Assembly: GCA_000403315.2 (NCBI GenBank)
Contig: KE159636.1
Location: 370,042 to 434,041 of the forward strand
Direction: 5' to 3'
Length of the DNA stretch: 64,000 bases
Origin: Lachnospiraceae bacterium A2
GTDB lineage: Bacteria > Bacillota > Clostridia > Lachnospirales > Lachnospiraceae
The notes below the pieces were generated by a model. That model made no database searches and was not told the origin of the DNA. It saw nothing but the letters and a program-made list of their open reading frames with translations. Below are positions 1-64,000 of this stretch, in pieces. Made by a program: the position numbers and the translations under genes. The number at the start of each line of letters is the position of its first letter. The stretch's first letter is position 1.

Positions 1-11
1 TCGCTCCGGGC

Positions 12-118
12 GGTATCATAGCTATCGCTATTATACCATAATCACTTCGTGATGGACTATGGCTGTCTATGCCACTCCGCTTCGCTTCGGGCGGTATAAT
101 ATCATTAGATATTATACC
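12..118. repeat. Cluster of palindromic stem-loops in the gene-free left edge
   Basis: The first 272 bases hold no convincing gene. Three stem-loops are packed into them. The first is at 12-37, with 10-base arms GGTATCATAG and CTATTATACC and one mismatch. A short one is at 41-53, ATCAC / GTGAT. The third is a perfect 11-bp stem at 93-118, GGTATAATATC / GATATTATACC with a 4-base loop. The first and third both follow a GGGC sequence and share the GGTAT...ATACC outline, so they look like two copies of one palindromic repeat. Whether they act as terminators of an upstream gene, or belong to a genome-wide repeat family, cannot be told from here. Confidence 0.6.
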
Positions 119-272
119 ATGGCTATCTCTAAATAATCTCTAAAAATTTCTGCCAGGTTTAGAGAAAGATTAGAGTTTCCTGTGATATTCTCTTGTTAAG
201 ATATTTCTGAACTATTATTTTTGCAGGATGTGCTTTGCAGTCTGCGCATGAATTCAGCAAGGAGGTAAAATC

Positions 273-2651
273 ATGAAGTATGGAAAGTTAAAACGTACCG
301 CAGGAATCCTGTTATCGGCTGTATTGCTTTTGGGAAGCCTTGCAGGGTGCAGCGGGAAGGAAAATGTAGAACCCGGCGCCAGCCCCCAGGGAAATGGGAA
401 CAGCACAGAGGGGGAAGGCGGGGAACAGGCCATGGGGCGTTTTTTGGAAGATGACGTGAAGCTCCCCATTGTGTTCAGCGATATTTTTGACATGAGGAAA
501 TTGGAGGACGGGACTATAAGGGTGATTGGGAACAATGGGGACGACGGATCCAAAACGGTCTGGGATTCCAAGGATTCCGGGGTAAACTGGGAGAAAGCAT
601 TTGATATCCCGGCAGAACTGGAGGACGGAGAGAATGGGTATGTGGATGGCGCAGCCCTTTCTCCCAATGGGCAGTCCGTATGGCTCTACAACAAGGTTGC
701 GGATGGGGGCGTCCGGTGCGTGCTGTACTTGCTGGACCAGAACGGGAGCCTGGCAGAAGTCCCATTTGAACTTCCGGCAGCAGAAGGGAAAAACATTACG
801 TCATCGTCACAGCCTGTAAATACCTCAGAGGACTCCGGGGATGGCGCCGAAGGTGACGGCAGCATATCAAGCATCAGTAACCTGGTGACAGACATTATGT
901 TTTTAGGGAACGACCAGATTCTGGTAGTGGATATGACAGATAAGGTGTTCCAGATAAGCACAGAGGATGGCAGCACGAAGCGGACGTATGAGTTTGGCGC
1001 CACCCAGGAAGCGTGCCAATTTTATACGGCAGGGAAAAAGATGGTTGTGGCGACGTCTACAGAAGCCCTTGTGTATGACACGGAAACTGGGGAGCAGATG
1101 CCCACGGAGGAAGCATTGCAGGGCAGCGTGGCAGACAGCGGGTTTTTCAATGCAGTAGATTCCACGGATGATGGGGAGAGCATTTATTATTTGACGGGGA
1201 AGGGCCTGTTCCATTATAAATTTGGCGGCAGCGTGATGGAGCAGCTAATTGACGGGAGCATGAATTCCCTGGGGGCGCCGGCATTTTACCCAATCGCGCT
1301 GGCAATGCTGGATGAGCAGAACCTGCTGGTGGCGGCAAATGACGAAAATGCAGAAGCGGCAGGAGGGGTTTCCCTGCTGAAATACACCTGGTCGGCAGAC
1401 ACCCCGGCCAAGCCGGATAAGGAACTGAAAGTATATTCCCTGTATAACAACCGGGAACTGCGCCAGGCCATCAGCAATTTCCAGAAAGACCATACCGATA
1501 TTTATGTCAATTACCAGGCGGCAATGTCGGAGGATAACGGCATGACGGTTTCAGACGCGTTAAAAACCCTGACTACGGAAATTATGGCAGGGAAAGGGCC
1601 GGATTTGCTGGTTTTGGACGGGATGCCCATACAGAATTATATGGAAAAAGGGATTTTGAAAGATATTTCCGCGGTGCTGGCAGACGGGGAAGGAAAATAT
1701 TTTGAAAATATTATCAAAGCCTACCAGGGGGATGGCGGGCAGGCATACGCAGTGCCTGCAAGGTTCCTGATCCCAATGGCCCAGGGCAGCAGCGCAAATT
1801 ATACGCCGGGGGAAGATTTTGACACATTTACAAGCAAGCAGGGGGTGCTTTCCGGCATGATCCCGGAAGCAACGGTGGAAAAATTCTGGTATAGCTGCGG
1901 TGCGGCATGGCAAAAGGAAGACGGGACGCTGGATGCAGGGAAAATTACGGACTGGCTGACAAAGCTGAAAAATGCTTATGGGGAATATGACAGGCTCCAG
2001 GAGGAGAGCAGCACAACGTATGGGATTTCAGACGGAGGCGGCGCTTTTACACAGTTTCAGGAGTTATCCCTTAGCTGGGGGGATTTTGACTTGGCATTTG
2101 GAAGATACCGGGTAAATGTAGGGCTGAGCGGCCGGATAGATTATGGACAGCTAAGCGCAGTCAATGAAAAACTGGAGCAAGGGGATTATGGCCTGATGCC
2201 GGGGCAGGCGGGCAATGTGTTCGTGCCATCCATGGTGCTTGGCATCAGCAGCAAGGCAGCCCAGCCGGAAACAGCAGAAGAATTTGTGAAATACCTGCTG
2301 TCCCCGGAAGCCCAGAAGGCAGCCCAGTTTGGCGGGCTCCCAGTGGAACGGGATTCCTTTTTAAGCGTGATTGACGGGCATGAGTATGAAGGGAAGGATA
2401 ATTGGGTTTCAGGCGGCAGCGCCGGGGCTAACGCAGATGAACGGCTTTCCTATAAAATGGAGCCTACGCCAAAAGAGGAAATTGAAAAGATGACGGCTAT
2501 GGCAGAATCCCTGACAGTCCCAGCACTTTTAGATGACGTCATCAAGGATGCAGTCATTGAGCAGGGGACGAAGGTATTGAAAGGGGAAGCTGCCCCGGAA
2601 GAAGCCGCAGACGCCATTATGCAGAAGGTCAATATTTACCTGGCTGAATAA
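273..2651 (+). CDS. Sugar ABC transporter substrate-binding lipoprotein with long N-terminal extension
   Basis: Extracellular solute-binding lipoprotein of 792 residues. It starts with a type II signal peptide (KLKR, hydrophobic stretch, lipobox LAGC with Cys at residue 26) and has a strong AAGGAGG site 7 bases before the ATG. The carbohydrate-binding (family 1 type) fold is confined to the C-terminal half, from about residue 375 (LKVYSLYNN) to the end, with the usual GPDLLVLDG and AEEFVKYLLSPEAQ segments. Ordinary family members are about 430 residues. The extra ~350 residues after the lipobox are acidic and beta-rich, with repeated short strands that resemble a beta-propeller (for example LSPNGQSVWLYN, MFLGNDQILVVD). 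It heads an operon with two permeases. The substrate is probably a sugar or oligosaccharide. No ATPase gene is adjacent, so a shared ATPase elsewhere (MsmK type) is inferred. Confidence 0.85.
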   Translation: MKYGKLKRTAGILLSAVLLLGSLAGCSGKENVEPGASPQGNGNSTEGEGGEQAMGRFLEDDVKLPIVFSDIFDMRKLEDGTIRVIGNNGDDGSKTVWDSKDSGVNWEKAFDIPAELEDGENGYVDGAALSPNGQSVWLYNKVADGGVRCVLYLLDQNGSLAEVPFELPAAEGKNITSSSQPVNTSEDSGDGAEGDGSISSISNLVTDIMFLGNDQILVVDMTDKVFQISTEDGSTKRTYEFGATQEACQFYTAGKKMVVATSTEALVYDTETGEQMPTEEALQGSVADSGFFNAVDSTDDGESIYYLTGKGLFHYKFGGSVMEQLIDGSMNSLGAPAFYPIALAMLDEQNLLVAANDENAEAAGGVSLLKYTWSADTPAKPDKELKVYSLYNNRELRQAISNFQKDHTDIYVNYQAAMSEDNGMTVSDALKTLTTEIMAGKGPDLLVLDGMPIQNYMEKGILKDISAVLADGEGKYFENIIKAYQGDGGQAYAVPARFLIPMAQGSSANYTPGEDFDTFTSKQGVLSGMIPEATVEKFWYSCGAAWQKEDGTLDAGKITDWLTKLKNAYGEYDRLQEESSTTYGISDGGGAFTQFQELSLSWGDFDLAFGRYRVNVGLSGRIDYGQLSAVNEKLEQGDYGLMPGQAGNVFVPSMVLGISSKAAQPETAEEFVKYLLSPEAQKAAQFGGLPVERDSFLSVIDGHEYEGKDNWVSGGSAGANADERLSYKMEPTPKEEIEKMTAMAESLTVPALLDDVIKDAVIEQGTKVLKGEAAPEEAADAIMQKVNIYLAE

Positions 2652-2705
2652 CCAAAGGGAAAAATTATGCATAGGACAGTAAAACCCTCTAAGAAGGGAA
2701 ATCAT

Positions 2706-3545
2706 ATGGCGAAGAAAAAATGGCGGGGCTTTTTCTGGATACTGCCCAGTTTCTCAGGGGTGGCGGCCTTCTACCTCCTGCCCTATGCAGACGTTGTCCG
2801 CCGCTCCTTCCTTGGGGCGGTAGACAACCGGTTTGCAGGGATTTCAAATTATCAGGCAATTATGGGGAACACGGCGTTCCGTCTGGCTGTCAGGAATACC
2901 ATAAAATTCACTTTGTCCTGCATCCCGGTATTAATCCTGCTTGCCCTGGCGTGCGCGGTGGCGCTCTGCCGGAGTAAATATGGCGGCGTTATAAAAAGCG
3001 CATTTCTTATGCCTATGGCGCTCCCGGCGGTTTCCGTGGCGCTGGTGTGGCGGCTCCTGTTCCATTCCCAGGGTCTTTTGAACTACTGGCTGGAACATCT
3101 GGGCTTGGCAGGGCAGGACTGGATGAATGGCAAAAGCGCCTTCTGGATCCTGGTCCTTAGCTATATCTGGAAAAACCTGGGCTATGACATTGTACTGTGG
3201 ATGGCGGGACTGGCAGGGATTTCAGAAAATATTTACGAGGCGGCTAAGGTGGATGGGGCAGGGGAGTGGAAATGCTTCCTGCATATTACCCTGCCAAACT
3301 TAAAGCCGTCCTTCTACACCATAACCGTGCTGTCCTTCCTCAATTCCTTTAAGGTATTCCGGGAAGCATATTTGGTGGCGGGGGATTATCCCCATGAAAG
3401 CATCTATATGATGCAGCATTTATTCAACAATTGGTTCCGTAATTTTTCTTTTGATAAGATGGCGGCAGCGGCAGTGGTGGAAAGCGTGGTATTGCTGGGG
3501 CTGATCCTGCTCCTGCAAAAAACATGGGACAGTGGGGCAGAATGA
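2706..3545 (+). CDS. Sugar ABC transporter permease (MalF/UgpA type)
   Basis: Inner-membrane permease of 279 residues for the upstream solute-binding lipoprotein. It has six predicted membrane spans and the cytoplasmic EAA loop (YEAAKVDGAGEW...LPNLKP, about residues 188-212) that docks with the ATPase. Both are typical of binding-protein-dependent sugar importers. The start at 2706 is preferred over an in-frame ATG at 2667 because GAAGGGA precedes it at normal spacing and the protein then begins MAKKKWRG, as family members do. It ends in an ATGA-type overlap with the second permease. Confidence 0.9.
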   Translation: MAKKKWRGFFWILPSFSGVAAFYLLPYADVVRRSFLGAVDNRFAGISNYQAIMGNTAFRLAVRNTIKFTLSCIPVLILLALACAVALCRSKYGGVIKSAFLMPMALPAVSVALVWRLLFHSQGLLNYWLEHLGLAGQDWMNGKSAFWILVLSYIWKNLGYDIVLWMAGLAGISENIYEAAKVDGAGEWKCFLHITLPNLKPSFYTITVLSFLNSFKVFREAYLVAGDYPHESIYMMQHLFNNWFRNFSFDKMAAAAVVESVVLLGLILLLQKTWDSGAE

Positions 3546-4438
3546 TGGAAAAAAAATTAATCAAAAAAGAATTAATGGAAAAGAAGGGCATACATGCCGG
3601 AAAACTGCTCCTTTGGGGTGTTTTGGCAGTTCTGGCAGCCATTGCCTTATACCCGGTATTTTTCCTTGTTTCCGGCTCTGTGATGGGGGAAGATGAACTG
3701 GGATCCTATCTTGGCCCAGTGGTTTCCGGGAAGGAGGGCTATGCAGAATTCCCGCTGCTGCCGGCCTATCCCACGCTGCGGCATTATGTGGAGGTTTTTT
3801 TGGACTCCCCGGAATTTTTTGTAATGTTCTGGAATTCCGTCAAGATTACGTTTGGGGTGCTGGCAGGGCAGCTTTTGGCAGGCACCATGGCAGCCTGGGG
3901 CTTTGCCAAATATGATTTTCCATGGAAAAAGGGGTTTTTCCTGATTTATATGATCCTGATGCTCCTGCCCTTTCAGGTACTGATGCTTTCGGATTATCTG
4001 GTGCTGGACCGGCTGGGCCTGACGGATAACCTGTGGGGGATTATCCTGCCGGGCGCTTTCTCTACATTTCCGGTGTTTATTATGTACCGGTTTTTTGTGG
4101 AACTTCCAGACAGCCTGCTGGAATCTGCAAGGCTGGACGGGGCGCGGGAATGGCAGCTATTTTGCTATATTGGGCTGCCCATTGGCTCCTCCGGGATTAT
4201 TGCGGCCATGGTGCTGGGGTTTTTGGAATATTGGAGCCTGATAGAGCAGCCCCTGACGTTTTTAAAGGAAAAAAGGCTGTTCCCATTGTCTATTTTCCTG
4301 CCGGACATTACTTCGGCCAGCCAGTCCGGCATGGCGTTTGCAGCGTCCGTGATTACGTTCTTTCCGGCGCTGCTGGTTTTTTTAGGCGGGCAGGATTATC
4401 TGGAGCAGGGGATTATGGCAGGCGCGGTAAAAGAGTAG
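3542..4438 (+). CDS. Carbohydrate ABC transporter permease (MalG/UgpE type)
   Basis: Second permease of the importer, 298 residues, with about six membrane spans and a variant EAA loop (LESARLDGAREWQLF, then GLPIG). Its start codon overlaps the stop of the first permease as ATGA, which suggests translational coupling. An in-frame ATG at 3524 would overlap the previous gene further and is less likely. Together with the preceding permease and lipoprotein it forms a complete importer except for the nucleotide-binding subunit. The first periplasmic loop (roughly residues 45-80) is longer than usual. Confidence 0.9.
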   Translation: MMEKKLIKKELMEKKGIHAGKLLLWGVLAVLAAIALYPVFFLVSGSVMGEDELGSYLGPVVSGKEGYAEFPLLPAYPTLRHYVEVFLDSPEFFVMFWNSVKITFGVLAGQLLAGTMAAWGFAKYDFPWKKGFFLIYMILMLLPFQVLMLSDYLVLDRLGLTDNLWGIILPGAFSTFPVFIMYRFFVELPDSLLESARLDGAREWQLFCYIGLPIGSSGIIAAMVLGFLEYWSLIEQPLTFLKEKRLFPLSIFLPDITSASQSGMAFAASVITFFPALLVFLGGQDYLEQGIMAGAVKE

Positions 4439-4510
4439 GGCAAACAGGCGGGGAACTTAGGAGCGGCTTGCCGTAGTGGGAATACGGCTGCCATGGAAAG
4501 GATTAGGCAG

Positions 4511-5911
4511 ATGGAACGTAAAAAGATAATTAAGGTTTTTGGCGGTTTTCTGGCGGTTATGCTGTCATTTACCATTCTGTCAAGGGCAGTCAGCGGGGCG
4601 TCCACAGCCCAGGTGGAAACGGTGCGCATTAAGACAGGCGCCATCGACCACAGAGTGACAGGCAGCGGCAGGGTAGAGGCAGGCCAGGAGATTGCAGTTT
4701 ATACAGAAAATGGGCAGCGCGTCAAGGAAATCTGCGTGCAGGAGGGGCAGTCCGTAGAAAAGGGGGAACTGCTTTTTACTGTGGATATGGATGAATTGGA
4801 AGAACAGATTCTGGCAGCCCAGCAGGAAATGGAAAAGGCAGGGCTGCAGGACAAAGACGCCCAGAGCAATAAGGGCGTGGAGCAGAGGAACCGTGCCATG
4901 GCAAAAGAGCGGGCAGCCGAGGACTATACCCAGGCCGTTTCAGACGGGGATCATTCTGTGGCGCAGGCAAAGGCGGCATGGGATGCGGCAGAACAGGCAT
5001 TGCAGGAATTTTTGCAGCAGGAGCCTTCCGGCGCCCAGCAGCTAGGGAGCGTTTCCGGTGATGTGACAGGCGGGGACGCCCAGAGCCCGGAAGGCATGTC
5101 CTGGGAGGAAAAGAAAGCCCAGTTGGAGCAGGCTGCAGCAGAAGCCAAGGCAGCTTATGAAACAGCCCTTTCGGCTCGGACGGACAGCGTGAAGTCAGCC
5201 GCAAGGGCATTGGAGGACGCATCCATGCCTACCGCTTCGGACAGTTCTGCCAAGCAGAATGAAATTACCCGCCAGCAGCAGGAACTGGCATTGAAAAAGC
5301 TGCAGGCCCTGAAAGATGCGGAAGGGAAGGTGACGGCGCCGGCCCGGGGCGTGGTAACCCAGATTGCTGTTACCACCGGGGATTTTACTACCGACGGGAC
5401 AGCCATGCGCCTTGCGGACACCTCCAAAGGGTGCAGGCTGGCAGCCACAGTTGATAAGGCGAATGAAAAGTATGTCAGCAAAGGCAGCCAAGTGAACATT
5501 GCCGTTCCCGGCAGCAAGGAGGAAATCACCAATTATGCCGTCAGCAGCGTCACCAGCCATGAAGAAGACCAGACGCTTTTAGAGATTACGGTAGATTTGC
5601 CGGAAGGGGTGCTGGAAGCAGGGGCAATGGCAGAATTTGAGATTGTCCAGAAATCAGAAAATTTTTCCTCGGTTATTCCCATCCAGGCCCTCCGGGAAGA
5701 ACAGAATGGGTATTTTGTGATGGTGGTCCAGGAAGAACAGGGAGTTATGGGAAAAGAACTGGTTGCAAGGCGTTTTGACGTAAGGGTCAAAGATAAAAAC
5801 AGTACCTATGCCGCATTGGAGGATGGGCTCCTGACAGGGGAGCAGGAGATTATCAGCAGTTCCAGCAGGCCGGTTGGGGACGGCAGCCGGGTGAGGAAGA
5901 TGGAAAAATGA
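4511..5911 (+). CDS. HlyD/MacA-like efflux adaptor protein
   Basis: Membrane-anchored adaptor (membrane fusion protein family) of about 466 residues. One N-terminal membrane span (FGGFLAVMLSFTILS) is followed by the first half of a lipoyl-like domain (GRVEAGQEIAVY...VCVQEGQ-type strands) and a long Ala/Glu/Gln-rich coiled-coil hairpin (about residues 80-285). The second lipoyl half (VTAPARGVVTQIAVTTGDF) and a beta-barrel domain complete it. In Gram-positives such proteins link an ABC exporter to the wall side. The ATG at 4511 has AAAGGA 8 bases upstream and is chosen over the one at 4493, which lacks a good site. The next gene overlaps it by 4 bases, so the two form one unit. No exporter ATPase is encoded nearby. 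Confidence 0.8.
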   Translation: MERKKIIKVFGGFLAVMLSFTILSRAVSGASTAQVETVRIKTGAIDHRVTGSGRVEAGQEIAVYTENGQRVKEICVQEGQSVEKGELLFTVDMDELEEQILAAQQEMEKAGLQDKDAQSNKGVEQRNRAMAKERAAEDYTQAVSDGDHSVAQAKAAWDAAEQALQEFLQQEPSGAQQLGSVSGDVTGGDAQSPEGMSWEEKKAQLEQAAAEAKAAYETALSARTDSVKSAARALEDASMPTASDSSAKQNEITRQQQELALKKLQALKDAEGKVTAPARGVVTQIAVTTGDFTTDGTAMRLADTSKGCRLAATVDKANEKYVSKGSQVNIAVPGSKEEITNYAVSSVTSHEEDQTLLEITVDLPEGVLEAGAMAEFEIVQKSENFSSVIPIQALREEQNGYFVMVVQEEQGVMGKELVARRFDVRVKDKNSTYAALEDGLLTGEQEIISSSSRPVGDGSRVRKMEK

Positions 5912-7059
5912 AGAAAATGATTTTTTTGAAAAAATATAACATGCTCTGGCAAAAGCAGCCGAAAACGTTGCTGGCAGCGGCGGCATTGGCCATGTTTGGA
6001 ATCTTTTTTGCATATCTTTCCGCAGCCGCCTGGGGCAGCATGGGATGGGCAAAAGATAAGGTTATGTTTTATCTGCAAAGCCCAATTTCCGTGGAGTCTG
6101 CACTTGAATTATCGGAGAAGAACCAAAAAGTGGCGGAGCAGTACCGCCAGGGGCTGGGAAATGAGATGCCCCTCCCATTCTGTATTTGGGGGCAGAAAGA
6201 CCATGTACTGGTGTCAAATGAAAACCTGTCCAGGCAGATGCGGGCGTCTGCCATCCTGCTCTGCGGCAGCCCGGGCCTTCTCTTTGAGGATTGCCGGGTG
6301 CCTGTGGCAGAGGATTTGGAGGGCTGCCTGCTGGATGAAACAGCAGCATGGGAACTGTTCGGGGATATTGATGCCATTGGCAAAGAGGTGGCCTGCGAAA
6401 ACCGCACCTTTCTTGTAAGGGAGGTCATCCCCGGCAATGAAGGCATTATTTCATTTCAGGCAGGCAGCGCCCTTTTAGGGAAGAAAGGGAACCAGGAAGG
6501 GGAAGCTGCAGGGCAGGAGGGGCAATCCATGGATAAGGTGATGCAGAGGGTAACCGTGCAGAAGCCGGAAGGATGCTCCCTCCATGAGCTGGAATCTATT
6601 TGGTTTAGCCAATTTGGGTATTCCGCTGATTTGCTGGATACGGAATGGATGCGTGGGATTGGCGGGTTCTGTGTGCTGCTGTTCCCCATTAGCTTATGCA
6701 TATTTTTCTGGATATACCTTTACCATCAGTATAAGCGCCAGGGGAACCCTCTGGGGAAAGGGGCGGCGGCAGGGCTTTCTTTGGCTTTGGCAGCAGCCCT
6801 TTTGCTGTTCCTGAAAGGCTTTATCCATATCCCGGACAGCTATATCCCGACACGCTGGTCTGATTTTTCCTTTTGGGCAGGGCTCTGGAAGGAGAAAGCA
6901 GAAGCCGCTGCCCTCCTGCTGCGCGTACCGAAATCAGGCCTGGATGGCGGCTGGATAGGGCTTTTTTCCAAAACAGCCGTGTATGGGATTCTGGCTGAAA
7001 TCTTTCTGGTAACTGGCTGGGCGTTAGCCTGTGGGAATGAGTTTTCAGACACGCTCTAG
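5908..7059 (+). CDS. MacB-like membrane protein, permease without partner ATPase
   Basis: A 383-residue membrane protein starting at an ATGA overlap with the adaptor gene. One span lies near the N-terminus (about residues 18-40). An extracytoplasmic region of about 180 residues follows and resembles the periplasmic core domain of MacB/FtsX permeases (VPVAEDLEGCLLDETAAWELFG, IGKEVACENRTFLVREVIPG are shortened here as VAEDLEG, LLDETAAW, FLVREVIPG). Three C-terminal spans come last. The coupling to an HlyD-like adaptor suggests an export or envelope-stress complex, but the ATP-binding gene expected for a MacAB pair is absent. The C-terminus ends abruptly just after the last span, within an 11-base sequence (7049-7059) that recurs twice elsewhere in the window, so a 3' truncation is possible. 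Function uncertain. Confidence 0.6.
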   Translation: MKKMIFLKKYNMLWQKQPKTLLAAAALAMFGIFFAYLSAAAWGSMGWAKDKVMFYLQSPISVESALELSEKNQKVAEQYRQGLGNEMPLPFCIWGQKDHVLVSNENLSRQMRASAILLCGSPGLLFEDCRVPVAEDLEGCLLDETAAWELFGDIDAIGKEVACENRTFLVREVIPGNEGIISFQAGSALLGKKGNQEGEAAGQEGQSMDKVMQRVTVQKPEGCSLHELESIWFSQFGYSADLLDTEWMRGIGGFCVLLFPISLCIFFWIYLYHQYKRQGNPLGKGAAAGLSLALAAALLLFLKGFIHIPDSYIPTRWSDFSFWAGLWKEKAEAAALLLRVPKSGLDGGWIGLFSKTAVYGILAEIFLVTGWALACGNEFSDTL

Positions 7060-7167
7060 CGAAACGCCAAGGAATATGCTATCATAGGTTCATGGGACAT
7101 TGTGTAAAAGAGCTTGGAAAAATGGATAAGCGGAGCATACATTTTTATGATGGAGGGAATGGATAAA

Positions 7168-7851
7168 ATGGACAGGCCGGTTACAACGTTGTTTATGCTG
7201 ATGTCGGTTGACGGTAAAATAAGCACTGGCGCAACGGACGATTTAGATGTGGACAAAGATTTTCCGCAAATTGCAGGGGTTAGGGAGGGCTTGCACCAAT
7301 ATTATGAAATAGAACAGACAACAGATTTATGGACCCTTAATTCTGGAAGGGTCCAGGCTAAAATCGGCGTCAATACAAAGAAAACGCCAAACAGGACGCC
7401 CGTGTCTTTTGTTTTAATAGATAATAAGCATCTGGATGAAAATGGCATACGTTATTTTTGTGCGTTATCTAAAAATTTTGTGCTGGTTACGTCAAATGCA
7501 GGACATCCGGCATTTCACATAGAGGAAAGTAACCTCCATATCATATACCAAAAAGAACTGTCGCTCAAAGATGCGCTGATAAAACTCAAATCAGAATATG
7601 GCTGTGAGAGGATTACCATACAGACCGGCGGGACGCTAAATGGCTTATTTCTCCGTGAAAAATTATTTGATTATGTGGATATTGTGGTTGCCCCGGTTTT
7701 GGTTGGCGGCAAGGATACGTCTACTTTAATTGATGGCAGCTCCTTGCTTTCACAAAGGGAACTGCCACAGTTAGGCGTCCTGAACCTGCAGGAATGTGTA
7801 GTTTTGGAGAACTCATACTTACGGTTGCGGTATGAGGTAATTCACGGTTAA
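7168..7851 (+). CDS. RibD C-terminal-domain (dihydrofolate-reductase-like) oxidoreductase
   Basis: Predicted NAD(P)H-dependent reductase of the RibD C-terminal / DHFR-like fold, about 227 residues. Supporting segments are the N-terminal strand TLFMLMSVDGKISTG, the central TLNSGRVQAKIG, and the C-terminal nucleotide-binding region ITIQTGGTLNGLFLRE with IVVAPVLVGGKDTSTLIDG. The start at 7168 lies 10 bases after GGAGGG. Upstream in-frame ATGs (7114, 7150, 7159) would put the ribosome site inside the gene. There is no deaminase domain and no riboflavin operon nearby, so it is a stand-alone reductase. The physiological substrate is unknown. Confidence 0.75.
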   Translation: MDRPVTTLFMLMSVDGKISTGATDDLDVDKDFPQIAGVREGLHQYYEIEQTTDLWTLNSGRVQAKIGVNTKKTPNRTPVSFVLIDNKHLDENGIRYFCALSKNFVLVTSNAGHPAFHIEESNLHIIYQKELSLKDALIKLKSEYGCERITIQTGGTLNGLFLREKLFDYVDIVVAPVLVGGKDTSTLIDGSSLLSQRELPQLGVLNLQECVVLENSYLRLRYEVIHG

Positions 7852-8109
7852 CTTCCGGCTTGCCAAACCTAAATTTGGGCAGGTATGGGCGGAAGAAGGT
7901 TTTATGCTGGATTTTTGCAAGCACAGCTTGCAACAGATGCCAACAGGAAGGCAGAAAAAGAAAGAATCTGTTGGCTTTTAGCCTTTGGGGATGGTATAAT
8001 GGAAGAAGTTAGAAGCCGGGGCAAGATCCAGCCGCCTTGGCTAATGGCGGGGATATTGCCATACACAGAAAAAAGCATAGAATGAAAACACAGAAAGGGG
8101 GCTTAGCCC

Positions 8110-8463
8110 ATGGGCTGCCTATTTGTCGAATATCCAAAATGCAGCACCTGCAAGAAAGCAAAGCAGTGGCTTGAGGAGCATAACATAACATTTGAGGACC
8201 GTAACATCAAGGAACAGAACCCTGCAAAGGAAGAACTGAAAGAATGGCATGAAAAAAGCGGGCTGGACATCAAGCGTTTTTTCAATACCAGCGGTATGCT
8301 GTATAAAGAAATGAAATTAAAGGACCGGCTGCCGGAACTGTCCTTAGAGGAGAAGTACAGCCTGCTTTCCACGGATGGGATGCTGGTGAAACGCCCGGTC
8401 CTTATAACGGAAAAAGGCATTGCCACTGGCTTTAAGCCGGAGGAATGGGAAAAACTGTTCTGA
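8110..8463 (+). CDS. ArsC/Spx-family thioredoxin-fold protein
   Basis: A 117-residue protein of the arsenate reductase / Spx-MgsR family. It has the N-terminal motif FVEYPKCSTCKKAKQWLEEH (Cys11 and Cys14), the DRNIKEQNPAKEEL helix region and the C-terminal cis-proline strand KRPVLITEKG typical of the fold. A GGGGG ribosome site precedes the ATG. The CxxC form is shared by Spx-like redox regulators and by many poorly characterised relatives. No ars operon is present, so arsenate reduction should not be assumed. The 258 bases upstream contain no supportable gene. Confidence 0.8.
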   Translation: MGCLFVEYPKCSTCKKAKQWLEEHNITFEDRNIKEQNPAKEELKEWHEKSGLDIKRFFNTSGMLYKEMKLKDRLPELSLEEKYSLLSTDGMLVKRPVLITEKGIATGFKPEEWEKLF

Positions 8464-8519
8464 AATAACCAACCACAGGATGCTGTTTGGGGCAATGTTT
8501 AGGAAAGGCTGTTTGTAGA

Positions 8520-8858
8520 ATGGGAAAGATATTAAAGGCATTTCTGGGATTGAACCAGAAAGAGGAAACATTTGTGCCAAAAGAGGGAGCCATAAGGGAG
8601 CATTTTATATTTACCGGAAGGGTACAGGGCGTAGGCTTCCGGTACCGTGCCGGGAACCTTGCGGCTCATTATGGGGTGACTGGATGGGTGCGGAATAATG
8701 CGGATGGCTCTGTAGAAGCGGAGATGCAGGGCAGGGAAGAAGAATTGGACAAAATCGTCCAGGCGCTGCAGCAGGACAGCTATATCCGCATAGACTGGCT
8801 GGAGAGGGACAGGATGGAGCCAGAACCGGGGGAACGGAAGTTTTCCGTCCGGTATTGA
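8520..8858 (+). CDS. acyP: Acylphosphatase
   Basis: Small enzyme (about 112 residues) that hydrolyses acyl phosphates. The C-terminal ~90 residues contain the full family signature: GRVQGVGFRYRAGNLA with the phosphate-binding Arg, then GVTGWVRNNADGSVEAEMQG with the catalytic Asn. The ATG at 8520 has AGGAAAGG 11 bases upstream. A TTG at 8487 would add 11 unlikely residues. The N-terminal ~25 residues (GKILKAFLGLNQKEE) lie outside the usual domain. Confidence 0.9.
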   Translation: MGKILKAFLGLNQKEETFVPKEGAIREHFIFTGRVQGVGFRYRAGNLAAHYGVTGWVRNNADGSVEAEMQGREEELDKIVQALQQDSYIRIDWLERDRMEPEPGERKFSVRY

Positions 8859-8989
8859 CTGGCTGGCAGGTAGCTGCGTATTTTAGGTTTGGGACGGGAG
8901 CGTTCCATTTGGCATAGATTTGGTAAAACAGAAAGAAAGGGACAGAAAAATGGTTTTTTAAACATCAGCAAAATAAAGGAGGAGAAGTT

Positions 8990-10456
8990 ATGTTAAAGAA
9001 TTGGAACAAGCCGGAGCGGCCGGGGGTGGAAGAACTGGAGGAACGCCTTGAGGCGGCAAGGGCAAAGCTTGCAGTGCAGCAGATGCAGATTAAGGAACAT
9101 AAGCTTCCGGTATTTGTGCTGTTTGAAGGCTGGGGGACCGCCGGGAAAGGCAGTATTTTAGGGAAAATCATCAAAGAAATTGACCCAAGGTTTTTCAAGG
9201 TTGCCACTATGGATATCCCCACCGAGGAAGAAAAGCGCAAGCCTTTCCTGTACCGCTATTTTGTCAAAATCCCGGAAGCCGGGAAATTCTGTTTTCTGGA
9301 TTCTGGCTGGATGGATGAAGTGACGCGGGGCTGCCTGCATGGGGAACTGAAGGAGAAACAGTACAAGGAGCGGATAGACAGCGTGAAGCGCTTTGAGCGG
9401 CAGCTTACAGATAACGGCTACCTTGTAATGAAGTTTTTCTTCCATATCAGCCAGGAGGAACAGAAAAAACGGCTGAAAGGCTTGGAAAAAGATGAAAATA
9501 CAAGCTGGCGCGTCAGCAGCAACGACACATGGCAGAATAAGCATTACAGCAAATGCACAAAGGTTTACGACCAATACTTAAACGATACCAATGCATCCAC
9601 TTCCCCATGGTATATTGTAGATGCAAAAAATAAAAAATGGGCGCAGCTCCAAGTGCTGGAAACCTTGGTGGGCGGCATTGAAACGGCTTTAAAAAACAGC
9701 GCCATGGCAGTGCCTTTATTGCAGAATGTATTCCCAATGGAAAAAGTGCCGAAGCTTTCTGAAATTTCCTTGGATAAATCATTGACGGACGAAGAATACA
9801 AACGCCAGTTGGATGAGCTTCAAGGCAGGCTGCGGATGCTGCACAATGAGCTGTACCGGAAGAAAATCCCGGTGGTTATCGCTTATGAAGGCTGGGACGC
9901 GGCAGGCAAGGGCGGCAACATCAAGCGGATTACCGGAGCCTTGGACCCAAGGGGCTTTGAAGTGCATCCCATTGCAAGCCCGGAGCCCCATGAAAAAGCA
10001 AGGCATTACCTGTGGCGGTTCTGGAACCGCCTGCCTAAGACCGGCCATGTGGCAATTTTTGACCGCACGTGGTATGGGCGGGTAATGGTAGAGCGTCTGG
10101 AAGGCTTTTGCAATGAGAATGACTGGCAGCGCGCCTATAATGAAATCAATGAGTTTGAAAAAGAGCTGTCCGACTGGGGCGCAGTGATTATCAAGTTCTG
10201 GGTACAGATTGATAAGGACGTCCAGCTTGCACGGTTTACTGACCGCCAGAATACGCCGGAAAAACAGTGGAAGATTACGGAGGAGGACTGGCGGAACCGT
10301 GATAAATGGGATTTGTATGAAACTGCAGTCAATGAGATGATGAAAAAGACCAGCACCACGTATGCACCGTGGCATGTGCTGGAATCTAACGATAAGAAGT
10401 ATGCGAGGATTAAGGCGCTGCGGATTGTGATTGAGGAGATAGAGAAAGTCCTGTAA
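8990..10456 (+). CDS. pap: Polyphosphate:AMP phosphotransferase (tandem PPK2)
   Basis: A 488-residue protein with two PPK2 domains, the architecture of polyphosphate:AMP phosphotransferases that make ADP from AMP and polyphosphate. The N-terminal domain has a Walker A-like GWGTAGKGS (about residue 45) but a divergent lid region. The C-terminal domain has the complete set: YEGWDAAGKGGNIKR, the DPRGFEV...PEPHEKARHYLWRFW lid and FDRTWYGRVMVERLEGF. The C-terminal domain is therefore probably the catalytic half. GGAGGAG precedes the ATG. A strong hairpin follows the stop, so the gene is likely monocistronic. Confidence 0.92.
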   Translation: MLKNWNKPERPGVEELEERLEAARAKLAVQQMQIKEHKLPVFVLFEGWGTAGKGSILGKIIKEIDPRFFKVATMDIPTEEEKRKPFLYRYFVKIPEAGKFCFLDSGWMDEVTRGCLHGELKEKQYKERIDSVKRFERQLTDNGYLVMKFFFHISQEEQKKRLKGLEKDENTSWRVSSNDTWQNKHYSKCTKVYDQYLNDTNASTSPWYIVDAKNKKWAQLQVLETLVGGIETALKNSAMAVPLLQNVFPMEKVPKLSEISLDKSLTDEEYKRQLDELQGRLRMLHNELYRKKIPVVIAYEGWDAAGKGGNIKRITGALDPRGFEVHPIASPEPHEKARHYLWRFWNRLPKTGHVAIFDRTWYGRVMVERLEGFCNENDWQRAYNEINEFEKELSDWGAVIIKFWVQIDKDVQLARFTDRQNTPEKQWKITEEDWRNRDKWDLYETAVNEMMKKTSTTYAPWHVLESNDKKYARIKALRIVIEEIEKVL

Positions 10457-10461
10457 AGAAT

Positions 10462-10502
10462 AAGGGCTGCCGGGAAATGCTGTGTTTTCCGGCAGCCCTT
10501 GT
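10462..10502 (+). terminator. Rho-independent terminator after pap
   Basis: Stem AAGGGCTGCCGG / CCGGCAGCCCTT (12 bp) closes directly after the pap stop codon, with a short T-containing tail. It also lies 90 bases beyond the end of the minus-strand cassette, so it may serve both directions. Confidence 0.75.
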
Positions 10503-10589
10503 TCCAGCAGGCAATGAAGAAAATAGCCATGCCTGTGTGGAGTGTGGCGAATACCGTAAGGGCAGTATGTTTGTTGTGAAAAATACTTT

Positions 10590-11285
10590 TCAAGGTTTTT
10601 TAACTTCTTCCAAAACTCCTTTTTCTATTAACCCGGAAAGCAGGTTATCAGTAACTGATTTTCCAAAAATGTTGAGTATTTGTGCCATAAATACGGCTTT
10701 TTGCCGTTCATCCCCTAATTGATCCAACATATGGATTAATCTGGAAGTCCGCGCCGTTTTCTGCTTGGTAGGCGCATACAAAATAAACCTGGCCCGTTTC
10801 ATTTCTTCTGAGAGTTCGTTTTGGATATTAATATATTCCTCATTGGACATTTCAATTCCCGGTTCTAGTTCAAAATAAGGGATCCTTACATCAATTAAGA
10901 TAAAATAAAATGCAAAGGCTTTTTCTTTATCGGTTTCTAATACAGGGTTTTCCTGTATGCCTTTCCATAGCTCTTGGTAAAATGTTTCGCTATCAAGCCC
11001 TTTTTTCAGAAATGCTTCTAACATTCCGTCTACATTTTTTCCATAAGTATCTTCATAGGAATCTTTTTCATCCCGGGTAAATACCTTTTCCAGTTGTGCG
11101 TTCTCCGTAGGTTCTGTCTGCTCATATTGTTCCAATGCAAATTTTAGCAATTCTGGTTCCCTGCCGGGTACGGAAATTATTTTTAGATAAACATAATAGG
11201 AAATATTCAGCAAATCCATTGCTGCGTTTTGAAATAAATTTATAATACCGCTCTTTGCATTTTCCATTGTTTCTTGTTTTTCCAT
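10590..11285 (-). CDS. Uncharacterised helical protein, third gene of the nitrilase-like cassette
   Basis: A 231-residue protein that I do not recognise. It is acidic and almost entirely helical by composition, without signal peptide or membrane span. AAAGGAGG lies 4 bases before the ATG. The start overlaps the end of the preceding winged-helix gene by 46 bases, so the two are translationally coupled and very probably act together. The base composition is visibly more AT-rich than the neighbouring pap and spoVT genes, which points to horizontal acquisition. Function unknown. Confidence 0.7.
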   Translation of the reverse strand: MEKQETMENAKSGIINLFQNAAMDLLNISYYVYLKIISVPGREPELLKFALEQYEQTEPTENAQLEKVFTRDEKDSYEDTYGKNVDGMLEAFLKKGLDSETFYQELWKGIQENPVLETDKEKAFAFYFILIDVRIPYFELEPGIEMSNEEYINIQNELSEEMKRARFILYAPTKQKTARTSRLIHMLDQLGDERQKAVFMAQILNIFGKSVTDNLLSGLIEKGVLEEVKKP

Positions 11286-12118
11286 ACAGCCTCCTTTCCA
11301 TATTCTTCCCTATCTGAATTGTCATCCATGTTGCCTGTGATAGAGTTTAGCACATTTGCCCATTGAAAATCTTTTTGGAATAACGTATCATGAGCTTCAT
11401 AATTTAAATCTGGCATCCTTTTCTTGGGTTGGGCAGTTGTCGGCTTTTTTTGGGAGGCAATCATGCACAGATTGAGATTCTGCTCCAAGGCAATGGAAAA
11501 GGTGTGGGGAGTTTCTTGCATCGCCGGGATAAGTGGTGCCATTTTGAGCGCTTGTGCAGTAATGCGGTAGGATATGGTAGGTTTTTCATACTTATCCTTC
11601 ATAGTGTAATATAGCTGTTGGCCATGTTTTGTCAAATAGTAATGCTTTTCACGCCCCATGGCTCTGGACTGGAAAAAGCCGTTCCACTTATATTTTGTAA
11701 TAAATTGCGATAAAGATGATACACTCATGTCCACAGCATCTGCTAATTCCTTGTGGGTAATTCCGGGCTTTTCATGTATTTCGTTGAAGATAGGATATTT
11801 ATCCTTTAGCTGCACTGCATAATCTTCGATTGAAATTTCCTTTTCTTTTTCTTCTGATAGCATACTGAGCATATTTGTGAATGAAAGGAGCTGCCCCATC
11901 TGGTAGATCTGAATAGCATCCTCTGACTTTAGATATTTATGCCCCCGCCAATAGGATTCCACATAATTTTCAAGTTCCCAGAATTCATCTGGTATTGCCT
12001 CGGTGCATAGGCTTCGGATTATCTTGGCTGTTTTCTTGGAAAATTCATAGAGCAGGTCTTCTGGAATTTCCGCAGCGTCAAATACATATTCTGAAATTAG
12101 GTTGATTAATTCTCTCAT
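11240..12118 (-). CDS. Winged-helix (MarR-like) protein of the nitrilase-like cassette
   Basis: About 292 residues. The middle part (roughly residues 110-180) is a winged helix: IHEKPGITHKELADAV, then DMSVSSLSQFITKYKWNG as the recognition helix and MGREKHYYLTKHGQQLY as the wing. The flanking N-terminal ~105 residues and C-terminal ~110 residues match nothing I recognise. It could be the regulator of the cassette or a nucleic-acid-sensing component. The ATG at 12118 (MRELINL) is chosen, but 12133 is also in frame. It lies 53 bases after the nitrilase-like gene and overlaps the next gene. Confidence 0.7.
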   Translation of the reverse strand: MRELINLISEYVFDAAEIPEDLLYEFSKKTAKIIRSLCTEAIPDEFWELENYVESYWRGHKYLKSEDAIQIYQMGQLLSFTNMLSMLSEEKEKEISIEDYAVQLKDKYPIFNEIHEKPGITHKELADAVDMSVSSLSQFITKYKWNGFFQSRAMGREKHYYLTKHGQQLYYTMKDKYEKPTISYRITAQALKMAPLIPAMQETPHTFSIALEQNLNLCMIASQKKPTTAQPKKRMPDLNYEAHDTLFQKDFQWANVLNSITGNMDDNSDREEYGKEAVWKNKKQWKMQRAVL

Positions 12119-12186
12119 AGTCCCACCACACATCCTAAATAGTTTATTAATAGTTTACCACATTATTCTTCCATGCTCAACAAAAA

Positions 12187-13668
12187 TTATTCTGGCTGAT
12201 ACCGGATGATTTCAATATTTGTATTTTTTACCTTATCTTCAAAAGAAAAGTCATAATCCAAAAGATAGAAACATCCTCCTGTACTGCAGTTTGCGGTGCA
12301 GCCCTCACGTTGTATATCTTTCTTGCATATTCCGGCAATTGTTTTCCTTTTGGACACAATTCCCCCGTTTCCAATGTTTAATGCCGTTTTCCGTATAGAA
12401 CTGCAGGCATTTGCAAGAACGGAACTGACAAAATATTTATTTGCTAACTCTTTCTGACGTTCCGCAAATTGGGCTAAGGAAGGGCTCCAGGCTGCTATTA
12501 TGGTAAATGCAGGCAAAAAATAGCGTGCTAATTTTTCGGTATATTCGCCATCTATCATGTCGCGGCAGATAGCGGGAAGGAATAGGCCTATATGTTCTAT
12601 GGCCATGATGTCGCACCGCTTTCCGGGTGTGCATAAAGCTTCGCATACTTCAAATCCATGTTTGCCCTTTTTAGGTTTTGTAAAGGAAGAATATTTATAG
12701 TATTCTCCAATTTCTTCGCCCCAGGCATCCAGAATCCGCATGACGTTATTTCCTTCTTCTGTCCATGTGGTCCCAGCAAACACAAGCATTAAATCCATGC
12801 CCTTCATGTTGCGGCGGCTGATGCGTATTTGCTGCTGCACGGAACGGTATACTTCAGGGCTTACCACATATTCTGGCAGGACAATGATGTTACTGCCAAC
12901 ATGGATTGCCGATGCCACTGCCTGTCTGATTCTTTCTGCTGCATGGGCTTGGTTGAAATTTGCATAATCTACAATAAAACTGCTTTCGCCAACAAATTTG
13001 AATGCAAAGTTCTGGTGTACAGAAAAGGGTATTACAGCAATTTTTAGCCTATGGGCATTTTTATTTTTTTCAATCCATGCTTTGCTGGGCTGCAGATACT
13101 TGGCTTGCGGAACATTGATATGCTCTTTCCAACTGTTTTCATGGATAAAACGGAAATTTTCAAATTGTTCAAAGAAATCACTGGAAACAGCCCTATTCCG
13201 TCCAATTCCTACTACATAGTCTTCATGGATGGTTCTTTTCAGGTTATAGTATACTCTATAATTTGTTTTGTTCTGCTTGTCCAAAGGGCCAAGGGTGCTT
13301 GCCATCCATTTGCTTTCCCAATTACCAGCTACCGAGTCAATAGCTGCGAGAATGCAGTAAAGGACTGTAAGCTGGTTTTTCTTAGGGTCCAAATAACTTT
13401 GTAAATCTATGTTTTGCACTAATTGAAGTATCTGTTGGCTGACAGAGGCATACTCCGAAACGTTGTAATCTTCCATAAGTTCCATAATGTTTTCTGAAAA
13501 TTCATTCAATATGCCAATGTTAGGGTTTAATTTCTGGTCTAAGTATTTACTGGTAAATTCTTGTTGGTTGTCTATGTTTTCGCAGAGCCCCCCAAAGCAG
13601 TTGCCAATTAAATCATATATATTATCTGCTTCTGTCAAATATGTATCAAATCCATACCCCAAAACCAT
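12187..13668 (-). CDS. Nitrilase-superfamily enzyme with unknown N-terminal domain
   Basis: A 493-residue protein. The C-terminal ~285 residues fit the carbon-nitrogen hydrolase fold and all three catalytic positions are visible: Glu266 in IIVLPEYVVSP, Lys325 in GEYYKYSSF and Cys368 in LFLPAICRDM. The usual members hydrolyse amides or nitriles, or transfer acyl groups. A cysteine cluster near the end (CKKDIQREGCTANCSTGGC) might bind a metal. Residues 1-205 are helical, fit no family I know and are not part of a normal nitrilase. GAGGGG lies 6 bases before the ATG and a promoter lies 60 bases upstream. It leads a three-gene unit. Nitrilase domains also occur fused to defence reverse transcriptases, but no reverse transcriptase motif is visible here, so any defence role is inference. 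Confidence 0.75.
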   Translation of the reverse strand: MVLGYGFDTYLTEADNIYDLIGNCFGGLCENIDNQQEFTSKYLDQKLNPNIGILNEFSENIMELMEDYNVSEYASVSQQILQLVQNIDLQSYLDPKKNQLTVLYCILAAIDSVAGNWESKWMASTLGPLDKQNKTNYRVYYNLKRTIHEDYVVGIGRNRAVSSDFFEQFENFRFIHENSWKEHINVPQAKYLQPSKAWIEKNKNAHRLKIAVIPFSVHQNFAFKFVGESSFIVDYANFNQAHAAERIRQAVASAIHVGSNIIVLPEYVVSPEVYRSVQQQIRISRRNMKGMDLMLVFAGTTWTEEGNNVMRILDAWGEEIGEYYKYSSFTKPKKGKHGFEVCEALCTPGKRCDIMAIEHIGLFLPAICRDMIDGEYTEKLARYFLPAFTIIAAWSPSLAQFAERQKELANKYFVSSVLANACSSIRKTALNIGNGGIVSKRKTIAGICKKDIQREGCTANCSTGGCFYLLDYDFSFEDKVKNTNIEIIRYQPE

Positions 13669-13726
13669 GTTATGCCCCTCTCTGATTGCTTGATATGGAG
13701 CTTTTCAGCTTCCGTCTGTATTTTTT

Positions 13727-13754
13727 ATTATACCTATTATGCTGCTGATTTCAA
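13727..13754 (-). promoter_or_regulatory. Promoter of the nitrilase-like cassette
   Basis: On the minus strand, TTGAAA (13749-13754) and TATAAT (13727-13732) are separated by 16 bases, about 60 bases before the nitrilase-like start codon. The remaining ~250 bases up to spoVT are AT-rich and show no gene. Confidence 0.6.
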
Positions 13755-14002
13755 TAGGTTTTTGGCATATATAGAACTATGTATTTAAAAATGAAAATAA
13801 AATATGGTGCCATCCATATACAGATGTATCCATAAACTGCTATTTGGATTCAGGAGCAAATGGGAGCAGATGGAAAAGGATGTTTTCCAGGTATAAAATG
13901 CCACCATTTACAGATAATAGTACCATAATCGCCAAATGGCGGTATGATTTGCTAATGGGTTGCATTAGGCGCTTAAACTATCAATAAATGGAGGATGTTA
14001 TT

Positions 14003-14551
14003 ATGAAAGCAACAGGAATTGTCCGTAGGATAGATGATTTGGGAAGGGTGGTTGTGCCGAAGGAAATCCGGCGTACATTAAGAATCCGCGAGGGGGACCC
14101 GCTGGAAATTTTTACCGACCGGGAAGGGGAGATTATCCTGAAAAAATATTCCCCCATCGGTGAACTTGGGCAGTTTGCAGGCCTGTATGCAGAAAGCCTT
14201 GCCCAGACCAGCGGCTGCCTGGTATGCATCACGGATAAAGACCATGTGATTGCAGCAGCCGGGGCCGGGAAAAAAGATTTTGATGGGAAGCCAATCAGCA
14301 AGCAGCTGGAAAATGTTATTACCGACCGGGAAACGTTTTATGCCCAAAAGGATGAAAAAGGGTTTGTAAAAATCACTTTGGACGACGCCGGGGATTTCCA
14401 GTCCCAGGTGGTGTCAACGATTATTTCCGAGGGCGATGCCATTGGCTCTGTGGTAATGTACAACAAAGAAGAAGGCAGCGGCATGGGGGAAACAGAAAGC
14501 AAGCTGGCAAAGGTGGCAGCAGGATTTCTTGGGAAGCAGATGGAGCAGTAG
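14003..14551 (+). CDS. spoVT: Stage V sporulation protein T (AbrB-type regulator)
   Basis: Transcription factor of 182 residues. The N-terminal swapped-hairpin AbrB domain is very clear (MKATGIVRRIDDLGRVVVP, EIRRTLRIREGDPLEIF) and is followed by a GAF-like domain to the C-terminus. This is the arrangement of SpoVT, which tunes sigma-G-dependent gene expression in the forespore. GGAGG is 8 bases before the ATG at 14003, and the length matches the family. It supports a spore-forming host. Confidence 0.93.
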   Translation: MKATGIVRRIDDLGRVVVPKEIRRTLRIREGDPLEIFTDREGEIILKKYSPIGELGQFAGLYAESLAQTSGCLVCITDKDHVIAAAGAGKKDFDGKPISKQLENVITDRETFYAQKDEKGFVKITLDDAGDFQSQVVSTIISEGDAIGSVVMYNKEEGSGMGETESKLAKVAAGFLGKQMEQ

Positions 14552-14652
14552 CGTTTGGGGCTGCGTCAGGCTAGATGTATATTGGTACTGTCAATGAAAA
14601 AGGCTTTGGGCGTTCCTTGGGGGACAGACGGCAAAGCACGGCTGCCCGCTGC

Positions 14653-15666
14653 TTATTTTTCTTCCCGGTACTGGACAGGCTCTGAGTGCTGGTCTAAGGA
14701 GCGGAACTCGTAGCCTGCATCCGAAAGCTTCTGCAATACGGTGGGGAGGGCAGCCAATGTGGCGTTCTTCCCAGAACCGTCATGCATCAGGACTACGGGG
14801 TTTTCCACATATTTTATGGTGGTGCAGATGTTGTCTATAATGTTCTGGCTGGTAGTCAGGTTGCTCCCATCCCCAGAACTTACATTCCAGTCAAAGTGGG
14901 TAAACCCGCGCCGCCCCATTTCCTCGATAATGCTGTTCACTACATAGGAGGAGCCGTTGTTGCTCCCGCCTGGGAACCGGTACAGGCAAGGGGAATAGCC
15001 GGTCTGTTGGTATACCCAATCGTACACTTTTTCATAATCCTCTAAGAACGCATCCCTGGAGCGGTAAATCTGGCTGTAATCGTGGCTGTAAGAATGGAGG
15101 GCGAGGGTATGCCCCCGTTCTACGATATCTGATAAATATTCTGCATACTCCTCGTTATTTTTCCCTACTACAAAAAAGGTGGCATGGGCATTGTACTGGT
15201 CCAGCAAATCCAGCACCTTTGGGGTAAGGTCGGAAGGGCCGTCGTCAAAAGTCAGGTAAACATATTTCTGCCCAGACTGCATAGGGGTTTCCTCTTTGTC
15301 TGCATAGAGGTTGGGATAAGGGTCTTCTTCGGAACTGCTGGAGGAATACCCATACCCTTGGCTGGAACTGGAATCCTCCTCGGAGCCTTCCCCAGAACCT
15401 TCCTCCCCTAAGCACTGCATTTGTTCCGAAAGCTCAGAAATGAAATCCTTCTGGCCTTCAATGTACTTTTCTTTTTCTTCTAGCTGGGCAGCGCTGTCCT
15501 CTAGCTTTTCGTTCAGCCCGGAATTGTTTTTCTCCAATTGGGCAGCTTTGGCTTCCAGGCTCTGGTAGCGGCCATCTAAATCCTGGTATTGGAATCCAAG
15601 GAACCCGCAAATACAGAGAAACAGGGCGGTACAGGCAAAAACCGGGATAAATGTTCTTTTTTTCAT
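14653..15666 (-). CDS. Polysaccharide deacetylase with N-terminal anchor and coiled coil
   Basis: Membrane-anchored or secreted NodB-type deacetylase, 337 residues. It has an N-terminal membrane span (TFIPVFACTALFLCICGFLG), a heptad-rich coiled coil (about residues 28-85), a Ser/Glu-rich linker and the NodB domain from about residue 125. The domain shows YLTFDDGPSD (metal and catalytic Asp), TLALHSYSHDY (metal-binding HxxxH type) and RFPGGSNN. The likely substrate is peptidoglycan or another wall glycan. The start at 15666 has AAGGAG 9 bases upstream. A minus-strand promoter (15705-15733) precedes it. Confidence 0.88.
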   Translation of the reverse strand: MKKRTFIPVFACTALFLCICGFLGFQYQDLDGRYQSLEAKAAQLEKNNSGLNEKLEDSAAQLEEKEKYIEGQKDFISELSEQMQCLGEEGSGEGSEEDSSSSQGYGYSSSSSEEDPYPNLYADKEETPMQSGQKYVYLTFDDGPSDLTPKVLDLLDQYNAHATFFVVGKNNEEYAEYLSDIVERGHTLALHSYSHDYSQIYRSRDAFLEDYEKVYDWVYQQTGYSPCLYRFPGGSNNGSSYVVNSIIEEMGRRGFTHFDWNVSSGDGSNLTTSQNIIDNICTTIKYVENPVVLMHDGSGKNATLAALPTVLQKLSDAGYEFRSLDQHSEPVQYREEK

Positions 15667-15704
15667 AATCATTTTCTCCTTAAGTAGAAAGTTTTCCAAA
15701 TAAT

Positions 15705-15733
15705 AGTATAGCGAAAAGATGGAGTTCCAACAA
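15705..15733 (-). promoter_or_regulatory. Promoter of the polysaccharide deacetylase
   Basis: Minus-strand TTGTTG (15728-15733) and TATACT (15705-15710) with a 17-base spacer, about 40 bases before the start codon. Confidence 0.55.
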
Positions 15734-15794
15734 GAGGTTAAGAATTTTTTAAGAAAACGGTAACATTCACAATAATCTAACCAAAGAATAAATC

Positions 15795-15823
15795 TTGTAT
15801 ATTTTCCCCTAAACGTGTAAAAT
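15795..15823 (+). promoter_or_regulatory. Putative promoter of tcdA
   Basis: TTGTAT (15795-15800) and TAAAAT (15818-15823) with a 17-base spacer, about 110 bases before the tcdA start and divergent from the deacetylase promoter. Confidence 0.45.
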
Positions 15824-15931
15824 AAGAAGGAAATGTTTTCGAAATATGTACCATCAGCTTTAGCCCGGAACTTGGCTGCGCTGTATCAGGTACAAATGGG
15901 AAACATACTAAATTTCAAACAGAGGAAACCT

Positions 15932-16642
15932 ATGGACGAAAAATTTATCCGAACTGCCATGCTGCTGGGGGAAGGCAGCTTAAACCGTCTGGAAAAAGCA
16001 CGGGTAGCGGTATTTGGCATTGGCGGCGTGGGCGGCCATGCGGCGGAAGCGCTGGCAAGGAGCGGCGTGGGGAAGCTGGATTTGGTTGACAAAGACACGA
16101 TCAGCATTTCCAACATAAACCGTCAGGCCATCGCAACTGAAAAGACGGTGGGGCAGCGAAAAGCGCAGGCGATGAAAGAGCGGATTCTCAGCATCAACCC
16201 AAAGGCAGAAGTCCGGGCATGCCATTGCTTTTTCCTGCCGGAAACCGCAGGGGAATTTGATTTTAAGGAATATGACTATGTGGTTGACGCAGTAGATACG
16301 GTGACAGCCAAGATTGCGCTGGTACTGCAGGCGCAGCAGGCGGGAGTGCCTGTCATTTCCAGCATGGGGGCAGGGAATAAGCTGGATCCCACCCGGTTTG
16401 AGGTGGCGGACATCTACCAGACTTCTGTCTGCCCGCTGGCACGGGTGATGCGCCGGGAACTGAAAAAGCGGGGAGTCGGGCATTTGAAGGTGGTATATTC
16501 CAAGGAAGAACCCCTGCGGCCCGTGGCGCAGGAGGCAGAAACATCCGGCAGGGCAGTACCGGGCAGCGTTGCCTTCGTGCCGTCGGTGGCAGGGCTGATT
16601 ATGGCAGGGGAGGTAGTAAAAGACCTTTGCAAAATACAGTAA
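15932..16642 (+). CDS. tcdA: tRNA threonylcarbamoyladenosine dehydratase (ThiF/E1-like)
   Basis: E1-like adenylating enzyme of 236 residues that cyclises t6A37 in tRNA. The ATP-binding loop is VFGIGGVGGHAAEALARSG, followed by the acidic DLVDKDTISISNINRQ motif that marks this family. Near the C-terminus, TSVCPLARVMRRELKKRG and GSVAFVPSVAGLIMAGEVV are also typical. AGAGGAAA precedes the ATG at 15932. An extension to 15833 would add 33 residues with no family counterpart. It sits 12 bases before the YhaO-like gene and may be co-transcribed with it. Confidence 0.88.
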   Translation: MDEKFIRTAMLLGEGSLNRLEKARVAVFGIGGVGGHAAEALARSGVGKLDLVDKDTISISNINRQAIATEKTVGQRKAQAMKERILSINPKAEVRACHCFFLPETAGEFDFKEYDYVVDAVDTVTAKIALVLQAQQAGVPVISSMGAGNKLDPTRFEVADIYQTSVCPLARVMRRELKKRGVGHLKVVYSKEEPLRPVAQEAETSGRAVPGSVAFVPSVAGLIMAGEVVKDLCKIQ

Positions 16643-16654
16643 GGAGAAAGTTAC

Positions 16655-17701
16655 ATGAAATTCATTCATATAGCAGACGTACATTTAGGGGCAAAACCCG
16701 AGAAGAACATGCCATGGGCCAAGGAACGGGAGGAGCATAGCTGGCAGGCATTTTCCGACGTGATTACCAGGGCAAAGGAAGAACAGGTGCAGCTCCTTCT
16801 GATTGCCGGGAACCTGTTCCACAGGCAGCCCCTAATCCGGGAGCTGAAAGAAGTGAACCGCCAGTTTTCAAGGATTCCCCAGACCCAGGTAGTATTGGTG
16901 GCGGGGAACCGGGATTACCTGCGGCAAAATTCCTGTTACAATACCTTCCGCTGGGGAGAAAATGTGCATTTCTTAAAGGAAGAAAAAATACGTTCCGTGG
17001 AACTGGAAGGGCTGGGCATCCGGGTTTATGGGCTGAGCTACTGGCGGCGGGAAATCCGGGAGCGGCTCTATGACAAGGTTCCGGCGGCGAAAGACGATTT
17101 CTGCAACATCCTTTTGGCCCATGGGGGGGATGAAACCCATATCCCCTTTGACACCAAGGAACTGGAAAAACAGGAGTTTGGCTATGTGGCCCTTGGGCAT
17201 ATCCATAAGCCCATGCAGCTTGTGGAACATAAAATTGTCATGGCCGGCGCGCTGCAGCCTGTGGACTGCACGGAAACAGGGGAGCATGGGTATTTTATAG
17301 GGGAGCTTAAGGAAGGCGGCTGCAAGGTGGAATTTTGCCCCCTCCATTACTGCGAATACGTTTCTTTAAGCTTAAAGGTAAGCCAGGATACCACAGAAGA
17401 AAATTTGAAGAAGGTGCTGCAGGGCCGGATCGAGCAGGCGAAGGAGTGCCAGCTTTTTAAAGTCATCCTCACTGGCTCCTGCCCGTCGGGCGGGTCCATT
17501 GATACGGAGGAACTGGCGCGGATGGAGCGCGTGGTGCAGGTAGTGGACCGGTGCCACCCGGACTATGATTTTGAAAAGCTAAAGCTCAGGCACCAGCATC
17601 AGATTTTAGGGCGCTACATTGAGGCATTGGAGAAAATGCCGCAGACGGAAATTACAAAAAAGGCTTTGTATTATGGCGTGGAGGCAATGTTAGCAGAATG
17701 A
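16655..17701 (+). CDS. SbcD/YhaO-like metallophosphoesterase with altered metal ligands
   Basis: A 348-residue protein of the DNA-repair exonuclease (SbcD/Mre11/YhaO) family, paired with the SMC-like gene downstream by a 4-base overlap. The first motif FIHIADVHLGA and the last LGHIHKP are intact. The second motif, normally GD, reads AGNLFH (Asn53), and the third, normally GNHD, reads AGNRDYL (Arg86 in place of the catalytic His). The bridging Asp and the general-acid His are therefore replaced. Either this subfamily uses other residues or the nuclease is inactive and acts structurally with its ATPase partner. The C-terminal ~80 residues form the capping region. Confidence 0.8.
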   Translation: MKFIHIADVHLGAKPEKNMPWAKEREEHSWQAFSDVITRAKEEQVQLLLIAGNLFHRQPLIRELKEVNRQFSRIPQTQVVLVAGNRDYLRQNSCYNTFRWGENVHFLKEEKIRSVELEGLGIRVYGLSYWRREIRERLYDKVPAAKDDFCNILLAHGGDETHIPFDTKELEKQEFGYVALGHIHKPMQLVEHKIVMAGALQPVDCTETGEHGYFIGELKEGGCKVEFCPLHYCEYVSLSLKVSQDTTEENLKKVLQGRIEQAKECQLFKVILTGSCPSGGSIDTEELARMERVVQVVDRCHPDYDFEKLKLRHQHQILGRYIEALEKMPQTEITKKALYYGVEAMLAE

Positions 17702-19350
17702 AAATAACGGAAATTCAGATTAAAAATTTTGGAAAACTCCATAATATTAATATCCGCCCGCTGCCGGGGATCAATGTGATTTACGGGGAGAATGAAACCG
17801 GGAAATCCACGCTGCAGCAGTTTATCAGCGCAATGCTTTTTGGCGTGGAAAAGCAGCAGGGGATGCCGGGGAAACATGACAGTTACCAGCAGTATGAGCC
17901 ATGGGACGGCAATTCCTACTATGCTGGCGGGCTGAAATTTACGGTGGCGGGGAAACCATTTTTTTTGGAGCGCAATTTTTACCATAAGGAAAAATCAGCA
18001 AAATTGGTAAACGAGGGGGATTTGGAGGAGCTGTCCGTAGAGCAGGGGGATTTGGAAATGCTTTTGGGCGGCATGAAAAAAGAAACGTACGAAAATACCT
18101 TCTGCATCCGGCAGGAATCGGTGGAAACCAAAAAAGAGCTTTCTGATATTTTGCAGAATTATTTTGTGAATGCCTCCCTGGGAGGGGAAGGGGAAATCGA
18201 CGTGGCCGGCGCCCGGAAACAGCTTCGGGAGCGGCAGAAGCAAGCGGAACAGAAATACCAGCAGAAGCTTGCCGAGCGGAAAGAAGCGGAGGAAAAACTC
18301 CTGCTGGCGGAACGGCTCCTGAAACGGGATGCGGAGCAGCTAAAAAAGCAGAAAAAAGACGGGTTCCGCGCGCTCCTGCCAAATGAGCAGGAGGAAATGA
18401 TGCTGTACGAGCATGATACGAACCAGATGGCAGAATATTTACGGGACATCCGCCAGCAAAAGGAGCAGAGGGAATACCATCTGAAATTTGCCCTTTCTTT
18501 CTTCCTGATGGCTGTCGGCATTTTTGCAGGGATTTGGAATGGGATGGAGCATTTGGCATTGGTTCCGGCGGCAGGCTGGATTGTGCTGGAAGCTGTGCTG
18601 TCCTGCCTTGTGCTGGCTGGGGTGGCCGGGGTGTTTTTCTGGCACAGGAAGTCCAAGCAGTTAAAGCTTCTCCGCAAGCAGCAGGAGGAAGAAGCAAAAG
18701 AAGTGATGCAGTATAACTCCATGGAACGGGAGCAGCAGAAGCACACCCAGCAGCAGAAGCAGCAGGCCAGCAAGCAGGCGGTGGAGGATTTGCTGCAAAT
18801 CCAGATCTCGGAAAAGCAGGCGGAACTTATTAATCTGCAGGAAGAAGTGGAGGAATGCCGCGTCCCCTCCGAGGAGGAGCAGGAATATGAACGCCAGATG
18901 CGGGCGTATGAATTGGCTGGAAGGCTTTTGGAACAGCTCTCCCAGGAAGCCTATCAGGATATCCGGGAACAGATGGAACAGGAAATGTCCCGGATCCTGT
19001 CTGAACTGACAAACGGGAAATACCATAAAATTGGCCTGGACGCCCAAATGGAGCTGGTTGCCACTGCAGGGAAACGGCGGCTGCGCCCATGGCAGCTAAG
19101 CCAGGGGACCATGGAGCAGATGTATTTGGCATTGCGGATGGGGGCAGGGCGGTTTTTTACAAGGGAAGAATCCATGCCAATTATGCTGGACGAGGTATTT
19201 GCCGCCTTTGACGAGAAACGCCTGGAAGGCGCGCTGCAGTGGCTGGGCAGGCAGAATGGGCAGATTTTCCTGTTTACCTGCCGGAAGCGGGAAATTGAGA
19301 TCCTGGAACGGAAAGGGATCCCTTTTGGGAAAATAATGCTGAGTAAGTGA
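17698..19350 (+). CDS. SbcC/YhaN-like AAA ATPase with membrane hairpin
   Basis: SMC-like ATPase of 550 residues. Walker A lies at the N-terminus (NVIYGENETGKSTLQQF). A first coiled coil of about residues 170-260 is followed by two adjacent hydrophobic spans (FALSFFLMAVGIFAGIW and LEAVLSCLVLAGVAGVFF) where other members have a long coil or zinc hook. A second coil follows, then the C-terminal ABC signature (QLSQGTMEQMYLALRMG) and Walker B (MPIMLDEVFAAFD). It is shorter than typical YhaN (over 900 residues). The membrane hairpin suggests tethering to the membrane. It partners the preceding metallophosphoesterase. The likely role is DNA end processing or repair. Confidence 0.85.
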   Translation: MKITEIQIKNFGKLHNINIRPLPGINVIYGENETGKSTLQQFISAMLFGVEKQQGMPGKHDSYQQYEPWDGNSYYAGGLKFTVAGKPFFLERNFYHKEKSAKLVNEGDLEELSVEQGDLEMLLGGMKKETYENTFCIRQESVETKKELSDILQNYFVNASLGGEGEIDVAGARKQLRERQKQAEQKYQQKLAERKEAEEKLLLAERLLKRDAEQLKKQKKDGFRALLPNEQEEMMLYEHDTNQMAEYLRDIRQQKEQREYHLKFALSFFLMAVGIFAGIWNGMEHLALVPAAGWIVLEAVLSCLVLAGVAGVFFWHRKSKQLKLLRKQQEEEAKEVMQYNSMEREQQKHTQQQKQQASKQAVEDLLQIQISEKQAELINLQEEVEECRVPSEEEQEYERQMRAYELAGRLLEQLSQEAYQDIREQMEQEMSRILSELTNGKYHKIGLDAQMELVATAGKRRLRPWQLSQGTMEQMYLALRMGAGRFFTREESMPIMLDEVFAAFDEKRLEGALQWLGRQNGQIFLFTCRKREIEILERKGIPFGKIMLSK

Positions 19351-19383
19351 AAATGACAGACATAAGAGGCAGCAGGATAGGAT

Positions 19384-21468
19384 ATGAGTAAAAAGAAAAA
19401 AAAGAAGAAAAAATACCGTGCATTCTGGTTTTTTGCAAAATTACAAATTGTGCTGGTCCTTCTGGTGGCAGGGGCGGTAGGATGGTATTACTATGGGGGC
19501 TATGCCCAAAAAGTAGCCATTATGCAGCAGGAAGCCCGGATGTTTGTGCAGAAATCCAATGCAGACACCTTCCGCTCCGTGCAGACCAGCCTTGTATATG
19601 ATACCAACGGCAAGCTGATATCTGCCCTGAAAGGGGAAAAGGACGTGTATTATCTGGAATATGAGGATATTCCGGCCTATGCAGTTGCAGCCATGATAAG
19701 CATTGAGGACAAAAAATTTTACAGCCATAGCGGCATTGACATTAAGGCCATCCTGCGTGCTGCCCAGGCCATGATACAGAATGGGGAGGTGACCCAGGGG
19801 GGAAGCACCATTACCCAGCAGCTTGCCAAGCTTACGTTCTTGACACAGGAGCGGACCTGGGAGCGTAAGATAGAGGAAATTTTCATTGCGGTGGGCTTGG
19901 AACAGAAGTTCAGCAAGGATGAAATTATGGAGTTTTACCTGAACAATGTCTATTTTGGGAATGGCTATTATGGCATCCAGGCGGCAAGTAAGGGGTATTT
20001 CAATGTGGACGCAAAAGACCTCTCCCTGTCCCAGATTACATTCTTGTGCGCCATCCCCAATAACCCCAGCCTTTATGACCCGGTGGAAAAGATGGAGAAT
20101 ACCATTAAGCGGCGGGACAGGATTTTAAACCAGATGCTGCAGGATGGGAAAATCAGCCAGGAAACCTTTGGCCAGGCCCAGGCAGAAGTGATTACCCTGA
20201 ACCGCCCGGAAAAGACAAAAAACGACTATGTGGAAACATATACTTATTTCTGCGCTGTCCGTGCGCTGATGCGCCAGCAGGGGTTCCAGTTCCAGACGGA
20301 ATTTTCCTCGGAGGAGGAAAAAGCCAAGTATCAGGAGGAATATGACGCCCTCTATGGGGAGTGCCAGAAAAGCCTTTATACGGAAGGGTACCGGATTTAT
20401 ACATCCATTGATTTGGATATGCAGCAGATGCTGCAGGATACCGTGGACAGCCATTTGGCAGAGTTTACGGAGCAGAATGAGGAGGGCATTTTCGCCCTGC
20501 AGGGCGCTGCGGTGTGCATTGATAACCATACGGGGCATGTGAAAGCCATTGTAGGGGGGCGGAACCAGAACCTGCCCGGATATACCCTGAACCGTGCTTA
20601 CCAGAGCTTCCGCCAACCGGGCAGCGCCATTAAGCCGCTGCTGGTATATACCCCGGCGCTGGAGGGGAAATACACCCCGGATACTATTGTGCAGGATGTG
20701 AAAACAGAAGAAGGCCCCTCCAATTCCAGTGGCTGGTATGAGGGCGACATTACTTTGCGCCGTGCAGTGGCGGCTTCGAAAAATACCGTGGCTTGGAACA
20801 TGCTGGAGGAACTGACGCCCCAGACGGGGCTTGCCTATTTGAAAAACATGAAGTTTTCCAGAATAGACCCAAAAGACGAGCGGCCCACCAGTGCGCTGGG
20901 AGGATTTACTAACGGGGTTTCCGCAGTGGAAATGGCTTCTGGCTATGCCGCAATTGTCCATGATGGGAAATTCCGGGAGCCCACCTGCATTACAAAGATT
21001 ACGGATGCAGACGACAATGTGATTCTGGAAACCCAAAGCGAGGAAGTGGAGATTTACAAGAAAAATGCTGCCCGGATGATGACGGATATGCTGGTATCCG
21101 TCTTGCAGGAAGGCACAGGCCAGGGCCTTGCCCTGAGCGCGATGCCCTCCGCAGGGAAAACAGGGACAACGAATGACAATAAAGACGGATGGTTTGTGGG
21201 ATATACAAGCTATTACACTACCAGCGTATGGGTAGGGTACGACATGCCAAGGGAACTTCCGGGGTTATCTGGGTCCAGCTATCCCGGCGGCATTTGGCAG
21301 GCCTTTATGGAGCAGGTGCACCAGGGCCTGGAGCCGGTGGCTTTCCTTCCGTATATTGATGAAAATAAGGCTCCGCTGGATGACGAGGAATATCTGGACG
21401 GCATGCAGGAGGAGCAGGGAGGTCCCCAGGGGGAAGGATGGCCCGAAGGGCAGGAGGTATTCCAGTAA
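19384..21468 (+). CDS. Class A penicillin-binding protein (PBP1a)
   Basis: Bifunctional peptidoglycan synthase of 694 residues. A very Lys-rich start is followed by one membrane span (about residues 18-36). The GT51 glycosyltransferase domain shows IEDKKFYSHSGID and QGGSTITQQLAKLTFL. The transpeptidase domain has SAIKP (SxxK, within FRQPGSAIKPLLVYT), SKNTVAWN (SxN) and SAGKTGTTND (KTG). The acidic, Gln/Gly-rich tail is typical of Firmicutes PBP1a. It starts 33 bases after the ATPase gene. Confidence 0.95.
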   Translation: MSKKKKKKKKYRAFWFFAKLQIVLVLLVAGAVGWYYYGGYAQKVAIMQQEARMFVQKSNADTFRSVQTSLVYDTNGKLISALKGEKDVYYLEYEDIPAYAVAAMISIEDKKFYSHSGIDIKAILRAAQAMIQNGEVTQGGSTITQQLAKLTFLTQERTWERKIEEIFIAVGLEQKFSKDEIMEFYLNNVYFGNGYYGIQAASKGYFNVDAKDLSLSQITFLCAIPNNPSLYDPVEKMENTIKRRDRILNQMLQDGKISQETFGQAQAEVITLNRPEKTKNDYVETYTYFCAVRALMRQQGFQFQTEFSSEEEKAKYQEEYDALYGECQKSLYTEGYRIYTSIDLDMQQMLQDTVDSHLAEFTEQNEEGIFALQGAAVCIDNHTGHVKAIVGGRNQNLPGYTLNRAYQSFRQPGSAIKPLLVYTPALEGKYTPDTIVQDVKTEEGPSNSSGWYEGDITLRRAVAASKNTVAWNMLEELTPQTGLAYLKNMKFSRIDPKDERPTSALGGFTNGVSAVEMASGYAAIVHDGKFREPTCITKITDADDNVILETQSEEVEIYKKNAARMMTDMLVSVLQEGTGQGLALSAMPSAGKTGTTNDNKDGWFVGYTSYYTTSVWVGYDMPRELPGLSGSSYPGGIWQAFMEQVHQGLEPVAFLPYIDENKAPLDDEEYLDGMQEEQGGPQGEGWPEGQEVFQ

Positions 21469-21485
21469 CTTAGGATAGGAAAAGC

Positions 21486-21514
21486 TTTACACGAAAACCG
21501 CTCATTGATATAAT
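21486..21514 (+). promoter_or_regulatory. Strong sigma-A-type promoter
   Basis: TTTACA (21486-21491), a 17-base spacer and a perfect TATAAT (21509-21514) lie 43 bases before the small gene at 21558. Confidence 0.75.
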
Positions 21515-21557
21515 AAAACCATAAAATGAATCTTATCTTTCAAAAGGTGGTGAGCAT

Positions 21558-21746
21558 ATGCCAAATGCAGCAGATATTATTAAAGATTATGTCAGCGAAT
21601 TTTCAAGGCTGCAAAACTGGATGTTGTCAATTAAAGGGAAGGACGATGCGACATACGATTCCATGCATGACAGGTATATGGAATTAAAAGTGACGCTGTC
21701 AAGTTTAGGAGTGAACCTTGCAGAATTAGACAAAATAAAGGGCTGA
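21558..21746 (+). CDS. Small helical protein of unknown function
   Basis: A 62-residue protein that I do not recognise by name. It has its own consensus promoter, an AAGGTGGTG ribosome site and its own terminator, so it is a genuine monocistronic gene. The sequence is amphipathic and helical with no signal peptide, membrane span or cysteine (for example DIIKDYVSEFSRLQNWML). The strong promoter suggests an abundant product. Confidence 0.7.
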   Translation: MPNAADIIKDYVSEFSRLQNWMLSIKGKDDATYDSMHDRYMELKVTLSSLGVNLAELDKIKG

Positions 21747-21824
21747 CGTGGGAAAGGTGTATGATGGAAAGCGCTGTTGCCATAGGCAAAATTTGCAGTG
21801 CCGCATGAAATGCCTGATTACTGG

Positions 21825-21865
21825 AATCCTGTCAGGGCAAATGTTTCCGCCTTGACAGGATTTTA
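21825..21865 (+). terminator. Terminator between the small gene and the permease gene
   Basis: Ten-base arms AATCCTGTCA and TGACAGGATT flank an 18-base loop and are followed by TTTT. It lies between convergent genes and can serve the 62-residue gene. Confidence 0.65.
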
Positions 21866-21970
21866 GCAATTCGGTTAAATTGAGGTTACGGACGGCAGGA
21901 TTTGCACAGATGCAGTTTTGGCAAAGCCTTCCTACATATCTGTCCATTCAAAGTTTTCGCCCTCTGCAGC

Positions 21971-24784
21971 CTACACATTTTCATTTTTCAGAACATCAAT
22001 TGTGTTTTCCTTCTTAATCTTGCCCATGGAATAAAGCATTGTGGCAAATACCACAAGGAACACGCTTCCCACTGCAATGGCAATGCTGTACCAGGGGATG
22101 AAAAACTCGGTGTCCAGCCCATTGGAAATGGTATGGTAAATGATCCAGGTCATAAGGAACGATACCGGCAGCCCATAGAGCAGCCCTTTAAACCCATAGA
22201 GCAGGCATTCAAAGTTCATCATTTTCTGAAAACCTTCCGGCGTCATGCCCACAGATCTCAGCATGGCAAATTCCCTCCGCCGCAGGATGATGTTTGTGGA
22301 AATGGTATTGAACACATTGGCTGCTGCAATCAGGGAAATCAGCGTAATGAACCCAAATGCAAATACATTGATAACGGTTACCATAGCCCTGTCGTTGTCC
22401 ATGCTGGCAGCATAGTCACATAAGCCTTCCGTTGGGAGCGTTTTTTCAGCCAGCAGTTTCCGTATGGTTTCGAAGGTTTCTGTGTGGTTTCCACATTTCA
22501 ATTGCAGCCGGACATTGTCGTCCTTGCTGGGAGGGTTGCTGGGAAGGCTCCAGTATTCGGTATCATCCTCCAAGCCGGAAAAAACATCGTCAAGAAAGCT
22601 GTAGGGATAATACAGTTGGGGAAGGTCTTCGCTGTCAAGGAATAATGGAGGCGCTTGCTGCACGGCAGCCCCAAAGGAAAGGGGGATGGTAAGGGCGGCA
22701 TCCTCCAAAGGGCATATTTCTTCTTCTCCGGTGCCTTCCGCCCATTGGATAAACTGGACTTTCCCCGTATCTTGATTGATTTCAGGGTGGTAGCCTGTAT
22801 AACCTTCTGTCTGGCGGACCAGGTAAAGCTTTGGGTCAGCCTGCAAAATATCGGAAAACATGGTAAAGCTGTAATATTTCCCATCTGTCCCATTGTATTT
22901 TTTCAGGGAATCCACAACTACGGCAGTAGGGGATTTCTTGTTATAAAAGACGGATTCCGGCAGGTTCTGTTCCTTTAAATAGCTGCGGAATGCGTTGTCT
23001 TCCAGAAAGATCAGGTGGAAATCTGTAAGGGACAGCTCTTGTGCGTTTGGGCCATTTTCTTCCTGCTGGGCAACCATGCTCTGGTAATCCAAATATTTCT
23101 GGCTGGCTGCTGAACTCTTGATAGAGCCGCTGATATAAAAGTCAGAAAGGTAGGTGGCGTCCGTGACATCTTTCATTTCTTTGATTTCAGAAAGCAAAGC
23201 GTCCGGGGAATATTCTTCCAGATCCTGGTTGTTTACTGTATACAGGAGGTCACAGCCGGAATCCAACAGCACAGCCTGCACAGATTCCGTCAGGTAGCTG
23301 CACCAGCTGCTGGCAGAAACAAACAGCGCAATGCTTAAAAACAAGGATATGACAGTGGCCCTATACTTTTTCCGGTTGCGTTTGTAATTTTTGGCGGCAA
23401 GCATCCCTTCAAACCCAAATAGTTTTTTGGTGAGCCGGGAAGTCCGGACTTTCCCTGGGCGGATGGCGATGTCGTCTGTCTGGCGGATGGCGTCAATGGC
23501 TGATTTTTTCAAGGCCCGCCGGACTGGGATATAAGCGGAAACCAGGATTGTCAGCAAGGAAATTGCTACGGCAGCCCCCAAGGCAGGAAAGGAAGGGTAC
23601 AGCGTTAACGAAGTGGAGCTGACTGGCCCTAATGCCTGCTGGACCATAGCTGCCCCAGATACGCCTGGGGAACCGGGGATCCCTAAAATAGCCCCTATCA
23701 TGTCTTTTGTAAAATGGAAGGTAACCCCAATCCCAAGGAGCCCGGAGAGCATCCCGAGGGGTATGCCAATGCACCCTAAAAACAGCGCTTCAAACAGTAC
23801 GCTCCCAGTAAGCTGCTTCTTGGTTGCCCCAATGGAGGACATAAGCCCAAACTGCTTGGTACGCTCGCTGACGGAAATGGAAAATGCATTGTAAATCAGC
23901 GAGATAGAGCCAAACGTAATAATGGCAATCAGGATAAAGGCAAGCCCGAACAGCACGCTGTTATAGCGGCTCTCCCCGGAATACCCATAAATCCGCAGCA
24001 GGCTGTAATTCATTTTAAAGGCGACGGGATCAGAACTGTCAAGCCCAGAATATATGCTGTTTAAAGTGGGTACAGTTTTCCACCCGGAATCTGTGCGGAC
24101 ATACATATCGTATTTGTGGCTTTTATCGCTGCTGCCAATTGTCAGCGCAGTGTAGGCCGGGGCAGAGTAATTTTCAAAGGAGGGGCGTTCGTAAAATCCG
24201 GTAACTGTGAAAGTTTTTGTTTCCCCTGGCACAAATTCCTCGGACATGCCATTGGCATTTAAATAGATGGTATCGTTTGTGAGGGTTTCACCATTGTTGT
24301 CTACCCGGGCGCCAAGGTTCAGTTCCAGCGTGTCATTTAGCTTATGTTTTATGCCGCCGTTGAGATATAAATGGCTGGGGAGAAGAATCTCATTGCCATT
24401 CTCCGGCATACGCCCGCTGGTAATATGGATCGGCATTAGTTCCGTAAAATTTTCCTGGATCCCGAAAACCCCTAAAAAGGGCTTATCTTCATTTTTGCAG
24501 CCTTCCAAATAAGAATAGCCCAGAAATTCCATGGAAACAGCCTGGGTAATGTCCTCGTGTGCCCGTAGCTTTTCCGCGTTTTCCCATGAAAGGCCGTGGA
24601 AGGAGCCATGCCAGTTCCCATCCTCGTAAATGTAGTACTGGATCAGGCAATGGCGCAGGGAGGAAATGCTGATCGTAGTAGCGGTGAACATGGCTGCGGA
24701 AAGGATAATCCCAACAATGGTAACTAAAGTCCGGGTGCGGTTTTCCTTTAAGTTTTTTAATGTGGTTTTTTGGAAAATATTCAT
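21971..24784 (-). CDS. FtsX/MacB-type ABC transporter permease
   Basis: Large permease of 937 residues with two FtsX-like membrane blocks (about residues 280-420 and 840-930), two further spans near residues 20 and 475, and large extracytoplasmic segments. The tell-tale loop SERTKQFGLMSSIGATKKQ after the second span is repeated as RRREFAMLRSVGMTPEG near the C-terminus. Its start overlaps the stop of the ATP-binding gene by 4 bases. Next to an intramembrane-sensing kinase and a response regulator, this fits a module that detects and removes cell-envelope-active peptides. The true substrate is unknown. Confidence 0.88.
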   Translation of the reverse strand: MNIFQKTTLKNLKENRTRTLVTIVGIILSAAMFTATTISISSLRHCLIQYYIYEDGNWHGSFHGLSWENAEKLRAHEDITQAVSMEFLGYSYLEGCKNEDKPFLGVFGIQENFTELMPIHITSGRMPENGNEILLPSHLYLNGGIKHKLNDTLELNLGARVDNNGETLTNDTIYLNANGMSEEFVPGETKTFTVTGFYERPSFENYSAPAYTALTIGSSDKSHKYDMYVRTDSGWKTVPTLNSIYSGLDSSDPVAFKMNYSLLRIYGYSGESRYNSVLFGLAFILIAIITFGSISLIYNAFSISVSERTKQFGLMSSIGATKKQLTGSVLFEALFLGCIGIPLGMLSGLLGIGVTFHFTKDMIGAILGIPGSPGVSGAAMVQQALGPVSSTSLTLYPSFPALGAAVAISLLTILVSAYIPVRRALKKSAIDAIRQTDDIAIRPGKVRTSRLTKKLFGFEGMLAAKNYKRNRKKYRATVISLFLSIALFVSASSWCSYLTESVQAVLLDSGCDLLYTVNNQDLEEYSPDALLSEIKEMKDVTDATYLSDFYISGSIKSSAASQKYLDYQSMVAQQEENGPNAQELSLTDFHLIFLEDNAFRSYLKEQNLPESVFYNKKSPTAVVVDSLKKYNGTDGKYYSFTMFSDILQADPKLYLVRQTEGYTGYHPEINQDTGKVQFIQWAEGTGEEEICPLEDAALTIPLSFGAAVQQAPPLFLDSEDLPQLYYPYSFLDDVFSGLEDDTEYWSLPSNPPSKDDNVRLQLKCGNHTETFETIRKLLAEKTLPTEGLCDYAASMDNDRAMVTVINVFAFGFITLISLIAAANVFNTISTNIILRRREFAMLRSVGMTPEGFQKMMNFECLLYGFKGLLYGLPVSFLMTWIIYHTISNGLDTEFFIPWYSIAIAVGSVFLVVFATMLYSMGKIKKENTIDVLKNENV

Positions 24785-25464
24785 GGCCGGATCACCTCAT
24801 CCCTGATAATTTTTCCATCCTCTATGGCAATGATCCGGTTGGCCTGGAGGGCAATATTTTCGTCATGGGTAATGACGATTAAAGTCTGTTTGTAGGCTTC
24901 ATTGGAGTACTTTAAGAGCTCTACAATTTCCTGGCTGTTTTTGGAGTCCAGGTTGCCGGTAGGCTCGTCGGCAAGCACTACTGCCGGGGCGTTCATCAGC
25001 GCCCTGCCAATGGAAACCCGCTGCTGCTGGCCGCCGGAAAGCTGGTTGGGCAGGTGGTTTTCCCTTCCTTTTAAAGAGAGTATCTGGAGCAGTTCCTCCA
25101 GGCGCTGGGCGTTTACCTCCCGGCTGTCCATCAGCACTGGGAGCGTCATGTTTTCCGTGACATTCAGGACAGGGATTAAGTTGTAAAACTGGTAAATCAG
25201 CCCTACCTGCCGCCTTCGGAATATGGCAAGCTGGCTTTCGCTCTGGGCGTACACGTCTGTCCCTTCCATAAATACTTTCCCAGAAGTAGGGACGTCTACG
25301 CCCCCTAACACGTGCAGCAGCGTAGATTTTCCAGAGCCGGAAGGGCCGATGATGGCAAGGAATTCCCCTTTCTGGACGGAAAAGGATACATCGTCCAGGG
25401 CTTTGACCTGGTTTTCCCCGGAGCCATAGACTTTTGTCAAATGTTCTGCTTTTAAAATTTCCAT
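24781..25464 (-). CDS. ABC transporter ATP-binding protein (MacB/BceA type)
   Basis: ATPase subunit of 227 residues for the overlapping permease. Walker A is GPSGSGKST (residues 40-48), the signature is [15 protein letters not shown], Walker B is [15 protein letters not shown] and the switch His is in VITHDEN. The TGNLDS form is characteristic of the LolD/MacB/BceA group. An RR-binding-like repeat and the gene for the kinase lie upstream. Confidence 0.93.
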
Positions 25465-25559
25465 ATGGTTCTGACCTCTTTTCTTAGGACACGCTCTAGG
25501 CGCTTATGTTTGGATTCGTGTATCAATAGAACCTTTAAAAATTATTTTAACCAGCCAGG

Positions 25560-25586
25560 GTGACAGTGCAGTGACTGTTCTGTGAC
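25560..25586 (-). promoter_or_regulatory. Three direct repeats with an 11-bp period, likely response-regulator box
   Basis: On the minus strand GTCAC occurs three times at exactly 11-base spacing (plus-strand GTGAC at 25560, 25571 and 25582). The stretch from the kinase stop to the ATPase start (25465-25644) holds no gene. OmpR-type regulators usually bind head-to-tail half-sites about one helical turn apart. An AT-rich possible -10 region follows towards the transporter. The array is therefore a candidate site for the response regulator encoded at 26728-27405. Confidence 0.6.
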
Positions 25587-25644
25587 AAAATTGTAATAAT
25601 TCTGCTGCAATTTCGCCGTACAGCCAATTCAGGGCTGCTGTTCC

Positions 25645-26706
25645 CTAAGAAAAGGGGTTCTGTGTGTCTTTCGCGCAGGCAGCCCGTCCGCCGGGGCGCT
25701 GCATGGAATGGTAAAATTTTATCACAAACCTGGCTCCCCCATCCCCGCCGCGGTTTTCCGCCTTCAATGTCCCATTCTGCTTGGACACAATCATCCTGGA
25801 AAGCGCAAGGCCAATGCCCACGCTCTGCTGGGAAGCAGTTTTCCCTTTGTAAAACCGCTCGAATAAGTGGGGAAGGTCCTCTTTTGCAAACCCAGGCCCA
25901 TTGTCCTCAATGATGATTTCCGTAAAAATTGCATTTTCGGAAAAAGAAACCTGGATGCACCCGCCGCAGGGGGTGTGCTCCATGCAGTTTTTCAGGATAT
26001 TCAGGACTGCTTCCTGGGACCATGCAAAATCCCCGGTAAACGTTACATGGCTTTCCCCATGGATGGTTAAGGACTGTTCCCGCAGTTCCATAGGGATCAT
26101 CAGCGGTTCGGCAGCTTTTTGGATTAATGCGCCTACTGGCACAGGCGCTTGCTGCAGGCGGACAGTCCCGGCATCCATTTTTGACAGCTTCAGAAGGGAT
26201 TCCACCAGCCAGTCAATGCGGGAGAGAAGCTGGGTTAATTCCTGAAGCAGCTTTTTCCGGCCAGAGGGGGATAAGTCCGGTTCCATCAGAAGGGAGATGA
26301 TCAGGTTAGAGGAAGTAAGGGGCGAGCGGATTTGGTGGGAAATGTCAGCCATGGAATCGGCAAGGAACTTTTTGTCGTCCGCCAGGGCGGCGGCCTGTTC
26401 ACTGAGCCGCAGCGTCATTTTGGACAGTTCATTTTCCAAAATGGACAGTTCCCCTTCCTTATATTTTTCAAAATGGATCGGCGTCTGGCTGTGCAGCATA
26501 CCGTCAATTTCATGGCTAAGCTGCGAAAGGCTGCGGTATCTGTGCCAGGTAATCCAATAGTAAGAAAGGATATAGAGGAACGAGAAGCCTGCCAGTATAG
26601 CCCCAGCCCGATCCGGGAACAGGAGCCACAGGCAGATGGATGAAAAGAGCAGGAAACCGTGCCAAAGCAGGCCCAGCCGGATTTCAGGGTTACGGAACAA
26701 TTTCAT
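25645..26706 (-). CDS. Sensor histidine kinase, intramembrane-sensing type
   Basis: A 353-residue kinase. Two closely spaced membrane spans lie within the first ~55 residues with almost no external loop, as in BceS-like kinases that sense through their transporter. The H-box is MADISHQIRSPLTS (His124), the N-box NILKNCMEHTP, G1 DNGPGF and G2 GIGLALSRM. AGGAGG is 7 bases before the ATG at 26706. The gene follows the response regulator by about 20 bases, and the transporter genes come next on the same strand. Confidence 0.9.
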   Translation of the reverse strand: MKLFRNPEIRLGLLWHGFLLFSSICLWLLFPDRAGAILAGFSFLYILSYYWITWHRYRSLSQLSHEIDGMLHSQTPIHFEKYKEGELSILENELSKMTLRLSEQAAALADDKKFLADSMADISHQIRSPLTSSNLIISLLMEPDLSPSGRKKLLQELTQLLSRIDWLVESLLKLSKMDAGTVRLQQAPVPVGALIQKAAEPLMIPMELREQSLTIHGESHVTFTGDFAWSQEAVLNILKNCMEHTPCGGCIQVSFSENAIFTEIIIEDNGPGFAKEDLPHLFERFYKGKTASQQSVGIGLALSRMIVSKQNGTLKAENRGGDGGARFVIKFYHSMQRPGGRAACAKDTQNPFS

Positions 26707-26727
26707 AAAGAAACCTCCTGTCAAGAA

Positions 26728-27405
26728 TTAGTCGCCCATTTTGTACCCTATCCCCCGTATGGTCTTGATCAGCGCAGGGTTTTGGGGATCATCTTCAATT
26801 TTGTCCCGCAGCCGCTTGATGTACACTGTCAGGGTGTTGTCGTTGACAAACTCCCCCGCCATGTCCCAGAGGGCGTCCAAAAGCTGGGAGCGGGAAAGGA
26901 CCATGTCTTTATTGTTCAGAAAATACAGCAGCAGCCGGTACTCCAGCGCGGAAAGCAAAATTTCCTGCCCATTCCTGGAAACTGTGCCCCGGTTTACGTC
27001 CACCATTAAATTCCGGTACTCCAGCGTGGCGTTTGCCTTGCCATAGCGGCGCATGATATTGTGGATGCGGGAAACCAGCTCCCGGGGGCGGAAGGGTTTT
27101 GCGATATAGTCATCCGCCCCCAGGTCCAGCCCGGTAACCACGCTGTATTCATCCCCGGAAGCCGTCAGGAAAATGACGGGAAGGCTGGTGGTAGACTTAA
27201 CCGCACGGCAGATGGCAAATCCGTTCCCTTCCGCAAGGGAAACGTCCAAAAGCAGCAAATCAAAATCTGCGGCGGAGGTTTCCAGCAAGGTCAGGGCTTT
27301 TAGCTGCCCGTCCACGGAAGTGATGGCAAAGCCCTCTTTTTGAAGGAATTCTGTTAAGTTGGCGACAATGCTTGCGTCGTCTTCGACTAATAAAATACGT
27401 GTCAT
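26728..27405 (-). CDS. OmpR-family response regulator
   Basis: Response regulator of 225 residues. The receiver domain has the acidic pair in LLVEDDAS, the phosphorylation site Asp54 in LLLLDVSLAEG and Lys103 in DYIAKPF. The C-terminal winged-helix domain ends in VYIKRLRDKI and TIRGIGYKM, as in OmpR/PhoB proteins. It is the first gene of the four-gene minus-strand module (regulator, kinase, ATPase, permease). Confidence 0.93.
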   Translation of the reverse strand: MTRILLVEDDASIVANLTEFLQKEGFAITSVDGQLKALTLLETSAADFDLLLLDVSLAEGNGFAICRAVKSTTSLPVIFLTASGDEYSVVTGLDLGADDYIAKPFRPRELVSRIHNIMRRYGKANATLEYRNLMVDVNRGTVSRNGQEILLSALEYRLLLYFLNNKDMVLSRSQLLDALWDMAGEFVNDNTLTVYIKRLRDKIEDDPQNPALIKTIRGIGYKMGD

Positions 27406-27548
27406 TGGGCATCCTCCCCATAATTGGCGTTTGGCGTGCAGCCATTGTTGGCGCGCACTTGCTGTTTCCTTATTTTATCATAGGAAAAGAAGTTTTCCAA
27501 TACTTTTTGGGGACAGGCTGGGGTTGGGGGAACAAGGCAAATTTAGAG

Positions 27549-27577
27549 TTGAGAACCTTGTTAGAATATGTTACTAT
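27549..27577 (+). promoter_or_regulatory. Promoter of the ROK kinase gene
   Basis: TTGAGA (27549-27554) and TACTAT (27572-27577) with a 17-base spacer, about 100 bases before the start codon and just upstream of a long perfect palindrome. Confidence 0.55.
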
Positions 27578-27601
27578 AGAAGAAAGCATTTCCATATTAT
27601 A

Positions 27602-27642
27602 AAGATTAGGGTGCCAAAAGGTGCTTTTGGCACCCTAATCTT
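27602..27642 (+). repeat. Perfect 18-bp palindrome in the ROK kinase leader
   Basis: Arms AAGATTAGGGTGCCAAAA (27602-27619) and its exact complement (27625-27642) enclose a 5-base loop. It lies between the promoter and the ribosome site of the ROK gene, so it could be an attenuator, an operator or a palindromic repeat. A related but larger version (TTTGGCATCCTAATCTTA end) lies at 38777-38896. Confidence 0.65.
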
Positions 27643-27674
27643 ATCAATTATATAAAATAAAGGAGAGGGTTAAA

Positions 27675-28616
27675 ATGAAAAAATATGGTTTTGGCGTGGA
27701 TATTGGGGGCACAACCTGCAAGATAGGCCTGTTTGAAACAACAGGGCAGTTGGTGGAAAAGTGGGAAATCCCCACAAACACACAGGATGCGGGGAAAAAT
27801 ATCCTTCCTGACGTGGCTGCATCCCTGAATGGGAAAATGCAGGAACGCGGGATTTCCAGGGATGAAATAGAAGGGATTGGCATTGGGATCCCGGGCCCGG
27901 TCCAGGCAGACGGCAGCGTGGCGGTATGCGTGAATCTGGGCTGGAAAAATGTCGACGTGCCCAAGGAAATGGGAGCCTTAATGGAGGGGATTCTTGTAAA
28001 AGCCGGGAATGACGCAAATGTAGCTGCCCTTGGGGAAATGTGGCAGGGCGGCGGCAAAGGCTGCAAGAGCCTGATTATGGTTACCCTTGGAACTGGCGTT
28101 GGCGGAGGGATTATTGTCGATGAAAAAATTGTGGCAGGAACCCACGGGGCAGGCGGGGAAATTGGCCATATTGTTGTGAACCCCCATGAAAAGATTGCCT
28201 GCAACTGCGGCAGGAAGGGGTGTCTGGAACAGTATTGCTCTGCAACTGGGATTGTGCGGATTGCAAAAGAATTTTTGGCAGAAGGCCACGAAGCATCTTT
28301 GCTGGATAAGGCTGAGGAGGTTTCCGCCAAAACAGTGTTTGATACATACAAGGAAAATGATGCGCTGGCAGTTAAAATCGTAGAGAAATTTGCCTATATC
28401 CTGGGGCATGCCTTAAGCAATTTTGCCTGTGTCACCGACCCGGAGGTATTCGTAATTGGCGGCGGTGTTTCAAAGGCAGGGGAACCCTTAATTGAAATAG
28501 TCAATAAATATTACAAGAAGGATGCTTTTTCTTCCTGCACGGACATAAAATTTGCCTTGGCGTCCTTAGGGAATGACGCCGGCATGTACGGCTGCGTCCG
28601 GCTGATTTTGGAGTAG
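27675..28616 (+). CDS. ROK-family sugar kinase (glucokinase)
   Basis: Cytoplasmic ATP-dependent kinase of 313 residues. The N-terminal phosphate loop is FGVDIGGTTCKIGLFE. The catalytic Asp is in GNDANVAALGE. The second ATP motif is VTLGTGVGGGIIVD. The ROK zinc site is CNCGRKGCLEQYCS preceded by GHIVVNPH. Length and motif spacing match Firmicutes glucokinase. AGGAGAGGG precedes the ATG. Confidence 0.92.
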   Translation: MKKYGFGVDIGGTTCKIGLFETTGQLVEKWEIPTNTQDAGKNILPDVAASLNGKMQERGISRDEIEGIGIGIPGPVQADGSVAVCVNLGWKNVDVPKEMGALMEGILVKAGNDANVAALGEMWQGGGKGCKSLIMVTLGTGVGGGIIVDEKIVAGTHGAGGEIGHIVVNPHEKIACNCGRKGCLEQYCSATGIVRIAKEFLAEGHEASLLDKAEEVSAKTVFDTYKENDALAVKIVEKFAYILGHALSNFACVTDPEVFVIGGGVSKAGEPLIEIVNKYYKKDAFSSCTDIKFALASLGNDAGMYGCVRLILE

Positions 28617-28736
28617 CCCCGATTTCAGAAGGTAATGTAAAGCCGTTTGGGCATTTGGAGGCTAAAGCCCATAAAATAAGGATGTGCACTCGTACGAAGG
28701 TATTATGCCACGAAAGCGGCTGTGCCAAATGCACAG

Positions 28737-28838
28737 AAGGGCTGTTGCAAAATACAGTTTATATACAATATATAGGATGGAGTTTTTACGCTCTGAATAT
28801 TATATTTTGTATATAACAGTTATTTTACAACAGCCCTT
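28737..28838. repeat. Long palindrome between convergent genes, probable bidirectional terminator
   Basis: Eighteen-base arms AAGGGCTGTTGCAAAATA (28737-28754) and TATTTTACAACAGCCCTT (28821-28838) have one mismatch and close on an AT-rich inner inverted repeat. T runs flank both sides. It sits between the converging ROK kinase and wall-hydrolase genes. The GCTGTTGCA end resembles the GCTGTCGCA end of the palindrome at 35314-35511. The rest of 28617-28921 shows no gene. Confidence 0.65.
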
Positions 28839-28921
28839 TTGTTCTATTTCTATCCCTTAAAATTCTTAGCTGGCTGTACAAACGTTCCAGTTAGCGAAAG
28901 CTGTTAACGTGGAATTGCCGT

Positions 28922-30700
28922 CTAATTTTTAGTTGGCCGTGCAATCATGGTAATATGCCCTTCTGGGCGGTATGCACGCAGCGGTTTTTCCAGCCGGTAC
29001 CCATCCCCATAATACATGGAAACATGGTAGATATTCCGATACCTTCCGTTGCTTCCCCGGCGCAGCCGATAGAAGATTAAGTCTCCCGGCATCAGCTTGG
29101 AAACATCCACTGGCCCATAGGCAATGGCTTTCCCAGCCCCTTCCAGGTAAGCAGCCATGGAAGCAGCGGTAGGCGCCCAGGAGGGCGTACCTCCTAAAAG
29201 CCCGGAATCGCATCCGTAAGCCCGGAATACAAGGGAACTGCAGTCATAATAACCGGGTGTCATGCGGCGAGCTTGGCTGTAGGAAGAACTGCTGATAATG
29301 GAATAACCCGTCTTGCAGGCCTTTAAGGCGCGCTGGGAAATCACCGTCACTTTATAGGTGAAAGTTAGCCCGTCTGCTTTTACAATAATGTCGGTCGTGC
29401 CAGAGGAACGCCCAATTACCGTGCCAGATTTGTTTACCTTTGCAATGGACGGCTTCTTTGACCGGTATGTAATCTTGCTACCAGAGGAAACCCCTTTTAA
29501 GGGCACCTTGTGCTTTTTCCCGGTAGCCAGGGTTGTGGAAACGGATGCAAGCTGGGGCTTGGTAACAATTAACTGATGCCTGATGGTTGTACCGTCTACT
29601 TCCGCAGTGATGGTTGTCCTTCCGGCATTTGCCCCTGCAGTAACTGTGCCGTCTTCCTGGATTGTGGCAACGGAGGTTTTTTTCACCTTCCATTTTACGG
29701 TGCTGAAAGGCGTGGTTCCCGTAACTTTCAGCTTCCGCTGCTGCCCGGTGGAAAGGACGGTGCTGCTTGGCTTAATCTTTGGGTCTGAAACCCTGACCGT
29801 GGTAGGGAAGGTGGCTGAGGTCCCGTTAGAATATGTAACGGTTGCCGTAATTTCGGCAAGGCCTGCCCGTTTCCCGGTTACGACACCGCTGGCAGGATTG
29901 ACGCTGGCAACCTTTGGCTGGGAAGAAGCCCATACGGTGTTTGTAACTTTCAGGTCTGGTTCTTTGATATTTTCTAAGCGGAAAGCTTTTTTCGTCTTTA
30001 CTGCCATGGCAACCTGCTGCTGCGCAATGCCTTTTTCAATAACTTTAATGGTGCAGGTGCGCTTACTGGTTACTTTCTGGTCGTTTTCCTCGGAAGTGCA
30101 GAGGGCATTTAAGGTCACAGTCCCAGGTTTTTCCGCTTTGATTTTGCATTTGTTCCCGGAAGTGGAAATGTCAACGACTTTTGAGGAGGGATCTGCAAGC
30201 TTAAAGGATACGGAATCCCCGTTGGAAACGTTGCTTAAGTATACCGTTGCGCTGTCGCCCTGAAGCAGGACTTGCGTTTCACGGTTCAGCTTATGGGGAT
30301 CCTGCAGCACTGTCACTGTGCAGAATACCTTTGCCTTGGATGCAGATGCGATAATGGTAGCGGTTCCCGGGGCTACGCCGGTAATTAATCCATTTTCGTC
30401 CACAGTTGCAACTTTTGGTGCAGAAGATTTCCACACAGCATTAGAAGCGGCGCTGCCGGAAAGCTTTAGCTGGTATGTATTTTCCGTAAAAATAGTAAGG
30501 GATTCTGTTTTCAGCTTGAGGGAGGTTTGTTTGCCTGCGGCTTTTTGGGCCTGCATATTACCAGAAGAAATTTCCATGCCTGCGTCCGATACTGCGGCAT
30601 TGGATTCAGTGAGCGGAACAGAAGCTGCCATGGAAGTGAATGGTGTTTCTAATAGGAACAGGCAGCTTAATGCAACAGGGATAAATTTTCTGAATTTCAT
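28922..30700 (-). CDS. Secreted Ig-like (Big_2) repeat protein with NlpC/P60 hydrolase domain
   Basis: Secreted wall protein of 592 residues. A signal peptide with a TSMAAS-type cleavage site is followed by four to five bacterial Ig-like domains (about residues 60-450). These are recognisable by repeats such as KVATVDENGLITGVAPGTA and IAKVNKSGTVIGRSSGT. The C-terminal NlpC/P60-type peptidase (about 455-592) has catalytic Cys in YYDCSSLVFRAYG and His in HVSMYYGDG. It probably cleaves peptidoglycan stem peptides while the Ig-like stalk binds the surface. There is no sortase motif or lipobox. Confidence 0.9.
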   Translation of the reverse strand: MKFRKFIPVALSCLFLLETPFTSMAASVPLTESNAAVSDAGMEISSGNMQAQKAAGKQTSLKLKTESLTIFTENTYQLKLSGSAASNAVWKSSAPKVATVDENGLITGVAPGTATIIASASKAKVFCTVTVLQDPHKLNRETQVLLQGDSATVYLSNVSNGDSVSFKLADPSSKVVDISTSGNKCKIKAEKPGTVTLNALCTSEENDQKVTSKRTCTIKVIEKGIAQQQVAMAVKTKKAFRLENIKEPDLKVTNTVWASSQPKVASVNPASGVVTGKRAGLAEITATVTYSNGTSATFPTTVRVSDPKIKPSSTVLSTGQQRKLKVTGTTPFSTVKWKVKKTSVATIQEDGTVTAGANAGRTTITAEVDGTTIRHQLIVTKPQLASVSTTLATGKKHKVPLKGVSSGSKITYRSKKPSIAKVNKSGTVIGRSSGTTDIIVKADGLTFTYKVTVISQRALKACKTGYSIISSSSYSQARRMTPGYYDCSSLVFRAYGCDSGLLGGTPSWAPTAASMAAYLEGAGKAIAYGPVDVSKLMPGDLIFYRLRRGSNGRYRNIYHVSMYYGDGYRLEKPLRAYRPEGHITMIARPTKN

Positions 30701-30927
30701 GGGAATATGCCTCCTGTAATATATGGTAAAACTTTATTGGTAGTCGAAACGTGTCTGTCTGTATTCCATAATAATCCCTTTTCCGCTAAGTTTCAAGATG
30801 TATCGAAAAAAAACTTAAATATTTTGTAATATTTTCATAATATTTCCAGAAGGAAGGCGTATGGGGGCGGGAAACTGGTAGATTTTGCCAAAATTTAAAA
30901 AATAGCAAAATAGATTCTCCCAGATTC

Positions 30928-30956
30928 TTGGATTTTCCTTTTTATAATGATATAAT
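30928..30956 (+). promoter_or_regulatory. Promoter of the bacteriohemerythrin gene
   Basis: TTGGAT (30928-30933), 17 bases, TATAAT (30951-30956), about 137 bases before the start codon. The 392-base gap 30701-31092 between divergent genes holds this promoter and AT-rich sequence, but no gene I can support. Confidence 0.65.
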
Positions 30957-31092
30957 AGAAGGGATATGTGGATTTTTCCGGCATGGAAGTTTTGGCTTCG
31001 GATTGGCACATACGTATTCCAGCATGGGCCCGGCCCCGGGCAGGCAAGTCCCATATCAGGGGAAAACATAGCGGCAGGAAAGGAGATAGGGA

Positions 31093-31923
31093 ATGTATCA
31101 ATTTACAGAGGACTGTTTGACGGGAATTGAGCAGATTGATAAGGAGCATGAGAAATTGTTTGGGCTGATTAACCAAACTGTGAAGCTGCTCAATAATGAA
31201 CTGCTGGATGATAAATACCATCAGGTTTCGGGGGTTTTGGAGGAACTGAGAAATTATACGGATACCCATTTTGCCAATGAGGAGGCCTATATGGCGGCCA
31301 TCAATGACCCGGAGCTGGAGCGGCAGAAAAAGCAGCACATGGCGTTCCGGGAAAAAATCAACATGCTGGGCTTTGCCAATATTGATGAATTAAAAGGCCA
31401 GCAGCAGGCGTTGGACGACTTGCTGAAATATCTGGTGCGGTGGCTGTACCAGCATATTTTAAGCAGCGACATCCTGATTGGGAAAATGCCTGCGGCAGAG
31501 GAATGGAAGAAGCAGGAGAACCCCTGCATATTTTCCGAAAAATATATGACAGGAATCCCGCTGATTGACGGGGAGCATGAAACGCTGTTTGAAATTATTG
31601 GGGATGCAAATGATTTGGTGAAGGCGGAACTGCTCCACGATAAATATGACGAGATTGTAGGGATTTTGGAGAAGCTGAAAAATTATACCAAAGAGCATTT
31701 CCAGGACGAAGAAGAATTTATGGAAAGCATTAATTATCCGGGGATAAAGGCACAGAAGATGGCGCACAAGGCTTTTGTGACGAAGCTGGAGGAGATTGAT
31801 TTGGACCAGGTAGACCAGAACCAGCAGGCATATCTGGAGGAACTGATGGGATTCCTGTTTAACTGGCTGGCTAACCACATTTTGAAATCGGATAAGCTGA
31901 TTGCAGAGAACATGGAAGGATAG
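31093..31923 (+). CDS. Tandem bacteriohemerythrin
   Basis: A 276-residue protein made of two hemerythrin domains of about 130 residues each, which bind a non-haem di-iron centre and oxygen. Each half carries the full ligand set: DKEHEKLF, HFANEEAYM, KQHMAFREK and YQHILSSD in the first, and DGEHETLF, HFQDEEEFM, QKMAHKAF and ANHILKSD in the second. Such proteins in anaerobes are thought to scavenge or sense oxygen. Single-domain forms are commoner, so the duplication is notable. AAAGGAG precedes the ATG. Confidence 0.92.
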   Translation: MYQFTEDCLTGIEQIDKEHEKLFGLINQTVKLLNNELLDDKYHQVSGVLEELRNYTDTHFANEEAYMAAINDPELERQKKQHMAFREKINMLGFANIDELKGQQQALDDLLKYLVRWLYQHILSSDILIGKMPAAEEWKKQENPCIFSEKYMTGIPLIDGEHETLFEIIGDANDLVKAELLHDKYDEIVGILEKLKNYTKEHFQDEEEFMESINYPGIKAQKMAHKAFVTKLEEIDLDQVDQNQQAYLEELMGFLFNWLANHILKSDKLIAENMEG

Positions 31924-32019
31924 CCGTGAATTATCTGGAAACAGAAGGCCGGAACAATTCCGGGACGTGCCTAAGCTGGCGGCGCAGCATAGGGTAGGGA
32001 CAGAAGGAGGGACATGGAT

Positions 32020-33063
32020 ATGGAAACAATGTCATTTGGGAAGAACAGCCGAGGGGAAGAAACATCGCTGTACATATTGGAAAATAGGAACCATGCAGTA
32101 ATGAAGGTTTCGGACCATGGGGCAACGCTGGTATCACTCCTTGTGCCGGACAGGGACGGGAATTTGCAGGATGTAGTCTTAGGTTATGACAAGGCGTCGG
32201 ATTATGAGGGGCATACCTGTTATTTTGGGGCGACTATTGGCAGGAATGGAAACCGGATTGACAAGGCGCAGATGGTAATTGACGGCAGCCTGTGCACCGT
32301 TGCGGCAAATGAGAATGGGAACAGCCTGCACAGCGGGCCTAATGGCTTTGACCGGGTTCTGTGGGAAGTAAAAGGGCATACGGGAAACAGCATTACATTT
32401 TCCCATCTCAGCCGGGAAGATGAGCAGGGCTTCCCGGGGAACCTTCAGGTGGAAGTGACGTATACGCTGACAGATGAAAATGCAGTGGAAATTGCATATC
32501 AGGGAACGTCAGATAAAACTACGGTGATGAACTGCACCAACCATTCGTATTTCAATCTTGGGGGCCATGCCAGCGGCTCGGTGGAAAACCAGACCCTGCA
32601 GATTCTGGCGGAAAGCTACAATCCCGTCCGGGACGCCAAATCCATCCCTACCGGGGAGGTTGCGCCGGTGGCAGGTACGCCTATGGATTTCAGGGAGCCA
32701 AAGCCCATTGGGCAGGACATTGGGGCGGATTTTGAGCAGTTAAAATTTACAGATGGTTATGACCACAATTACGTGCTCAGCAGCCAGCCTGGGAACTTCC
32801 AGGTGATGGCAAATGCCTATTGCGAAGAAACTGGGATTGCCATGGAAGCTTCTACGGACTGCTGCGGCGTACAGTTTTATGCAGGGAACTTTATCGGTGA
32901 CCAGATTGGGAAAGAAGGGAAGGCTTACTGCAGGCGTTGTGGCTTTTGCCTGGAATCCCAGTTCTACCCGGACGCAGTGAACCAGAAGGGATTCCCGTCC
33001 CCCTTGATACAGGCAGGGGAAACTGTTACTTCGAAAACAGTATACCGTTTCTATATAAAATAA
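32020..33063 (+). CDS. galM: Galactose mutarotase (aldose 1-epimerase)
   Basis: Enzyme of about 347 residues that interconverts alpha and beta anomers of galactose. Family segments seen are FGATIGRNGNRIDKA, NSLHSGPNGFDRVLW with the first catalytic-region His, CTNHSYFNLGGHA with the second, and CGVQFYAGNFI near the catalytic Glu. The ATG at 32020 has AAGGAGGG 8 bases upstream. An ATG at 32014 is too close. It is followed by the structured element at 33105. Confidence 0.92.
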   Translation: METMSFGKNSRGEETSLYILENRNHAVMKVSDHGATLVSLLVPDRDGNLQDVVLGYDKASDYEGHTCYFGATIGRNGNRIDKAQMVIDGSLCTVAANENGNSLHSGPNGFDRVLWEVKGHTGNSITFSHLSREDEQGFPGNLQVEVTYTLTDENAVEIAYQGTSDKTTVMNCTNHSYFNLGGHASGSVENQTLQILAESYNPVRDAKSIPTGEVAPVAGTPMDFREPKPIGQDIGADFEQLKFTDGYDHNYVLSSQPGNFQVMANAYCEETGIAMEASTDCCGVQFYAGNFIGDQIGKEGKAYCRRCGFCLESQFYPDAVNQKGFPSPLIQAGETVTSKTVYRFYIK

Positions 33064-33104
33064 GGCGGTTCGAAAGCCCACATTTTTCTGAGGGCTACCA
33101 TAAT

Positions 33105-33263
33105 ATTACTCCGGCGGTTAAATATCGCAGAATATTACGTAGGATAAATTTTCATCTGCAAGGCGGAAGAATGAGTTGTAGCGAGGGTTACAACGATTGA
33201 TGACAACGTGGCAGATGGAAATTTAGACAAGTAAAAACTGTGATATTTAACCGCCGGAGTAAT
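33105..33263 (+). ncRNA. Structured RNA-like element, copy 1
   Basis: Three nested helices can be drawn. The outer is 26 bp (33105-33130 with 33238-33263), the middle 14 bp (33146-33159 with 33211-33224), and the inner GTTGTA / TACAAC (33175-33180 with 33189-33194). The only deviations in the outer and middle helices are one G-U pair each when read as plus-strand RNA. Core words GCAAGGCGGA, AACGTGGCAGATGG and TAGACAAG recur in a second element at 37827. It lies between galM and marR. It may be a transcribed non-coding RNA or a mobile structured repeat. Confidence 0.6.
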
Positions 33264-33321
33264 AGCATAGAGAAACACCCATGCATTCTGGGAAAGGAGG
33301 CATGGGTATTTTTTAGGGGGT

Positions 33322-33357
33322 TTGACATAGGGTCTTTTTTTGGTTATAATAGACCCT
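33322..33357 (+). promoter_or_regulatory. marR promoter with overlapping inverted-repeat operator
   Basis: A perfect consensus promoter, TTGACA (33322-33327), 17 bases, TATAAT (33345-33350). The inverted repeat AGGGTCT (33329-33335) / AGACCCT (33351-33357) brackets the -10 region, which is where a MarR dimer would block polymerase. Autorepression of the MarR-MATE pair is inferred. Confidence 0.75.
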
Positions 33358-33395
33358 GATAGTTAGGAAGCTAAATAATTACCAGAGGAGGATGT

Positions 33396-33824
33396 ATGGG
33401 AAATCAGGAAGATGCAGGAAGATATATCAATAAAATTTCAAATAGGCTGCGGAGAAATTCTGGGAAAATGGAGGAGAAGCTTGGCATCACAAGGGTGCAG
33501 GGGAATCTTTTAGGCTTTATCCTGTTGGAGGGGATGGAGAAACAGATCTACCAAAAGGATGTGGAAAAGGAATTTGACTTGCGTCCCTCCACGGCCACAG
33601 GGCTATTAGGGGCGTTGGAAAAGAAGGGGCTGATCCAGCGTATCAGCAATACGCAGGATGGCCGCTACAAAATACTGCATCCTACAGAGAAAGCGCAGAA
33701 CATCCGGGGAGAGCTGGCAGAGGAAATCCGTAAAAAGGAAGCAGCCCTTACGAAAGGGATTCCCAAGCAGGAACTGGAGCAGTTTAAGCAGACAGCAGAG
33801 AAAATGCTCCGGAACTTAGAGTAA
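33396..33824 (+). CDS. MarR-family transcriptional regulator
   Basis: Regulator of 142 residues with the winged-helix core QKDVEKEFDLRPSTATGLL (recognition region), followed by EKKGLIQRISN and the wing DGRYKILHPTEKAQ. It is encoded 120 bases before a MATE exporter on the same strand, and its promoter carries an inverted repeat. It therefore probably controls itself and the exporter in response to a ligand of that pump. AGAGGAGG is 5-6 bases before the ATG. Confidence 0.9.
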   Translation: MGNQEDAGRYINKISNRLRRNSGKMEEKLGITRVQGNLLGFILLEGMEKQIYQKDVEKEFDLRPSTATGLLGALEKKGLIQRISNTQDGRYKILHPTEKAQNIRGELAEEIRKKEAALTKGIPKQELEQFKQTAEKMLRNLE

Positions 33825-33944
33825 GCAGGGGGCGGCAGGCGTTCCTATGGCGTCCTGCGTGAGCGGGGAAGGGGCTAAGATTGGGAGAAAGTACGTTTCT
33901 ATCTTGTTTTGTGTTAAGGATAAACGAAAGGAGAGGATAGTATT

Positions 33945-35297
33945 ATGAATAAATTATCAGATGATTTTACCCAAGGGAGCATTGCCAAAAAACTGTTAAA
34001 GTTCATGATACCCATATTAGGCGCATTGGTTTTGCAGGCCATGTACAGCGCAGTTGACTTGCTGGTGGTGGGGCAGTTTGGTACCAGCGCGGGGATCTCA
34101 GCGGTGTCGACTGGGAGCAATATTATTAATCTTGCCACGTTTATTATTACGGGGCTGACAATGGGGGTGACGGTCCTTATCAGCCGTTACCTTGGGGAGC
34201 AGTCGCCAGAAAGAATCGGAAAAGTGATTGGTGGGGCTATTGCGTTCTTTTTCCTGCTGACAGTAATGATGATGGCTCTGCTGCTGGTGTTTGCGCCGGG
34301 ATTTGCAAGGGCGCTGAATGCGCCGGAGGAGGCCTATGGCCTGACGGTGGAGTATGTGCGGATTTGCGGGGCAGGGCTGGTATTTGTAGTTGCCTACAAT
34401 GTAATCAGCGGGATTTTCCGGGGGCTTGGGAATTCCCGGCTGCCGTTGATTTTCGTTTCCATTGCCTGTGTAGTAAATATTGCTGGGGATCTGCTGTTTG
34501 TGGCAGTGTTCCAGATGGACGTGGCAGGAGCTGCCTTTGCTACGATTTTGGCGCAGCTTGTCAGCGTAGTGCTTTCACTGGTGATTATAAAGAGGCAGGA
34601 GCTGCCTTTCTCAGTGTCCTGGGCGGACATCGGCTTTAACCCTGAAATTAAGAACTTCTTAAAGCTGGGATTTCCCATTGCATTGCAGGATATGCTGGTG
34701 AACATTTCATTTTTGATTCTGTGTGCCATTGTAAATGGGATTGGGCTGGAGGCTTCTTCCGGGTATGGGATTGCCCAGAAGGTTACAGCTTTTGTCATGC
34801 TGATCCCTTCTGCCCTGATGCAGTCCATGTCGGCCTTTGTGGCGCAGAATGTAGGCGCAGGCAAGGAGGAACGGGCGAAAAAAGCTATGGTGACGGGGAT
34901 GGTGATTGGCGCATGTATTGGTGTCTTTATCTTTGCCTTCAGCTTTTTTGGCGGGAATCTCCCTTCTGCCCTGTTTACTTCAGACCCGGCGTATATTGCA
35001 AGGTCAGCAGAGTACCTAAAAGGCTTCAGCCCAGAGGCAATTTTAACTTGCCTTGTGTTCAGCTATATCGGGTATTTTAACGGCCATGGGAAAACCATGC
35101 CTGTGATGGTGCAGGGGATTACCTCATCCTTTTTGATCCGGGTGCCATTGTCTTATCTGTTCAGCATCCAGCCAGGGGCAAACTTAGTTACGATTGGGGC
35201 TGCGGTGCCCATCACCTCGGTGTATGGGATTTTGTTTTTTACCGTATGCTATGTGGCGTTTCAGCAGAAGATGAAGGTGGGTGCAGCTTTTTCATAA
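33945..35297 (+). CDS. MATE-family efflux transporter
   Basis: Multidrug/toxin exporter of 450 residues with about 12 membrane spans arranged as two similar halves. Family segments include MIPILGALVLQAMYSAVD, LVVGQFGTSAGISAVS, VISGIFRGLGNSRLP in the first half, and QSMSAFVAQNVGAG in the second. It follows marR on the same strand, with AAAGGAGAGG before the ATG. Substrates of such pumps are cationic or organic compounds driven by Na+ or H+. The specific one is unknown. Confidence 0.92.
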   Translation: MNKLSDDFTQGSIAKKLLKFMIPILGALVLQAMYSAVDLLVVGQFGTSAGISAVSTGSNIINLATFIITGLTMGVTVLISRYLGEQSPERIGKVIGGAIAFFFLLTVMMMALLLVFAPGFARALNAPEEAYGLTVEYVRICGAGLVFVVAYNVISGIFRGLGNSRLPLIFVSIACVVNIAGDLLFVAVFQMDVAGAAFATILAQLVSVVLSLVIIKRQELPFSVSWADIGFNPEIKNFLKLGFPIALQDMLVNISFLILCAIVNGIGLEASSGYGIAQKVTAFVMLIPSALMQSMSAFVAQNVGAGKEERAKKAMVTGMVIGACIGVFIFAFSFFGGNLPSALFTSDPAYIARSAEYLKGFSPEAILTCLVFSYIGYFNGHGKTMPVMVQGITSSFLIRVPLSYLFSIQPGANLVTIGAAVPITSVYGILFFTVCYVAFQQKMKVGAAFS

Positions 35298-35313
35298 TTT
35301 TTTGCCATAGAAG

Positions 35314-35511
35314 AAAGGAGCTGTCGCACTAACATAAATTACAATACATAAATTTGTTCAAAAGGTTTACATTGCAAAGCAATGCAAACAAAATGCACAA
35401 AAAATATCTGGGGAAGCTGGCTTCCCCAGAGTAATTTTGTGCATTCTGTCTTTGCCGCATAAGCGGCAAGACCTTTTGAACAAGTAACTATATTAGTGCG
35501 ACAGCCTCTTT
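35314..35511. repeat. Large multi-helix palindrome between convergent genes
   Basis: An outer 19-base pair of arms (35314-35332 with 35493-35511, around AGCTGTCGCACTAA), a second helix (TTGTTCAAAAGGT near 35354 with ACCTTTTGAACAA near 35471), and a central hairpin CTGGGGAAGC / GCTTCCCCAG at 35408-35429. It fills the gap between the MATE gene and the convergent CoA-transferase gene. It resembles a non-autonomous terminal-inverted-repeat element and should also terminate transcription in both directions. Confidence 0.65.
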
Positions 35512-35550
35512 GTAAATCAGGTTTCTATCTGTCCCTTCCGTCCAAACAGC

Positions 35551-36891
35551 CTATTTATTGCTTCTTCTCCAAATATGCATTTTCTCAGCTTCTTTTATCA
35601 GTTCATCCCGGAAGTCAGGGTGCGCTACGGAGATAATGGCTTCGCACTTCTGCCAAGCGGACAGGCCTTTTAAGTTCACTTTGCCGTATTCCGTTACCAG
35701 ATAGTGGATATTGGCGCGTGTGTCTGTGACAACGGATCCCGGATGCAGGGTAGGCAGGATTCTGGATTTCAGTTCCCCGTCCTTGGTTTTAAAGGTAGAG
35801 GAGCAGCAGATAAAGCTTTTCCCGCCGTTGGAAAGATAAGCCCCCAGCACGAAGTCAAGCTGCCCGCCTGCGCCGCTGATATGCTTAATCCCTGAGGATT
35901 CGGAGCTAACCTGCCCGAACAGGTCAATGTCCACGGCATTGTTGATGGACATGAAGTTATCCAGTGCGGAAATAGAGCGGATGTCGTTGGTGTAGCTTAC
36001 CGGCGCGCTTAACAGCTCTGGGTTGTCGTCGATGTAGTCGTACATTTTCTTGGTTCCTGCGCCGAAAGCGTAAGCTTGGCGGAACCGGTCGATATTTTTC
36101 TTGGAGCCGTTAATTTTTCCAGCTTTTGCAATGTCCACAAAGGCATCTACATACATTTCCGTATGTACCCCAAGGTCTTTTAAATCAGATTCTGCAATCA
36201 GGGAACCTACTGCGTTAGGCATTCCCCCAATGCCAAGCTGCAGGCATGCACCGTTGGGGATTTCTTCCACAATCAGCTTAGCAACTGCCTTGTCTACGTC
36301 AGTTGCCGGGCCGCCTGCACCCAGTTCCCCGATGGGAGGGTTTTCACCTTCTACAATAAAGTCTACGTCAGAAATGTGTACGCCATTTTCAAATCCGCCG
36401 AGGCAGCGGGGCATATTTTCATTTACTTCTACAATAATTTTTGCAGATGTTTCGCAGACTGCTGCCAAATGGGACGCATTGGGGCCGAAGTTGAAAAAGC
36501 CGTGTTTGTCCATTGGGGCAACCTGGAACATGGCAACGCTGTTTTTCACAGGGGATTCCCTGTAATAGCGGGGAAGCTCGGAATAGCGGATGGGTGCATA
36601 GTAAGAGCAGCCCCTGCTGATTAATTTGCGCTCAATCCCGGACATATGCCAGGAATTCCATGTAAAATGCTCCCCTGCGTCTTCCCGTTCAAAGACAGCC
36701 AGCGGCTTTAAGAGGATGCCGCCCCGCAGGTTGATGTCATGTAATTCATCTGTGCGTTCTGCCAGCGCCCGGTCCAGCGCATCCGGCGTCCCATTGCACC
36801 ATCCATAGTCTACCCAGTCACCGGATTCGATGACTTTTACAGCTTCCGTGGCAGTTACCAGTTTTTCCTGATATGCTTGTGTGTAATCCAT
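35551..36891 (-). CDS. but: Butyryl-CoA:acetate CoA-transferase
   Basis: Cytoplasmic CoA-transferase of 446 residues, full length for the family. It moves CoA from butyryl-CoA to acetate, releasing butyrate and acetyl-CoA in the last step of butyrate formation. Highly characteristic stretches are [73 protein letters not shown] and [16 protein letters not shown]. The close relative 4-hydroxybutyrate CoA-transferase is the main alternative, but the N-terminal half favours the butyrate enzyme. A minus-strand promoter (36956-36984) and GGGAGG ribosome site precede it. It strongly suggests a butyrate-producing gut anaerobe. Confidence 0.87.
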
Positions 36892-36955
36892 GGTTGAAAC
36901 CTCCCTGAAAAATAAGAATTAAAATGGTGGATTGTTAAATATGTAACATATCCTC

Positions 36956-36984
36956 ATATTAGCATTTTTCCGGCTTAGGGTCAA
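36956..36984 (-). promoter_or_regulatory. Promoter of the CoA-transferase gene
   Basis: On the minus strand TTGACC (36979-36984) and TAATAT (36956-36961) are separated by 17 bases, about 65 bases before the start codon. Confidence 0.65.
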
Positions 36985-37128
36985 TAGATGGCAGAACCTT
37001 TTGCTTGTGTCATTCTTGTTCTCAATCTAAATCGCTACCCAAAGGTAAACAATATTCAGTTTTATATCGTTTTCCTGTCTTGGTTTTTCCCGGCAAACGG
37101 GAAATTGTTTCATTCATCTTTGCAGAAA

Positions 37129-37602
37129 CTATCTTTTCCTCATCTTAATAATCATATATACCGGAGTTTCAATAAATCCTTCGTATCTGTCTGGCTCCGG
37201 CACTTTCCATTTTTCCGGGGCTATTGGCTCATATATCTGTTCAATCATTAATCCTGCCCCGATTATGGCATTTACGTAATCGGCAAACGTATGACGATAG
37301 CTCTTGCTGAGATGATTTTCAAAAGCTTCGTTATATTCAATCCAAGGCTGGATATAGGCTCTCACTGACCTGTCCAAATATCGCACAGTCCACTCTTCAT
37401 CCTTTGGAAAAATATCACCATGCTCAATCGGGTACATCGCAGAATATATGGGATGGATGACAGAAAAAACACGCTCTAGATACATTGCTAAACAAATGTT
37501 CTAAATCTTCTATATAGTGACTGGTGGTTGATGAAAAAATAAAATCAACCGTCATTCCTTCTCCTGTGCCATATTGTTCCAATCACTTTTTATTTCACTC
37601 AT
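37129..37602 (-). pseudogene. Broken class I SAM-dependent methyltransferase
   Basis: Three pieces of one methyltransferase lie in order on the minus strand but in different frames. A normal start with GGGAG ribosome site gives MSEIKSDWNNMAQEKE and a stop (37602 to ~37552). An internal piece reads VDFIFSSTTSHYIEDLEHLF (about 37547-37480), which is the usual strand and helix after the SAM site. The C-terminal 115 residues follow (VFSVIHPIYSAMYPIE onward, 37485-37129). The SAM-binding glycine motif and the segment joining pieces two and three are missing, so the gene carries at least two deletions. The second junction coincides with the repeated 11-mer at 37469-37479. Confidence 0.8.
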
Positions 37603-37826
37603 ATCCATCACTCCCATGAAGCATTATTTCTATAAATAAAATTCATTTAGAAAAATTCCGATTGTTTCATTGTTTAACTTCATTGCTTTTCCATAAATGC
37701 ACGCACATTTCAACAAAATTTCCTTAACCGAACCTATTTCACATGGCTGGATGCAAATTTATGGCTGGAAGAATCCGCAGCTTTGTATTATAATGGAAAA
37801 AGAGATACCTGATGGGAGTGGGGAAC

Positions 37827-37990
37827 TGGTGTACTGACCGCATTATATCTGGTGAAACTCCGCAGGATATTCGTTCATTGGCAAGGCGGATTTGCGACGG
37901 CGTAGCGGTGGCTACGGCTAGAAAATCCAACGTAGCAGATGGGCGGATAGACAAGGAGGTTTGACTGAATATAATGCGGTCAGCACACTA
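37827..37990 (+). ncRNA. Structured RNA-like element, copy 2
   Basis: Same plan as the element at 33105. The outer helix is 22 bp with different sequence (37827-37848 with 37969-37990, around ACTGACCGCATTATAT). The middle helix is 15 bp (37868-37882 with 37935-37949), with four G-U wobbles and one mismatch as plus-strand RNA. The inner hairpin is CGTAGC / GCTACG, enclosed here by an extra GGATTT / AAATCC. It shares GCAAGGCGGA, GTAGCGG-like, AACGTAGCAGATGG and TAGACAAG with copy 1. It lies in the gap 37609-38056 upstream of the AIM24 gene. The rest of that gap shows no gene. Confidence 0.6.
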
Positions 37991-38056
37991 GGCAGGCTAT
38001 TGTCCGGGGAACCGGGTTGGCATAAATAAAATTTATTAGCAAAAGGAGAAGAAGTT

Positions 38057-38737
38057 ATGAGATATCAAGTAATCGGCGATACGATGCCGGCAGTGGAAGT
38101 TGTGTTTGACAGGCCGGGGGAAACCATGTATACCCAGTCCGGCGGGATGGCATGGATGTCAGAAGGGATTTCCATGGATTCCAATATGCGGGGAGGTCTT
38201 GGGAAAAGCATTGGCAGGATGTTTTCCGGGGAATCCCTGTTTATGGCAACCTATCGGGCGGAACGGCCGGGGGCTATGATTGCATTTGCATCCACTGTGG
38301 CTGGGGAAGTGCTCCCTGTGGACATTGGGGCCTGCGGCGGCATGATTTGCCAGAAAGGGGCTTTCCTTTGCGCAGAGGAAACGGTGAACTTAAGCGTTGC
38401 CCTGACAAAAAAGCTGTCCGCTGGGTTCTTTGGCGGCGAGGGTTTTATTTTGCAGGATATTTCCGGGAGCGGCATGGTATTCCTTGAAATTGACGGGAAT
38501 AAAGTGGAAAAGCAGCTTGCGCCGGGGGAAGTGATTAAGGTAGATACCGGAAACGTAGTTGCTTTTGAGAAATCTATAAAATATGAAGTGGAAACGGTAA
38601 AAGGCATTAAAAATATCTTTTTCGGCGGGGAAGGGCTGTTCCTGACAAAGCTGACTGGGCCTGGCAGGGTAGTTTTGCAGACCCAGAACTTTAATGAGTT
38701 TGCCGGAAGGATTGCACGGCTGATACCGGGGAAATAA
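38057..38737 (+). CDS. AIM24 / TIGR00266-family protein
   Basis: A 226-residue beta-rich protein of the AIM24 family, probably folded as a trimeric double-stranded beta-helix. Typical segments are MYTQSGGMAWMSEGISMDSN, GGLGKSIGRMFSGESLFM, FLCAEETVNLSVAL-type strands and GGEGLFLTKLTGPGRVVLQT. No enzymatic role is established for bacterial members. AAAGGAGAAG precedes the ATG. It is the last clearly chromosomal gene before the prophage. Confidence 0.87.
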   Translation: MRYQVIGDTMPAVEVVFDRPGETMYTQSGGMAWMSEGISMDSNMRGGLGKSIGRMFSGESLFMATYRAERPGAMIAFASTVAGEVLPVDIGACGGMICQKGAFLCAEETVNLSVALTKKLSAGFFGGEGFILQDISGSGMVFLEIDGNKVEKQLAPGEVIKVDTGNVVAFEKSIKYEVETVKGIKNIFFGGEGLFLTKLTGPGRVVLQTQNFNEFAGRIARLIPGK

Positions 38738-38776
38738 AGGCTTTCCGTTAACGGCAGGGCATGTTTGCCTGCAATA

Positions 38777-38896
38777 ATTAGGATGTCAAAGGCGCTTTTC
38801 GTGCTATGCCCACAGCATATATTCTTATTGCAAATGAATTTGCACATCAGTATATGGCATAGGGCGGGTGCGGCGCACCCTTTGGCATCCTAATCT
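38777..38896. repeat. Nested palindrome at the chromosome/prophage boundary
   Basis: Outer arms ATTAGGATGTCAAA (38777-38790) and TTTGGCATCCTAAT (38881-38894) have one wobble-type difference. An inner pair GCTATGCC / GGCATAG lies around 38803-38862, with a central GCAAAT / ATTTGC hairpin at 38830-38843. The outer end resembles the palindrome at 27602. It probably terminates the AIM24 transcript and may be a copy of a genomic repeat. Confidence 0.55.
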
Positions 38897-38949
38897 TAAA
38901 TAGAAACGTGCCAGTGTATTAGCTGCAAAAAATTGATAAGTTTTAGAAT

Positions 38950-38984
38950 GAAATTCGACAAGAGGTTATAAACCTCTGCCGAAT
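38950..38984 (+). terminator. Strong terminator at the left edge of the prophage
   Basis: Stem GAAATTCG...AGAGGTT / AACCTCT...CGAATTTC with a two-base internal loop, followed by TTTTTT. Confidence 0.85.
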
Positions 38985-39017
38985 TTCTTTTTTATTGAAA
39001 TAGCAGAGAAAAAGGAG

Positions 39018-39057
39018 AGCGTGCAGAGTGTAAAAACTCTGACACGCTTATTTTTTT
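39018..39057 (+). terminator. Second terminator or attenuator before the first phage gene
   Basis: Stem AGCGTG.AGAGT / ACTCT..CACGCT with a short loop and a run of seven T bases (39051-39057). It ends 24 bases before the first phage start codon, so it may attenuate read-through into the early operon rather than simply end transcription. Confidence 0.75.
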
Positions 39058-39080
39058 ACAACGAAAGAGAGGTAAACAGT

Positions 39081-39413
39081 ATGAAGTTGAACAAAGAGAG
39101 ATTTTTAAAGACAGAGTTAGGCGGCAGCTTAAAGGATTGCGTAACAAGCTGGGATATAGCGTTAGATGCTTGCAGGAAACACGCATATTACACGGACGAA
39201 TATAAAAGGGAAAGGAAAGTAGCAGATTGGTGTCAAGCACAGTGGGAAGTTTACAAAATGGCAATACGGCAGTTTTACGGAGTGGAGTATTGCTTTACCA
39301 GAACTGATAAATATTATGGGCTGGTTACGGAAGATGAAACAGACTGGCTTTTTAAAGTTGAAAGAAAGGAGAGTAAGGACAATGGCAAGGAGATACAAGA
39401 GATTGCGCTATGA
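39081..39413 (+). CDS. Phage early protein of unknown function
   Basis: A 110-residue protein that I do not recognise, rich in Tyr, Trp and charged residues (for example VADWCQAQWEVYKMAIRQFY). No signal or membrane segment is seen. GAGAGG lies 9 bases before the ATG at 39081. The last 32 bases overlap the next gene. It is the first gene of the rightward early operon. Confidence 0.7.
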   Translation: MKLNKERFLKTELGGSLKDCVTSWDIALDACRKHAYYTDEYKRERKVADWCQAQWEVYKMAIRQFYGVEYCFTRTDKYYGLVTEDETDWLFKVERKESKDNGKEIQEIAL

Positions 39414-39573
39414 GGACAGACGGACAATAGAAAAGATGCTTAAGGCTGGCGACAGCATAGTAGAGATTGCGGCAGCAGTAGGAACGCACAGAGATACGAT
39501 TTACAAGGAAATTAAGCGCAGCGGCACAGACGAGCTGACATATACAGCCGACGTAGCGCAGGCGACACTTTAA
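39382..39573 (+). CDS. Small helix-turn-helix protein (IS30-type HTH)
   Basis: A 63-residue DNA-binding protein. MARRYKRLRYEDRRTIEKML is followed by an HTH (AGDSIVEIAAAVGTHRDTIY, KEIKRSG) like that found at the N-terminus of IS30-family transposases, but with no catalytic domain. It is most likely a phage regulator rather than a transposase fragment, because the gene is intact, has its own AAAGGAGAG ribosome site and fits the operon spacing. Confidence 0.8.
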   Translation: MARRYKRLRYEDRRTIEKMLKAGDSIVEIAAAVGTHRDTIYKEIKRSGTDELTYTADVAQATL

Positions 39574-39604
39574 ACCAAGAGGGGCAACGAAAGAGAGGTA
39601 AAAA

Positions 39605-39988
39605 ATGAAAGCTATCAATTTTGGGAAATTGCAGGCGGGGGAGCTGGTACAAGTGCCACGCACTCAATTTGCGCCGCAGCGGTACGGCTGGAATGGCTGG
39701 TTATTTAGTGAGGCAGTGGTAATAAGGAAAGCCAGAAGTAAAAAGAATAATAAGCCTATGGTGGTAGTGGAAATGCGAACACCAAAAAGCAGCAATGATT
39801 ACGGAACGATAGAAAAGGCTTTCTATGCGGAGTATGTATTTCAAACAAATGCAGTAAATACCGCAAAAAGATTTTTAGCAGAGGACGGTGTAACAACGAA
39901 AGAGGAATTTTACAAATTTATAGAAATGGACGACGTGACGGGCTGCGACTGGATAAAGTTTCTTGTAGATAAGGGATTTTTATTTTGA
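39605..39988 (+). CDS. Phage early protein of unknown function
   Basis: A 127-residue basic protein. The N-terminal half is beta-rich (MKAINFGKLQAGELVQVPR, WLFSEAVVIRKARSKK). The C-terminal part is acidic and helical. I do not recognise a family. CGAAAGAGAGGTAA precedes the ATG, the same ribosome site used by the first gene of the operon. The non-coding tRNA-like region follows directly. Confidence 0.65.
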   Translation: MKAINFGKLQAGELVQVPRTQFAPQRYGWNGWLFSEAVVIRKARSKKNNKPMVVVEMRTPKSSNDYGTIEKAFYAEYVFQTNAVNTAKRFLAEDGVTTKEEFYKFIEMDDVTGCDWIKFLVDKGFLF

Positions 39989-40012
39989 TATAGGCGGCAG
40001 CGCCGCCAGCAC

Positions 40013-40105
40013 CCGCCCTTAATTTAGTGGCAGAATACCGAGCTTGAAACTGACTATAGCAGTACAAGCCTATAGCGGGGCGCTGGTTCAATTCCAGCAG
40101 GGCGG
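40013..40105 (+). ncRNA. tRNA-like structure with replaced anticodon arm
   Basis: A 93-nt element with a perfect 7-bp acceptor stem (CCGCCCT 40013-40019 / AGGGCGG 40099-40105), a 4-bp D-stem (ATTT / GAAT) and a perfect 5-bp T-stem (GCTGG / CCAGC) around TTCAATT. The tRNA elbow bases are all in place: U8, A14, G15, G18, G19, A21, G53, T54, T55, C56, A58, C61. Between D- and T-arms are 44 bases instead of about 22. They form a hairpin (GCTTG..ACTG / CAGT.CAAGC, loop ACTATAG), or a pseudoknot in which loop CTATAG pairs with CTATAG at 40070-40075. No CCA is encoded. GC-rich hairpins flank it at 39993-40007 and 40114-40132. The surrounding gap 39989-40412 holds no supportable gene. Confidence 0.7.
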
Positions 40106-40412
40106 TTTTGGTAGCAGGCATGGCGAGCCTGCACAAGAGGGCAGCAGGCTAATAGCTGCATCTGGATACCGTGAAAAAATAGCAGCGGTCATACCAGCTA
40201 GAGAGTATGTGGACGGTCAACAAGTTTTCTGCGGCTTTTTAATGTGAAAAGCAGCCCACACGGTAAATAAATACGCCAGAGCAGGAGTAAAGCGGCATGG
40301 AAAGACAGAGAGCGCCGCCGAAAGGAAAGGCTTAAGGGATTTGGCAAAGCAAGGAATTGTATATCACGGTGGCGGCAGTTGTAATGCGGGCTGCCGCCAG
40401 AAGAGGCAGGGA

Positions 40413-40763
40413 ATGAGAGCAGTATATAGGGAATATGGGGACAGCTATATAAACGGCTACGCAGATGCTTTAGCGGATATGCGGCACTGGCAGCAGGCAA
40501 GGCGGCAGCAGGAACGGGAAAGACAAGCCCGCCGCTGGTACTTCCTTAAGCAGAGGGCGCTAGGGGCAGTGCTGCTGGCAGTTACCGTGCTGGCGGTATG
40601 GACTTTAGAGGGCGACGCTACAATAGCGCTTATCACAGTACCGCTGGGGCTTGCGCTGGTATTCAGTAAGCAAATGCTGGTAGTGAATGAGTATTATTTT
40701 AGAACAGAAGAGAGGCAGGCAGGAAATGGTACAGATATTAGAGCTTTTCGGTGGCATAGGTAG
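40413..40763 (+). CDS. Small phage membrane protein
   Basis: About 116 residues. A charged N-terminal helix (YREYGDSYINGYADALADM, then many Arg and Gln) leads to two adjacent hydrophobic spans (ALGAVLLAVTVLAVWTLEG and IALITVPLGLALVFS). The ATG at 40413 has GAGGCAGGGA upstream. Its end overlaps the methyltransferase gene by 38 bases. Function unknown. Confidence 0.6.
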   Translation: MRAVYREYGDSYINGYADALADMRHWQQARRQQERERQARRWYFLKQRALGAVLLAVTVLAVWTLEGDATIALITVPLGLALVFSKQMLVVNEYYFRTEERQAGNGTDIRAFRWHR

Positions 40764-41715
40764 CCCACGTTGCGCACTGCGCAATATAGGCATACCAGTA
40801 AAGGCTATTGATTATGTGGAGATAGACGAAAAGGCGGTACGTTCATACAATGCTATGTTTTCTGATGAATTGGAGTACAAAACGCAGAGCGTAATAGGCT
40901 GGAATTTAAAGCCAGATATTCTGATACATGGTAGCCCGTGCCAAGATTTCAGCATAGCAGGACATCAAGGGAAAGCGACGGCAGAGGCAGGACGCATAAA
41001 CCGTGGCAAAGGGGCAGACAAGGGGAGCGGCACACGCAGTAGCCTTATGTGGGAAACAATTCATATCATAGAGCAAATGGGGGAATGGAAACCAAAATAT
41101 GTTATTTGGGAAAATGTAAAAAATGTTTTAAGCCGTTATATGCGGGTAAATTTTGAGCGCTATATATCGAAAATGGAGCGGCTGGGGTATAGCAGTAATT
41201 TTAAAATACTGGACGCTAGAGAGTTTGGGCTACCGCAGGCACGGGAAAGAGTTTTTACAGTATCGGTACTGGGAAATGAAAAATTTTCTTTTGATGATTT
41301 GATAAAAACACCAATGAGGGATATAAACGATTTTTTATTACCAGATGCGCCGCCAGTATACGACGTAACGCAGCCAAGCGTATTAGAGGCGATAGGCAAA
41401 AAGGGGATACGGCGGGCAACGGTAATAGGGGAATACGCTTTTACTATTACTGCAAGGCAGGACAGAACGCCAGCACAGGTAATAGATATGGGTAATGGGC
41501 GCTATAGGTATCTGACAGAGTTAGAGTGCTGGCGCTTGCAGGGCTATACAGATGCAGATTTTAACGCAGCGGCAGCAGTACATAAGAAAGTAGGGCGTTA
41601 TACAATGCCACTTTATAAGCAGGCTGGTAATAGTATACCCGTACCGATATTTGAGAGCTTGTTTAGAAAAATGATACTGAATGAAACGGCAGGAAGTGAG
41701 GCGCAGTATGAGTAA
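40726..41715 (+). CDS. C5-cytosine DNA methyltransferase
   Basis: Phage-encoded DNA (cytosine-5) methyltransferase, 329 residues. Motif I is ILELFGGIGSPRCAL, the catalytic motif IV is HGSPCQDFS (Cys72), motif VI is VIWENVKNV, motif VIII is LPQARERVF and motif X is QAGNSIPVPI. The short target-recognition region between VIII and X (about residues 190-255) gives no specificity I can read. No restriction endonuclease is adjacent, so it is an orphan enzyme that probably protects phage DNA from host restriction. AGGCAGGA lies before the ATG at 40726. Confidence 0.92.
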   Translation: MVQILELFGGIGSPRCALRNIGIPVKAIDYVEIDEKAVRSYNAMFSDELEYKTQSVIGWNLKPDILIHGSPCQDFSIAGHQGKATAEAGRINRGKGADKGSGTRSSLMWETIHIIEQMGEWKPKYVIWENVKNVLSRYMRVNFERYISKMERLGYSSNFKILDAREFGLPQARERVFTVSVLGNEKFSFDDLIKTPMRDINDFLLPDAPPVYDVTQPSVLEAIGKKGIRRATVIGEYAFTITARQDRTPAQVIDMGNGRYRYLTELECWRLQGYTDADFNAAAAVHKKVGRYTMPLYKQAGNSIPVPIFESLFRKMILNETAGSEAQYE

Positions 41716-41974
41716 AAGTACATATCACATTAAGGAAACAAAAAACAGCTACAGCTTTTCATATAGCGGGGATTTAAAAGAGGCTTTGGAAAAGGCACGT
41801 AAGGACTTGCAAAAGGAAAAGGAAAACACAGATATAGCGCACTGGGAGTGGATAAGGAAAAAGGCAGTAAGCGCTATTCTGGCGCACGAAAAAAAGGTAG
41901 CAAGGATAAAAGCATTTATAAAGTGCGCAGAGCAGAACTTAAAAGAAAGTGAGGCAGGCAATGGCAATATATAG
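41708..41974 (+). CDS. Phage protein of unknown function, coiled
   Basis: An 88-residue, strongly charged helical protein (KEALEKARKDLQKEKENTD) whose start overlaps the methyltransferase stop by 8 bases. No recognisable family. Its end overlaps the next gene by 14 bases. Confidence 0.6.
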   Translation: MSKSTYHIKETKNSYSFSYSGDLKEALEKARKDLQKEKENTDIAHWEWIRKKAVSAILAHEKKVARIKAFIKCAEQNLKESEAGNGNI

Positions 41975-42350
41975 GGAAGTGCGCACAGAGGTATACTGCG
42001 ACATATGCGGCGAGCAGATAGTAGCCTTTAAAGATGCAGGCAAAACGGGCGGCGTAAGTAGGGGCTGGGCTGTGCATTTTGCCCGTCAAGAGGGCTGCAC
42101 GACGGGCAAAAAGGTTATCTGTAAAAACTGCCGTATAAGCAGACGCATAGAAAAATGTAGCCTGCAAAAGAAATGCGGAATAGCAGGCATAGACGGTAGC
42201 GGCGCTTGTCTGGGATTTGGTAAAGAGTTTGACGACGAGCCTATAGAGCAGTGTAAGCGTTGTATTGCGTGTACTTCCTTTGACTGGGAAGAGGAAAAGC
42301 ACAGATTGAGCATAGAGGGAAGAAATGAAAGAAAGCGAGGCAGACAATGA
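41961..42350 (+). CDS. Cysteine-rich, probably zinc-binding phage protein
   Basis: A 129-residue protein with four Cys pairs or clusters (YCDICGEQI, VICKNC, KCSLQKKCG, QCKRC), which suggests two zinc sites. The basic tail (NERKRGRQ) fits nucleic-acid binding. GAGGCAGG precedes the ATG at 41961, and the ATGA overlap with the next gene is typical of this operon. Function unknown. Confidence 0.65.
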   Translation: MAIYREVRTEVYCDICGEQIVAFKDAGKTGGVSRGWAVHFARQEGCTTGKKVICKNCRISRRIEKCSLQKKCGIAGIDGSGACLGFGKEFDDEPIEQCKRCIACTSFDWEEEKHRLSIEGRNERKRGRQ

Positions 42351-42736
42351 GGCGACGCAAACGAGAGAACCAGATACTTAAAGGGCTACTGCTGGCGGCA
42401 GCAGGCGTGGCAATCTGCATAGCAGGGCTGATACTGTTTTTTGTTTTTATATGGTGGCGGGCGCAGGGCGCAGAGCCAACGACGGACGAAGAGGTAGCAG
42501 CGCTGATGCAGAGGCAGCAGGCAGAGCAGCTGGTTATTGAAACGCCAGAGCCAGCCGCAGAGGGCAGCATAACCATATACACGCCAGACGGCGCAGTATA
42601 CGGCTATTTTGGAAATATAGACATTATAAGCGACGGCAGGGACGGTAGCCAGATAAATATAGTGCTTACGGGCTGGCTGGTAGGGGAAACGCACGAAGAG
42701 GCAGAAAGCGAGGATATAGACAATGTGGGAGATTGA
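42347..42736 (+). CDS. Single-pass phage membrane protein
   Basis: A 129-residue protein with a basic N-terminus (MRRRKRENQ), one hydrophobic span (LLLAAAGVAICIAGLILFFVF shortened here to LLLAAAGVAICIAGLILF) and an acidic external or cytoplasmic domain. By the positive-inside rule the C-terminal domain should face outwards. Unknown function. Confidence 0.6.
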   Translation: MRRRKRENQILKGLLLAAAGVAICIAGLILFFVFIWWRAQGAEPTTDEEVAALMQRQQAEQLVIETPEPAAEGSITIYTPDGAVYGYFGNIDIISDGRDGSQINIVLTGWLVGETHEEAESEDIDNVGD

Positions 42737-42941
42737 GCGGACAAGATGCCAGCGTTGCTGCAATTACCAGCCGTATGAGCCAGCAGCGGGACTGCGTGAG
42801 GGATGCACAGCTGATGAATTATATGCAGACGAGGACAGGCAGGAGATTATACCAGAGGTAAACGACGAAATAACGGGCTATATGCGAGAGCTGGGCGAGG
42901 GATGCCCGTATTTCATTGAAAATACGTATCTGAAAAAGTGA
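42723..42941 (+). CDS. Small cysteine-containing phage protein
   Basis: A 72-residue acidic protein with Cys at CQRCC, GCTAD and GCPYF, compatible with one metal site. It overlaps the previous gene by 14 bases. Not recognised. Confidence 0.55.
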   Translation: MWEIERTRCQRCCNYQPYEPAAGLREGCTADELYADEDRQEIIPEVNDEITGYMRELGEGCPYFIENTYLKK

Positions 42942-42950
42942 GGGCAGCGT

Positions 42951-43226
42951 ATGGAAGAGAACGACGAGGAACGCAGGGCGCTTATACATAAATTCTACCA
43001 GATATACAGACCGCTACAGAAGAGGCGCAGCTTAAGGTATCATATGCACTTTGACGTATACGGCAATAACCTTATTGAAATCTGGGAGTATGAGGGCGAG
43101 AAAAAGGGGCGCTGCATCTGCAAAGCAAAAGAGGAAACAGAAATAGCGTGCTACCAGCGGGCAATAGAACTGCTGGAAAGCTACAGCGGAAAGGAAACGG
43201 TAAGGCATGAGAAAAGAGCAGGATAA
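42951..43226 (+). CDS. Phage protein of unknown function
   Basis: A 91-residue charged protein with a helical start (EENDEERRALIHKFYQIYRP), a beta-like middle (HFDVYGNNLIEIWEY) and a helical tail. It overlaps the OB-fold gene by 20 bases. Not recognised. Confidence 0.55.
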   Translation: MEENDEERRALIHKFYQIYRPLQKRRSLRYHMHFDVYGNNLIEIWEYEGEKKGRCICKAKEETEIACYQRAIELLESYSGKETVRHEKRAG

Positions 43227-43935
43227 TAAGCCAGATTTTTTACGGGACATAAACACGGCGATTATGGAAGAGCTGACAGCAGGCGGCATTAAGGACAACG
43301 CAGCAGGGCTGGCAGGGGAACTGAAAGAGGTAGAAGAGGTTACGGAGCTTTGCGGGCTGCGGTTTAACGGCTATTTGGCAAAGATTGAAACGCCACGCCC
43401 ACGGGGAACGCTGGACGAGGTTATAGTAGCCTTTACAGATGCGGCTATCAGTAAGGAAGAGGGGGACATAGCAGGCTTTGAGATTGCGATAGGCAGCAAG
43501 GTTTTAGTATCTGGAAAGGTACAGACGCTTAAGGACTTTGAGAGCGGTAAAGTGCTGGTATTCATTCTGGCAGATTTTCTGGCAATGGTAAAAAATCCTA
43601 TGTTGCAGGACGACGTAGCGCTACGGGGCGTTATCGCACATGAGCCTATATATAGGACGACACCGAGAGGCAAGCGTATTACTGATATTTCAGTCATTGT
43701 AAAAAATGAGCTGACGGGTAACAAGTGTTTTATTCCGTGCATCTGCTGGCAAGAGCAGGCAGACGAGGTGGCAGGCTGGCAGCGTGGCGACACGGTAGAA
43801 CTGCTGGGAAGATACCAGAGCCGCCAGTATGAAAAGGTTATTGATACCGACAGCGGCAGCAGAGAGCAGCGCACGGCTTATGAGGTATCGGTACAGCTGA
43901 TTAACAGAAAGGAGCAGGCGGGGAATGAGAAGTAA
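43207..43935 (+). CDS. OB-fold single-stranded-DNA-binding-like protein
   Basis: A 242-residue protein of the phage replication region. The two halves look like OB folds. The second (about residues 125-235) has the SSB-like pattern ALRGVIAHEPIYRTTPRGKR, ITDISVIVKNEL, CFIPCICWQEQADEVAGWQRG, and VELLGRYQSRQYEK. Likely it coats ssDNA during phage replication, which would fit the rolling-circle Rep protein encoded 1.2 kb downstream. It has an overlap at both ends within the operon. Confidence 0.7.
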   Translation: MRKEQDNKPDFLRDINTAIMEELTAGGIKDNAAGLAGELKEVEEVTELCGLRFNGYLAKIETPRPRGTLDEVIVAFTDAAISKEEGDIAGFEIAIGSKVLVSGKVQTLKDFESGKVLVFILADFLAMVKNPMLQDDVALRGVIAHEPIYRTTPRGKRITDISVIVKNELTGNKCFIPCICWQEQADEVAGWQRGDTVELLGRYQSRQYEKVIDTDSGSREQRTAYEVSVQLINRKEQAGNEK

Positions 43936-44233
43936 AACTATAGTAAATGGCAAGGGAGAGCCGCAGGCAACACGCATAGAGATACCGATAGAGGGCGGCG
44001 GGGGTGCGCTGGGTATGCAGGCGGTTACAAATTTAACAGCACTTATAAGCGGGCTTAAGAATATGAAAACAGAGCAGGAAGTAGTAACGCATTACCATAT
44101 AATCTGCGGATTTGCTACTTGTTGCGAAGTGTGCGGATTTATGACAGAGAAAAGCACTAATGATTTAATGCACATGGTAGAGCATCTGGTAGAAAACGAG
44201 CTTGCAAGAGTGGCGGGCAATGACAGCCCGTGA
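43925..44233 (+). CDS. Phage protein of unknown function
   Basis: A 102-residue protein with a Gly-rich segment (IPIEGGGGALGMQAV) and a C-terminal Cys/His set (HYHIICGFATCCEVCGF, then MHMVEHL) that might bind zinc. It overlaps the neighbours on both sides. Not recognised. Confidence 0.55.
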   Translation: MRSKTIVNGKGEPQATRIEIPIEGGGGALGMQAVTNLTALISGLKNMKTEQEVVTHYHIICGFATCCEVCGFMTEKSTNDLMHMVEHLVENELARVAGNDSP

Positions 44234-44468
44234 AATCTGCTACAGCTACCGCAGTGCAAGGCATAAGGCGCAGCAAATACAGATACTTGCAGAGCTGAAC
44301 GGCGTAGACAGTCTGGAAATAATCAAGGTTTTAGTGCATGGCGGGGAACGGCTGCCAGACAGCACGGTAAATAAGCTATTTAAGCGGCTGGACAAGCTGG
44401 AAATGGAGATAAGGGAAAGAGAGCGGGAATATAAGGCGATAGCGGCAGCATTGAAAGGAGAGCTATAA
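44220..44468 (+). CDS. Small coiled-coil phage protein
   Basis: An 82-residue protein with a basic start (MTAREICYSYRSARHKAQQ) and a heptad-like C-terminus (LFKRLDKLEMEIREREREY). The ATG at 44220 is preferred over a TTG at 44202. Function unknown. Confidence 0.55.
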   Translation: MTAREICYSYRSARHKAQQIQILAELNGVDSLEIIKVLVHGGERLPDSTVNKLFKRLDKLEMEIREREREYKAIAAALKGEL

Positions 44469-44471
44469 AAA

Positions 44472-44960
44472 TTGAGGAAAGTATACATATGCAGCCCGTA
44501 TAGGGCAAAGGACGGCGCACAGCTGGATAGAAACATAGACTATGCGCAGGCACTTACTAAGCAGGCGATAGAGGCGGGATTAGCGCCGATTACGCCACAT
44601 TTATATATGACGCAGTGCTTGAATGAGGACAAGCCAGAGGAACGGGCGGCAGGCATGGCAGCAGGCTTAACGCTGCTGAAAAGCTGCGACTTTGTGATAG
44701 TGGGCGTTAAGTACGGGATAAGCGAGGGAATGAGCGCAGAAATAGCGGCGGCAGATGCAGCGGGTATAGAGGTAGTGAACGCAGACAAACTGCGCTATAA
44801 GCTGGAACATGACCGCAGGGCGTGGCTGGAAGAGTACGCAAAGCTGCACGCCTGCGAGTTTTGCAGGGGCAGCAGGCTACACACTTGCACAAGCTACCGC
44901 TGCCAGCAGCCCTACAGAGAGGCTTACAAGTATGCAGAGGAACATTTTACAAGTGGATAA
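44472..44960 (+). CDS. DUF4406-type nucleoside deoxyribosyltransferase-like protein
   Basis: A 162-residue protein. The first ~110 residues show the DUF4406 / deoxyribosyltransferase-like fold: KVYICSPYRAKDGAQLDRNI at the start, APITPHLYMTQ, then LKSCDFVIVGVKYGISEGMS. The C-terminal Cys/His tail (CEFCRGSRLHTCTSYRC) is an addition that may bind zinc. The family is common in phages and is thought to bind or process nucleotides. The start is TTG, 3 bases after the previous stop. Confidence 0.7.
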   Translation: MRKVYICSPYRAKDGAQLDRNIDYAQALTKQAIEAGLAPITPHLYMTQCLNEDKPEERAAGMAAGLTLLKSCDFVIVGVKYGISEGMSAEIAAADAAGIEVVNADKLRYKLEHDRRAWLEEYAKLHACEFCRGSRLHTCTSYRCQQPYREAYKYAEEHFTSG

Positions 44961-44966
44961 AGGAAA

Positions 44967-45096
44967 AGCCCCTACGGTACGGGAATACCATAGGGGCTAA
45001 GCTATACAGCTTTTACAACCTAAACCCAGTATATCACTGTATGGCGAAAATATCAAGAAAAATGCGGGCTGCGAGCCTGCTTTATCACTTGATAAA
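44967..45096 (+). other. Hairpin-rich gap before the Rep gene, candidate replication origin
   Basis: The only sizeable gap in this part of the operon (44961-45142) contains three hairpins. The first has AGCCCCTACGGTA / TACCATAGGGGCT (44967-44998, one mismatch). The second has GCGGGCT / AGCCTGC (45064-45080, one mismatch). The third has TTTATCA / TGATAAA (45081-45096). HUH Rep proteins nick at hairpin-flanked sites often located next to their gene, so this is a plausible double-strand origin. The first hairpin could instead be a terminator. Confidence 0.4.
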
Positions 45097-45142
45097 AGTA
45101 TTAGCTTTAGGACAAGACTACCCAAAAAAGGAGTAAAAATAT

Positions 45143-45910
45143 ATGCCATACGTTGAGAGGATTACAAGGGCGGGTAAAACGATAGAGATAGAGCGTTATT
45201 TTACGAGCAGATATAAAAAGCAGGGGATAAAGAGGGGGGATAAGGTAAAGCCCACCACAGAGCAGCAGGAGAAAATAAACACAAGGCAGGCAGAAAGAAA
45301 GCTGCGTATTCTGATAAATGCAAATTATGGATATGGCGACTATCATTTAGTGCTGGACTACATACGGAAAAAGGGAGAGCCAGACAGAACCAGAGAGCAG
45401 ATGCGCAAAGACATAGATATATTCCTACGGGAGTGCCGCAAGGAGTATAAAAAGGCTGGGCTAGAGTTTAAATACATACACGTAATGGAGATAGGCAAGA
45501 AAGGTGCAAGGCATCATCACTTAGTCATAAACCAGATAGACACAAAGATATTGCAGCAGTGCTGGTACAAGGCGTATGAGGGGCATAACAGAGTAAAAGT
45601 GTTTCCTCTGGACGACAGCGGGAACCATGCGGAGCTGGCAGCATATTTGATTAAATACACAGACACACACAGAAAGGCAGAGGACGGGGCGCTACAAGGC
45701 AAGCGCTGGAACTGTAGCAGGAATTTAGTAAGACCAGAACCAGAGATAAGGATAATTTCAAGCAGGGAATGGTTTAAGGCAGAGGCAAGACCGATAAAGG
45801 GCTACTACGTAGACAAGGACAGCGTAAGCAAGGGAGTGCATAGCCCAGAGTATTACGGATATGGGTATTTCAGATACACGCTTGTAAAAATGGAGAAAGA
45901 GGGGGGATAA
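45143..45910 (+). CDS. HUH-family rolling-circle replication (Rep-like) protein
   Basis: A 255-residue protein with the two core motifs of HUH endonucleases: the metal-binding KKGARHHHLVIN (His124-His126) preceded by the FKYIHVMEIG strand, and the catalytic-tyrosine-type helix ELAAYLIKYTD (Tyr168, Lys171, Tyr172). Such enzymes nick one strand and start rolling-circle replication or transfer. AAAGGAG precedes the ATG. It sits in a tailed-phage early operon with an ssDNA-binding-like protein and ParA/ParB, which suggests plasmid-like replication of the phage genome. A hairpin-rich gap lies just upstream. Confidence 0.78.
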   Translation: MPYVERITRAGKTIEIERYFTSRYKKQGIKRGDKVKPTTEQQEKINTRQAERKLRILINANYGYGDYHLVLDYIRKKGEPDRTREQMRKDIDIFLRECRKEYKKAGLEFKYIHVMEIGKKGARHHHLVINQIDTKILQQCWYKAYEGHNRVKVFPLDDSGNHAELAAYLIKYTDTHRKAEDGALQGKRWNCSRNLVRPEPEIRIISSREWFKAEARPIKGYYVDKDSVSKGVHSPEYYGYGYFRYTLVKMEKEGG

Positions 45911-45911
45911 G

Positions 45912-46076
45912 ATGCAGGCAGTAAAGGTTATAGGGATTGTGGCAGTAGTCATAGGGGCAGGGCTTTTGAGTGCGGGGCTGGCAGCAGTAGGCGCACTGGC
46001 GGTAGCCATAAAGCACGCCAGCGAGGATATGAGGAACTGGGAACGCTGGAACGATAACGACGACAGAGGGGCATAG
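45912..46076 (+). CDS. Tiny phage membrane protein
   Basis: A 54-residue protein with one long hydrophobic Gly/Ala-rich span (VIGIVAVVIGAGLLSAGLAA) and a charged C-terminal tail (NWERWNDNDDRGA). The start follows the Rep stop directly. Function unknown. Confidence 0.55.
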   Translation: MQAVKVIGIVAVVIGAGLLSAGLAAVGALAVAIKHASEDMRNWERWNDNDDRGA

Positions 46077-46079
46077 GGA

Positions 46080-46232
46080 ATGAGGCAGAGGCTTATATAC
46101 TGGTTATTCCAGAAAGGCAAGAACTGTAAGCACTGCTGCCTATGGTGTGAGTATTTCAGTATATGCAGGGCAGATGTGCTGGCGCAGAACGAAAGAGAGG
46201 AAAACCACGGAAAGGAGAGAGCGGGAACATGA
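46080..46232 (+). CDS. Tiny cysteine-rich phage protein
   Basis: A 50-residue protein with a compact Cys/His cluster (NCKHCCLWCEYFSICRAD) suggesting a small zinc fold, and a charged tail. The start is 3 bases after the previous stop, and its stop overlaps the next start as ATGA. Confidence 0.5.
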   Translation: MRQRLIYWLFQKGKNCKHCCLWCEYFSICRADVLAQNEREENHGKERAGT

Positions 46233-46639
46233 GGAACTTTAGGCTGGACGACGAGAGCGGGCATCAAGAGGCGCTATTTAGCTGGGCGGCATACCAGCAA
46301 GGGCGTATGCCAGAGTTAGAGTATCTGCATCATGTACCAAACGGCGGCAAAAGGGACAAGGCGACAGCCACGGCGCTTAAGAGGCAGGGCGTTAAGGCGG
46401 GAGTGCCAGACATTGTGCTACCAGCAGTACGGGCAGGATACCACGGGCTGTACATAGAGCTTAAGGCTGGAAAGAATACCACAACGGACAATCAGAAACG
46501 CTGGTTAGAGTATCTGCGGCAGCAGGGGTATTATACGGCGGTATGCTACGGCTGGCAGCCAGCGGCAGAACTGATAGAGCGGTATTTGCTGCACCCAGAA
46601 GAGCTAAAGCAGCTGAAAGAAACAATCACAATGCGCTAG
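46229..46639 (+). CDS. VRR-NUC domain nuclease
   Basis: Stand-alone VRR-NUC (PD-(D/E)xK type) nuclease of 136 residues. The fold is visible as HQEALFSWAAYQQGRMPELE, HHVPNGGKRDKATATALKRQ, GVKAGVPDIVLPAVRAGYHG with the metal-binding Asp, and LYIELKAGKNTTTDNQKRW with the ExK pair. Stand-alone phage members can cut branched DNA, so a role in replication or recombination intermediates is plausible. Confidence 0.88.
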   Translation: MRNFRLDDESGHQEALFSWAAYQQGRMPELEYLHHVPNGGKRDKATATALKRQGVKAGVPDIVLPAVRAGYHGLYIELKAGKNTTTDNQKRWLEYLRQQGYYTAVCYGWQPAAELIERYLLHPEELKQLKETITMR

Positions 46640-46665
46640 AGGCGGCGCAGAAAGAGAGGCAGAGA

Positions 46666-47418
46666 ATGAAAACAATAAGCATTTTGAACTTAAAGGGCGG
46701 CGTAGGCAAGACCTTTACAGCGGCAAATATGGCGTATGAGCTTTACCGCAGGGGCTATAAAGTGCTACTGCTGGATAATGACAAGCAAGGGAACTTAAGC
46801 AAGGCATACGGCAGATACGACGCAGAGAGCGTAGCACCGATAACAAAGCTGCTTAGCGGGGAATGGAAAAACCCAGAGGAAATAATACAGCATACGGACT
46901 ATGAGGGCATAGACATTATCACGGCGAATATGTCACTTTTCGGCGCTACGTGGAATTTAACCAAAGAGGAAAACGAGAACCAGACGGAGCGGTATAGCGC
47001 CTGCAAGTTATGGCATTATGATTACTGCATCATAGATAACCCGCCAGACATAGGGCTTAACGTGATAAATGCGTTGGCAATAACGGACGAGGTTATAGTA
47101 CCCGTAAAGCTGGATAATTACGCTTTAGAGGGGCTGGACATTGTGGCAGAGCAGATAGAGGACGTAAAAGAGTATAACCAAGCAATTAAGCTGGCGGGCG
47201 TTCTGATTACGTCATACCAGAACACGGACGGGGAGAGCGCAGGTGTGGAATGGTTACAAGAGCAGGGAGTATATAACATTCTGGGGATTGTAAGGTATTC
47301 CAAGAAAGTAGCGGAAAGCTCTTTTCTGCAAAAGCCTATTTATGAGTACAGCCCGTGCTGCGGGGCGGCGCAGGGGTACAAGAAATTTGTAACGGCATAT
47401 ACGGGGAAAGTGAGGTAA
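46666..47418 (+). CDS. parA: ParA-family partition ATPase
   Basis: A 250-residue P-loop ATPase with the deviant Walker A motif ILNLKGGVGKTFTAANMA, Walker A' VLLLDNDKQGNLSKA and Walker B DYCIIDNPPDIGLNVINA. ParA proteins segregate low-copy replicons with a ParB partner. A ParB-like gene follows 420 bases downstream, with a lipoprotein gene between them. The ATG at 46666 has AGAGGCAGAG upstream. Upstream in-frame sequence would overlap the nuclease gene. Confidence 0.9.
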   Translation: MKTISILNLKGGVGKTFTAANMAYELYRRGYKVLLLDNDKQGNLSKAYGRYDAESVAPITKLLSGEWKNPEEIIQHTDYEGIDIITANMSLFGATWNLTKEENENQTERYSACKLWHYDYCIIDNPPDIGLNVINALAITDEVIVPVKLDNYALEGLDIVAEQIEDVKEYNQAIKLAGVLITSYQNTDGESAGVEWLQEQGVYNILGIVRYSKKVAESSFLQKPIYEYSPCCGAAQGYKKFVTAYTGKVR

Positions 47419-47423
47419 GGGAA

Positions 47424-47813
47424 ATGAAAAAGAAAATAATTTCAGTGGCAGCAGTTTTGGTAATGTGCATTATTCTTGCAGGCTGCACAGAGGCAGACAA
47501 AGTATCAGAAAACGTATCACAAGAGGCAGATAATTTTAATGTGTTACGTAGATTTGCGGTAATAAATACAAGGACAGATAAAGTAGAATTTGAACTTATA
47601 GGGGCTTTTTCTCTGGACGCAAGTAACAGCAACAAAATAAGTGTAATTGTAGAAAAAGAGGACGGCACATATTTTAAGCATATTATAGGGCTTAACGAAG
47701 ATGTATTTTACGTAGTGGAAGATTTAGGCGGTGCAGCGGTAAACAAATACAAGTACGAGGTAAATTACATACCAGAAAGTATAGTACCATTCACGATAAC
47801 AGAAAAAGAATAG
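47424..47813 (+). CDS. Phage-encoded lipoprotein, possible superinfection exclusion factor
   Basis: A 129-residue lipoprotein with basic start MKKK, a hydrophobic stretch and lipobox LAGC (Cys at residue 21). The mature part is beta-rich (FAVINTRTDKVEFELIGAFS, VEKEDGTYFKHIIG). Lipoproteins of this size in Gram-positive prophages, such as Ltp of Streptococcus phage TP-J34, block DNA entry of related phages, which makes superinfection exclusion a reasonable but unproved role. Its place between parA and parB is unusual. Confidence 0.7.
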   Translation: MKKKIISVAAVLVMCIILAGCTEADKVSENVSQEADNFNVLRRFAVINTRTDKVEFELIGAFSLDASNSNKISVIVEKEDGTYFKHIIGLNEDVFYVVEDLGGAAVNKYKYEVNYIPESIVPFTITEKE

Positions 47814-47841
47814 ATACGGCATAGAAAGCGAGGTAAAGAAT

Positions 47842-48957
47842 ATGGCAAAGTTTGGCATAAATGACATTTTGAACGCAAAGACAAAGGCAGCGGGAGCGCC
47901 CACGGCGGCAGAGGGATACAAGGAGATTTATTTAAGCCCGTATGAGGTAAAGGCAGCGCCAGAGAACACACACCAGAGCTTAGAGAACATAGAGGAACTG
48001 GCAGACAGCTTTTTACACGTAGGGCAAGAGCAGCCAACGGTTTTAGCGAGGATAAAGGGCGAGTATTTCATAATCGACGGACACAGACGCAACGCCGCTA
48101 ATATTCTGAATTTGGAGCGGGGACATAAGGAGTATGAAAAAGTCCTTTACCGCTATATGGATATGAGCGAGGCTATGTATGAGCTGCGGCTGCTGGCTGG
48201 CAACGGATACACGCAGCCGCTTACGGCATATGAGAAAACAAGGTTAGTAGAGCGCACCAAAGCGGCGCTGATGCGGGCAAAGGAAGAGGACGGGCTAGAG
48301 ATACAAGGAAAAATGCGGGATTTGATAGCCGCTATGCTGAATGAAAGCAGCACAAACGTAGCCAGAATGGAGAGCATAAACAATAACGCCACGCCAGAGG
48401 TAAAAGAGCAGCTTAAGAGCGGCAATATGGGTATCACTGCTGCTTATGAGGCTGCAAAGCTGCCGCCAGAAGAGCAGAAAGCTATTGCTGATAAAGTGGC
48501 AGCGGGCGAGGACATAAGGGCAAAGGAGATAGCCGCAAAGGTGGCAGAGAAAACAGCAGCCAAAGCCGCAGAGGACGCAGAGCAGGCGCAGCGGGATTAT
48601 GAAAAGCAGCAGGAAGAGAGCGACAAAGAGATAGAAAAGGCAGAGCGCAAGCGGGAAGAGGCAGAGGAAAAGGCAAAAGAGGCAGAATTAGCCGCCCAGC
48701 ACGCAAAGGTACTGCGGGAGTGGGTAAAGGAGAGCGTAAGCGCCGCAACGAAAGCCGCCGCAGATGCCGTGCTAAAGGTGTCCGAAACGGACACGCCGCA
48801 AAAGGACTGGAATAATACGGAGTGGGTAGTATTTACCGCAAGGGAGATTATGCAGCAGGCAGACAAGGTAAGCGAGGACGATTTATATTTACTGCATGAA
48901 ATCATGTTGCGCTGCCAGACAGAGCCGCAGGACGCAGCGGGGGGGCAGAGCAGATAG
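47842..48957 (+). CDS. parB: ParB-family partition protein
   Basis: A 371-residue ParB/Spo0J-like protein. The N-terminal ParB/sulfiredoxin domain shows LSPYEVKAAPENTHQSLENI, VGQEQPTVLARIKGEYFIID, and GHRRNAANILNLERG. The HTH region (about residues 125-215) includes ITAAYEAAKLPPEEQ. A long Ala/Glu/Lys-rich coiled coil (about 225-305) and a distinct C-terminal domain follow. It is longer than a typical ParB because of the coil. With ParA it should form a partition system; the centromere-like site was not found. Confidence 0.85.
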   Translation: MAKFGINDILNAKTKAAGAPTAAEGYKEIYLSPYEVKAAPENTHQSLENIEELADSFLHVGQEQPTVLARIKGEYFIIDGHRRNAANILNLERGHKEYEKVLYRYMDMSEAMYELRLLAGNGYTQPLTAYEKTRLVERTKAALMRAKEEDGLEIQGKMRDLIAAMLNESSTNVARMESINNNATPEVKEQLKSGNMGITAAYEAAKLPPEEQKAIADKVAAGEDIRAKEIAAKVAEKTAAKAAEDAEQAQRDYEKQQEESDKEIEKAERKREEAEEKAKEAELAAQHAKVLREWVKESVSAATKAAADAVLKVSETDTPQKDWNNTEWVVFTAREIMQQADKVSEDDLYLLHEIMLRCQTEPQDAAGGQSR

Positions 48958-49003
48958 CGGGACAAATGAGCATTGAGGACTACCAGAAAGGCGGGCAGTA
49001 GGC

Positions 49004-49375
49004 ATGGACGGGCTGATAATCAAAGAAAAGTGGTTAAGGCTGATTTTAAGCGGCTTGAAAAGCTGGGAAATACGGGGCAGCAGGACAAAAAAGAGAGGCA
49101 CAATATATTTAATCCAAAGCGGCAGCAGTCACATTATGGGACAAGTGGATATTGTAGACTGCATAGAGCTTACAAAAGAGAGGTACGAGAAAAACAGAGG
49201 AAAGCACTGTATAGAGGCGGGCTGGGAAAGCCTGCCTTACAGTGCTCCTTACGCATGGGTACTTGAAAATTGTGTGCAGTACCAAAAGCCGATACCGTAT
49301 AAGCACCCACAAGGGGCGGTTATCTGGGTAAAAGGTATAGCACGGGAAAGAGAGGTAGAACAGCATGAAGTATAG
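49004..49375 (+). CDS. ASCH-domain protein
   Basis: A 123-residue protein with the ASCH fold signature: MDGLIIKEKWLRLILSGLKS, WEIRGSRTKKRGTIYLIQSG, then GQVDIVDCIELT and a C-terminal HPQGAVIWVKGI. ASCH domains are PUA-like and bind RNA or modified nucleosides; some hydrolyse N4-acetylcytidine. Its role in the phage is unknown. It overlaps the next gene by 11 bases. Confidence 0.8.
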   Translation: MDGLIIKEKWLRLILSGLKSWEIRGSRTKKRGTIYLIQSGSSHIMGQVDIVDCIELTKERYEKNRGKHCIEAGWESLPYSAPYAWVLENCVQYQKPIPYKHPQGAVIWVKGIAREREVEQHEV

Positions 49376-49895
49376 GCAGTGGAAAAAGAATTATAAAAAA
49401 CTGCATGGAGTAAACCCACCTTTAGAACTGGATAAGCGCAAGCAGCGCAGGCCTGCGAAAAAGGCAATTAAGAATATAAACCGCATAGACCTTGCATCTG
49501 TAGCCACAAGAGCGGCAGAGGCATTTACAAACGCTTTAGCGTCTTTTATGCGGGGGCTGGGCGGGGCTTTTGATACGGCAGGGACGGTATGCAGGAATGT
49601 TGCCGATAATGTGCAGCCGATAGAGATTAAGGGGCGTACATTCAGCTGGCAAGTGAGGGAATACGGCAGCAGCTTTCATGCAGTGTATGAGATAAACGCA
49701 CTGGGCGGCGCTGATGAGCTTAGAGCCGTTACATATAGCCAAAAGGCAGCAGAAAAGATAGCGGAGATATTAGAGAGCGACCACTTAGAGCATATAAGGC
49801 AGACAAGCCCAGATAGGATACAGCGCAGGAATGATGCAGCAGACGGCTTACGGGCAGCAGTCATTACGGCGTATGAAAGCGGGGTGCTAAAATGA
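49365..49895 (+). CDS. Phage protein of unknown function
   Basis: A 176-residue protein with a very basic N-terminus (KYRQWKKNYKKLHG, KRKQRRPAKKAIK), a helical middle and a mixed C-terminal half (IEIKGRTFSWQVREYGSSFH). The basic start suggests nucleic-acid binding. Not recognised. It overlaps the next gene by 4 bases. Confidence 0.55.
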   Translation: MKYRQWKKNYKKLHGVNPPLELDKRKQRRPAKKAIKNINRIDLASVATRAAEAFTNALASFMRGLGGAFDTAGTVCRNVADNVQPIEIKGRTFSWQVREYGSSFHAVYEINALGGADELRAVTYSQKAAEKIAEILESDHLEHIRQTSPDRIQRRNDAADGLRAAVITAYESGVLK

Positions 49896-50317
49896 GAGAA
49901 AAAGGCAACGGCTGGATTTATGTAAATCCTTACCCAGAATACGAGGAATTATTTAAGCGTATTGAGGCGGCATTAGGATTTAAGTTATTTACATGGCAAA
50001 AGAGCTTTATAGTTTTGGGACATTTCAGACGGTACGGGGAAACAACAGCAATGATTTTAAAAGAATTGCTAGATACAGAGGCAGCGCCATTAGATTACAC
50101 AAGGCGGGGTATGAGCCATAGAGAAGATTTTTATAGACGGGAGCTTAGAGGGATACAAGAGCGTCTGGAAGATGCGGGGATAAAAACAAGGGTAGTGTTT
50201 TGGAGTGTTGAAGATAAACAGAGATACAGAGAGAGCTACAAGGGGACTTGCGAAAAGCGGGACTGTAGGCGCTGTCCGTTTCCACCGTGCAGGAAAGGAG
50301 AGAGCAGGCATGACTAA
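49892..50317 (+). CDS. Phage protein of unknown function
   Basis: A 141-residue protein. The stretch LFKRIEAALGFKLFTWQKSF and the following GHFRRYGETTAMI look like a helical, possibly P-loop-related fragment, but no full ATPase motif is present. The C-terminus has a Cys cluster (TCEKRDCRRCPFPPC) compatible with zinc. Not recognised. Confidence 0.55.
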   Translation: MREKGNGWIYVNPYPEYEELFKRIEAALGFKLFTWQKSFIVLGHFRRYGETTAMILKELLDTEAAPLDYTRRGMSHREDFYRRELRGIQERLEDAGIKTRVVFWSVEDKQRYRESYKGTCEKRDCRRCPFPPCRKGESRHD

Positions 50318-50420
50318 TTTTTTAATGGTTATTGTAATTATGGTGCTGCTGGATATTGACGGGCGGCTGATAAAAATGAATGAAAGGCAGGGCAAGGAAG
50401 ATGCAGGAAACAACGATTGA
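50310..50420 (+). CDS. Very small phage membrane peptide
   Basis: A 36-residue peptide (MTNFLMVIVIMVLLDIDGR, then a charged tail) with one hydrophobic span. AAAGGAGAG precedes the ATG. Its start overlaps the previous stop and its end overlaps the next gene, as for other genes in this operon. Confidence 0.45.
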   Translation: MTNFLMVIVIMVLLDIDGRLIKMNERQGKEDAGNND

Positions 50421-50910
50421 AGTAACGCCAGAGGTAGAGCAGCTGATACAGAAAGTGGCACGGGCAGCAGTAGCCGAGTACAAGAGGCAGGAAGAAAAAG
50501 AGCGCAAGCGTGATAAGTACCACAATACTTTTACGCTTATGAAATGCTACCGTGATGCCGCTTTCCATATCGAGAACGCCATAAGCGACGGCGAGCAGTT
50601 AGAGCTTAAGGGAATGACCGACGAGCAGCAGAGGACGTACTTAGAGAGCGTGAGGCGCAGCCGATTTAAAACTCTGATTATGACAGCACACATAGACAAG
50701 GCGGTAGAAGAGATAGAGCATAGGCGCAGAATGGCTGGCAGGGAAATAGAGTATAAGGCTTTTGAGCTGTATTTTATACAGGGCTGGGACTATGAGGCAA
50801 TAGCAGAGAAACTGGGGACGGGGAAGAACACGCCGAGGCGCTGGGTAACTGGCATAATCAATGAGTTGTCGGTACTGTTATGGGGCATAGACGAGGATAA
50901 GCTAAAATAG
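50401..50910 (+). CDS. ArpU/sigma-like late transcription regulator
   Basis: A 169-residue protein whose C-terminal third resembles sigma-70 region 4 or ArpU-type regulators (YKAFELYFIQGWDYEAIAEK, LGTGKNTPRRWVTGIINELS). The N-terminal part is helical and charged. ArpU-like proteins switch on late genes in Gram-positive phages. The position, last in the early operon and directly before a promoter and the packaging genes, fits this. The start at 50401 has only AAGGAAG at short spacing; an ATG at 50380 is an alternative. Confidence 0.7.
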   Translation: MQETTIEVTPEVEQLIQKVARAAVAEYKRQEEKERKRDKYHNTFTLMKCYRDAAFHIENAISDGEQLELKGMTDEQQRTYLESVRRSRFKTLIMTAHIDKAVEEIEHRRRMAGREIEYKAFELYFIQGWDYEAIAEKLGTGKNTPRRWVTGIINELSVLLWGIDEDKLK

Positions 50911-50954
50911 CAGGCTGGCAGCAGGCGTGGTAATACCGTGGTAAAAACGTGGTG

Positions 50955-50983
50955 TTTACATGGGAATTTGAAAGCTGTATAAT
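50955..50983 (+). promoter_or_regulatory. Putative late promoter
   Basis: TTTACA (50955-50960), 17 bases, TATAAT (50978-50983). Transcription would start near 50990, immediately before a terminator stem, and lead into the HNH and terminase genes. Confidence 0.7.
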
Positions 50984-50992
50984 GGTAACATG

Positions 50993-51050
50993 AAAAGAGT
51001 AGGCGATAGCTTAAACCGTAGCAGGCGGCAGCAGTAGCCTACTCTTTTTT
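50993..51050 (+). terminator. Terminator immediately after the late promoter
   Basis: Twelve-base perfect arms AAAAGAGTAGGC (50993-51004) and GCCTACTCTTTT (51037-51048) followed by more T. The stem begins within a few bases of the predicted transcript start, so it would end most transcripts at about 60 nt unless antiterminated. Confidence 0.75.
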
Positions 51051-51110
51051 GTTTTCATTCTTTAGCAGGCGGCAGCAGTAGCCTACTCTTTTTTGTTTTC
51101 ATTCTTTAGC
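51019..51110 (+). repeat. Tandem 44-bp repeat duplicating the terminator's 3' half
   Basis: A 44-base unit beginning TAGCAGGCGGCAGCAGTAGC occurs at 51019-51062 and again, identical as far as I can read, at 51063-51106, with four bases of a third copy. The copied unit carries the 3' arm and T run of the late terminator, so the single 5' arm can pair with either copy. No gene lies in 50911-51171. Confidence 0.8.
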
Positions 51111-51171
51111 CTCTACCCAGTGCATGAAACTTAGGGCGCTGGGAATATAAAGAGAAAGGAGCGGGGAAAGT

Positions 51172-51468
51172 ATGAAAGCATGGGCTAAGAGTTTCTATCT
51201 ATCGGCGGCATGGGAGAATACCAGAGCCGCTTACTTAATGTCACAAGATTATATATGCGAGCGCTGCGGCGAGCCTGCAAAGGTGGCGCACCACAAGTGC
51301 TACATAACCAGAGCGAACATTAACGACGCAAACATAACGCTTAACTGGGATAACCTAGAGGCGCTGTGCCAAGACTGCCACAACAAAGAGCATCATAAGC
51401 GCACGCCGCAACTGCGGTACGGTTTTGATGCAGACGGGCGCATAGTCCCCCCCTATTCAGAAAAATAA
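51172..51468 (+). CDS. HNH endonuclease
   Basis: A 98-residue HNH nuclease of the phage packaging region. The zinc pairs are CERCGEPAKVAHH and LCQDCHNKEHH, with the HNH core AHHKCYI...NLEALCQDCHN. Such enzymes sit next to terminase genes in many HK97-like phages and assist cos or headful cleavage. It is the first late gene after the promoter/terminator region. Confidence 0.92.
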   Translation: MKAWAKSFYLSAAWENTRAAYLMSQDYICERCGEPAKVAHHKCYITRANINDANITLNWDNLEALCQDCHNKEHHKRTPQLRYGFDADGRIVPPYSEK

Positions 51469-51578
51469 TTAAAGGGGGAAGATACCGAGGGGGATACCCT
51501 AAAATTACCCTACGGGCGTGCGCATACGTGGTGTAGGGGGTGTGGTGGGGCGCAGGAGAGGAAAGCGGGGTAAAAGGA

Positions 51579-51932
51579 ATGGCGACAAAGACGGAAAAGA
51601 CGAAAGAACAGCGCATTAAGTCCGAGAAGAGCAGGCTTAAGAAGATTTTCAAGGACTTAGACGAAAACAAGAAAAACTTAGTAACGCCGCTGATAGAAAA
51701 GGCTGCATTTATGAGCGAGGAGCTGGACGACTTGCAGGAAATCATAGAGCAGGACGGATGGACGAGCGAGTACAAGAACGGCGAGAACCAGTACGGGACA
51801 AAGAAAAGCCCAGAGGCAGACACGTACATAGCATTAAGCAAGAATTATGCAGCAGTCATTAAGCAGCTGACCGATTTAGTACCAGCTGCGAAACGGAAGA
51901 AAAGCAGGCTAGAGGCGCTGCGGGAAGAATAG
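51579..51932 (+). CDS. terS: Terminase small subunit (P27-like)
   Basis: A 117-residue helical protein with a basic start (MATKTEKTKEQRIKSEKSRL) and C-terminal segment PEADTYIALSKNYAAVIKQL typical of P27-family small terminases, which recognise phage DNA for packaging. AAAAGGA precedes the ATG at 51579. The large subunit follows 6 bases later. Confidence 0.8.
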   Translation: MATKTEKTKEQRIKSEKSRLKKIFKDLDENKKNLVTPLIEKAAFMSEELDDLQEIIEQDGWTSEYKNGENQYGTKKSPEADTYIALSKNYAAVIKQLTDLVPAAKRKKSRLEALREE

Positions 51933-51938
51933 GCGAAA

Positions 51939-53591
51939 GTGCCGTATAAAAACTATATCTATGAGTACCACGCTAAGATTACAAGCGGCGAAATTGTAGC
52001 GGGAAAGTGGATAAAGGAAATATATAAAATCATTGTAGGCGGGCTGGAAAAGCAGGAATATTTTTTCAATGCAAAGGCGGCAAACAAGGCTATAAAATTC
52101 ATAGAGAATTTTTGCCACCACAGCAAGGGGCGCAATGATTTAATCAAGTTGGAGCTATGGCAGAAAGCCATAGTTTCTGTAATTTTTGGCATACAAGACG
52201 CAGAAAAAACACGTATTTTCCGTGAGATTTTTATAGTAATCGGCAGGAAAAACGGAAAAAGTTTGTTTGCATCTGCGATTATTGCATACATGGTATACCT
52301 AGAGCCAGAGTACGGGCAGGAAATCTATTGCTTAGCGCCAAAGTTAGACCAAGCGACGCTGGTATATGACGGATTTTATAAAATGGTGCAGGCAGAGGAC
52401 GAGCTAAACGAGCTGGCGAAAAAGCGGCGCAGCGATATTTACTACGAGGAAACAAACAGCTTTGTAAAGCCTATCGCATTTAACGCCAAGAAGTCTGACG
52501 GATTTAACCCGCAGCTGGTGGTATGTGACGAAATGGCGGCATGGAGCGGCGACGCAGGGCTAAAGCAGTATGAGGTTATGAAGTCTGCTTTAGGCGCACG
52601 CCGCCAGCCTATGATTTTGTCTATCAGTACCGCAGGCTACATAAACGACAGCATATATGACGAGCTGATGAAACGCAGCACCAGCTTTTTAAAGGGCAAC
52701 AGCAAGGAAAGGCGGCTTTTGCCGTTCCTTTACATGATAGACGACGTGGAAAAGTGGAACGATATAGAAGAGCTTAAGAAAGCTAATCCAAACATGGGCG
52801 TATCTGTAAAAGAGAGCTTTTTCACGGACGAGATAGCAGTAGCAGAAAACAGCTTAAGCAAGCGGGCAGAGTTTCTAACAAAATACTGCAATATCAAGCA
52901 GAACAGCTCTATAGCGTGGCTGGAATATGCGACGGTGGACAGCGCAGGCATTGAAAAGACCTTAGAGGACTTTAAGGACTGCTACGCCGTGGGCGGCATA
53001 GACTTAAGCCAGACAACAGACTTGACCGCAGCCAGCGTGGTAATTGAAAAGGACGGCGTGCTTTATGCGTTCACACAATTCTTTATGCCACGGGGAAAGC
53101 TGGAAACCTTGCAGGCTACGGACGGCGTGCCGTATGACATTTTTGTCAAAAAGGGGCTGATAACCTTAAGCGGCGAGAACTACGTAGACTACCACGACGT
53201 ATACGCATGGTTTACGGGGCTGGTAGAAAATTACGGTATTTATATACTCAAAATAGGGTATGACCGATACATGGCAAAATATCTGATTGAGGAATTGAAA
53301 GACTACGGTTTCCAGACAGACGACGTGCATCAAGGGGAAAACTTAACGCCAGTCATACGGGAGTTTGAGGGTATCATAAAGGACGGAAATTTCAAGATTG
53401 TAGACAACAATTTACTAAAGACACATTTCTTGAATGTTGCGCTTAAGCACAACATGGAAACAAGGAAATTCAGACCTATAAAGATAGAGCAGCGGGCGCA
53501 TATCGACGGCTTTGTATCCGTCATAGACGCTATGACGGTACGACAGAAATACTGGGAAGAGTGCGGCGAGCTGCTTAAAAACGCCGCATAG
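51939..53591 (+). CDS. terL: Terminase large subunit
   Basis: Packaging motor ATPase and nuclease, 550 residues, GTG start. The ATPase part includes REIFIVIGRKNGKSLFASAI (Walker A-like), then PEYGQEIYCLAPKLDQA and QLVVCDEMAAWSGD (Walker B). The nuclease part includes AVGGIDLSQTTDLTAASVV and the terminal HIDGFVSVIDAMTV, with metal-binding acidic residues. This is the YmfN/Terminase_1 type used by HK97-like phages. Confidence 0.95.
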   Translation: MPYKNYIYEYHAKITSGEIVAGKWIKEIYKIIVGGLEKQEYFFNAKAANKAIKFIENFCHHSKGRNDLIKLELWQKAIVSVIFGIQDAEKTRIFREIFIVIGRKNGKSLFASAIIAYMVYLEPEYGQEIYCLAPKLDQATLVYDGFYKMVQAEDELNELAKKRRSDIYYEETNSFVKPIAFNAKKSDGFNPQLVVCDEMAAWSGDAGLKQYEVMKSALGARRQPMILSISTAGYINDSIYDELMKRSTSFLKGNSKERRLLPFLYMIDDVEKWNDIEELKKANPNMGVSVKESFFTDEIAVAENSLSKRAEFLTKYCNIKQNSSIAWLEYATVDSAGIEKTLEDFKDCYAVGGIDLSQTTDLTAASVVIEKDGVLYAFTQFFMPRGKLETLQATDGVPYDIFVKKGLITLSGENYVDYHDVYAWFTGLVENYGIYILKIGYDRYMAKYLIEELKDYGFQTDDVHQGENLTPVIREFEGIIKDGNFKIVDNNLLKTHFLNVALKHNMETRKFRPIKIEQRAHIDGFVSVIDAMTVRQKYWEECGELLKNAA

Positions 53592-53599
53592 AAAGGAGA

Positions 53600-54898
53600 G
53601 TGGACGGTATCAAATTCTTAGACTATCTTTTTCATGGTAAAGAGCTGCGTTATATCGACAGCTATTTTAAGATGCTGAACGGGTACAGCCCGACGTTTAC
53701 CAGCTACAGCGGCGGCGTGTATGAAATGGACTTGACCAGAACGGCAGTAAACAGCTTTGCCACGCATTGTAGCAAGCTAAAGCCAGAGATAGAGGGCAGC
53801 GCACTAAAGCGGCTGGAAAAGACGCTACAGCAAAAGCCCAATTATTTCATGGATACGACAAAATTCATTAAGCGGGTGGCGACCTATGTAGCGGTGGAAC
53901 ACACCGCTTTTATTGTGCCAGTAGAGGACAGATTAGGGACGTTATGCGGCTGGTATCCGCTGCGGGCGCAGCGCTGCGAGGTAGTAGAGGCAGCAGGGCA
54001 AGTGTACTTACGGTATCTTTTTGGGAACGGGGAACACGGCGCTATAGAGTTTGAGCATGTGGGGATTATGACGGACTTTGAATATAAGGACGACCTTTTC
54101 GGAGAGGATAACCGAACGCTTAAGCCCACAATGCAGCTGATACATACGCAGAATGAGGGGATTATAAACGCCGTCAAAAATTCCGCAAATATCCGTTTTC
54201 TGGCAAAGGTGGCAAATATGCTGAAACCAGAGGACATAAAGAAAGAGCGGCAGCGGTTTACCGAGGAAAACTTAAGCGCAGAGAATGACAGCGGCATGAT
54301 TATTTATGACAACAAATTCAGCGAGCTTAAGCAGGTGGAAAGCAAGCCGTACACGCCAAACGCCTTGCAGATGCAGAACATACAAGAGAATGTATGCACG
54401 CACTTTGGTACAAACATGGATATTCTGCAAAACAAGTTCAATGAGGAAACGTGGAACGCCTACTATGAGGGGAAGATAGAGCCGTTTGCAATCCAGCTAT
54501 CGCTTGTAATGTCAAACATGAGCTTTACGGAGCGTGAGAGGGCGTGCGGTAATGCTATCATGTTTTCTGCCAACCGTCTGCAATATGCCAGTAATGCAAC
54601 AAAGCTGCAAGTAAGCACGCAGCTTTTTGACCGTGCGCTGCTTAACCGCAACGGCGTAATGGATATATGGAACATGGCGCACGTTGAGGACGGCGAAAAG
54701 TATTATATCCGCAAGGAATACACAGAGGTAAGCGAGCTGAAGAACAGCACGGAAAAGCCGCAGATAATCATACAGCAAGTACCGCAGGCGGGGCAGCAGG
54801 CAGCAGAGCCAGAAAAGGACACACAGCAGCAGGAAACGCCGCCAGAGCCGCCGCAGGACAGCAGCAGGCAGAAAGAGGGTGTAAAAGATGCCGATTAA
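53600..54898 (+). CDS. Phage portal protein (HK97 type)
   Basis: A 432-residue portal that forms the dodecameric DNA gate. Typical features are the N-terminal SYSGGVYEMDLTRTAVNSFA segment, the stem-forming middle, and a Gln/Pro/Glu-rich C-terminal tail (QQVPQAGQQAAEPEKDTQQQ). GTG start after AAAGGAGA. The end overlaps the protease gene by 11 bases. Confidence 0.92.
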   Translation: MDGIKFLDYLFHGKELRYIDSYFKMLNGYSPTFTSYSGGVYEMDLTRTAVNSFATHCSKLKPEIEGSALKRLEKTLQQKPNYFMDTTKFIKRVATYVAVEHTAFIVPVEDRLGTLCGWYPLRAQRCEVVEAAGQVYLRYLFGNGEHGAIEFEHVGIMTDFEYKDDLFGEDNRTLKPTMQLIHTQNEGIINAVKNSANIRFLAKVANMLKPEDIKKERQRFTEENLSAENDSGMIIYDNKFSELKQVESKPYTPNALQMQNIQENVCTHFGTNMDILQNKFNEETWNAYYEGKIEPFAIQLSLVMSNMSFTERERACGNAIMFSANRLQYASNATKLQVSTQLFDRALLNRNGVMDIWNMAHVEDGEKYYIRKEYTEVSELKNSTEKPQIIIQQVPQAGQQAAEPEKDTQQQETPPEPPQDSSRQKEGVKDAD

Positions 54899-55484
54899 GA
54901 AAGAGCGGGAATATAGGGCGCTGGCTGCGCCGCTGACCGCACAAGCCGCCACAAAGCGGATACAGACGGATTTTTACGTAGAGGGCTACGCTACTACGTT
55001 TGATGCGCCGTATCTGCTGTATGAGTTTGAGGACGGCACAAAGATTTACGAAAGAATAGACGCACACGCACTGGACGGCGCAGACATGAGCGACGTTATC
55101 ATGCAGTACGACCATGCAGGCAGGGTATTTGCCCGCCAGTCAAATAAAACGCTTATCTTAGTCCCAGACCACAAGGGGCTTTTAGTCGCTGCTGATTTAG
55201 GCAGGACAGATTTAGCCCGTGGGCTTTACCAAGACATAGAGGCAGGCATGATAAATAAAATGTCATGGGGCTTTACGGTGGCAGAGGAAAGCTACGACAG
55301 ACAGACGCACACAAGGACTATCTTAAGAATTAAAAAGGTTTATGACGTATCGGCGGTTAGCATACCAGCAAACAGCGGTACGGAAATAAGCGCCCGTGCT
55401 TTTGCTGATAGGAGTTATGAGCAGGAGCGGCAGGAGTTGCTACAGAGGCGTATAAACTTACTAAAGATTAGGACGAGCTTATAA
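54888..55484 (+). CDS. Prohead protease (HK97 / S78 family)
   Basis: A 198-residue capsid maturation protease. The fold segments are FYVEGYATTFDAPYLLY, VIMQYDHAGRVFARQSNK (His region), GLYQDIEAGMINKMSWGFTV with the catalytic Ser, and VYDVSAVSIPANSGTEISAR. It cleaves the scaffold part of the capsid protein encoded next. Confidence 0.93.
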   Translation: MPIKKEREYRALAAPLTAQAATKRIQTDFYVEGYATTFDAPYLLYEFEDGTKIYERIDAHALDGADMSDVIMQYDHAGRVFARQSNKTLILVPDHKGLLVAADLGRTDLARGLYQDIEAGMINKMSWGFTVAEESYDRQTHTRTILRIKKVYDVSAVSIPANSGTEISARAFADRSYEQERQELLQRRINLLKIRTSL

Positions 55485-55514
55485 AAAATCAAAAACAGAA
55501 AAGGAGAATTGACA

Positions 55515-56759
55515 ATGCATCCGAGATTGAAAGAAATTGAAACCAGATTAGCCCAGATTAGAGGGGAATTAACCACAAGGGCAGCAGAACTGAAAGACGA
55601 GGAAATAGCGGCGCTGGAAAGTGAGGTAACGGCTTTGCAGGAAGAGCGGGCGGCGATTATTGCGGCAGCTGAACGGCGCAATAGCTTACTTGCCAGAATT
55701 GCGGCAGGCGAAACCGTAGGCGACGAGGCAGGCGACGGGAACGGCGCAGCGCCTATGGTGCTTAGGAATTTTGCAGGGGCAGCAGGCGAGGGGCAGGACG
55801 ACGGCGACAAGTACGGCAGCATGGAATACCGCAAGGCATTTATGCAGTATGTGTGCAGGGGCGAGGCGCTGCCGAAAGAGTACAGAGCCGACGCAGTAAG
55901 CAAGACCACGGACGTAGGGGCGGTTATCCCTACCACGGTGCTTAACCAGATTGTAGAAAAGCTGGAAAGCACGGGCATGATTTTAACGCTTGTAACCAGA
56001 ACGGCATACAAGGGCGGCGTGGCTATCCCCGTATCCACCGTTAAGCCCGTAGCTACATGGGTAAGCGAGGGCAAGGGCAGCGACAAGCAGAATAAGGACA
56101 TCAAGAAAGACGGCATGATTACCTTTGCATACCATAAGCTGCGCTGCGCAGTAGCCGTATCTCTGGAAGTTGATACAATGGCTATCAGTGCTTTTGAAAG
56201 CCTGCTTATCAACAACATTGTAGAGGCTATGACAAAGGCGTTAGAGCAGTCTATCATTGACGGCGACGGCAGCGGGAAACCGAAAGGGATTTTAGCGGAA
56301 ACGCCCGCAGAGGGGCAGGAAGTGGAGAGCGCCGCACCGTCTTATGATGATTTGATTGCAGCAGAGGCGGCGTTACCGCTGGCTTATGAGAATGGCGCTA
56401 AGTGGTGCATGAGCAAAAAAACCTTTATGGCATATGTAGGCATTACGGACAGCAACGGGCAACCGATAGCCAGAGTAAACCACGGCATAGCGGGAAAGCC
56501 AGAGCGCACGCTTTTAGGCAGGGAAGTAGTGCTTTGCGATTATGTGGCGGCATACACAAAGACGCTGGCAGCAGGCACGGTTTTTGCGTTCCTTTTCAAT
56601 TTCAAGGACTACGTGCTTAACACCAACTATGCTATGGGCGTTAAGAAGTATGAGGACAACGACACCGACGACCAGATTACAAAGGGTATCATGCTGGCAG
56701 ACGGCAAGGTAGTTGACAAAAACAGTCTGGTAACAGTCAAGAAGATTGCGGCGGCGTAA
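55515..56759 (+). CDS. Major capsid protein (HK97 fold) with N-terminal scaffold domain
   Basis: A 414-residue capsid protein. Residues 1-~110 are a charged coiled-coil delta domain expected to be removed by the protease. From about residue 120 the HK97 fold is evident: DVGAVIPTTVLNQIVEKLES, KGGVAIPVSTVKPVATWVSE, KLRCAVAVSLEVDTMAISAF, and YAMGVKKYEDNDTDDQI. AAGGAG lies 8 bases before the ATG. Confidence 0.95.
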   Translation: MHPRLKEIETRLAQIRGELTTRAAELKDEEIAALESEVTALQEERAAIIAAAERRNSLLARIAAGETVGDEAGDGNGAAPMVLRNFAGAAGEGQDDGDKYGSMEYRKAFMQYVCRGEALPKEYRADAVSKTTDVGAVIPTTVLNQIVEKLESTGMILTLVTRTAYKGGVAIPVSTVKPVATWVSEGKGSDKQNKDIKKDGMITFAYHKLRCAVAVSLEVDTMAISAFESLLINNIVEAMTKALEQSIIDGDGSGKPKGILAETPAEGQEVESAAPSYDDLIAAEAALPLAYENGAKWCMSKKTFMAYVGITDSNGQPIARVNHGIAGKPERTLLGREVVLCDYVAAYTKTLAAGTVFAFLFNFKDYVLNTNYAMGVKKYEDNDTDDQITKGIMLADGKVVDKNSLVTVKKIAAA

Positions 56760-56814
56760 GGGAAAATACGGCGGCTGGCGTTCTGCGCTGGCTGCCAGAA
56801 ATGAGGTATAGGGC

Positions 56815-57276
56815 ATGAAAGGACATTTAGACGCAGAACAGCTGAAAAGCATGGATTATAAGAGCTTGCAGGCTTTGGCAAAGGACATGGGCGTAAGCGC
56901 TGCTGGAAAGGCAGAGGAAATTATAGCCAGAATTGCAGCAGTAGAGGTAGACGTACCAGAAGAGAGCCAGCTTACGGAAGAGGAAAAGGCGGCGGCAGAG
57001 GCGGCACGGCAGGAAGAGGAACGGGCAGCAGAGGCAGCAGCCAGAGAGCAGGAAGAGGCGGCGCAGGCTGCGAAAGAGGCAGAGGAAAGAGCGGCAGCCG
57101 AGCAGAAAGCCAGAGAAGAGGCAGAGGCGGCAGCAGGGCTGGTTAAGGTAAAGGCTACTACAAGGTTTTTAGACAAGCAGCTTAACCAGATTAAGGACGC
57201 AGGAGAGGCTTACAGCGTAAGCAGGGGACGCGCGGCAGAGCTGGCGGCAGCAGGCGTGGCAGAAATCGTGGGATAA
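56815..57276 (+). CDS. Ala/Glu-rich capsid-region protein with SAP/Rho-N-like start
   Basis: A 153-residue protein. The first ~45 residues (MDYKSLQALAKDMGVSAAGK, AEEIIARIA) resemble SAP or Rho-N helix-extended-loop domains. A low-complexity Ala/Glu coiled coil (about 55-110) and a compact C-terminal segment (VKVKATTRFLDKQLNQIKDA) follow. Its place between capsid and head-tail connector suggests a head accessory role. Exact function unknown. Confidence 0.6.
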   Translation: MKGHLDAEQLKSMDYKSLQALAKDMGVSAAGKAEEIIARIAAVEVDVPEESQLTEEEKAAAEAARQEEERAAEAAAREQEEAAQAAKEAEERAAAEQKAREEAEAAAGLVKVKATTRFLDKQLNQIKDAGEAYSVSRGRAAELAAAGVAEIVG

Positions 57277-57296
57277 CCAGAAAGAGGGTGCAGGAT

Positions 57297-57632
57297 ATGG
57301 CGGCAGATGCCACCACATTAACAGAGAAAATGCGGGCGGCGCTGCGTATCAGCAGCACCAGCGACAAGATAACGGCAGAAATAGAGGACTGTATAGCCGC
57401 CTGCAAAGCTGACCTTGCGAACGACGGCATAAAAGCCATTGACGAGGGCGACGCACTGATTATAAGGGCGGTAACTCTTTACTGTAAGGCAGAATTTGGC
57501 TATAACGACAAAGCCGAGAAGTTTAAGCAGTCATACGACACGCTGAAAATGCGGCTTGCTTTGTCGCAGGAGTACAACACAGCGCCGCCCGTGTCCGAAA
57601 CGGACACCGAGGGCGCAGAAAGCGGGGCGTGA
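57297..57632 (+). CDS. Head-tail connector protein (gp6-like)
   Basis: A 111-residue helical protein matching the gp6/YqbG connector type by size, position and sequence pattern (MRAALRISSTSDKITAEIED, then IIRAVTLYCKAEFGYNDKAE). It should form the adaptor ring under the portal. The ATG at 57297 is preferred over the GTG at 57288, which lies too close to the ribosome site. Confidence 0.8.
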   Translation: MAADATTLTEKMRAALRISSTSDKITAEIEDCIAACKADLANDGIKAIDEGDALIIRAVTLYCKAEFGYNDKAEKFKQSYDTLKMRLALSQEYNTAPPVSETDTEGAESGA

Positions 57633-57633
57633 T

Positions 57634-57963
57634 ATGGCAGCATGGGCAGACGAGATTACACTTATAAGCCAGCAGCCGCCAGACGAGCGGGTAAACGCTG
57701 GCGGCTTTGAGAATGAGCCGCAGGAAAGCGCCCGTACTGTTTTCTGCAACAAGAAAAAAGTAGGCTACAGCGAGTATTTTAAGAGCCAGCAGACGGGCAA
57801 AGTGGTAGAGGCGAAATATGAGGTACATAAGGCAGATTATGAGGGCGAGGACACCGTAGAAACAGACGGGCGGCGCTTTTTCGTGCTTAAGACCTACGAC
57901 ATAGACGACGATACCATAGAGCTTACGCTAACCGATTTGCGCCACAAGGACGAGGGGGCGTAG
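57634..57963 (+). CDS. Head closure protein
   Basis: A 109-residue beta-rich protein in the position of SPP1 gp16-like head closure (stopper) proteins (VFCNKKKVGYSEYFKSQQTG, VETDGRRFFVLKTYDID). It starts one base after the previous stop. Confidence 0.75.
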   Translation: MAAWADEITLISQQPPDERVNAGGFENEPQESARTVFCNKKKVGYSEYFKSQQTGKVVEAKYEVHKADYEGEDTVETDGRRFFVLKTYDIDDDTIELTLTDLRHKDEGA

Positions 57964-57965
57964 TT

Positions 57966-58397
57966 GTGGGAGAATTTAACACAATAGGGCTAGAGGACGT
58001 GATAGAGGCTTTTAGCAGGAGAGAGCAGGCTACCGTAGAGGCAGTGCCGAAAATGCTTAAGGCGGGCGCAGACGTGCTGGTAGAGGCACAGAAAGCAGAG
58101 GCGCAGGCTATGGGGCTGCATGAAACGGGCGGCTTTATCAATTCTATCAAGGCTACTGCGGTAAAGGGCGACAGCACGGAAAAGCATATTGACATATACC
58201 CGCAGGGCAGGGCGAAACACGGGAACGACAGAAAAGGAGATAAAAGCAACGTGCGCTATGCGACTATCGGATTTGTGGCAGAATACGGGACGAGCAGCCA
58301 GCAGCCACGCCCGTATATGACCGTGGCAAACGAAAAGGCGCATGAAAAGGTAGTAGAGGCGCAGCGGGAAGTATGGGAGCGTGAAACGGGACAATGA
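57966..58397 (+). CDS. HK97 gp10-like head-tail joining protein
   Basis: A 143-residue protein of the HK97-gp10 family: LKAGADVLVEAQKAEAQAMG, HETGGFINSIKATAVKGDST, then RYATIGFVAEYGTSSQQPRP with the conserved aromatic-proline end. GTG start. The end overlaps the next gene as ATGA. Confidence 0.85.
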   Translation: MGEFNTIGLEDVIEAFSRREQATVEAVPKMLKAGADVLVEAQKAEAQAMGLHETGGFINSIKATAVKGDSTEKHIDIYPQGRAKHGNDRKGDKSNVRYATIGFVAEYGTSSQQPRPYMTVANEKAHEKVVEAQREVWERETGQ

Positions 58398-58720
58398 GCA
58401 GCATAAAAGAGATTTTAGAGAGCGCAGGGCTGCCAGCACAGCGGGGCGTATATACTGGCAGATGCAAGCCGAAAGCCTATTATACTTTCCTGCGGCTGCT
58501 GGGTGCGCCTGCCGTAAATGCAGACGACACAGAGAGCGAAAGCAAGGAAATGTATAGGGTAACGCTTTTTCATAAGGGCGACTATGAGGCACAGCTTAAT
58601 AAAACTCTGGAAGTGCTGCGGGCGGCAGACGTTTATATTAACAGCGTTGACGCAGAGAGCTACGAAACAGAAACGGGGTACTGGTTAGTGCCTATCACAA
58701 TCGAAATATTAAAGGAGTGA
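58394..58720 (+). CDS. Tail completion/terminator protein
   Basis: A 108-residue protein in the tail-terminator position, with YYTFLRLLGAPAVNADDTES and YRVTLFHKGDYEAQLNKTLE typical of tail-completion proteins of this phage group. It caps the tail tube and joins it to the head. Starts at the ATGA overlap with the gp10-like gene. Confidence 0.75.
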   Translation: MSSIKEILESAGLPAQRGVYTGRCKPKAYYTFLRLLGAPAVNADDTESESKEMYRVTLFHKGDYEAQLNKTLEVLRAADVYINSVDAESYETETGYWLVPITIEILKE

Positions 58721-58727
58721 CAAGACA

Positions 58728-59291
58728 ATGACACTGGGATTAAGAGATTTATTTTATGCAGTATGCACAGAAGCAGACGGCATGGAAACCTACGGAACGC
58801 CTAAGAAAATGGCAGAGGCTATGACGGCTGACTTATCCGTAAAGACGGCAGACGGCAGCTTATACGCAGATGATACGTTGAGTGAAAGCGTATCCGAGTT
58901 TGCCAGCGGCACGCTTAAGCTGGGCGTAAAAGACCTTACGCCGGAAGTGCTGGCAGAGGTACTGGGGCAAATGGTAGACCAGAATAAGGTAGTATGGGCT
59001 GGAAAAGACGACGAGCCGCCATATGTGGCTATCGGCTTTAGGGCGAAGAAAACGGGAGGGCGTTTCCGCTATGTATGGCTGCTTAAGGTTAAGTTTAAAG
59101 TGCCGTCTGAAAAGTACGAAACCAAAGGCGAGAGCATCAAGTTTAACACGCCAGACATTGAGGCAGATTTTACGGCAAGGAAGAGCGACGGGCGCTGGAA
59201 AGCAGATTATGTAGGCACAGAGGACAGCACAGCAGCAAAAACGTGGTTTACCGAAGTGCCAGAGCCAGCAGAAACAATACCAGAGGCGTAA
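58728..59291 (+). CDS. Major tail (tube) protein, phi13 family
   Basis: A 187-residue tail tube subunit of the phi13/TIGR01603 family: MTLGLRDLFYAVCTEADGME, SVSEFASGTLKLGVKDLTPE, and YVAIGFRAKKTGGRFRYVWL. AAAGGAG precedes the ATG. A terminator-like hairpin follows, consistent with high expression of tube protein relative to downstream genes. Confidence 0.9.
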   Translation: MTLGLRDLFYAVCTEADGMETYGTPKKMAEAMTADLSVKTADGSLYADDTLSESVSEFASGTLKLGVKDLTPEVLAEVLGQMVDQNKVVWAGKDDEPPYVAIGFRAKKTGGRFRYVWLLKVKFKVPSEKYETKGESIKFNTPDIEADFTARKSDGRWKADYVGTEDSTAAKTWFTEVPEPAETIPEA

Positions 59292-59316
59292 AAAACAGAA
59301 TAAAGGGAAAGGAGAA

Positions 59317-59344
59317 AAGGCGCAGCGTATGGCTGCGCCTTAAT
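59317..59344 (+). terminator. Hairpin between tail tube and tail chaperone genes
   Basis: Perfect 10-bp stem AAGGCGCAGC / GCTGCGCCTT with a 5-base loop and a short T-containing tail (59317-59344). Partial termination here would reduce expression of the downstream tail genes. Confidence 0.7.
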
Positions 59345-59352
59345 TTGTTGAT

Positions 59353-59754
59353 ATGAGCGCAATTAAAGACGGTGGCTATACAGTAACGCTGAAAGGGAAA
59401 GAGTACAGACTTCTCTTTACCCTTAACGCACTGGACGAAATTCAGACAAAATTTGGCGGCTATGACAAGCTGAATGAAGTTTTTAACCAGAGTAACCCAG
59501 ACTGGGTAAAAGACACAAAATGGCTGCTTACGCTGCTTATCAATGAGGGGCTTTTGGAAGAGGACGAGAACGCCGCACTTTTCACAGAGCAGCAGATAGG
59601 CAGGCTGATACACATAGGAAATCTGGCAGAGGTACAGCAGGCTATTTATGCGTCGTTTGCAGCAGGAACGGCAGGCGACGGAGAGGACAACGGGGAAACG
59701 ACAGAAGAGGGAAGAGAAGAGGCGGGGGAAACGGCAGCCGTGCAGGAAAGTTAG
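59353..59754 (+). CDS. Tail assembly chaperone (gpG-like)
   Basis: A 133-residue protein in the position of lambda gpG, between tail tube and tape measure. The domain is YTVTLKGKEYRLLFTLNALD followed by FGGYDKLNEVF and a Glu/Gly-rich tail. Near its end is a G5 run (59724-59728) followed by a hairpin (GCCGTGCAG 59737-59745 / CTGCACGGC 59758-59766), and an overlapping -1 frame stays open into the next small gene. A longer frameshifted gpGT product is therefore likely. Confidence 0.85.
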   Translation: MSAIKDGGYTVTLKGKEYRLLFTLNALDEIQTKFGGYDKLNEVFNQSNPDWVKDTKWLLTLLINEGLLEEDENAALFTEQQIGRLIHIGNLAEVQQAIYASFAAGTAGDGEDNGETTEEGREEAGETAAVQES

Positions 59755-59768
59755 ACACTGCACGGCTT

Positions 59769-59957
59769 TTGTATATCGCTATGGTGCTGCTGGGGTATAG
59801 GGAGCGTGAGGCATGGAGAAAAACGCCGTACCAGATTGTTACCCTATTCGGATACCACAAGGAATATAACCCGCACATTTTCAAGCAGGAGCGGGCGGCA
59901 GCACCGCAGGCAGCAGAGGAACTGGACGACATTGACATAGCACTAGGGGGCTTTTAA
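59769..59957 (+). CDS. Frameshift-expressed C-terminal part of the tail chaperone (gpT-like)
   Basis: A 62-residue reading frame (YIAMVLLGYREREAWRKTPY onward) in the -1 frame relative to the chaperone gene. It remains open upstream through the G5 run at 59724-59728. It has only a TTG start and no ribosome site, so independent translation is unlikely. By analogy with lambda gpGT it is expressed as an extension of the chaperone by ribosomal frameshifting. Confidence 0.7.
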   Translation: MYIAMVLLGYREREAWRKTPYQIVTLFGYHKEYNPHIFKQERAAAPQAAEELDDIDIALGGF

Positions 59958-59960
59958 TTC

Positions 59961-62900
59961 ATGGCAGACAAAACGGAAAATATCAAAACACGCCTATCTT
60001 TTGACGGCGAGGCAGAGTATAAGGCAGCCTGCAAGGAAATTAACAGCACCCTTAAAGTGCTTAATTCTGAAATGAAACTTGTTACGGCTGAATATAGGGA
60101 CAATGCGAACAGTGCAGAGGCGCTGAAAGCAAAGCAGAACGTATTACAGCGTACATATGACGAGCAGGCAAAGAAAGTAAAGGAAACCGAGCAGGCATTA
60201 GAGAAATGCAGGCAGGCGACGGGAGAGAACAGCGAAGAGAGTAAAAAGCTGGAAACGCAGCTTAATTATCAGAGGGCGGCGCTTGTTAGGACAGAGCAGG
60301 AATTAAACAAGACCGCAGACGAACTGGAAAAGGCAGAGAACGCCGCAGATGAACTGGGCGAAGAGATAGAGGAAAGCGGGCAGCAGGCAGAGAACGCAGG
60401 CGGCAAGTTTTCTGGGCTAGGCGGTATTTTAGGCGGGCTGGGCGGCGCTATGGCAAAGGGCGTGGCGCTTATCGGCACGGCTGCGGCTGCAATCGGCACG
60501 GCGGTAGTGGCTGGGCTGGGCTATGCCGTGAGCCAAGCAGACGAGGCAAAAGGCGCTTTAAATGATTTCTGCGCAGCGACGGGTACGGCTACGGACGACG
60601 CAGGGCAGTACAAGCAGGTTATGGAGAATATCTATAACGCTAATTTTGGCGAGGGATTTGAGGACATAGCGGCGGCTATGGCAGAGGTACGGCAGCAGGC
60701 AGGCGACTTAGGGGCAGACGAGCTGGAAAAAATGACAACCAACGCATTAGCGCTGCGGGATACGTTTGATTTTGACGTAGCGGAAAGCACCAGAGCCGCC
60801 ACACAGCTTATGCAGAAATTCGGCTTATCCTCTGACGAGGCGTATAACCTTATTGCGCAGGGCGCACAGAACGGGCTTAACAAGAACGGGGATTTGCTGG
60901 ACGTTATCAACGAATACAGCAACCAGTATTCGCAGGCGGGGCTAAGCGCAGAGGATATGTTTAACTCTATCGCCAACGGCGCTGCTACTGGCGTTTGGAG
61001 CATAGACAAGATGGGCGACGCTTTTAAGGAATTTAGTATCCGCATGAATGACGGCACGGCAAACGAATACCTTACCAGTCTGGGGCTTAATGCAGACGAG
61101 GTGGTAGGGAAATTCCAAAAGGGCGGCGACAGCGCAAAAGAGGCTATGAGCCAAGTAAGCGAGGCGCTTAAGAACTGCGACGACAAGACGCTACAGTATA
61201 CGGCGGGCGTGGGCTTAATGGGTACTATGTGGGAAGATATGGGCGCTGATGCCTGCACGTCGCTTATGGACGTTGAGGGGCAGATAAGCAAGACCACGGA
61301 CGCTATGGGGAAGATTAACGCCGTAAAATATGACACGTTCGGAGAGGCTATGCAGGGCGCAGGCAGGATACTACAGACCAGCTTTATCATGCCGATAGGC
61401 GAGCAGGCGCTACCGATTTTCAGCCAGTTTGCAAACGAGCTGGCGCAGGGTGCGGCAGAGGCGGGCGGCGATATGGGGAAACTGGCGCAGAGCTTTGGCG
61501 ACGCATTAGGCAACATGGTAAACGGGCTGGCAGAAATGCTGCCGCAGATTACCAGTTTTGCCGTAGAGCTTGTAAGCGGGCTTGTGGACGGGATTGTAGA
61601 GAGTGCGCCAGCAATCGTGCAGGCAGGCGTAAGCATGATTTCTGGGCTTGTGGACGGAATAGTAGAGGCTATACCGACACTGACGGAAAGCGCAACGGAG
61701 ATAATAACCACGCTGATAGACGGAATTGTAGAACTGATACCGACGCTGGCAGAGGGAGCGGTACAGATTATTGCGGGGCTGGCAAAGGGACTGGGCGAGG
61801 CGCTGCCAGAACTGATACCGAGCGTGATAGATGCCGTGCTTACCATAGTGGATACGCTGATAAACAACGTGCCTATGCTGATAGATGCAGCCTTGCAGCT
61901 TGTCACGGGGCTTGCAGACGGGATTATAGCGGCGCTGCCAGTCATCATAGAGAAACTGCCACAGATTATAACCAGCATAATAAATGCGCTGGTAGAGGGC
62001 ATACCGCTTATTTTGGAGAGCGCAGGCGACATTATAGTAGCGCTTGTGGACGGCATTATAGATGCAATACCGTTGCTTATAGCGGCAGTACCGCAGATTA
62101 TTGTAGCCATTGTAGAGGGGCTGATAACGGGGCTGCCTAAAATCGTAGCGGCAGCAGGACAGCTTGTGACTACGATTTTAAACAAGTTAAAAGAGTTGCC
62201 AACGTTGATACCGCAGGCGATAGCAGCGGGCATAGAAAAAATAGCCGAGTGGGGCGCAAGCATGAAAGAAAAAGGCGGCACAGTCATTACAGAGTTTGTA
62301 ACCAAAGTTATAGACGTTGTAAAGGAGCTGCCGCAGAAAATCTGGAACGGCATAGTAAACGCCATTGCCAGAGTAGCCACATGGGGCTTGAATATGCAGA
62401 ACAAAGCCAAAGAAGTAATGAACACAATGCTTACGAACATTGTAACCATTGTGAAAGAAACGCCTGCTAAAATCTGGAACTGTATCATAGGTGCGGTTAC
62501 AAAGGTGGCAACATGGGGCGCAAATATGCTGGCGAAAGCCAAAGAAGTAATGAACACAATGCTTACGGCAATCGTAACAATCGTGAAAGAAACGCCTGCT
62601 AAAATCTGGAACTGTATCATAGGTGCGGTTACAAAGGTGGCAACATGGGGCGCAAATATGCTGGCGAAAGCCAAAGAAGTAATGAACACAATGCTTACGG
62701 CAATCGTAACAATCGTGAAAGAAACGCCTGCTAAAATCTGGAACTGTATCATAGGTGCGGTTACAAAGGTGGCAACGTGGGGCAGCAATATGCTTACGAA
62801 AGCCAAAGAGGTAATGAACAGCATGGTTACTGGCATTGTAACCATTGTGAAAGAAGTACCGCAGAAAATCTGGAACGCTATAGTAGGCGCAGTTACCAAA

Positions 62901-63590
62901 GTGGCTACGTGGGGTAGCAATATGCTTACGAAAGCCAAAGAGGTAATGAATAGCATGGTTACTGGCATTGTGAACATTGTAAAAGAGATACCACAGAAGA
63001 TTTACAACAGCATTTCTGCCGCTGTATCCAAAGTAGCCGCATGGGGTACAGAGGTAAAGAACAAAGCCGTAGAGGGAATGAAAAGCGTTATAAGCGGCGT
63101 GACGGATACATTTAAGAACATTGGCAGCACTTTTGCTGGCTTTGGCAAAAACATGGTAGAGGGTATCTGGAACGGCATAAGCAATGCTACGCAGTGGATA
63201 AAGGACAAGATAAGCGGCTGGGTAGGGAATGTTACAAGTTTCCTTAAAAACCTTTTCGGAATTGCCAGCCCGTCTAAGCTGATGCGGGACGAGATAGGCG
63301 TATATCTGGCACAAGGTATAGGCGTAGGCTTTGCAGAGGAAATGGACGGGGTAAACAAGCAGATAGAGGACGCTATACCGCAGGAGTTTGACGTAGGCGC
63401 AAAAGTCAATGTAAACAAAGATTTTACATACGACACGGACGACGACGGAAACCCGAAAAAACCAAAGCCGAAAGGCGGGGCAGCAGGCGGTTTTACCGTG
63501 ATACAGAACATTTACGCAAATACAACGGATTACGCAAAGCAGCAAAAAGAGGCTGCAAGGCAATTCAGAATGATAGCAAGGACGGTGTAG
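59961..63590 (+). CDS. Tail tape measure protein
   Basis: A 1209-residue protein that sets tail length. It has an N-terminal coiled coil (about residues 15-145), a hydrophobic Gly/Ala segment (about 150-190), and a TMP core domain (about 190-480). A long hydrophobic repeat region follows with motifs such as VELVSGLVDGIVESAPAIVQ. Then come six tandem 44-residue repeats (about 793-1055, containing KIWNCIIGAVTKVATWG) and a C-terminal domain (WIKDKISGWVGNVTSFLKNL, FGIASPSKLMRDEIG). No peptidase motif is seen. The ATG follows the chaperone extension by 3 bases. Confidence 0.92.
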   Translation: MADKTENIKTRLSFDGEAEYKAACKEINSTLKVLNSEMKLVTAEYRDNANSAEALKAKQNVLQRTYDEQAKKVKETEQALEKCRQATGENSEESKKLETQLNYQRAALVRTEQELNKTADELEKAENAADELGEEIEESGQQAENAGGKFSGLGGILGGLGGAMAKGVALIGTAAAAIGTAVVAGLGYAVSQADEAKGALNDFCAATGTATDDAGQYKQVMENIYNANFGEGFEDIAAAMAEVRQQAGDLGADELEKMTTNALALRDTFDFDVAESTRAATQLMQKFGLSSDEAYNLIAQGAQNGLNKNGDLLDVINEYSNQYSQAGLSAEDMFNSIANGAATGVWSIDKMGDAFKEFSIRMNDGTANEYLTSLGLNADEVVGKFQKGGDSAKEAMSQVSEALKNCDDKTLQYTAGVGLMGTMWEDMGADACTSLMDVEGQISKTTDAMGKINAVKYDTFGEAMQGAGRILQTSFIMPIGEQALPIFSQFANELAQGAAEAGGDMGKLAQSFGDALGNMVNGLAEMLPQITSFAVELVSGLVDGIVESAPAIVQAGVSMISGLVDGIVEAIPTLTESATEIITTLIDGIVELIPTLAEGAVQIIAGLAKGLGEALPELIPSVIDAVLTIVDTLINNVPMLIDAALQLVTGLADGIIAALPVIIEKLPQIITSIINALVEGIPLILESAGDIIVALVDGIIDAIPLLIAAVPQIIVAIVEGLITGLPKIVAAAGQLVTTILNKLKELPTLIPQAIAAGIEKIAEWGASMKEKGGTVITEFVTKVIDVVKELPQKIWNGIVNAIARVATWGLNMQNKAKEVMNTMLTNIVTIVKETPAKIWNCIIGAVTKVATWGANMLAKAKEVMNTMLTAIVTIVKETPAKIWNCIIGAVTKVATWGANMLAKAKEVMNTMLTAIVTIVKETPAKIWNCIIGAVTKVATWGSNMLTKAKEVMNSMVTGIVTIVKEVPQKIWNAIVGAVTKVATWGSNMLTKAKEVMNSMVTGIVNIVKEIPQKIYNSISAAVSKVAAWGTEVKNKAVEGMKSVISGVTDTFKNIGSTFAGFGKNMVEGIWNGISNATQWIKDKISGWVGNVTSFLKNLFGIASPSKLMRDEIGVYLAQGIGVGFAEEMDGVNKQIEDAIPQEFDVGAKVNVNKDFTYDTDDDGNPKKPKPKGGAAGGFTVIQNIYANTTDYAKQQKEAARQFRMIARTV
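62337..63047 (+). repeat. Six 132-bp tandem repeats inside the tape measure gene
   Basis: The codons for K-I-W-N (K-I-Y-N in the last) recur at 62337, 62469, 62601, 62733, 62865 and 62997, an exact 132-bp (44-codon) period. The middle copies (62469-62732) are nearly identical at DNA level, while outer copies diverge. This indicates recent expansion by unequal recombination or slippage. Confidence 0.9.
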
Positions 63591-63593
63591 GGC

Positions 63594-64000
63594 ATGGAAA
63601 ATGAAAAGCTGACATTTACAAATTCACGGGGCGAGAGCCTAGAGCTGGGGACGGACAGTATATTTTTCTGCAACATAAGCAAGGACGTAGGCGGCATAGC
63701 GGGCGTTACGAATGTGATTTACAGCACAAACAGCATGGGGCAGCACGGCGACACATACGTAGGGCAGCGCATAGAGGCACGGGACATGGATATTTTAGGG
63801 CATATCAACACACGGGACAAGGCGCAGGCATTACAGCTGCGCCGCCAGATGCTTAAGATACTTAACCCAGAGCTGGGCGGCACTCTGACCTATGAATACG
63901 GCGGCTTTAAGCGTGTGATAAATTGCAGGACGTTTGGAGAGCCGAAGATAGAGAGAAAAAGCGTGCTGTATGAATTTTCTTTCCAGCTAGAGTGCCTTAA
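63594..64000 (+). CDS. Distal tail protein (Dit-like), truncated by the window edge
   Basis: Starts at ATG 63594 just after the tape measure stop and stays open to the last base, giving 135 residues. The opening MENEKLTFTNSRGESLELG and the following HGDTYVGQRIEARDMDILGH fit the siphovirus tail-component/Dit family, which forms the hub between tail tube and tail fibre or baseplate. The remainder, and any tail-lysin, receptor-binding and lysis genes, lie outside the window. Confidence 0.8.
   Translation, partial: MENEKLTFTNSRGESLELGTDSIFFCNISKDVGGIAGVTNVIYSTNSMGQHGDTYVGQRIEARDMDILGHINTRDKAQALQLRRQMLKILNPELGGTLTYEYGGFKRVINCRTFGEPKIERKSVLYEFSFQLECL

What the first reader, a model, noticed from the sequence alone, without database searches (positions are those of the whole stretch)
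40013..40105. tRNA-like RNA with the anticodon arm replaced by a hairpin or pseudoknot
Acceptor, D- and T-arms and every conserved elbow base of tRNA are present, but the anticodon position holds 44 bases that can form a long hairpin. Alternatively they form an H-type pseudoknot (ACTG/CAGT with loop CTATAG pairing to 40070-40075), possibly closed by CCG/CGG. It cannot decode. It may mimic tRNA to bind tRNA enzymes, ribosome or RNase P, or control phage or partition functions. I recall candidate families of bacterial and phage tRNA-like structures with pseudoknots; whether this belongs to them must be checked.
Basis: partly seen in the sequence, partly recalled or inferred. Interest (0 to 1): 0.8.

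Follow-up and report, generated by a model that had tools for sequence, protein, structure and literature searches.

The report
tRNA-like cutter punctuating phage operon
In a bacterial prophage, a tRNA-shaped RNA that cannot decode sits between two genes, in a slot where related phages carry a self-cutting hammerhead ribozyme or an ordinary tRNA, so it most likely marks where the phage's long messenger RNA is cut to free a new, conserved leader RNA.

Summary
In detail: 40013-40106 has tRNA acceptor, D and T arms (Rfam tRNA 39.6 bits, cut-off 29) but no decoding arm (ARAGORN 0). It is one part of a larger module. Downstream (40107-40265) lies a conserved structured RNA with no Rfam match: 46 sequences (45 distinct), 19 of 23 pairs with two-sided changes, pseudoknot included. 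Directly 5' of this RNA, 68 distinct loci carry a tRNA or tRNA-like (36), a type II hammerhead (27), an own promoter (4) or nothing (1). Hammerhead cleavage and tRNA 3'-end processing would leave the 5' end at the same place: -53 to -57 and, in 29 of 36, -54 to -60. Only 9 of 36 tRNA(-like)s keep a canonical anticodon arm, while acceptor and T stems covary. In 49 of 56 hammerhead or type-A tRNA loci a tiny ORF M..R-x-P-P follows, a known ribosome-stalling motif (0 of 1025 control windows). Best reading: an intercistronic processing element (RNase P/RNase Z), interchangeable with a self-cleaving ribozyme, that divides a phage operon and caps the downstream mRNA. Processing, stalling and function are inferred, not shown.

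The parts
39605..39988 (+). upstream gene, 127-aa protein without a Pfam or PHROG match
   Evidence: relatives found
39993..40007 (+). GGCGGC-AGC-GCCGCC hairpin between the stop codon and the tRNA-like; would remain as a 3' end hairpin on the upstream mRNA after RNase P cleavage (inference)
   Evidence: for position; a G+C hairpin of this kind seen by eye in about 20 of 29 type-A tRNA loci in the listing (the script's laxer rule, 5 Watson-Crick bp anywhere in 45 bases, gave 26 of 29; no control run)
40013..40106 (+). tRNA-like RNA: acceptor 40013-40019/40099-40105, D arm 40022-40036, T arm 40082-40098, discriminator 40106
   Evidence: Rfam RF00005 39.6 bits; ARAGORN none; covariation of acceptor and T stems in 27 distinct relatives; control
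40037..40081 (+). 45-base replacement of the anticodon arm: CCG/CGG, GCTTG/CAAGC, ACTG/CAGT, CTATAG (40054-40059) with CTATAG (40070-40075)
   Evidence: pairing potential not reached in 300 shuffles; no covariation available
40107..40166 (+). 5' domain of the leader RNA, with hairpin I at 40114-40132; predicted RNase Z cut is 40106/40107
   Evidence: new 5' end at -59 from the core in the window; -54 to -60 in 29 of 29 type-A tRNA loci, -53 to -57 in 27 of 27 hammerhead loci
40167..40265 (+). conserved core of the leader RNA: P1 40167-40173/40259-40265, inner hairpin, 3-bp pseudoknot, GTCAACAAGTTTT and TTTTTAATGTGAAAA hairpin
   Evidence: 46-row alignment A3 and pair counts; model R1 109.1 bits
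40283..40287 (+). Shine-Dalgarno-like AGGAG
40297..40335 (+). mini-ORF MERQRAPPKGKA*, with the RxPP stalling motif

Best explanation
The tRNA-like is an intercistronic RNA-processing device in a prophage early operon. Host RNase P is expected to cut at its 5' side (40012/40013) and RNase Z after the discriminator (40106/40107). This splits the polycistronic transcript and gives the downstream RNA a defined 5' end (inferred from tRNA biology; the exchange with a self-cleaving ribozyme at the same position is shown by sequence). The freed RNA begins with a hairpin, then a compact pseudoknotted domain (shown by covariation), then a Shine-Dalgarno and an RxPP mini-ORF on which a ribosome should stall (motif shown, stalling inferred). 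In bacteria that degrade mRNA 5'-to-3', the structured leader plus the stalled ribosome would protect or regulate the downstream gene block (inferred). Because only cutting matters, the anticodon arm has been free to decay, and the unit can be exchanged for a hammerhead ribozyme, an intact tRNA, or a promoter placed at the leader.
For: Same slot, same flanking gene: downstream of relatives of the 127-aa gene lie tRNA-likes (L049, L052, L054, L056, L059, L067, L068), an intact tRNA with anticodon CAU (L070, L073, L081) or a hammerhead (L057, L058, L065, L066), each followed by the same RNA. Over 68 distinct loci: 36 tRNA(-like), 27 hammerhead, 4 promoter (TTGACA-17-TATAAT, 0-2 mismatches, against 0 of 62 tRNA or hammerhead loci tested), 1 none. 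Control for the classification: acceptor 7/7 plus T stem 5/5 with its 3' end in the slot is met by 32 of the 36, by 0 of 27 hammerhead loci, 0 of 5 others and 1 of 1020 shuffled upstream stretches; the hammerhead test is met by 0 of 36 tRNA loci and 0 of 1020 shuffles. Predicted 5' ends coincide. Hammerheads: C at the cut in 27 of 27, stems I and III covary beyond 500 of 500 shuffles; the core letters and minimum stem lengths were themselves the selection rule. tRNA(-like)s: acceptor 7/7 in 33 of 36, T stem 5/5 in 35 of 36 (6 and 4 pairs being the selection rule), covarying, but canonical anticodon arm in 9 of 36. Host tRNAs carry no encoded CCA (0 of 30 examined out of 60 matches), so this host must process CCA-less tRNA 3' ends. 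Elements start near a stop codon: within -4 to +10 bases in 20 of 27 hammerhead loci, -10 to +30 in 28 of 36 tRNA loci (ORFs of 60+ codons from stop to stop, no control). Some phages repeat the element: four hammerheads in L156, two type-B tRNA-likes about 0.5 kb apart in L050, L060, L061, L063, and two further apart on one strand in L083 and L091. RxPP mini-ORF: hammerhead 22 of 27, type-A tRNA 27 of 29, promoter 0 of 4, type-B 0 of 7, none 0 of 1; 0 of 1025 control windows, with synonymous variation in R and both P codons.
Against: No transcript or cleavage data exist here. Nine of 36 slots hold a tRNA with a canonical arm, which might also decode. Seven type-B tRNA-likes give a different 5' end (-25 to -31) and lack RxPP. 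Rfam is a weak witness: its tRNA model reported 5 of 18 tRNA(-like) sources at its cut-off, and its hammerhead model gave no hit at E up to 10 in eight sources (L092, L093, L104, L129, L140, L166, L168, L180; seven distinct sequences); there the claim rests. One or two extra bases lie between the hammerhead core and stem II. Hammerhead and RNase Z leave different 5' chemistry (OH against phosphate; recalled), so protection by end chemistry alone would not be shared. Missing CCA is not special in this host. REPP, 14 of 51 mini-ORFs, has not been shown to stall in the passages read. Seven of 56 processed loci lack RxPP (L093 ends with its contig; L107 has a second core first). L138 keeps the core with nothing in the slot. 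Several relatives of the 127-aa gene have neither element nor RNA behind them.
Confidence: 0.74

Rival explanations
1. The tRNA-like and the leader RNA work as one uncut RNA, a tmRNA-like molecule: tRNA-like head, pseudoknotted body and a short ORF whose stalled ribosome is the point.
For: Order tRNA-like, pseudoknotted RNA, tiny ORF in the window; 45 bases of possible structure replace the anticodon arm.
Against: 27 of 68 loci have a hammerhead and 4 a promoter instead of the tRNA; the tRNA closes on itself upstream of the RNA; ARAGORN finds no tmRNA.
Confidence: 0.1
2. A phage tRNA or tRNA decoy kept for translation or against tRNA-cutting defence, now degenerating; its place beside the leader RNA is incidental.
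For: Phages carry tRNAs; 9 of 36 slots have canonical arms.
Against: 27 of 36 have no canonical decoding arm while acceptor and T stems covary; a ribozyme holds the same position and gives the same predicted 5' end.
Confidence: 0.07
3. A cis-regulatory tRNA mimic (T-box-like, or binding the 127-aa protein next door).
For: Intercistronic, conserved beside the 127-aa gene in many loci.
Against: Upstream genes differ between loci; some 127-aa relatives (L055, L069, L076-L079) show none within the 330 bases printed; exchange for a hammerhead.
Confidence: 0.06
4. Remnant of an integration site or a chance tRNA fossil without function.
For: tRNA genes are common attachment sites (recalled).
Against: It lies among the early genes, not beside an integrase that I could name; covariation; recurrent position and repeated copies.
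Confidence: 0.03

Closest known systems
tRNA punctuation of mitochondrial transcripts, plant-mitochondrial t-elements and MALAT1 mascRNA (all recalled, no call)
   Same: tRNA or degenerate tRNA-like cut by RNase P/RNase Z to make ends of neighbouring RNAs
   Different: here in phage operons, exchangeable with a hammerhead ribozyme, and feeding one conserved leader RNA with an RxPP mini-ORF; cleavage not yet shown
RNase P cleavage of non-tRNA substrates: phage M3 RNA, phage C4 antisense RNA, intergenic and operon mRNAs (PMC11143913, passages seen)
   Same: phage or operon RNA as RNase P substrate
   Different: the passages name them one by one; none is described there as interchangeable with a ribozyme or as leading into a conserved RNA
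Type II hammerhead ribozyme, Rfam RF02276 (PMC3088659 and PMC10085705, passages seen)
   Same: 27 of 68 loci carry one in the same slot; phage context known, biological reason stated as unknown
   Different: no hammerhead match in the window; exchange with tRNA-likes and the attached leader RNA are not in the passages seen
RAGATH-8 RNA, Rfam RF02687
   Same: a relative of the CAACARGTTTT-hairpin motif lies about 85-130 bases 3' of it in L084, L102, L118, L149 and L150 (180 in L124, 690 in L101)
   Different: different RNA; of 8 class-A records tested only L098 has RAGATH-8, about 1.7 kb from the element
RAPP-type arrest peptides ApdA, ApdP (PMC10951233, PMC12992588, passages seen)
   Same: short ORF with RxPP; a passage states that minimal RxPP was sufficient for arrest
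   Different: only 6-12 residues from Met to the second Pro, behind a structured phage RNA; PMC12992588 says RGPP/RAPP uORFs were absent in many Gram-positives including Bacillota
ermC-type 5' stabilisers of B. subtilis (PMC3997798, passages seen)
   Same: stalled ribosome near a 5' end stabilises downstream mRNA
   Different: not drug-induced here; effect not tested

Membership tests
tRNA (Rfam RF00005) | covariance score above the gathering cut-off | tested here: met
   39.6 bits against 29
decoding tRNA | 5-bp anticodon stem with 7-nt loop | tested here: not met
decoding tRNA | aminoacylation | not testable with these tools
   bench work needed
tmRNA | ARAGORN tmRNA structure with tag reading frame | tested here: not met
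intercistronic tRNA-like processing element | same strand, between two genes, acceptor and T arm covarying | tested here: met
intercistronic tRNA-like processing element | cut by RNase P and/or RNase Z | not testable with these tools
   only indirect: same predicted 5' end as hammerhead cleavage
type II hammerhead (relatives, not the window) | CUGANGA, GAA, A15.1-U16.1, NUH cut, stems I and III, open at II | tested here: met
   27 loci (core letters are the selection rule, covariation and the 0 of 1020 control are not); Rfam cut-off at this site reached in L057, L058, L065, L095, L120 only
known Rfam RNA (40107-40335) | match to any of 4227 families | tested here: not met
   in 39900-40400 only the tRNA and an antisense sub-threshold hit over the tRNA at E up to 10
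RAPP-type arrest peptide | RxPP in a short ORF upstream of genes | tested here: met
   window MERQRAPP; 49 of 56 processed loci
RAPP-type arrest peptide | ribosome arrest at RxPP | not testable with these tools
   bench work needed
RAGATH-8 | Rfam RF02687 match | tested here: not met
   no RF02687 match in the window

The most novel reading that the evidence does not exclude
Operons of phages of Lachnospiraceae and their kin (by the named relatives) are punctuated by two interchangeable kinds of cutter, self-cleaving hammerheads and host-processed tRNA-likes whose anticodon arms have decayed. At one position the cut frees a new class of pseudoknotted leader RNA ending in an RxPP arrest mini-ORF. 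Structured leader and parked ribosome together form a '5' cap' that protects or times the downstream gene block. This would give a function to at least some of the orphan phage hammerheads.
Probability: 0.42. Interest if true: 0.92.

Novelty: categorically new. Interest (0 to 1): 0.85.

Why it matters
What bacterial and phage hammerhead ribozymes are for is stated as unclear or unknown in passages of PMC3088659 (2011) and PMC10085705 (2023). Finding tRNAs and tRNA-likes in exactly the hammerhead's slot, giving the same predicted 5' end, makes 'cutting the operon here' directly testable. It also adds a new structured RNA family with a possible arrest peptide in phages of Bacillota, and a natural series of tRNA-likes showing how far a tRNA can decay while staying under selection. 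The parts are known kinds one by one; the assembled module is what I call new.

Tried and rejected
Blastn of the tRNA-like in 61 genomes (own plus 60 related; only the window's own copy) and in phage records (only short chance pieces), and of the leader RNA in phage and plasmid records (no match): these RNAs escape that sequence search. First pattern scan was for tRNA elbows with an oversized middle: 47 loci, many ordinary class II tRNAs or chance; one close homologue (L024). RNAalifold on alignment A2 missed P1 because the ends were misaligned; realigned as A3 without L138, L145 and the second L107 copy. In one search four of five measures exceed all 500 shuffles; the fifth, number of pair types, is reached by 46 of 500. 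Rows left out before counts: of 92 model hits of 70 bits or more (30, 62) 87 were entered; L064, L074, L085, L095 and L117 were left out as re-fetches of contigs already present (contig names). 70 distinct, 2 cut by the stretch end (L146, L109; L109 is the contig of L052 again, so the 51 mini-ORFs hold one repeat). Four loci first scored 'none' (L083, L089, L112, L153) were moved to tRNA-like after I widened the T-loop pattern, a post hoc change; one search then tested that pattern on shuffles. In one search five acceptors (L059, L068, L096, L115, L152) were placed otherwise than; L096 is the weakest (6/7). The L121 hammerhead 5' strand is misassigned. Type A and B were named by me after seeing sequences and end positions. 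Counts are of distinct sequences, not of independent events. Pseudo-tRNA fossil, att site and decoy readings were considered and set aside (see rivals). The RNA is rare in genomes: 9 of 392 in the order at E<=0.001, 5 of these below 40 bits; 13 of 397 in the family (one below 40 bits) and 1 of 391 in the class, the own genome, at E<=1e-5 (own genome counted each time); those searches use strict filters.

Full report
Observation. The tRNA-like is real: Rfam's tRNA model matches 40013-40106 at 39.6 bits, above its cut-off, while ARAGORN reports no tRNA or tmRNA in the window. Acceptor, D and T arms are complete; 45 bases replace the anticodon arm. The hairpin/pseudoknot potential of these 45 bases is not reached in 300 shuffles on an ad hoc score, but four homologues give no covariation for it, and by folding energy the RNA is unremarkable. 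The genome is an unnamed 5.2-Mb assembly. The window's right part is a prophage with Rep, SSB, DNA-methylase, ParA- and ParB-like genes and, by my reading of the ORFs, terminase, portal, capsid and tape-measure genes.

Neighbourhood. The element lies 24 bases behind the stop codon of a 127-aa gene (39605-39988) and ahead of a noncoding stretch. Relatives of that gene were fetched from viral contigs and bacterial genomes (named ones are Lachnospiraceae, Acetatifactor, Lachnoclostridium and other Clostridia). Behind the gene they carry, in the same place, tRNA-likes with quite different anticodon arms, intact tRNAs with anticodon CAU, or type II hammerheads; some (L055, L069, L076-L079) show none of these within 330 bases. 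Behind the hammerheads, the intact tRNAs and the tRNA-likes of the window's kind the same downstream RNA follows. Behind the type-B tRNA-likes next to this gene (L050, L053, L060, L061, L063) it does not; there a ParA-like ORF follows, and two of those contigs carry the RNA elsewhere (L153 and L103 lie on the contigs of L050 and L053).

A new structured RNA. A pattern scan for the most conserved piece gave 83 viral stretches; over all loci then held the pattern has 77 distinct places, of which 48 showed the long-range stem or a close variant. In the 46-row alignment A3 (45 distinct), 96.6% of cells pair, 19 of 23 pairs have changes on both sides, and the covariation score is 0.462 against 0.205 in shuffles and at most 0.132 when slid; only the number of pair types is reached by shuffles, 46 of 500. 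The three pseudoknot pairs are formed in all rows (AGC/GCT, GGC/GCC, GGT/ACC, AGC/GTT). No Rfam family matches it. A covariance model (R1) finds one copy in the window's genome, 13 carriers of 397 family genomes and only the window's own genome among 391 class genomes.

What stands before it. The model hits reduce to 70 distinct sequences, 68 with enough upstream DNA. Upstream there are 27 hammerheads, 36 tRNAs or tRNA-likes, 4 sigma-70-like promoters and one empty slot, L138 (four of the tRNA-likes only after widening the T-loop pattern). Promoters of this quality are absent from the 62 tRNA and hammerhead loci tested. As a control, a 7/7 acceptor with a 5/5 T stem ending in the slot is found in 32 of the 36, in 0 of 27 hammerhead loci, in 0 of 5 others and in 1 of 1020 shuffled stretches; the hammerhead test fires in 0 of 36 tRNA loci and 0 of 1020 shuffles. 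Counting from the start of the model match, hammerhead cleavage would leave the 5' end at -53 to -57 (27 of 27), and RNase Z cleavage after the discriminator at -54 to -60 (29 of 29 type A). Seven type-B tRNA-likes, with a shorter 5' domain, give -25 to -31.

The tRNA-likes are kept as substrates, not as adaptors. Acceptor stems pair 7/7 in 33 of 36 and T stems 5/5 in 35 of 36; only 22 have a 4-bp D stem, 9 a canonical anticodon arm, and none an encoded CCA. Acceptor plus T stems covary in 11 of 12 pairs. Rfam's tRNA model at its cut-off reports only 5 of 18 of the tRNA(-like) sources given to it (fast filters; even L086, nearly the window's sequence, is missed), so for many the case rests. 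Missing CCA is also the rule in this host: 0 of 30 tRNA genes examined, out of 60 matches. By established tRNA biology such CCA-less precursors are RNase Z substrates (recalled), which fits but does not single out these RNAs.

The hammerheads are ribozymes by sequence. All 27 have CTGA[C/T]GA, GAA and the A-U pair, which were part of the selection rule, and all have C at the cut, which was not. Stems I and III pair in all 23 distinct sequences and covary beyond all 500 shuffles; one sequence (L120) has a compensatory GGC/GCC stem II. Rfam reaches its cut-off at this site in L057, L058, L065, L095 and L120, gives sub-threshold hits in L098, L160, L181 and at the sites in L114 and L156, and gave none at E up to 10 in eight sources.

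Punctuation. Elements start near a stop codon in 20 of 27 hammerhead and 28 of 36 tRNA loci. One phage contig (L156) has four hammerheads in about 2 kb; three start 0-2 bases behind a listed ORF and the fourth right behind a TAA; three are followed within about 20 bases by an ATG and one by the leader RNA. Type-B tRNA-likes flank the 127-aa gene on both sides in L050, L060, L061 and L063, and two copies lie further apart on one strand in L083 and L091; no hit was seen on the opposite strand of any of the 12 loci scanned. This repeated use between genes is what 'punctuation' means here.

The RxPP mini-ORF. Starting 17-31 bases after the core lies M-x(1-7)-R-x-P-P in 22 of 27 hammerhead and 27 of 29 type-A tRNA loci, in 0 of 12 promoter, type-B or empty loci, and in 0 of 1025 control windows further downstream. 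Codons for R and both P vary synonymously; x is A 23, E 14, S 8, G 4, P 1, D 1 of 51; what follows PP is not conserved and is a stop in three. Passages of PMC10951233 and PMC12992588 state that the minimal RxPP motif can arrest ribosomes, RAPP and RGPP most readily, RSPP and RDPP partly; REPP has no occurrence in PMC12992588. PMC3997798 passages describe stalled ribosomes as 5' stabilisers of long mRNA stretches in B. subtilis. Arrest and stabilisation here are inference.

Known or new. The ten literature searches (openly licensed PubMed Central papers only, and only the listed rows were seen) and the passages read showed no description of this module; subscription papers were not searchable, so an existing report cannot be excluded.

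Noticed in passing
L156:1551-1619, 2246-2318, 3015-3086, 3434-3506 (minus strand): Four type II hammerheads in one phage contig, each right behind a stop codon; only the one at 2246-2318 carries the new leader RNA.
   Followed up: partly
L084, L102, L118, L149, L150 (also L124, L101): Relatives of the CAACARGTTTT-hairpin motif, often in tandem, lie about 85-130 bases 3' of RAGATH-8 RNA (180 and 690 in L124 and L101); the Rfam model may lack a 3' domain. RAGATH-8 passes its cut-off in 9 of 29 records tested.
   Followed up: partly
L050:3899-3964 and 4403-4470; same pair in L060, L061, L063; two copies further apart in L083 and L091: Type-B tRNA-likes repeated on one strand, before the 127-aa gene and before a ParA-like ORF; the second one in L050 overlaps the end of the 141-aa upstream ORF.
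   Followed up: partly
L003:11302-11403, L036:336-437, L032:1540-1636, L007, L023:2111-2201, L026:4446-4536, L039, L040, L047: Other phage tRNA-likes with tRNA-Gly-like elbows and no canonical anticodon arm, unrelated to the leader RNA as far as seen; L023 lies 6 bases behind one ORF and 12 before the next.
   Followed up: no
L002, L006, L012, L015, L025: Contigs of IMG/VR samples 3300043781 and 3300043812 share a shortened tRNA-like with TTGGG..CCCAA-type pairing in place of the anticodon arm.
   Followed up: no
L107:7842-8036 (minus strand): Tandem partial duplication of the leader core, RxPP only after the last copy.
   Followed up: no
L138:820-921: Core kept but tRNA, hairpin I and RxPP all missing, a natural deletion.
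   Followed up: no
window 40218-40254: Invariant CAACA.GTTTT and TTTTAA.G.GAAA runs may form a U-A.U triple helix (reading of alignment A3).
   Followed up: no
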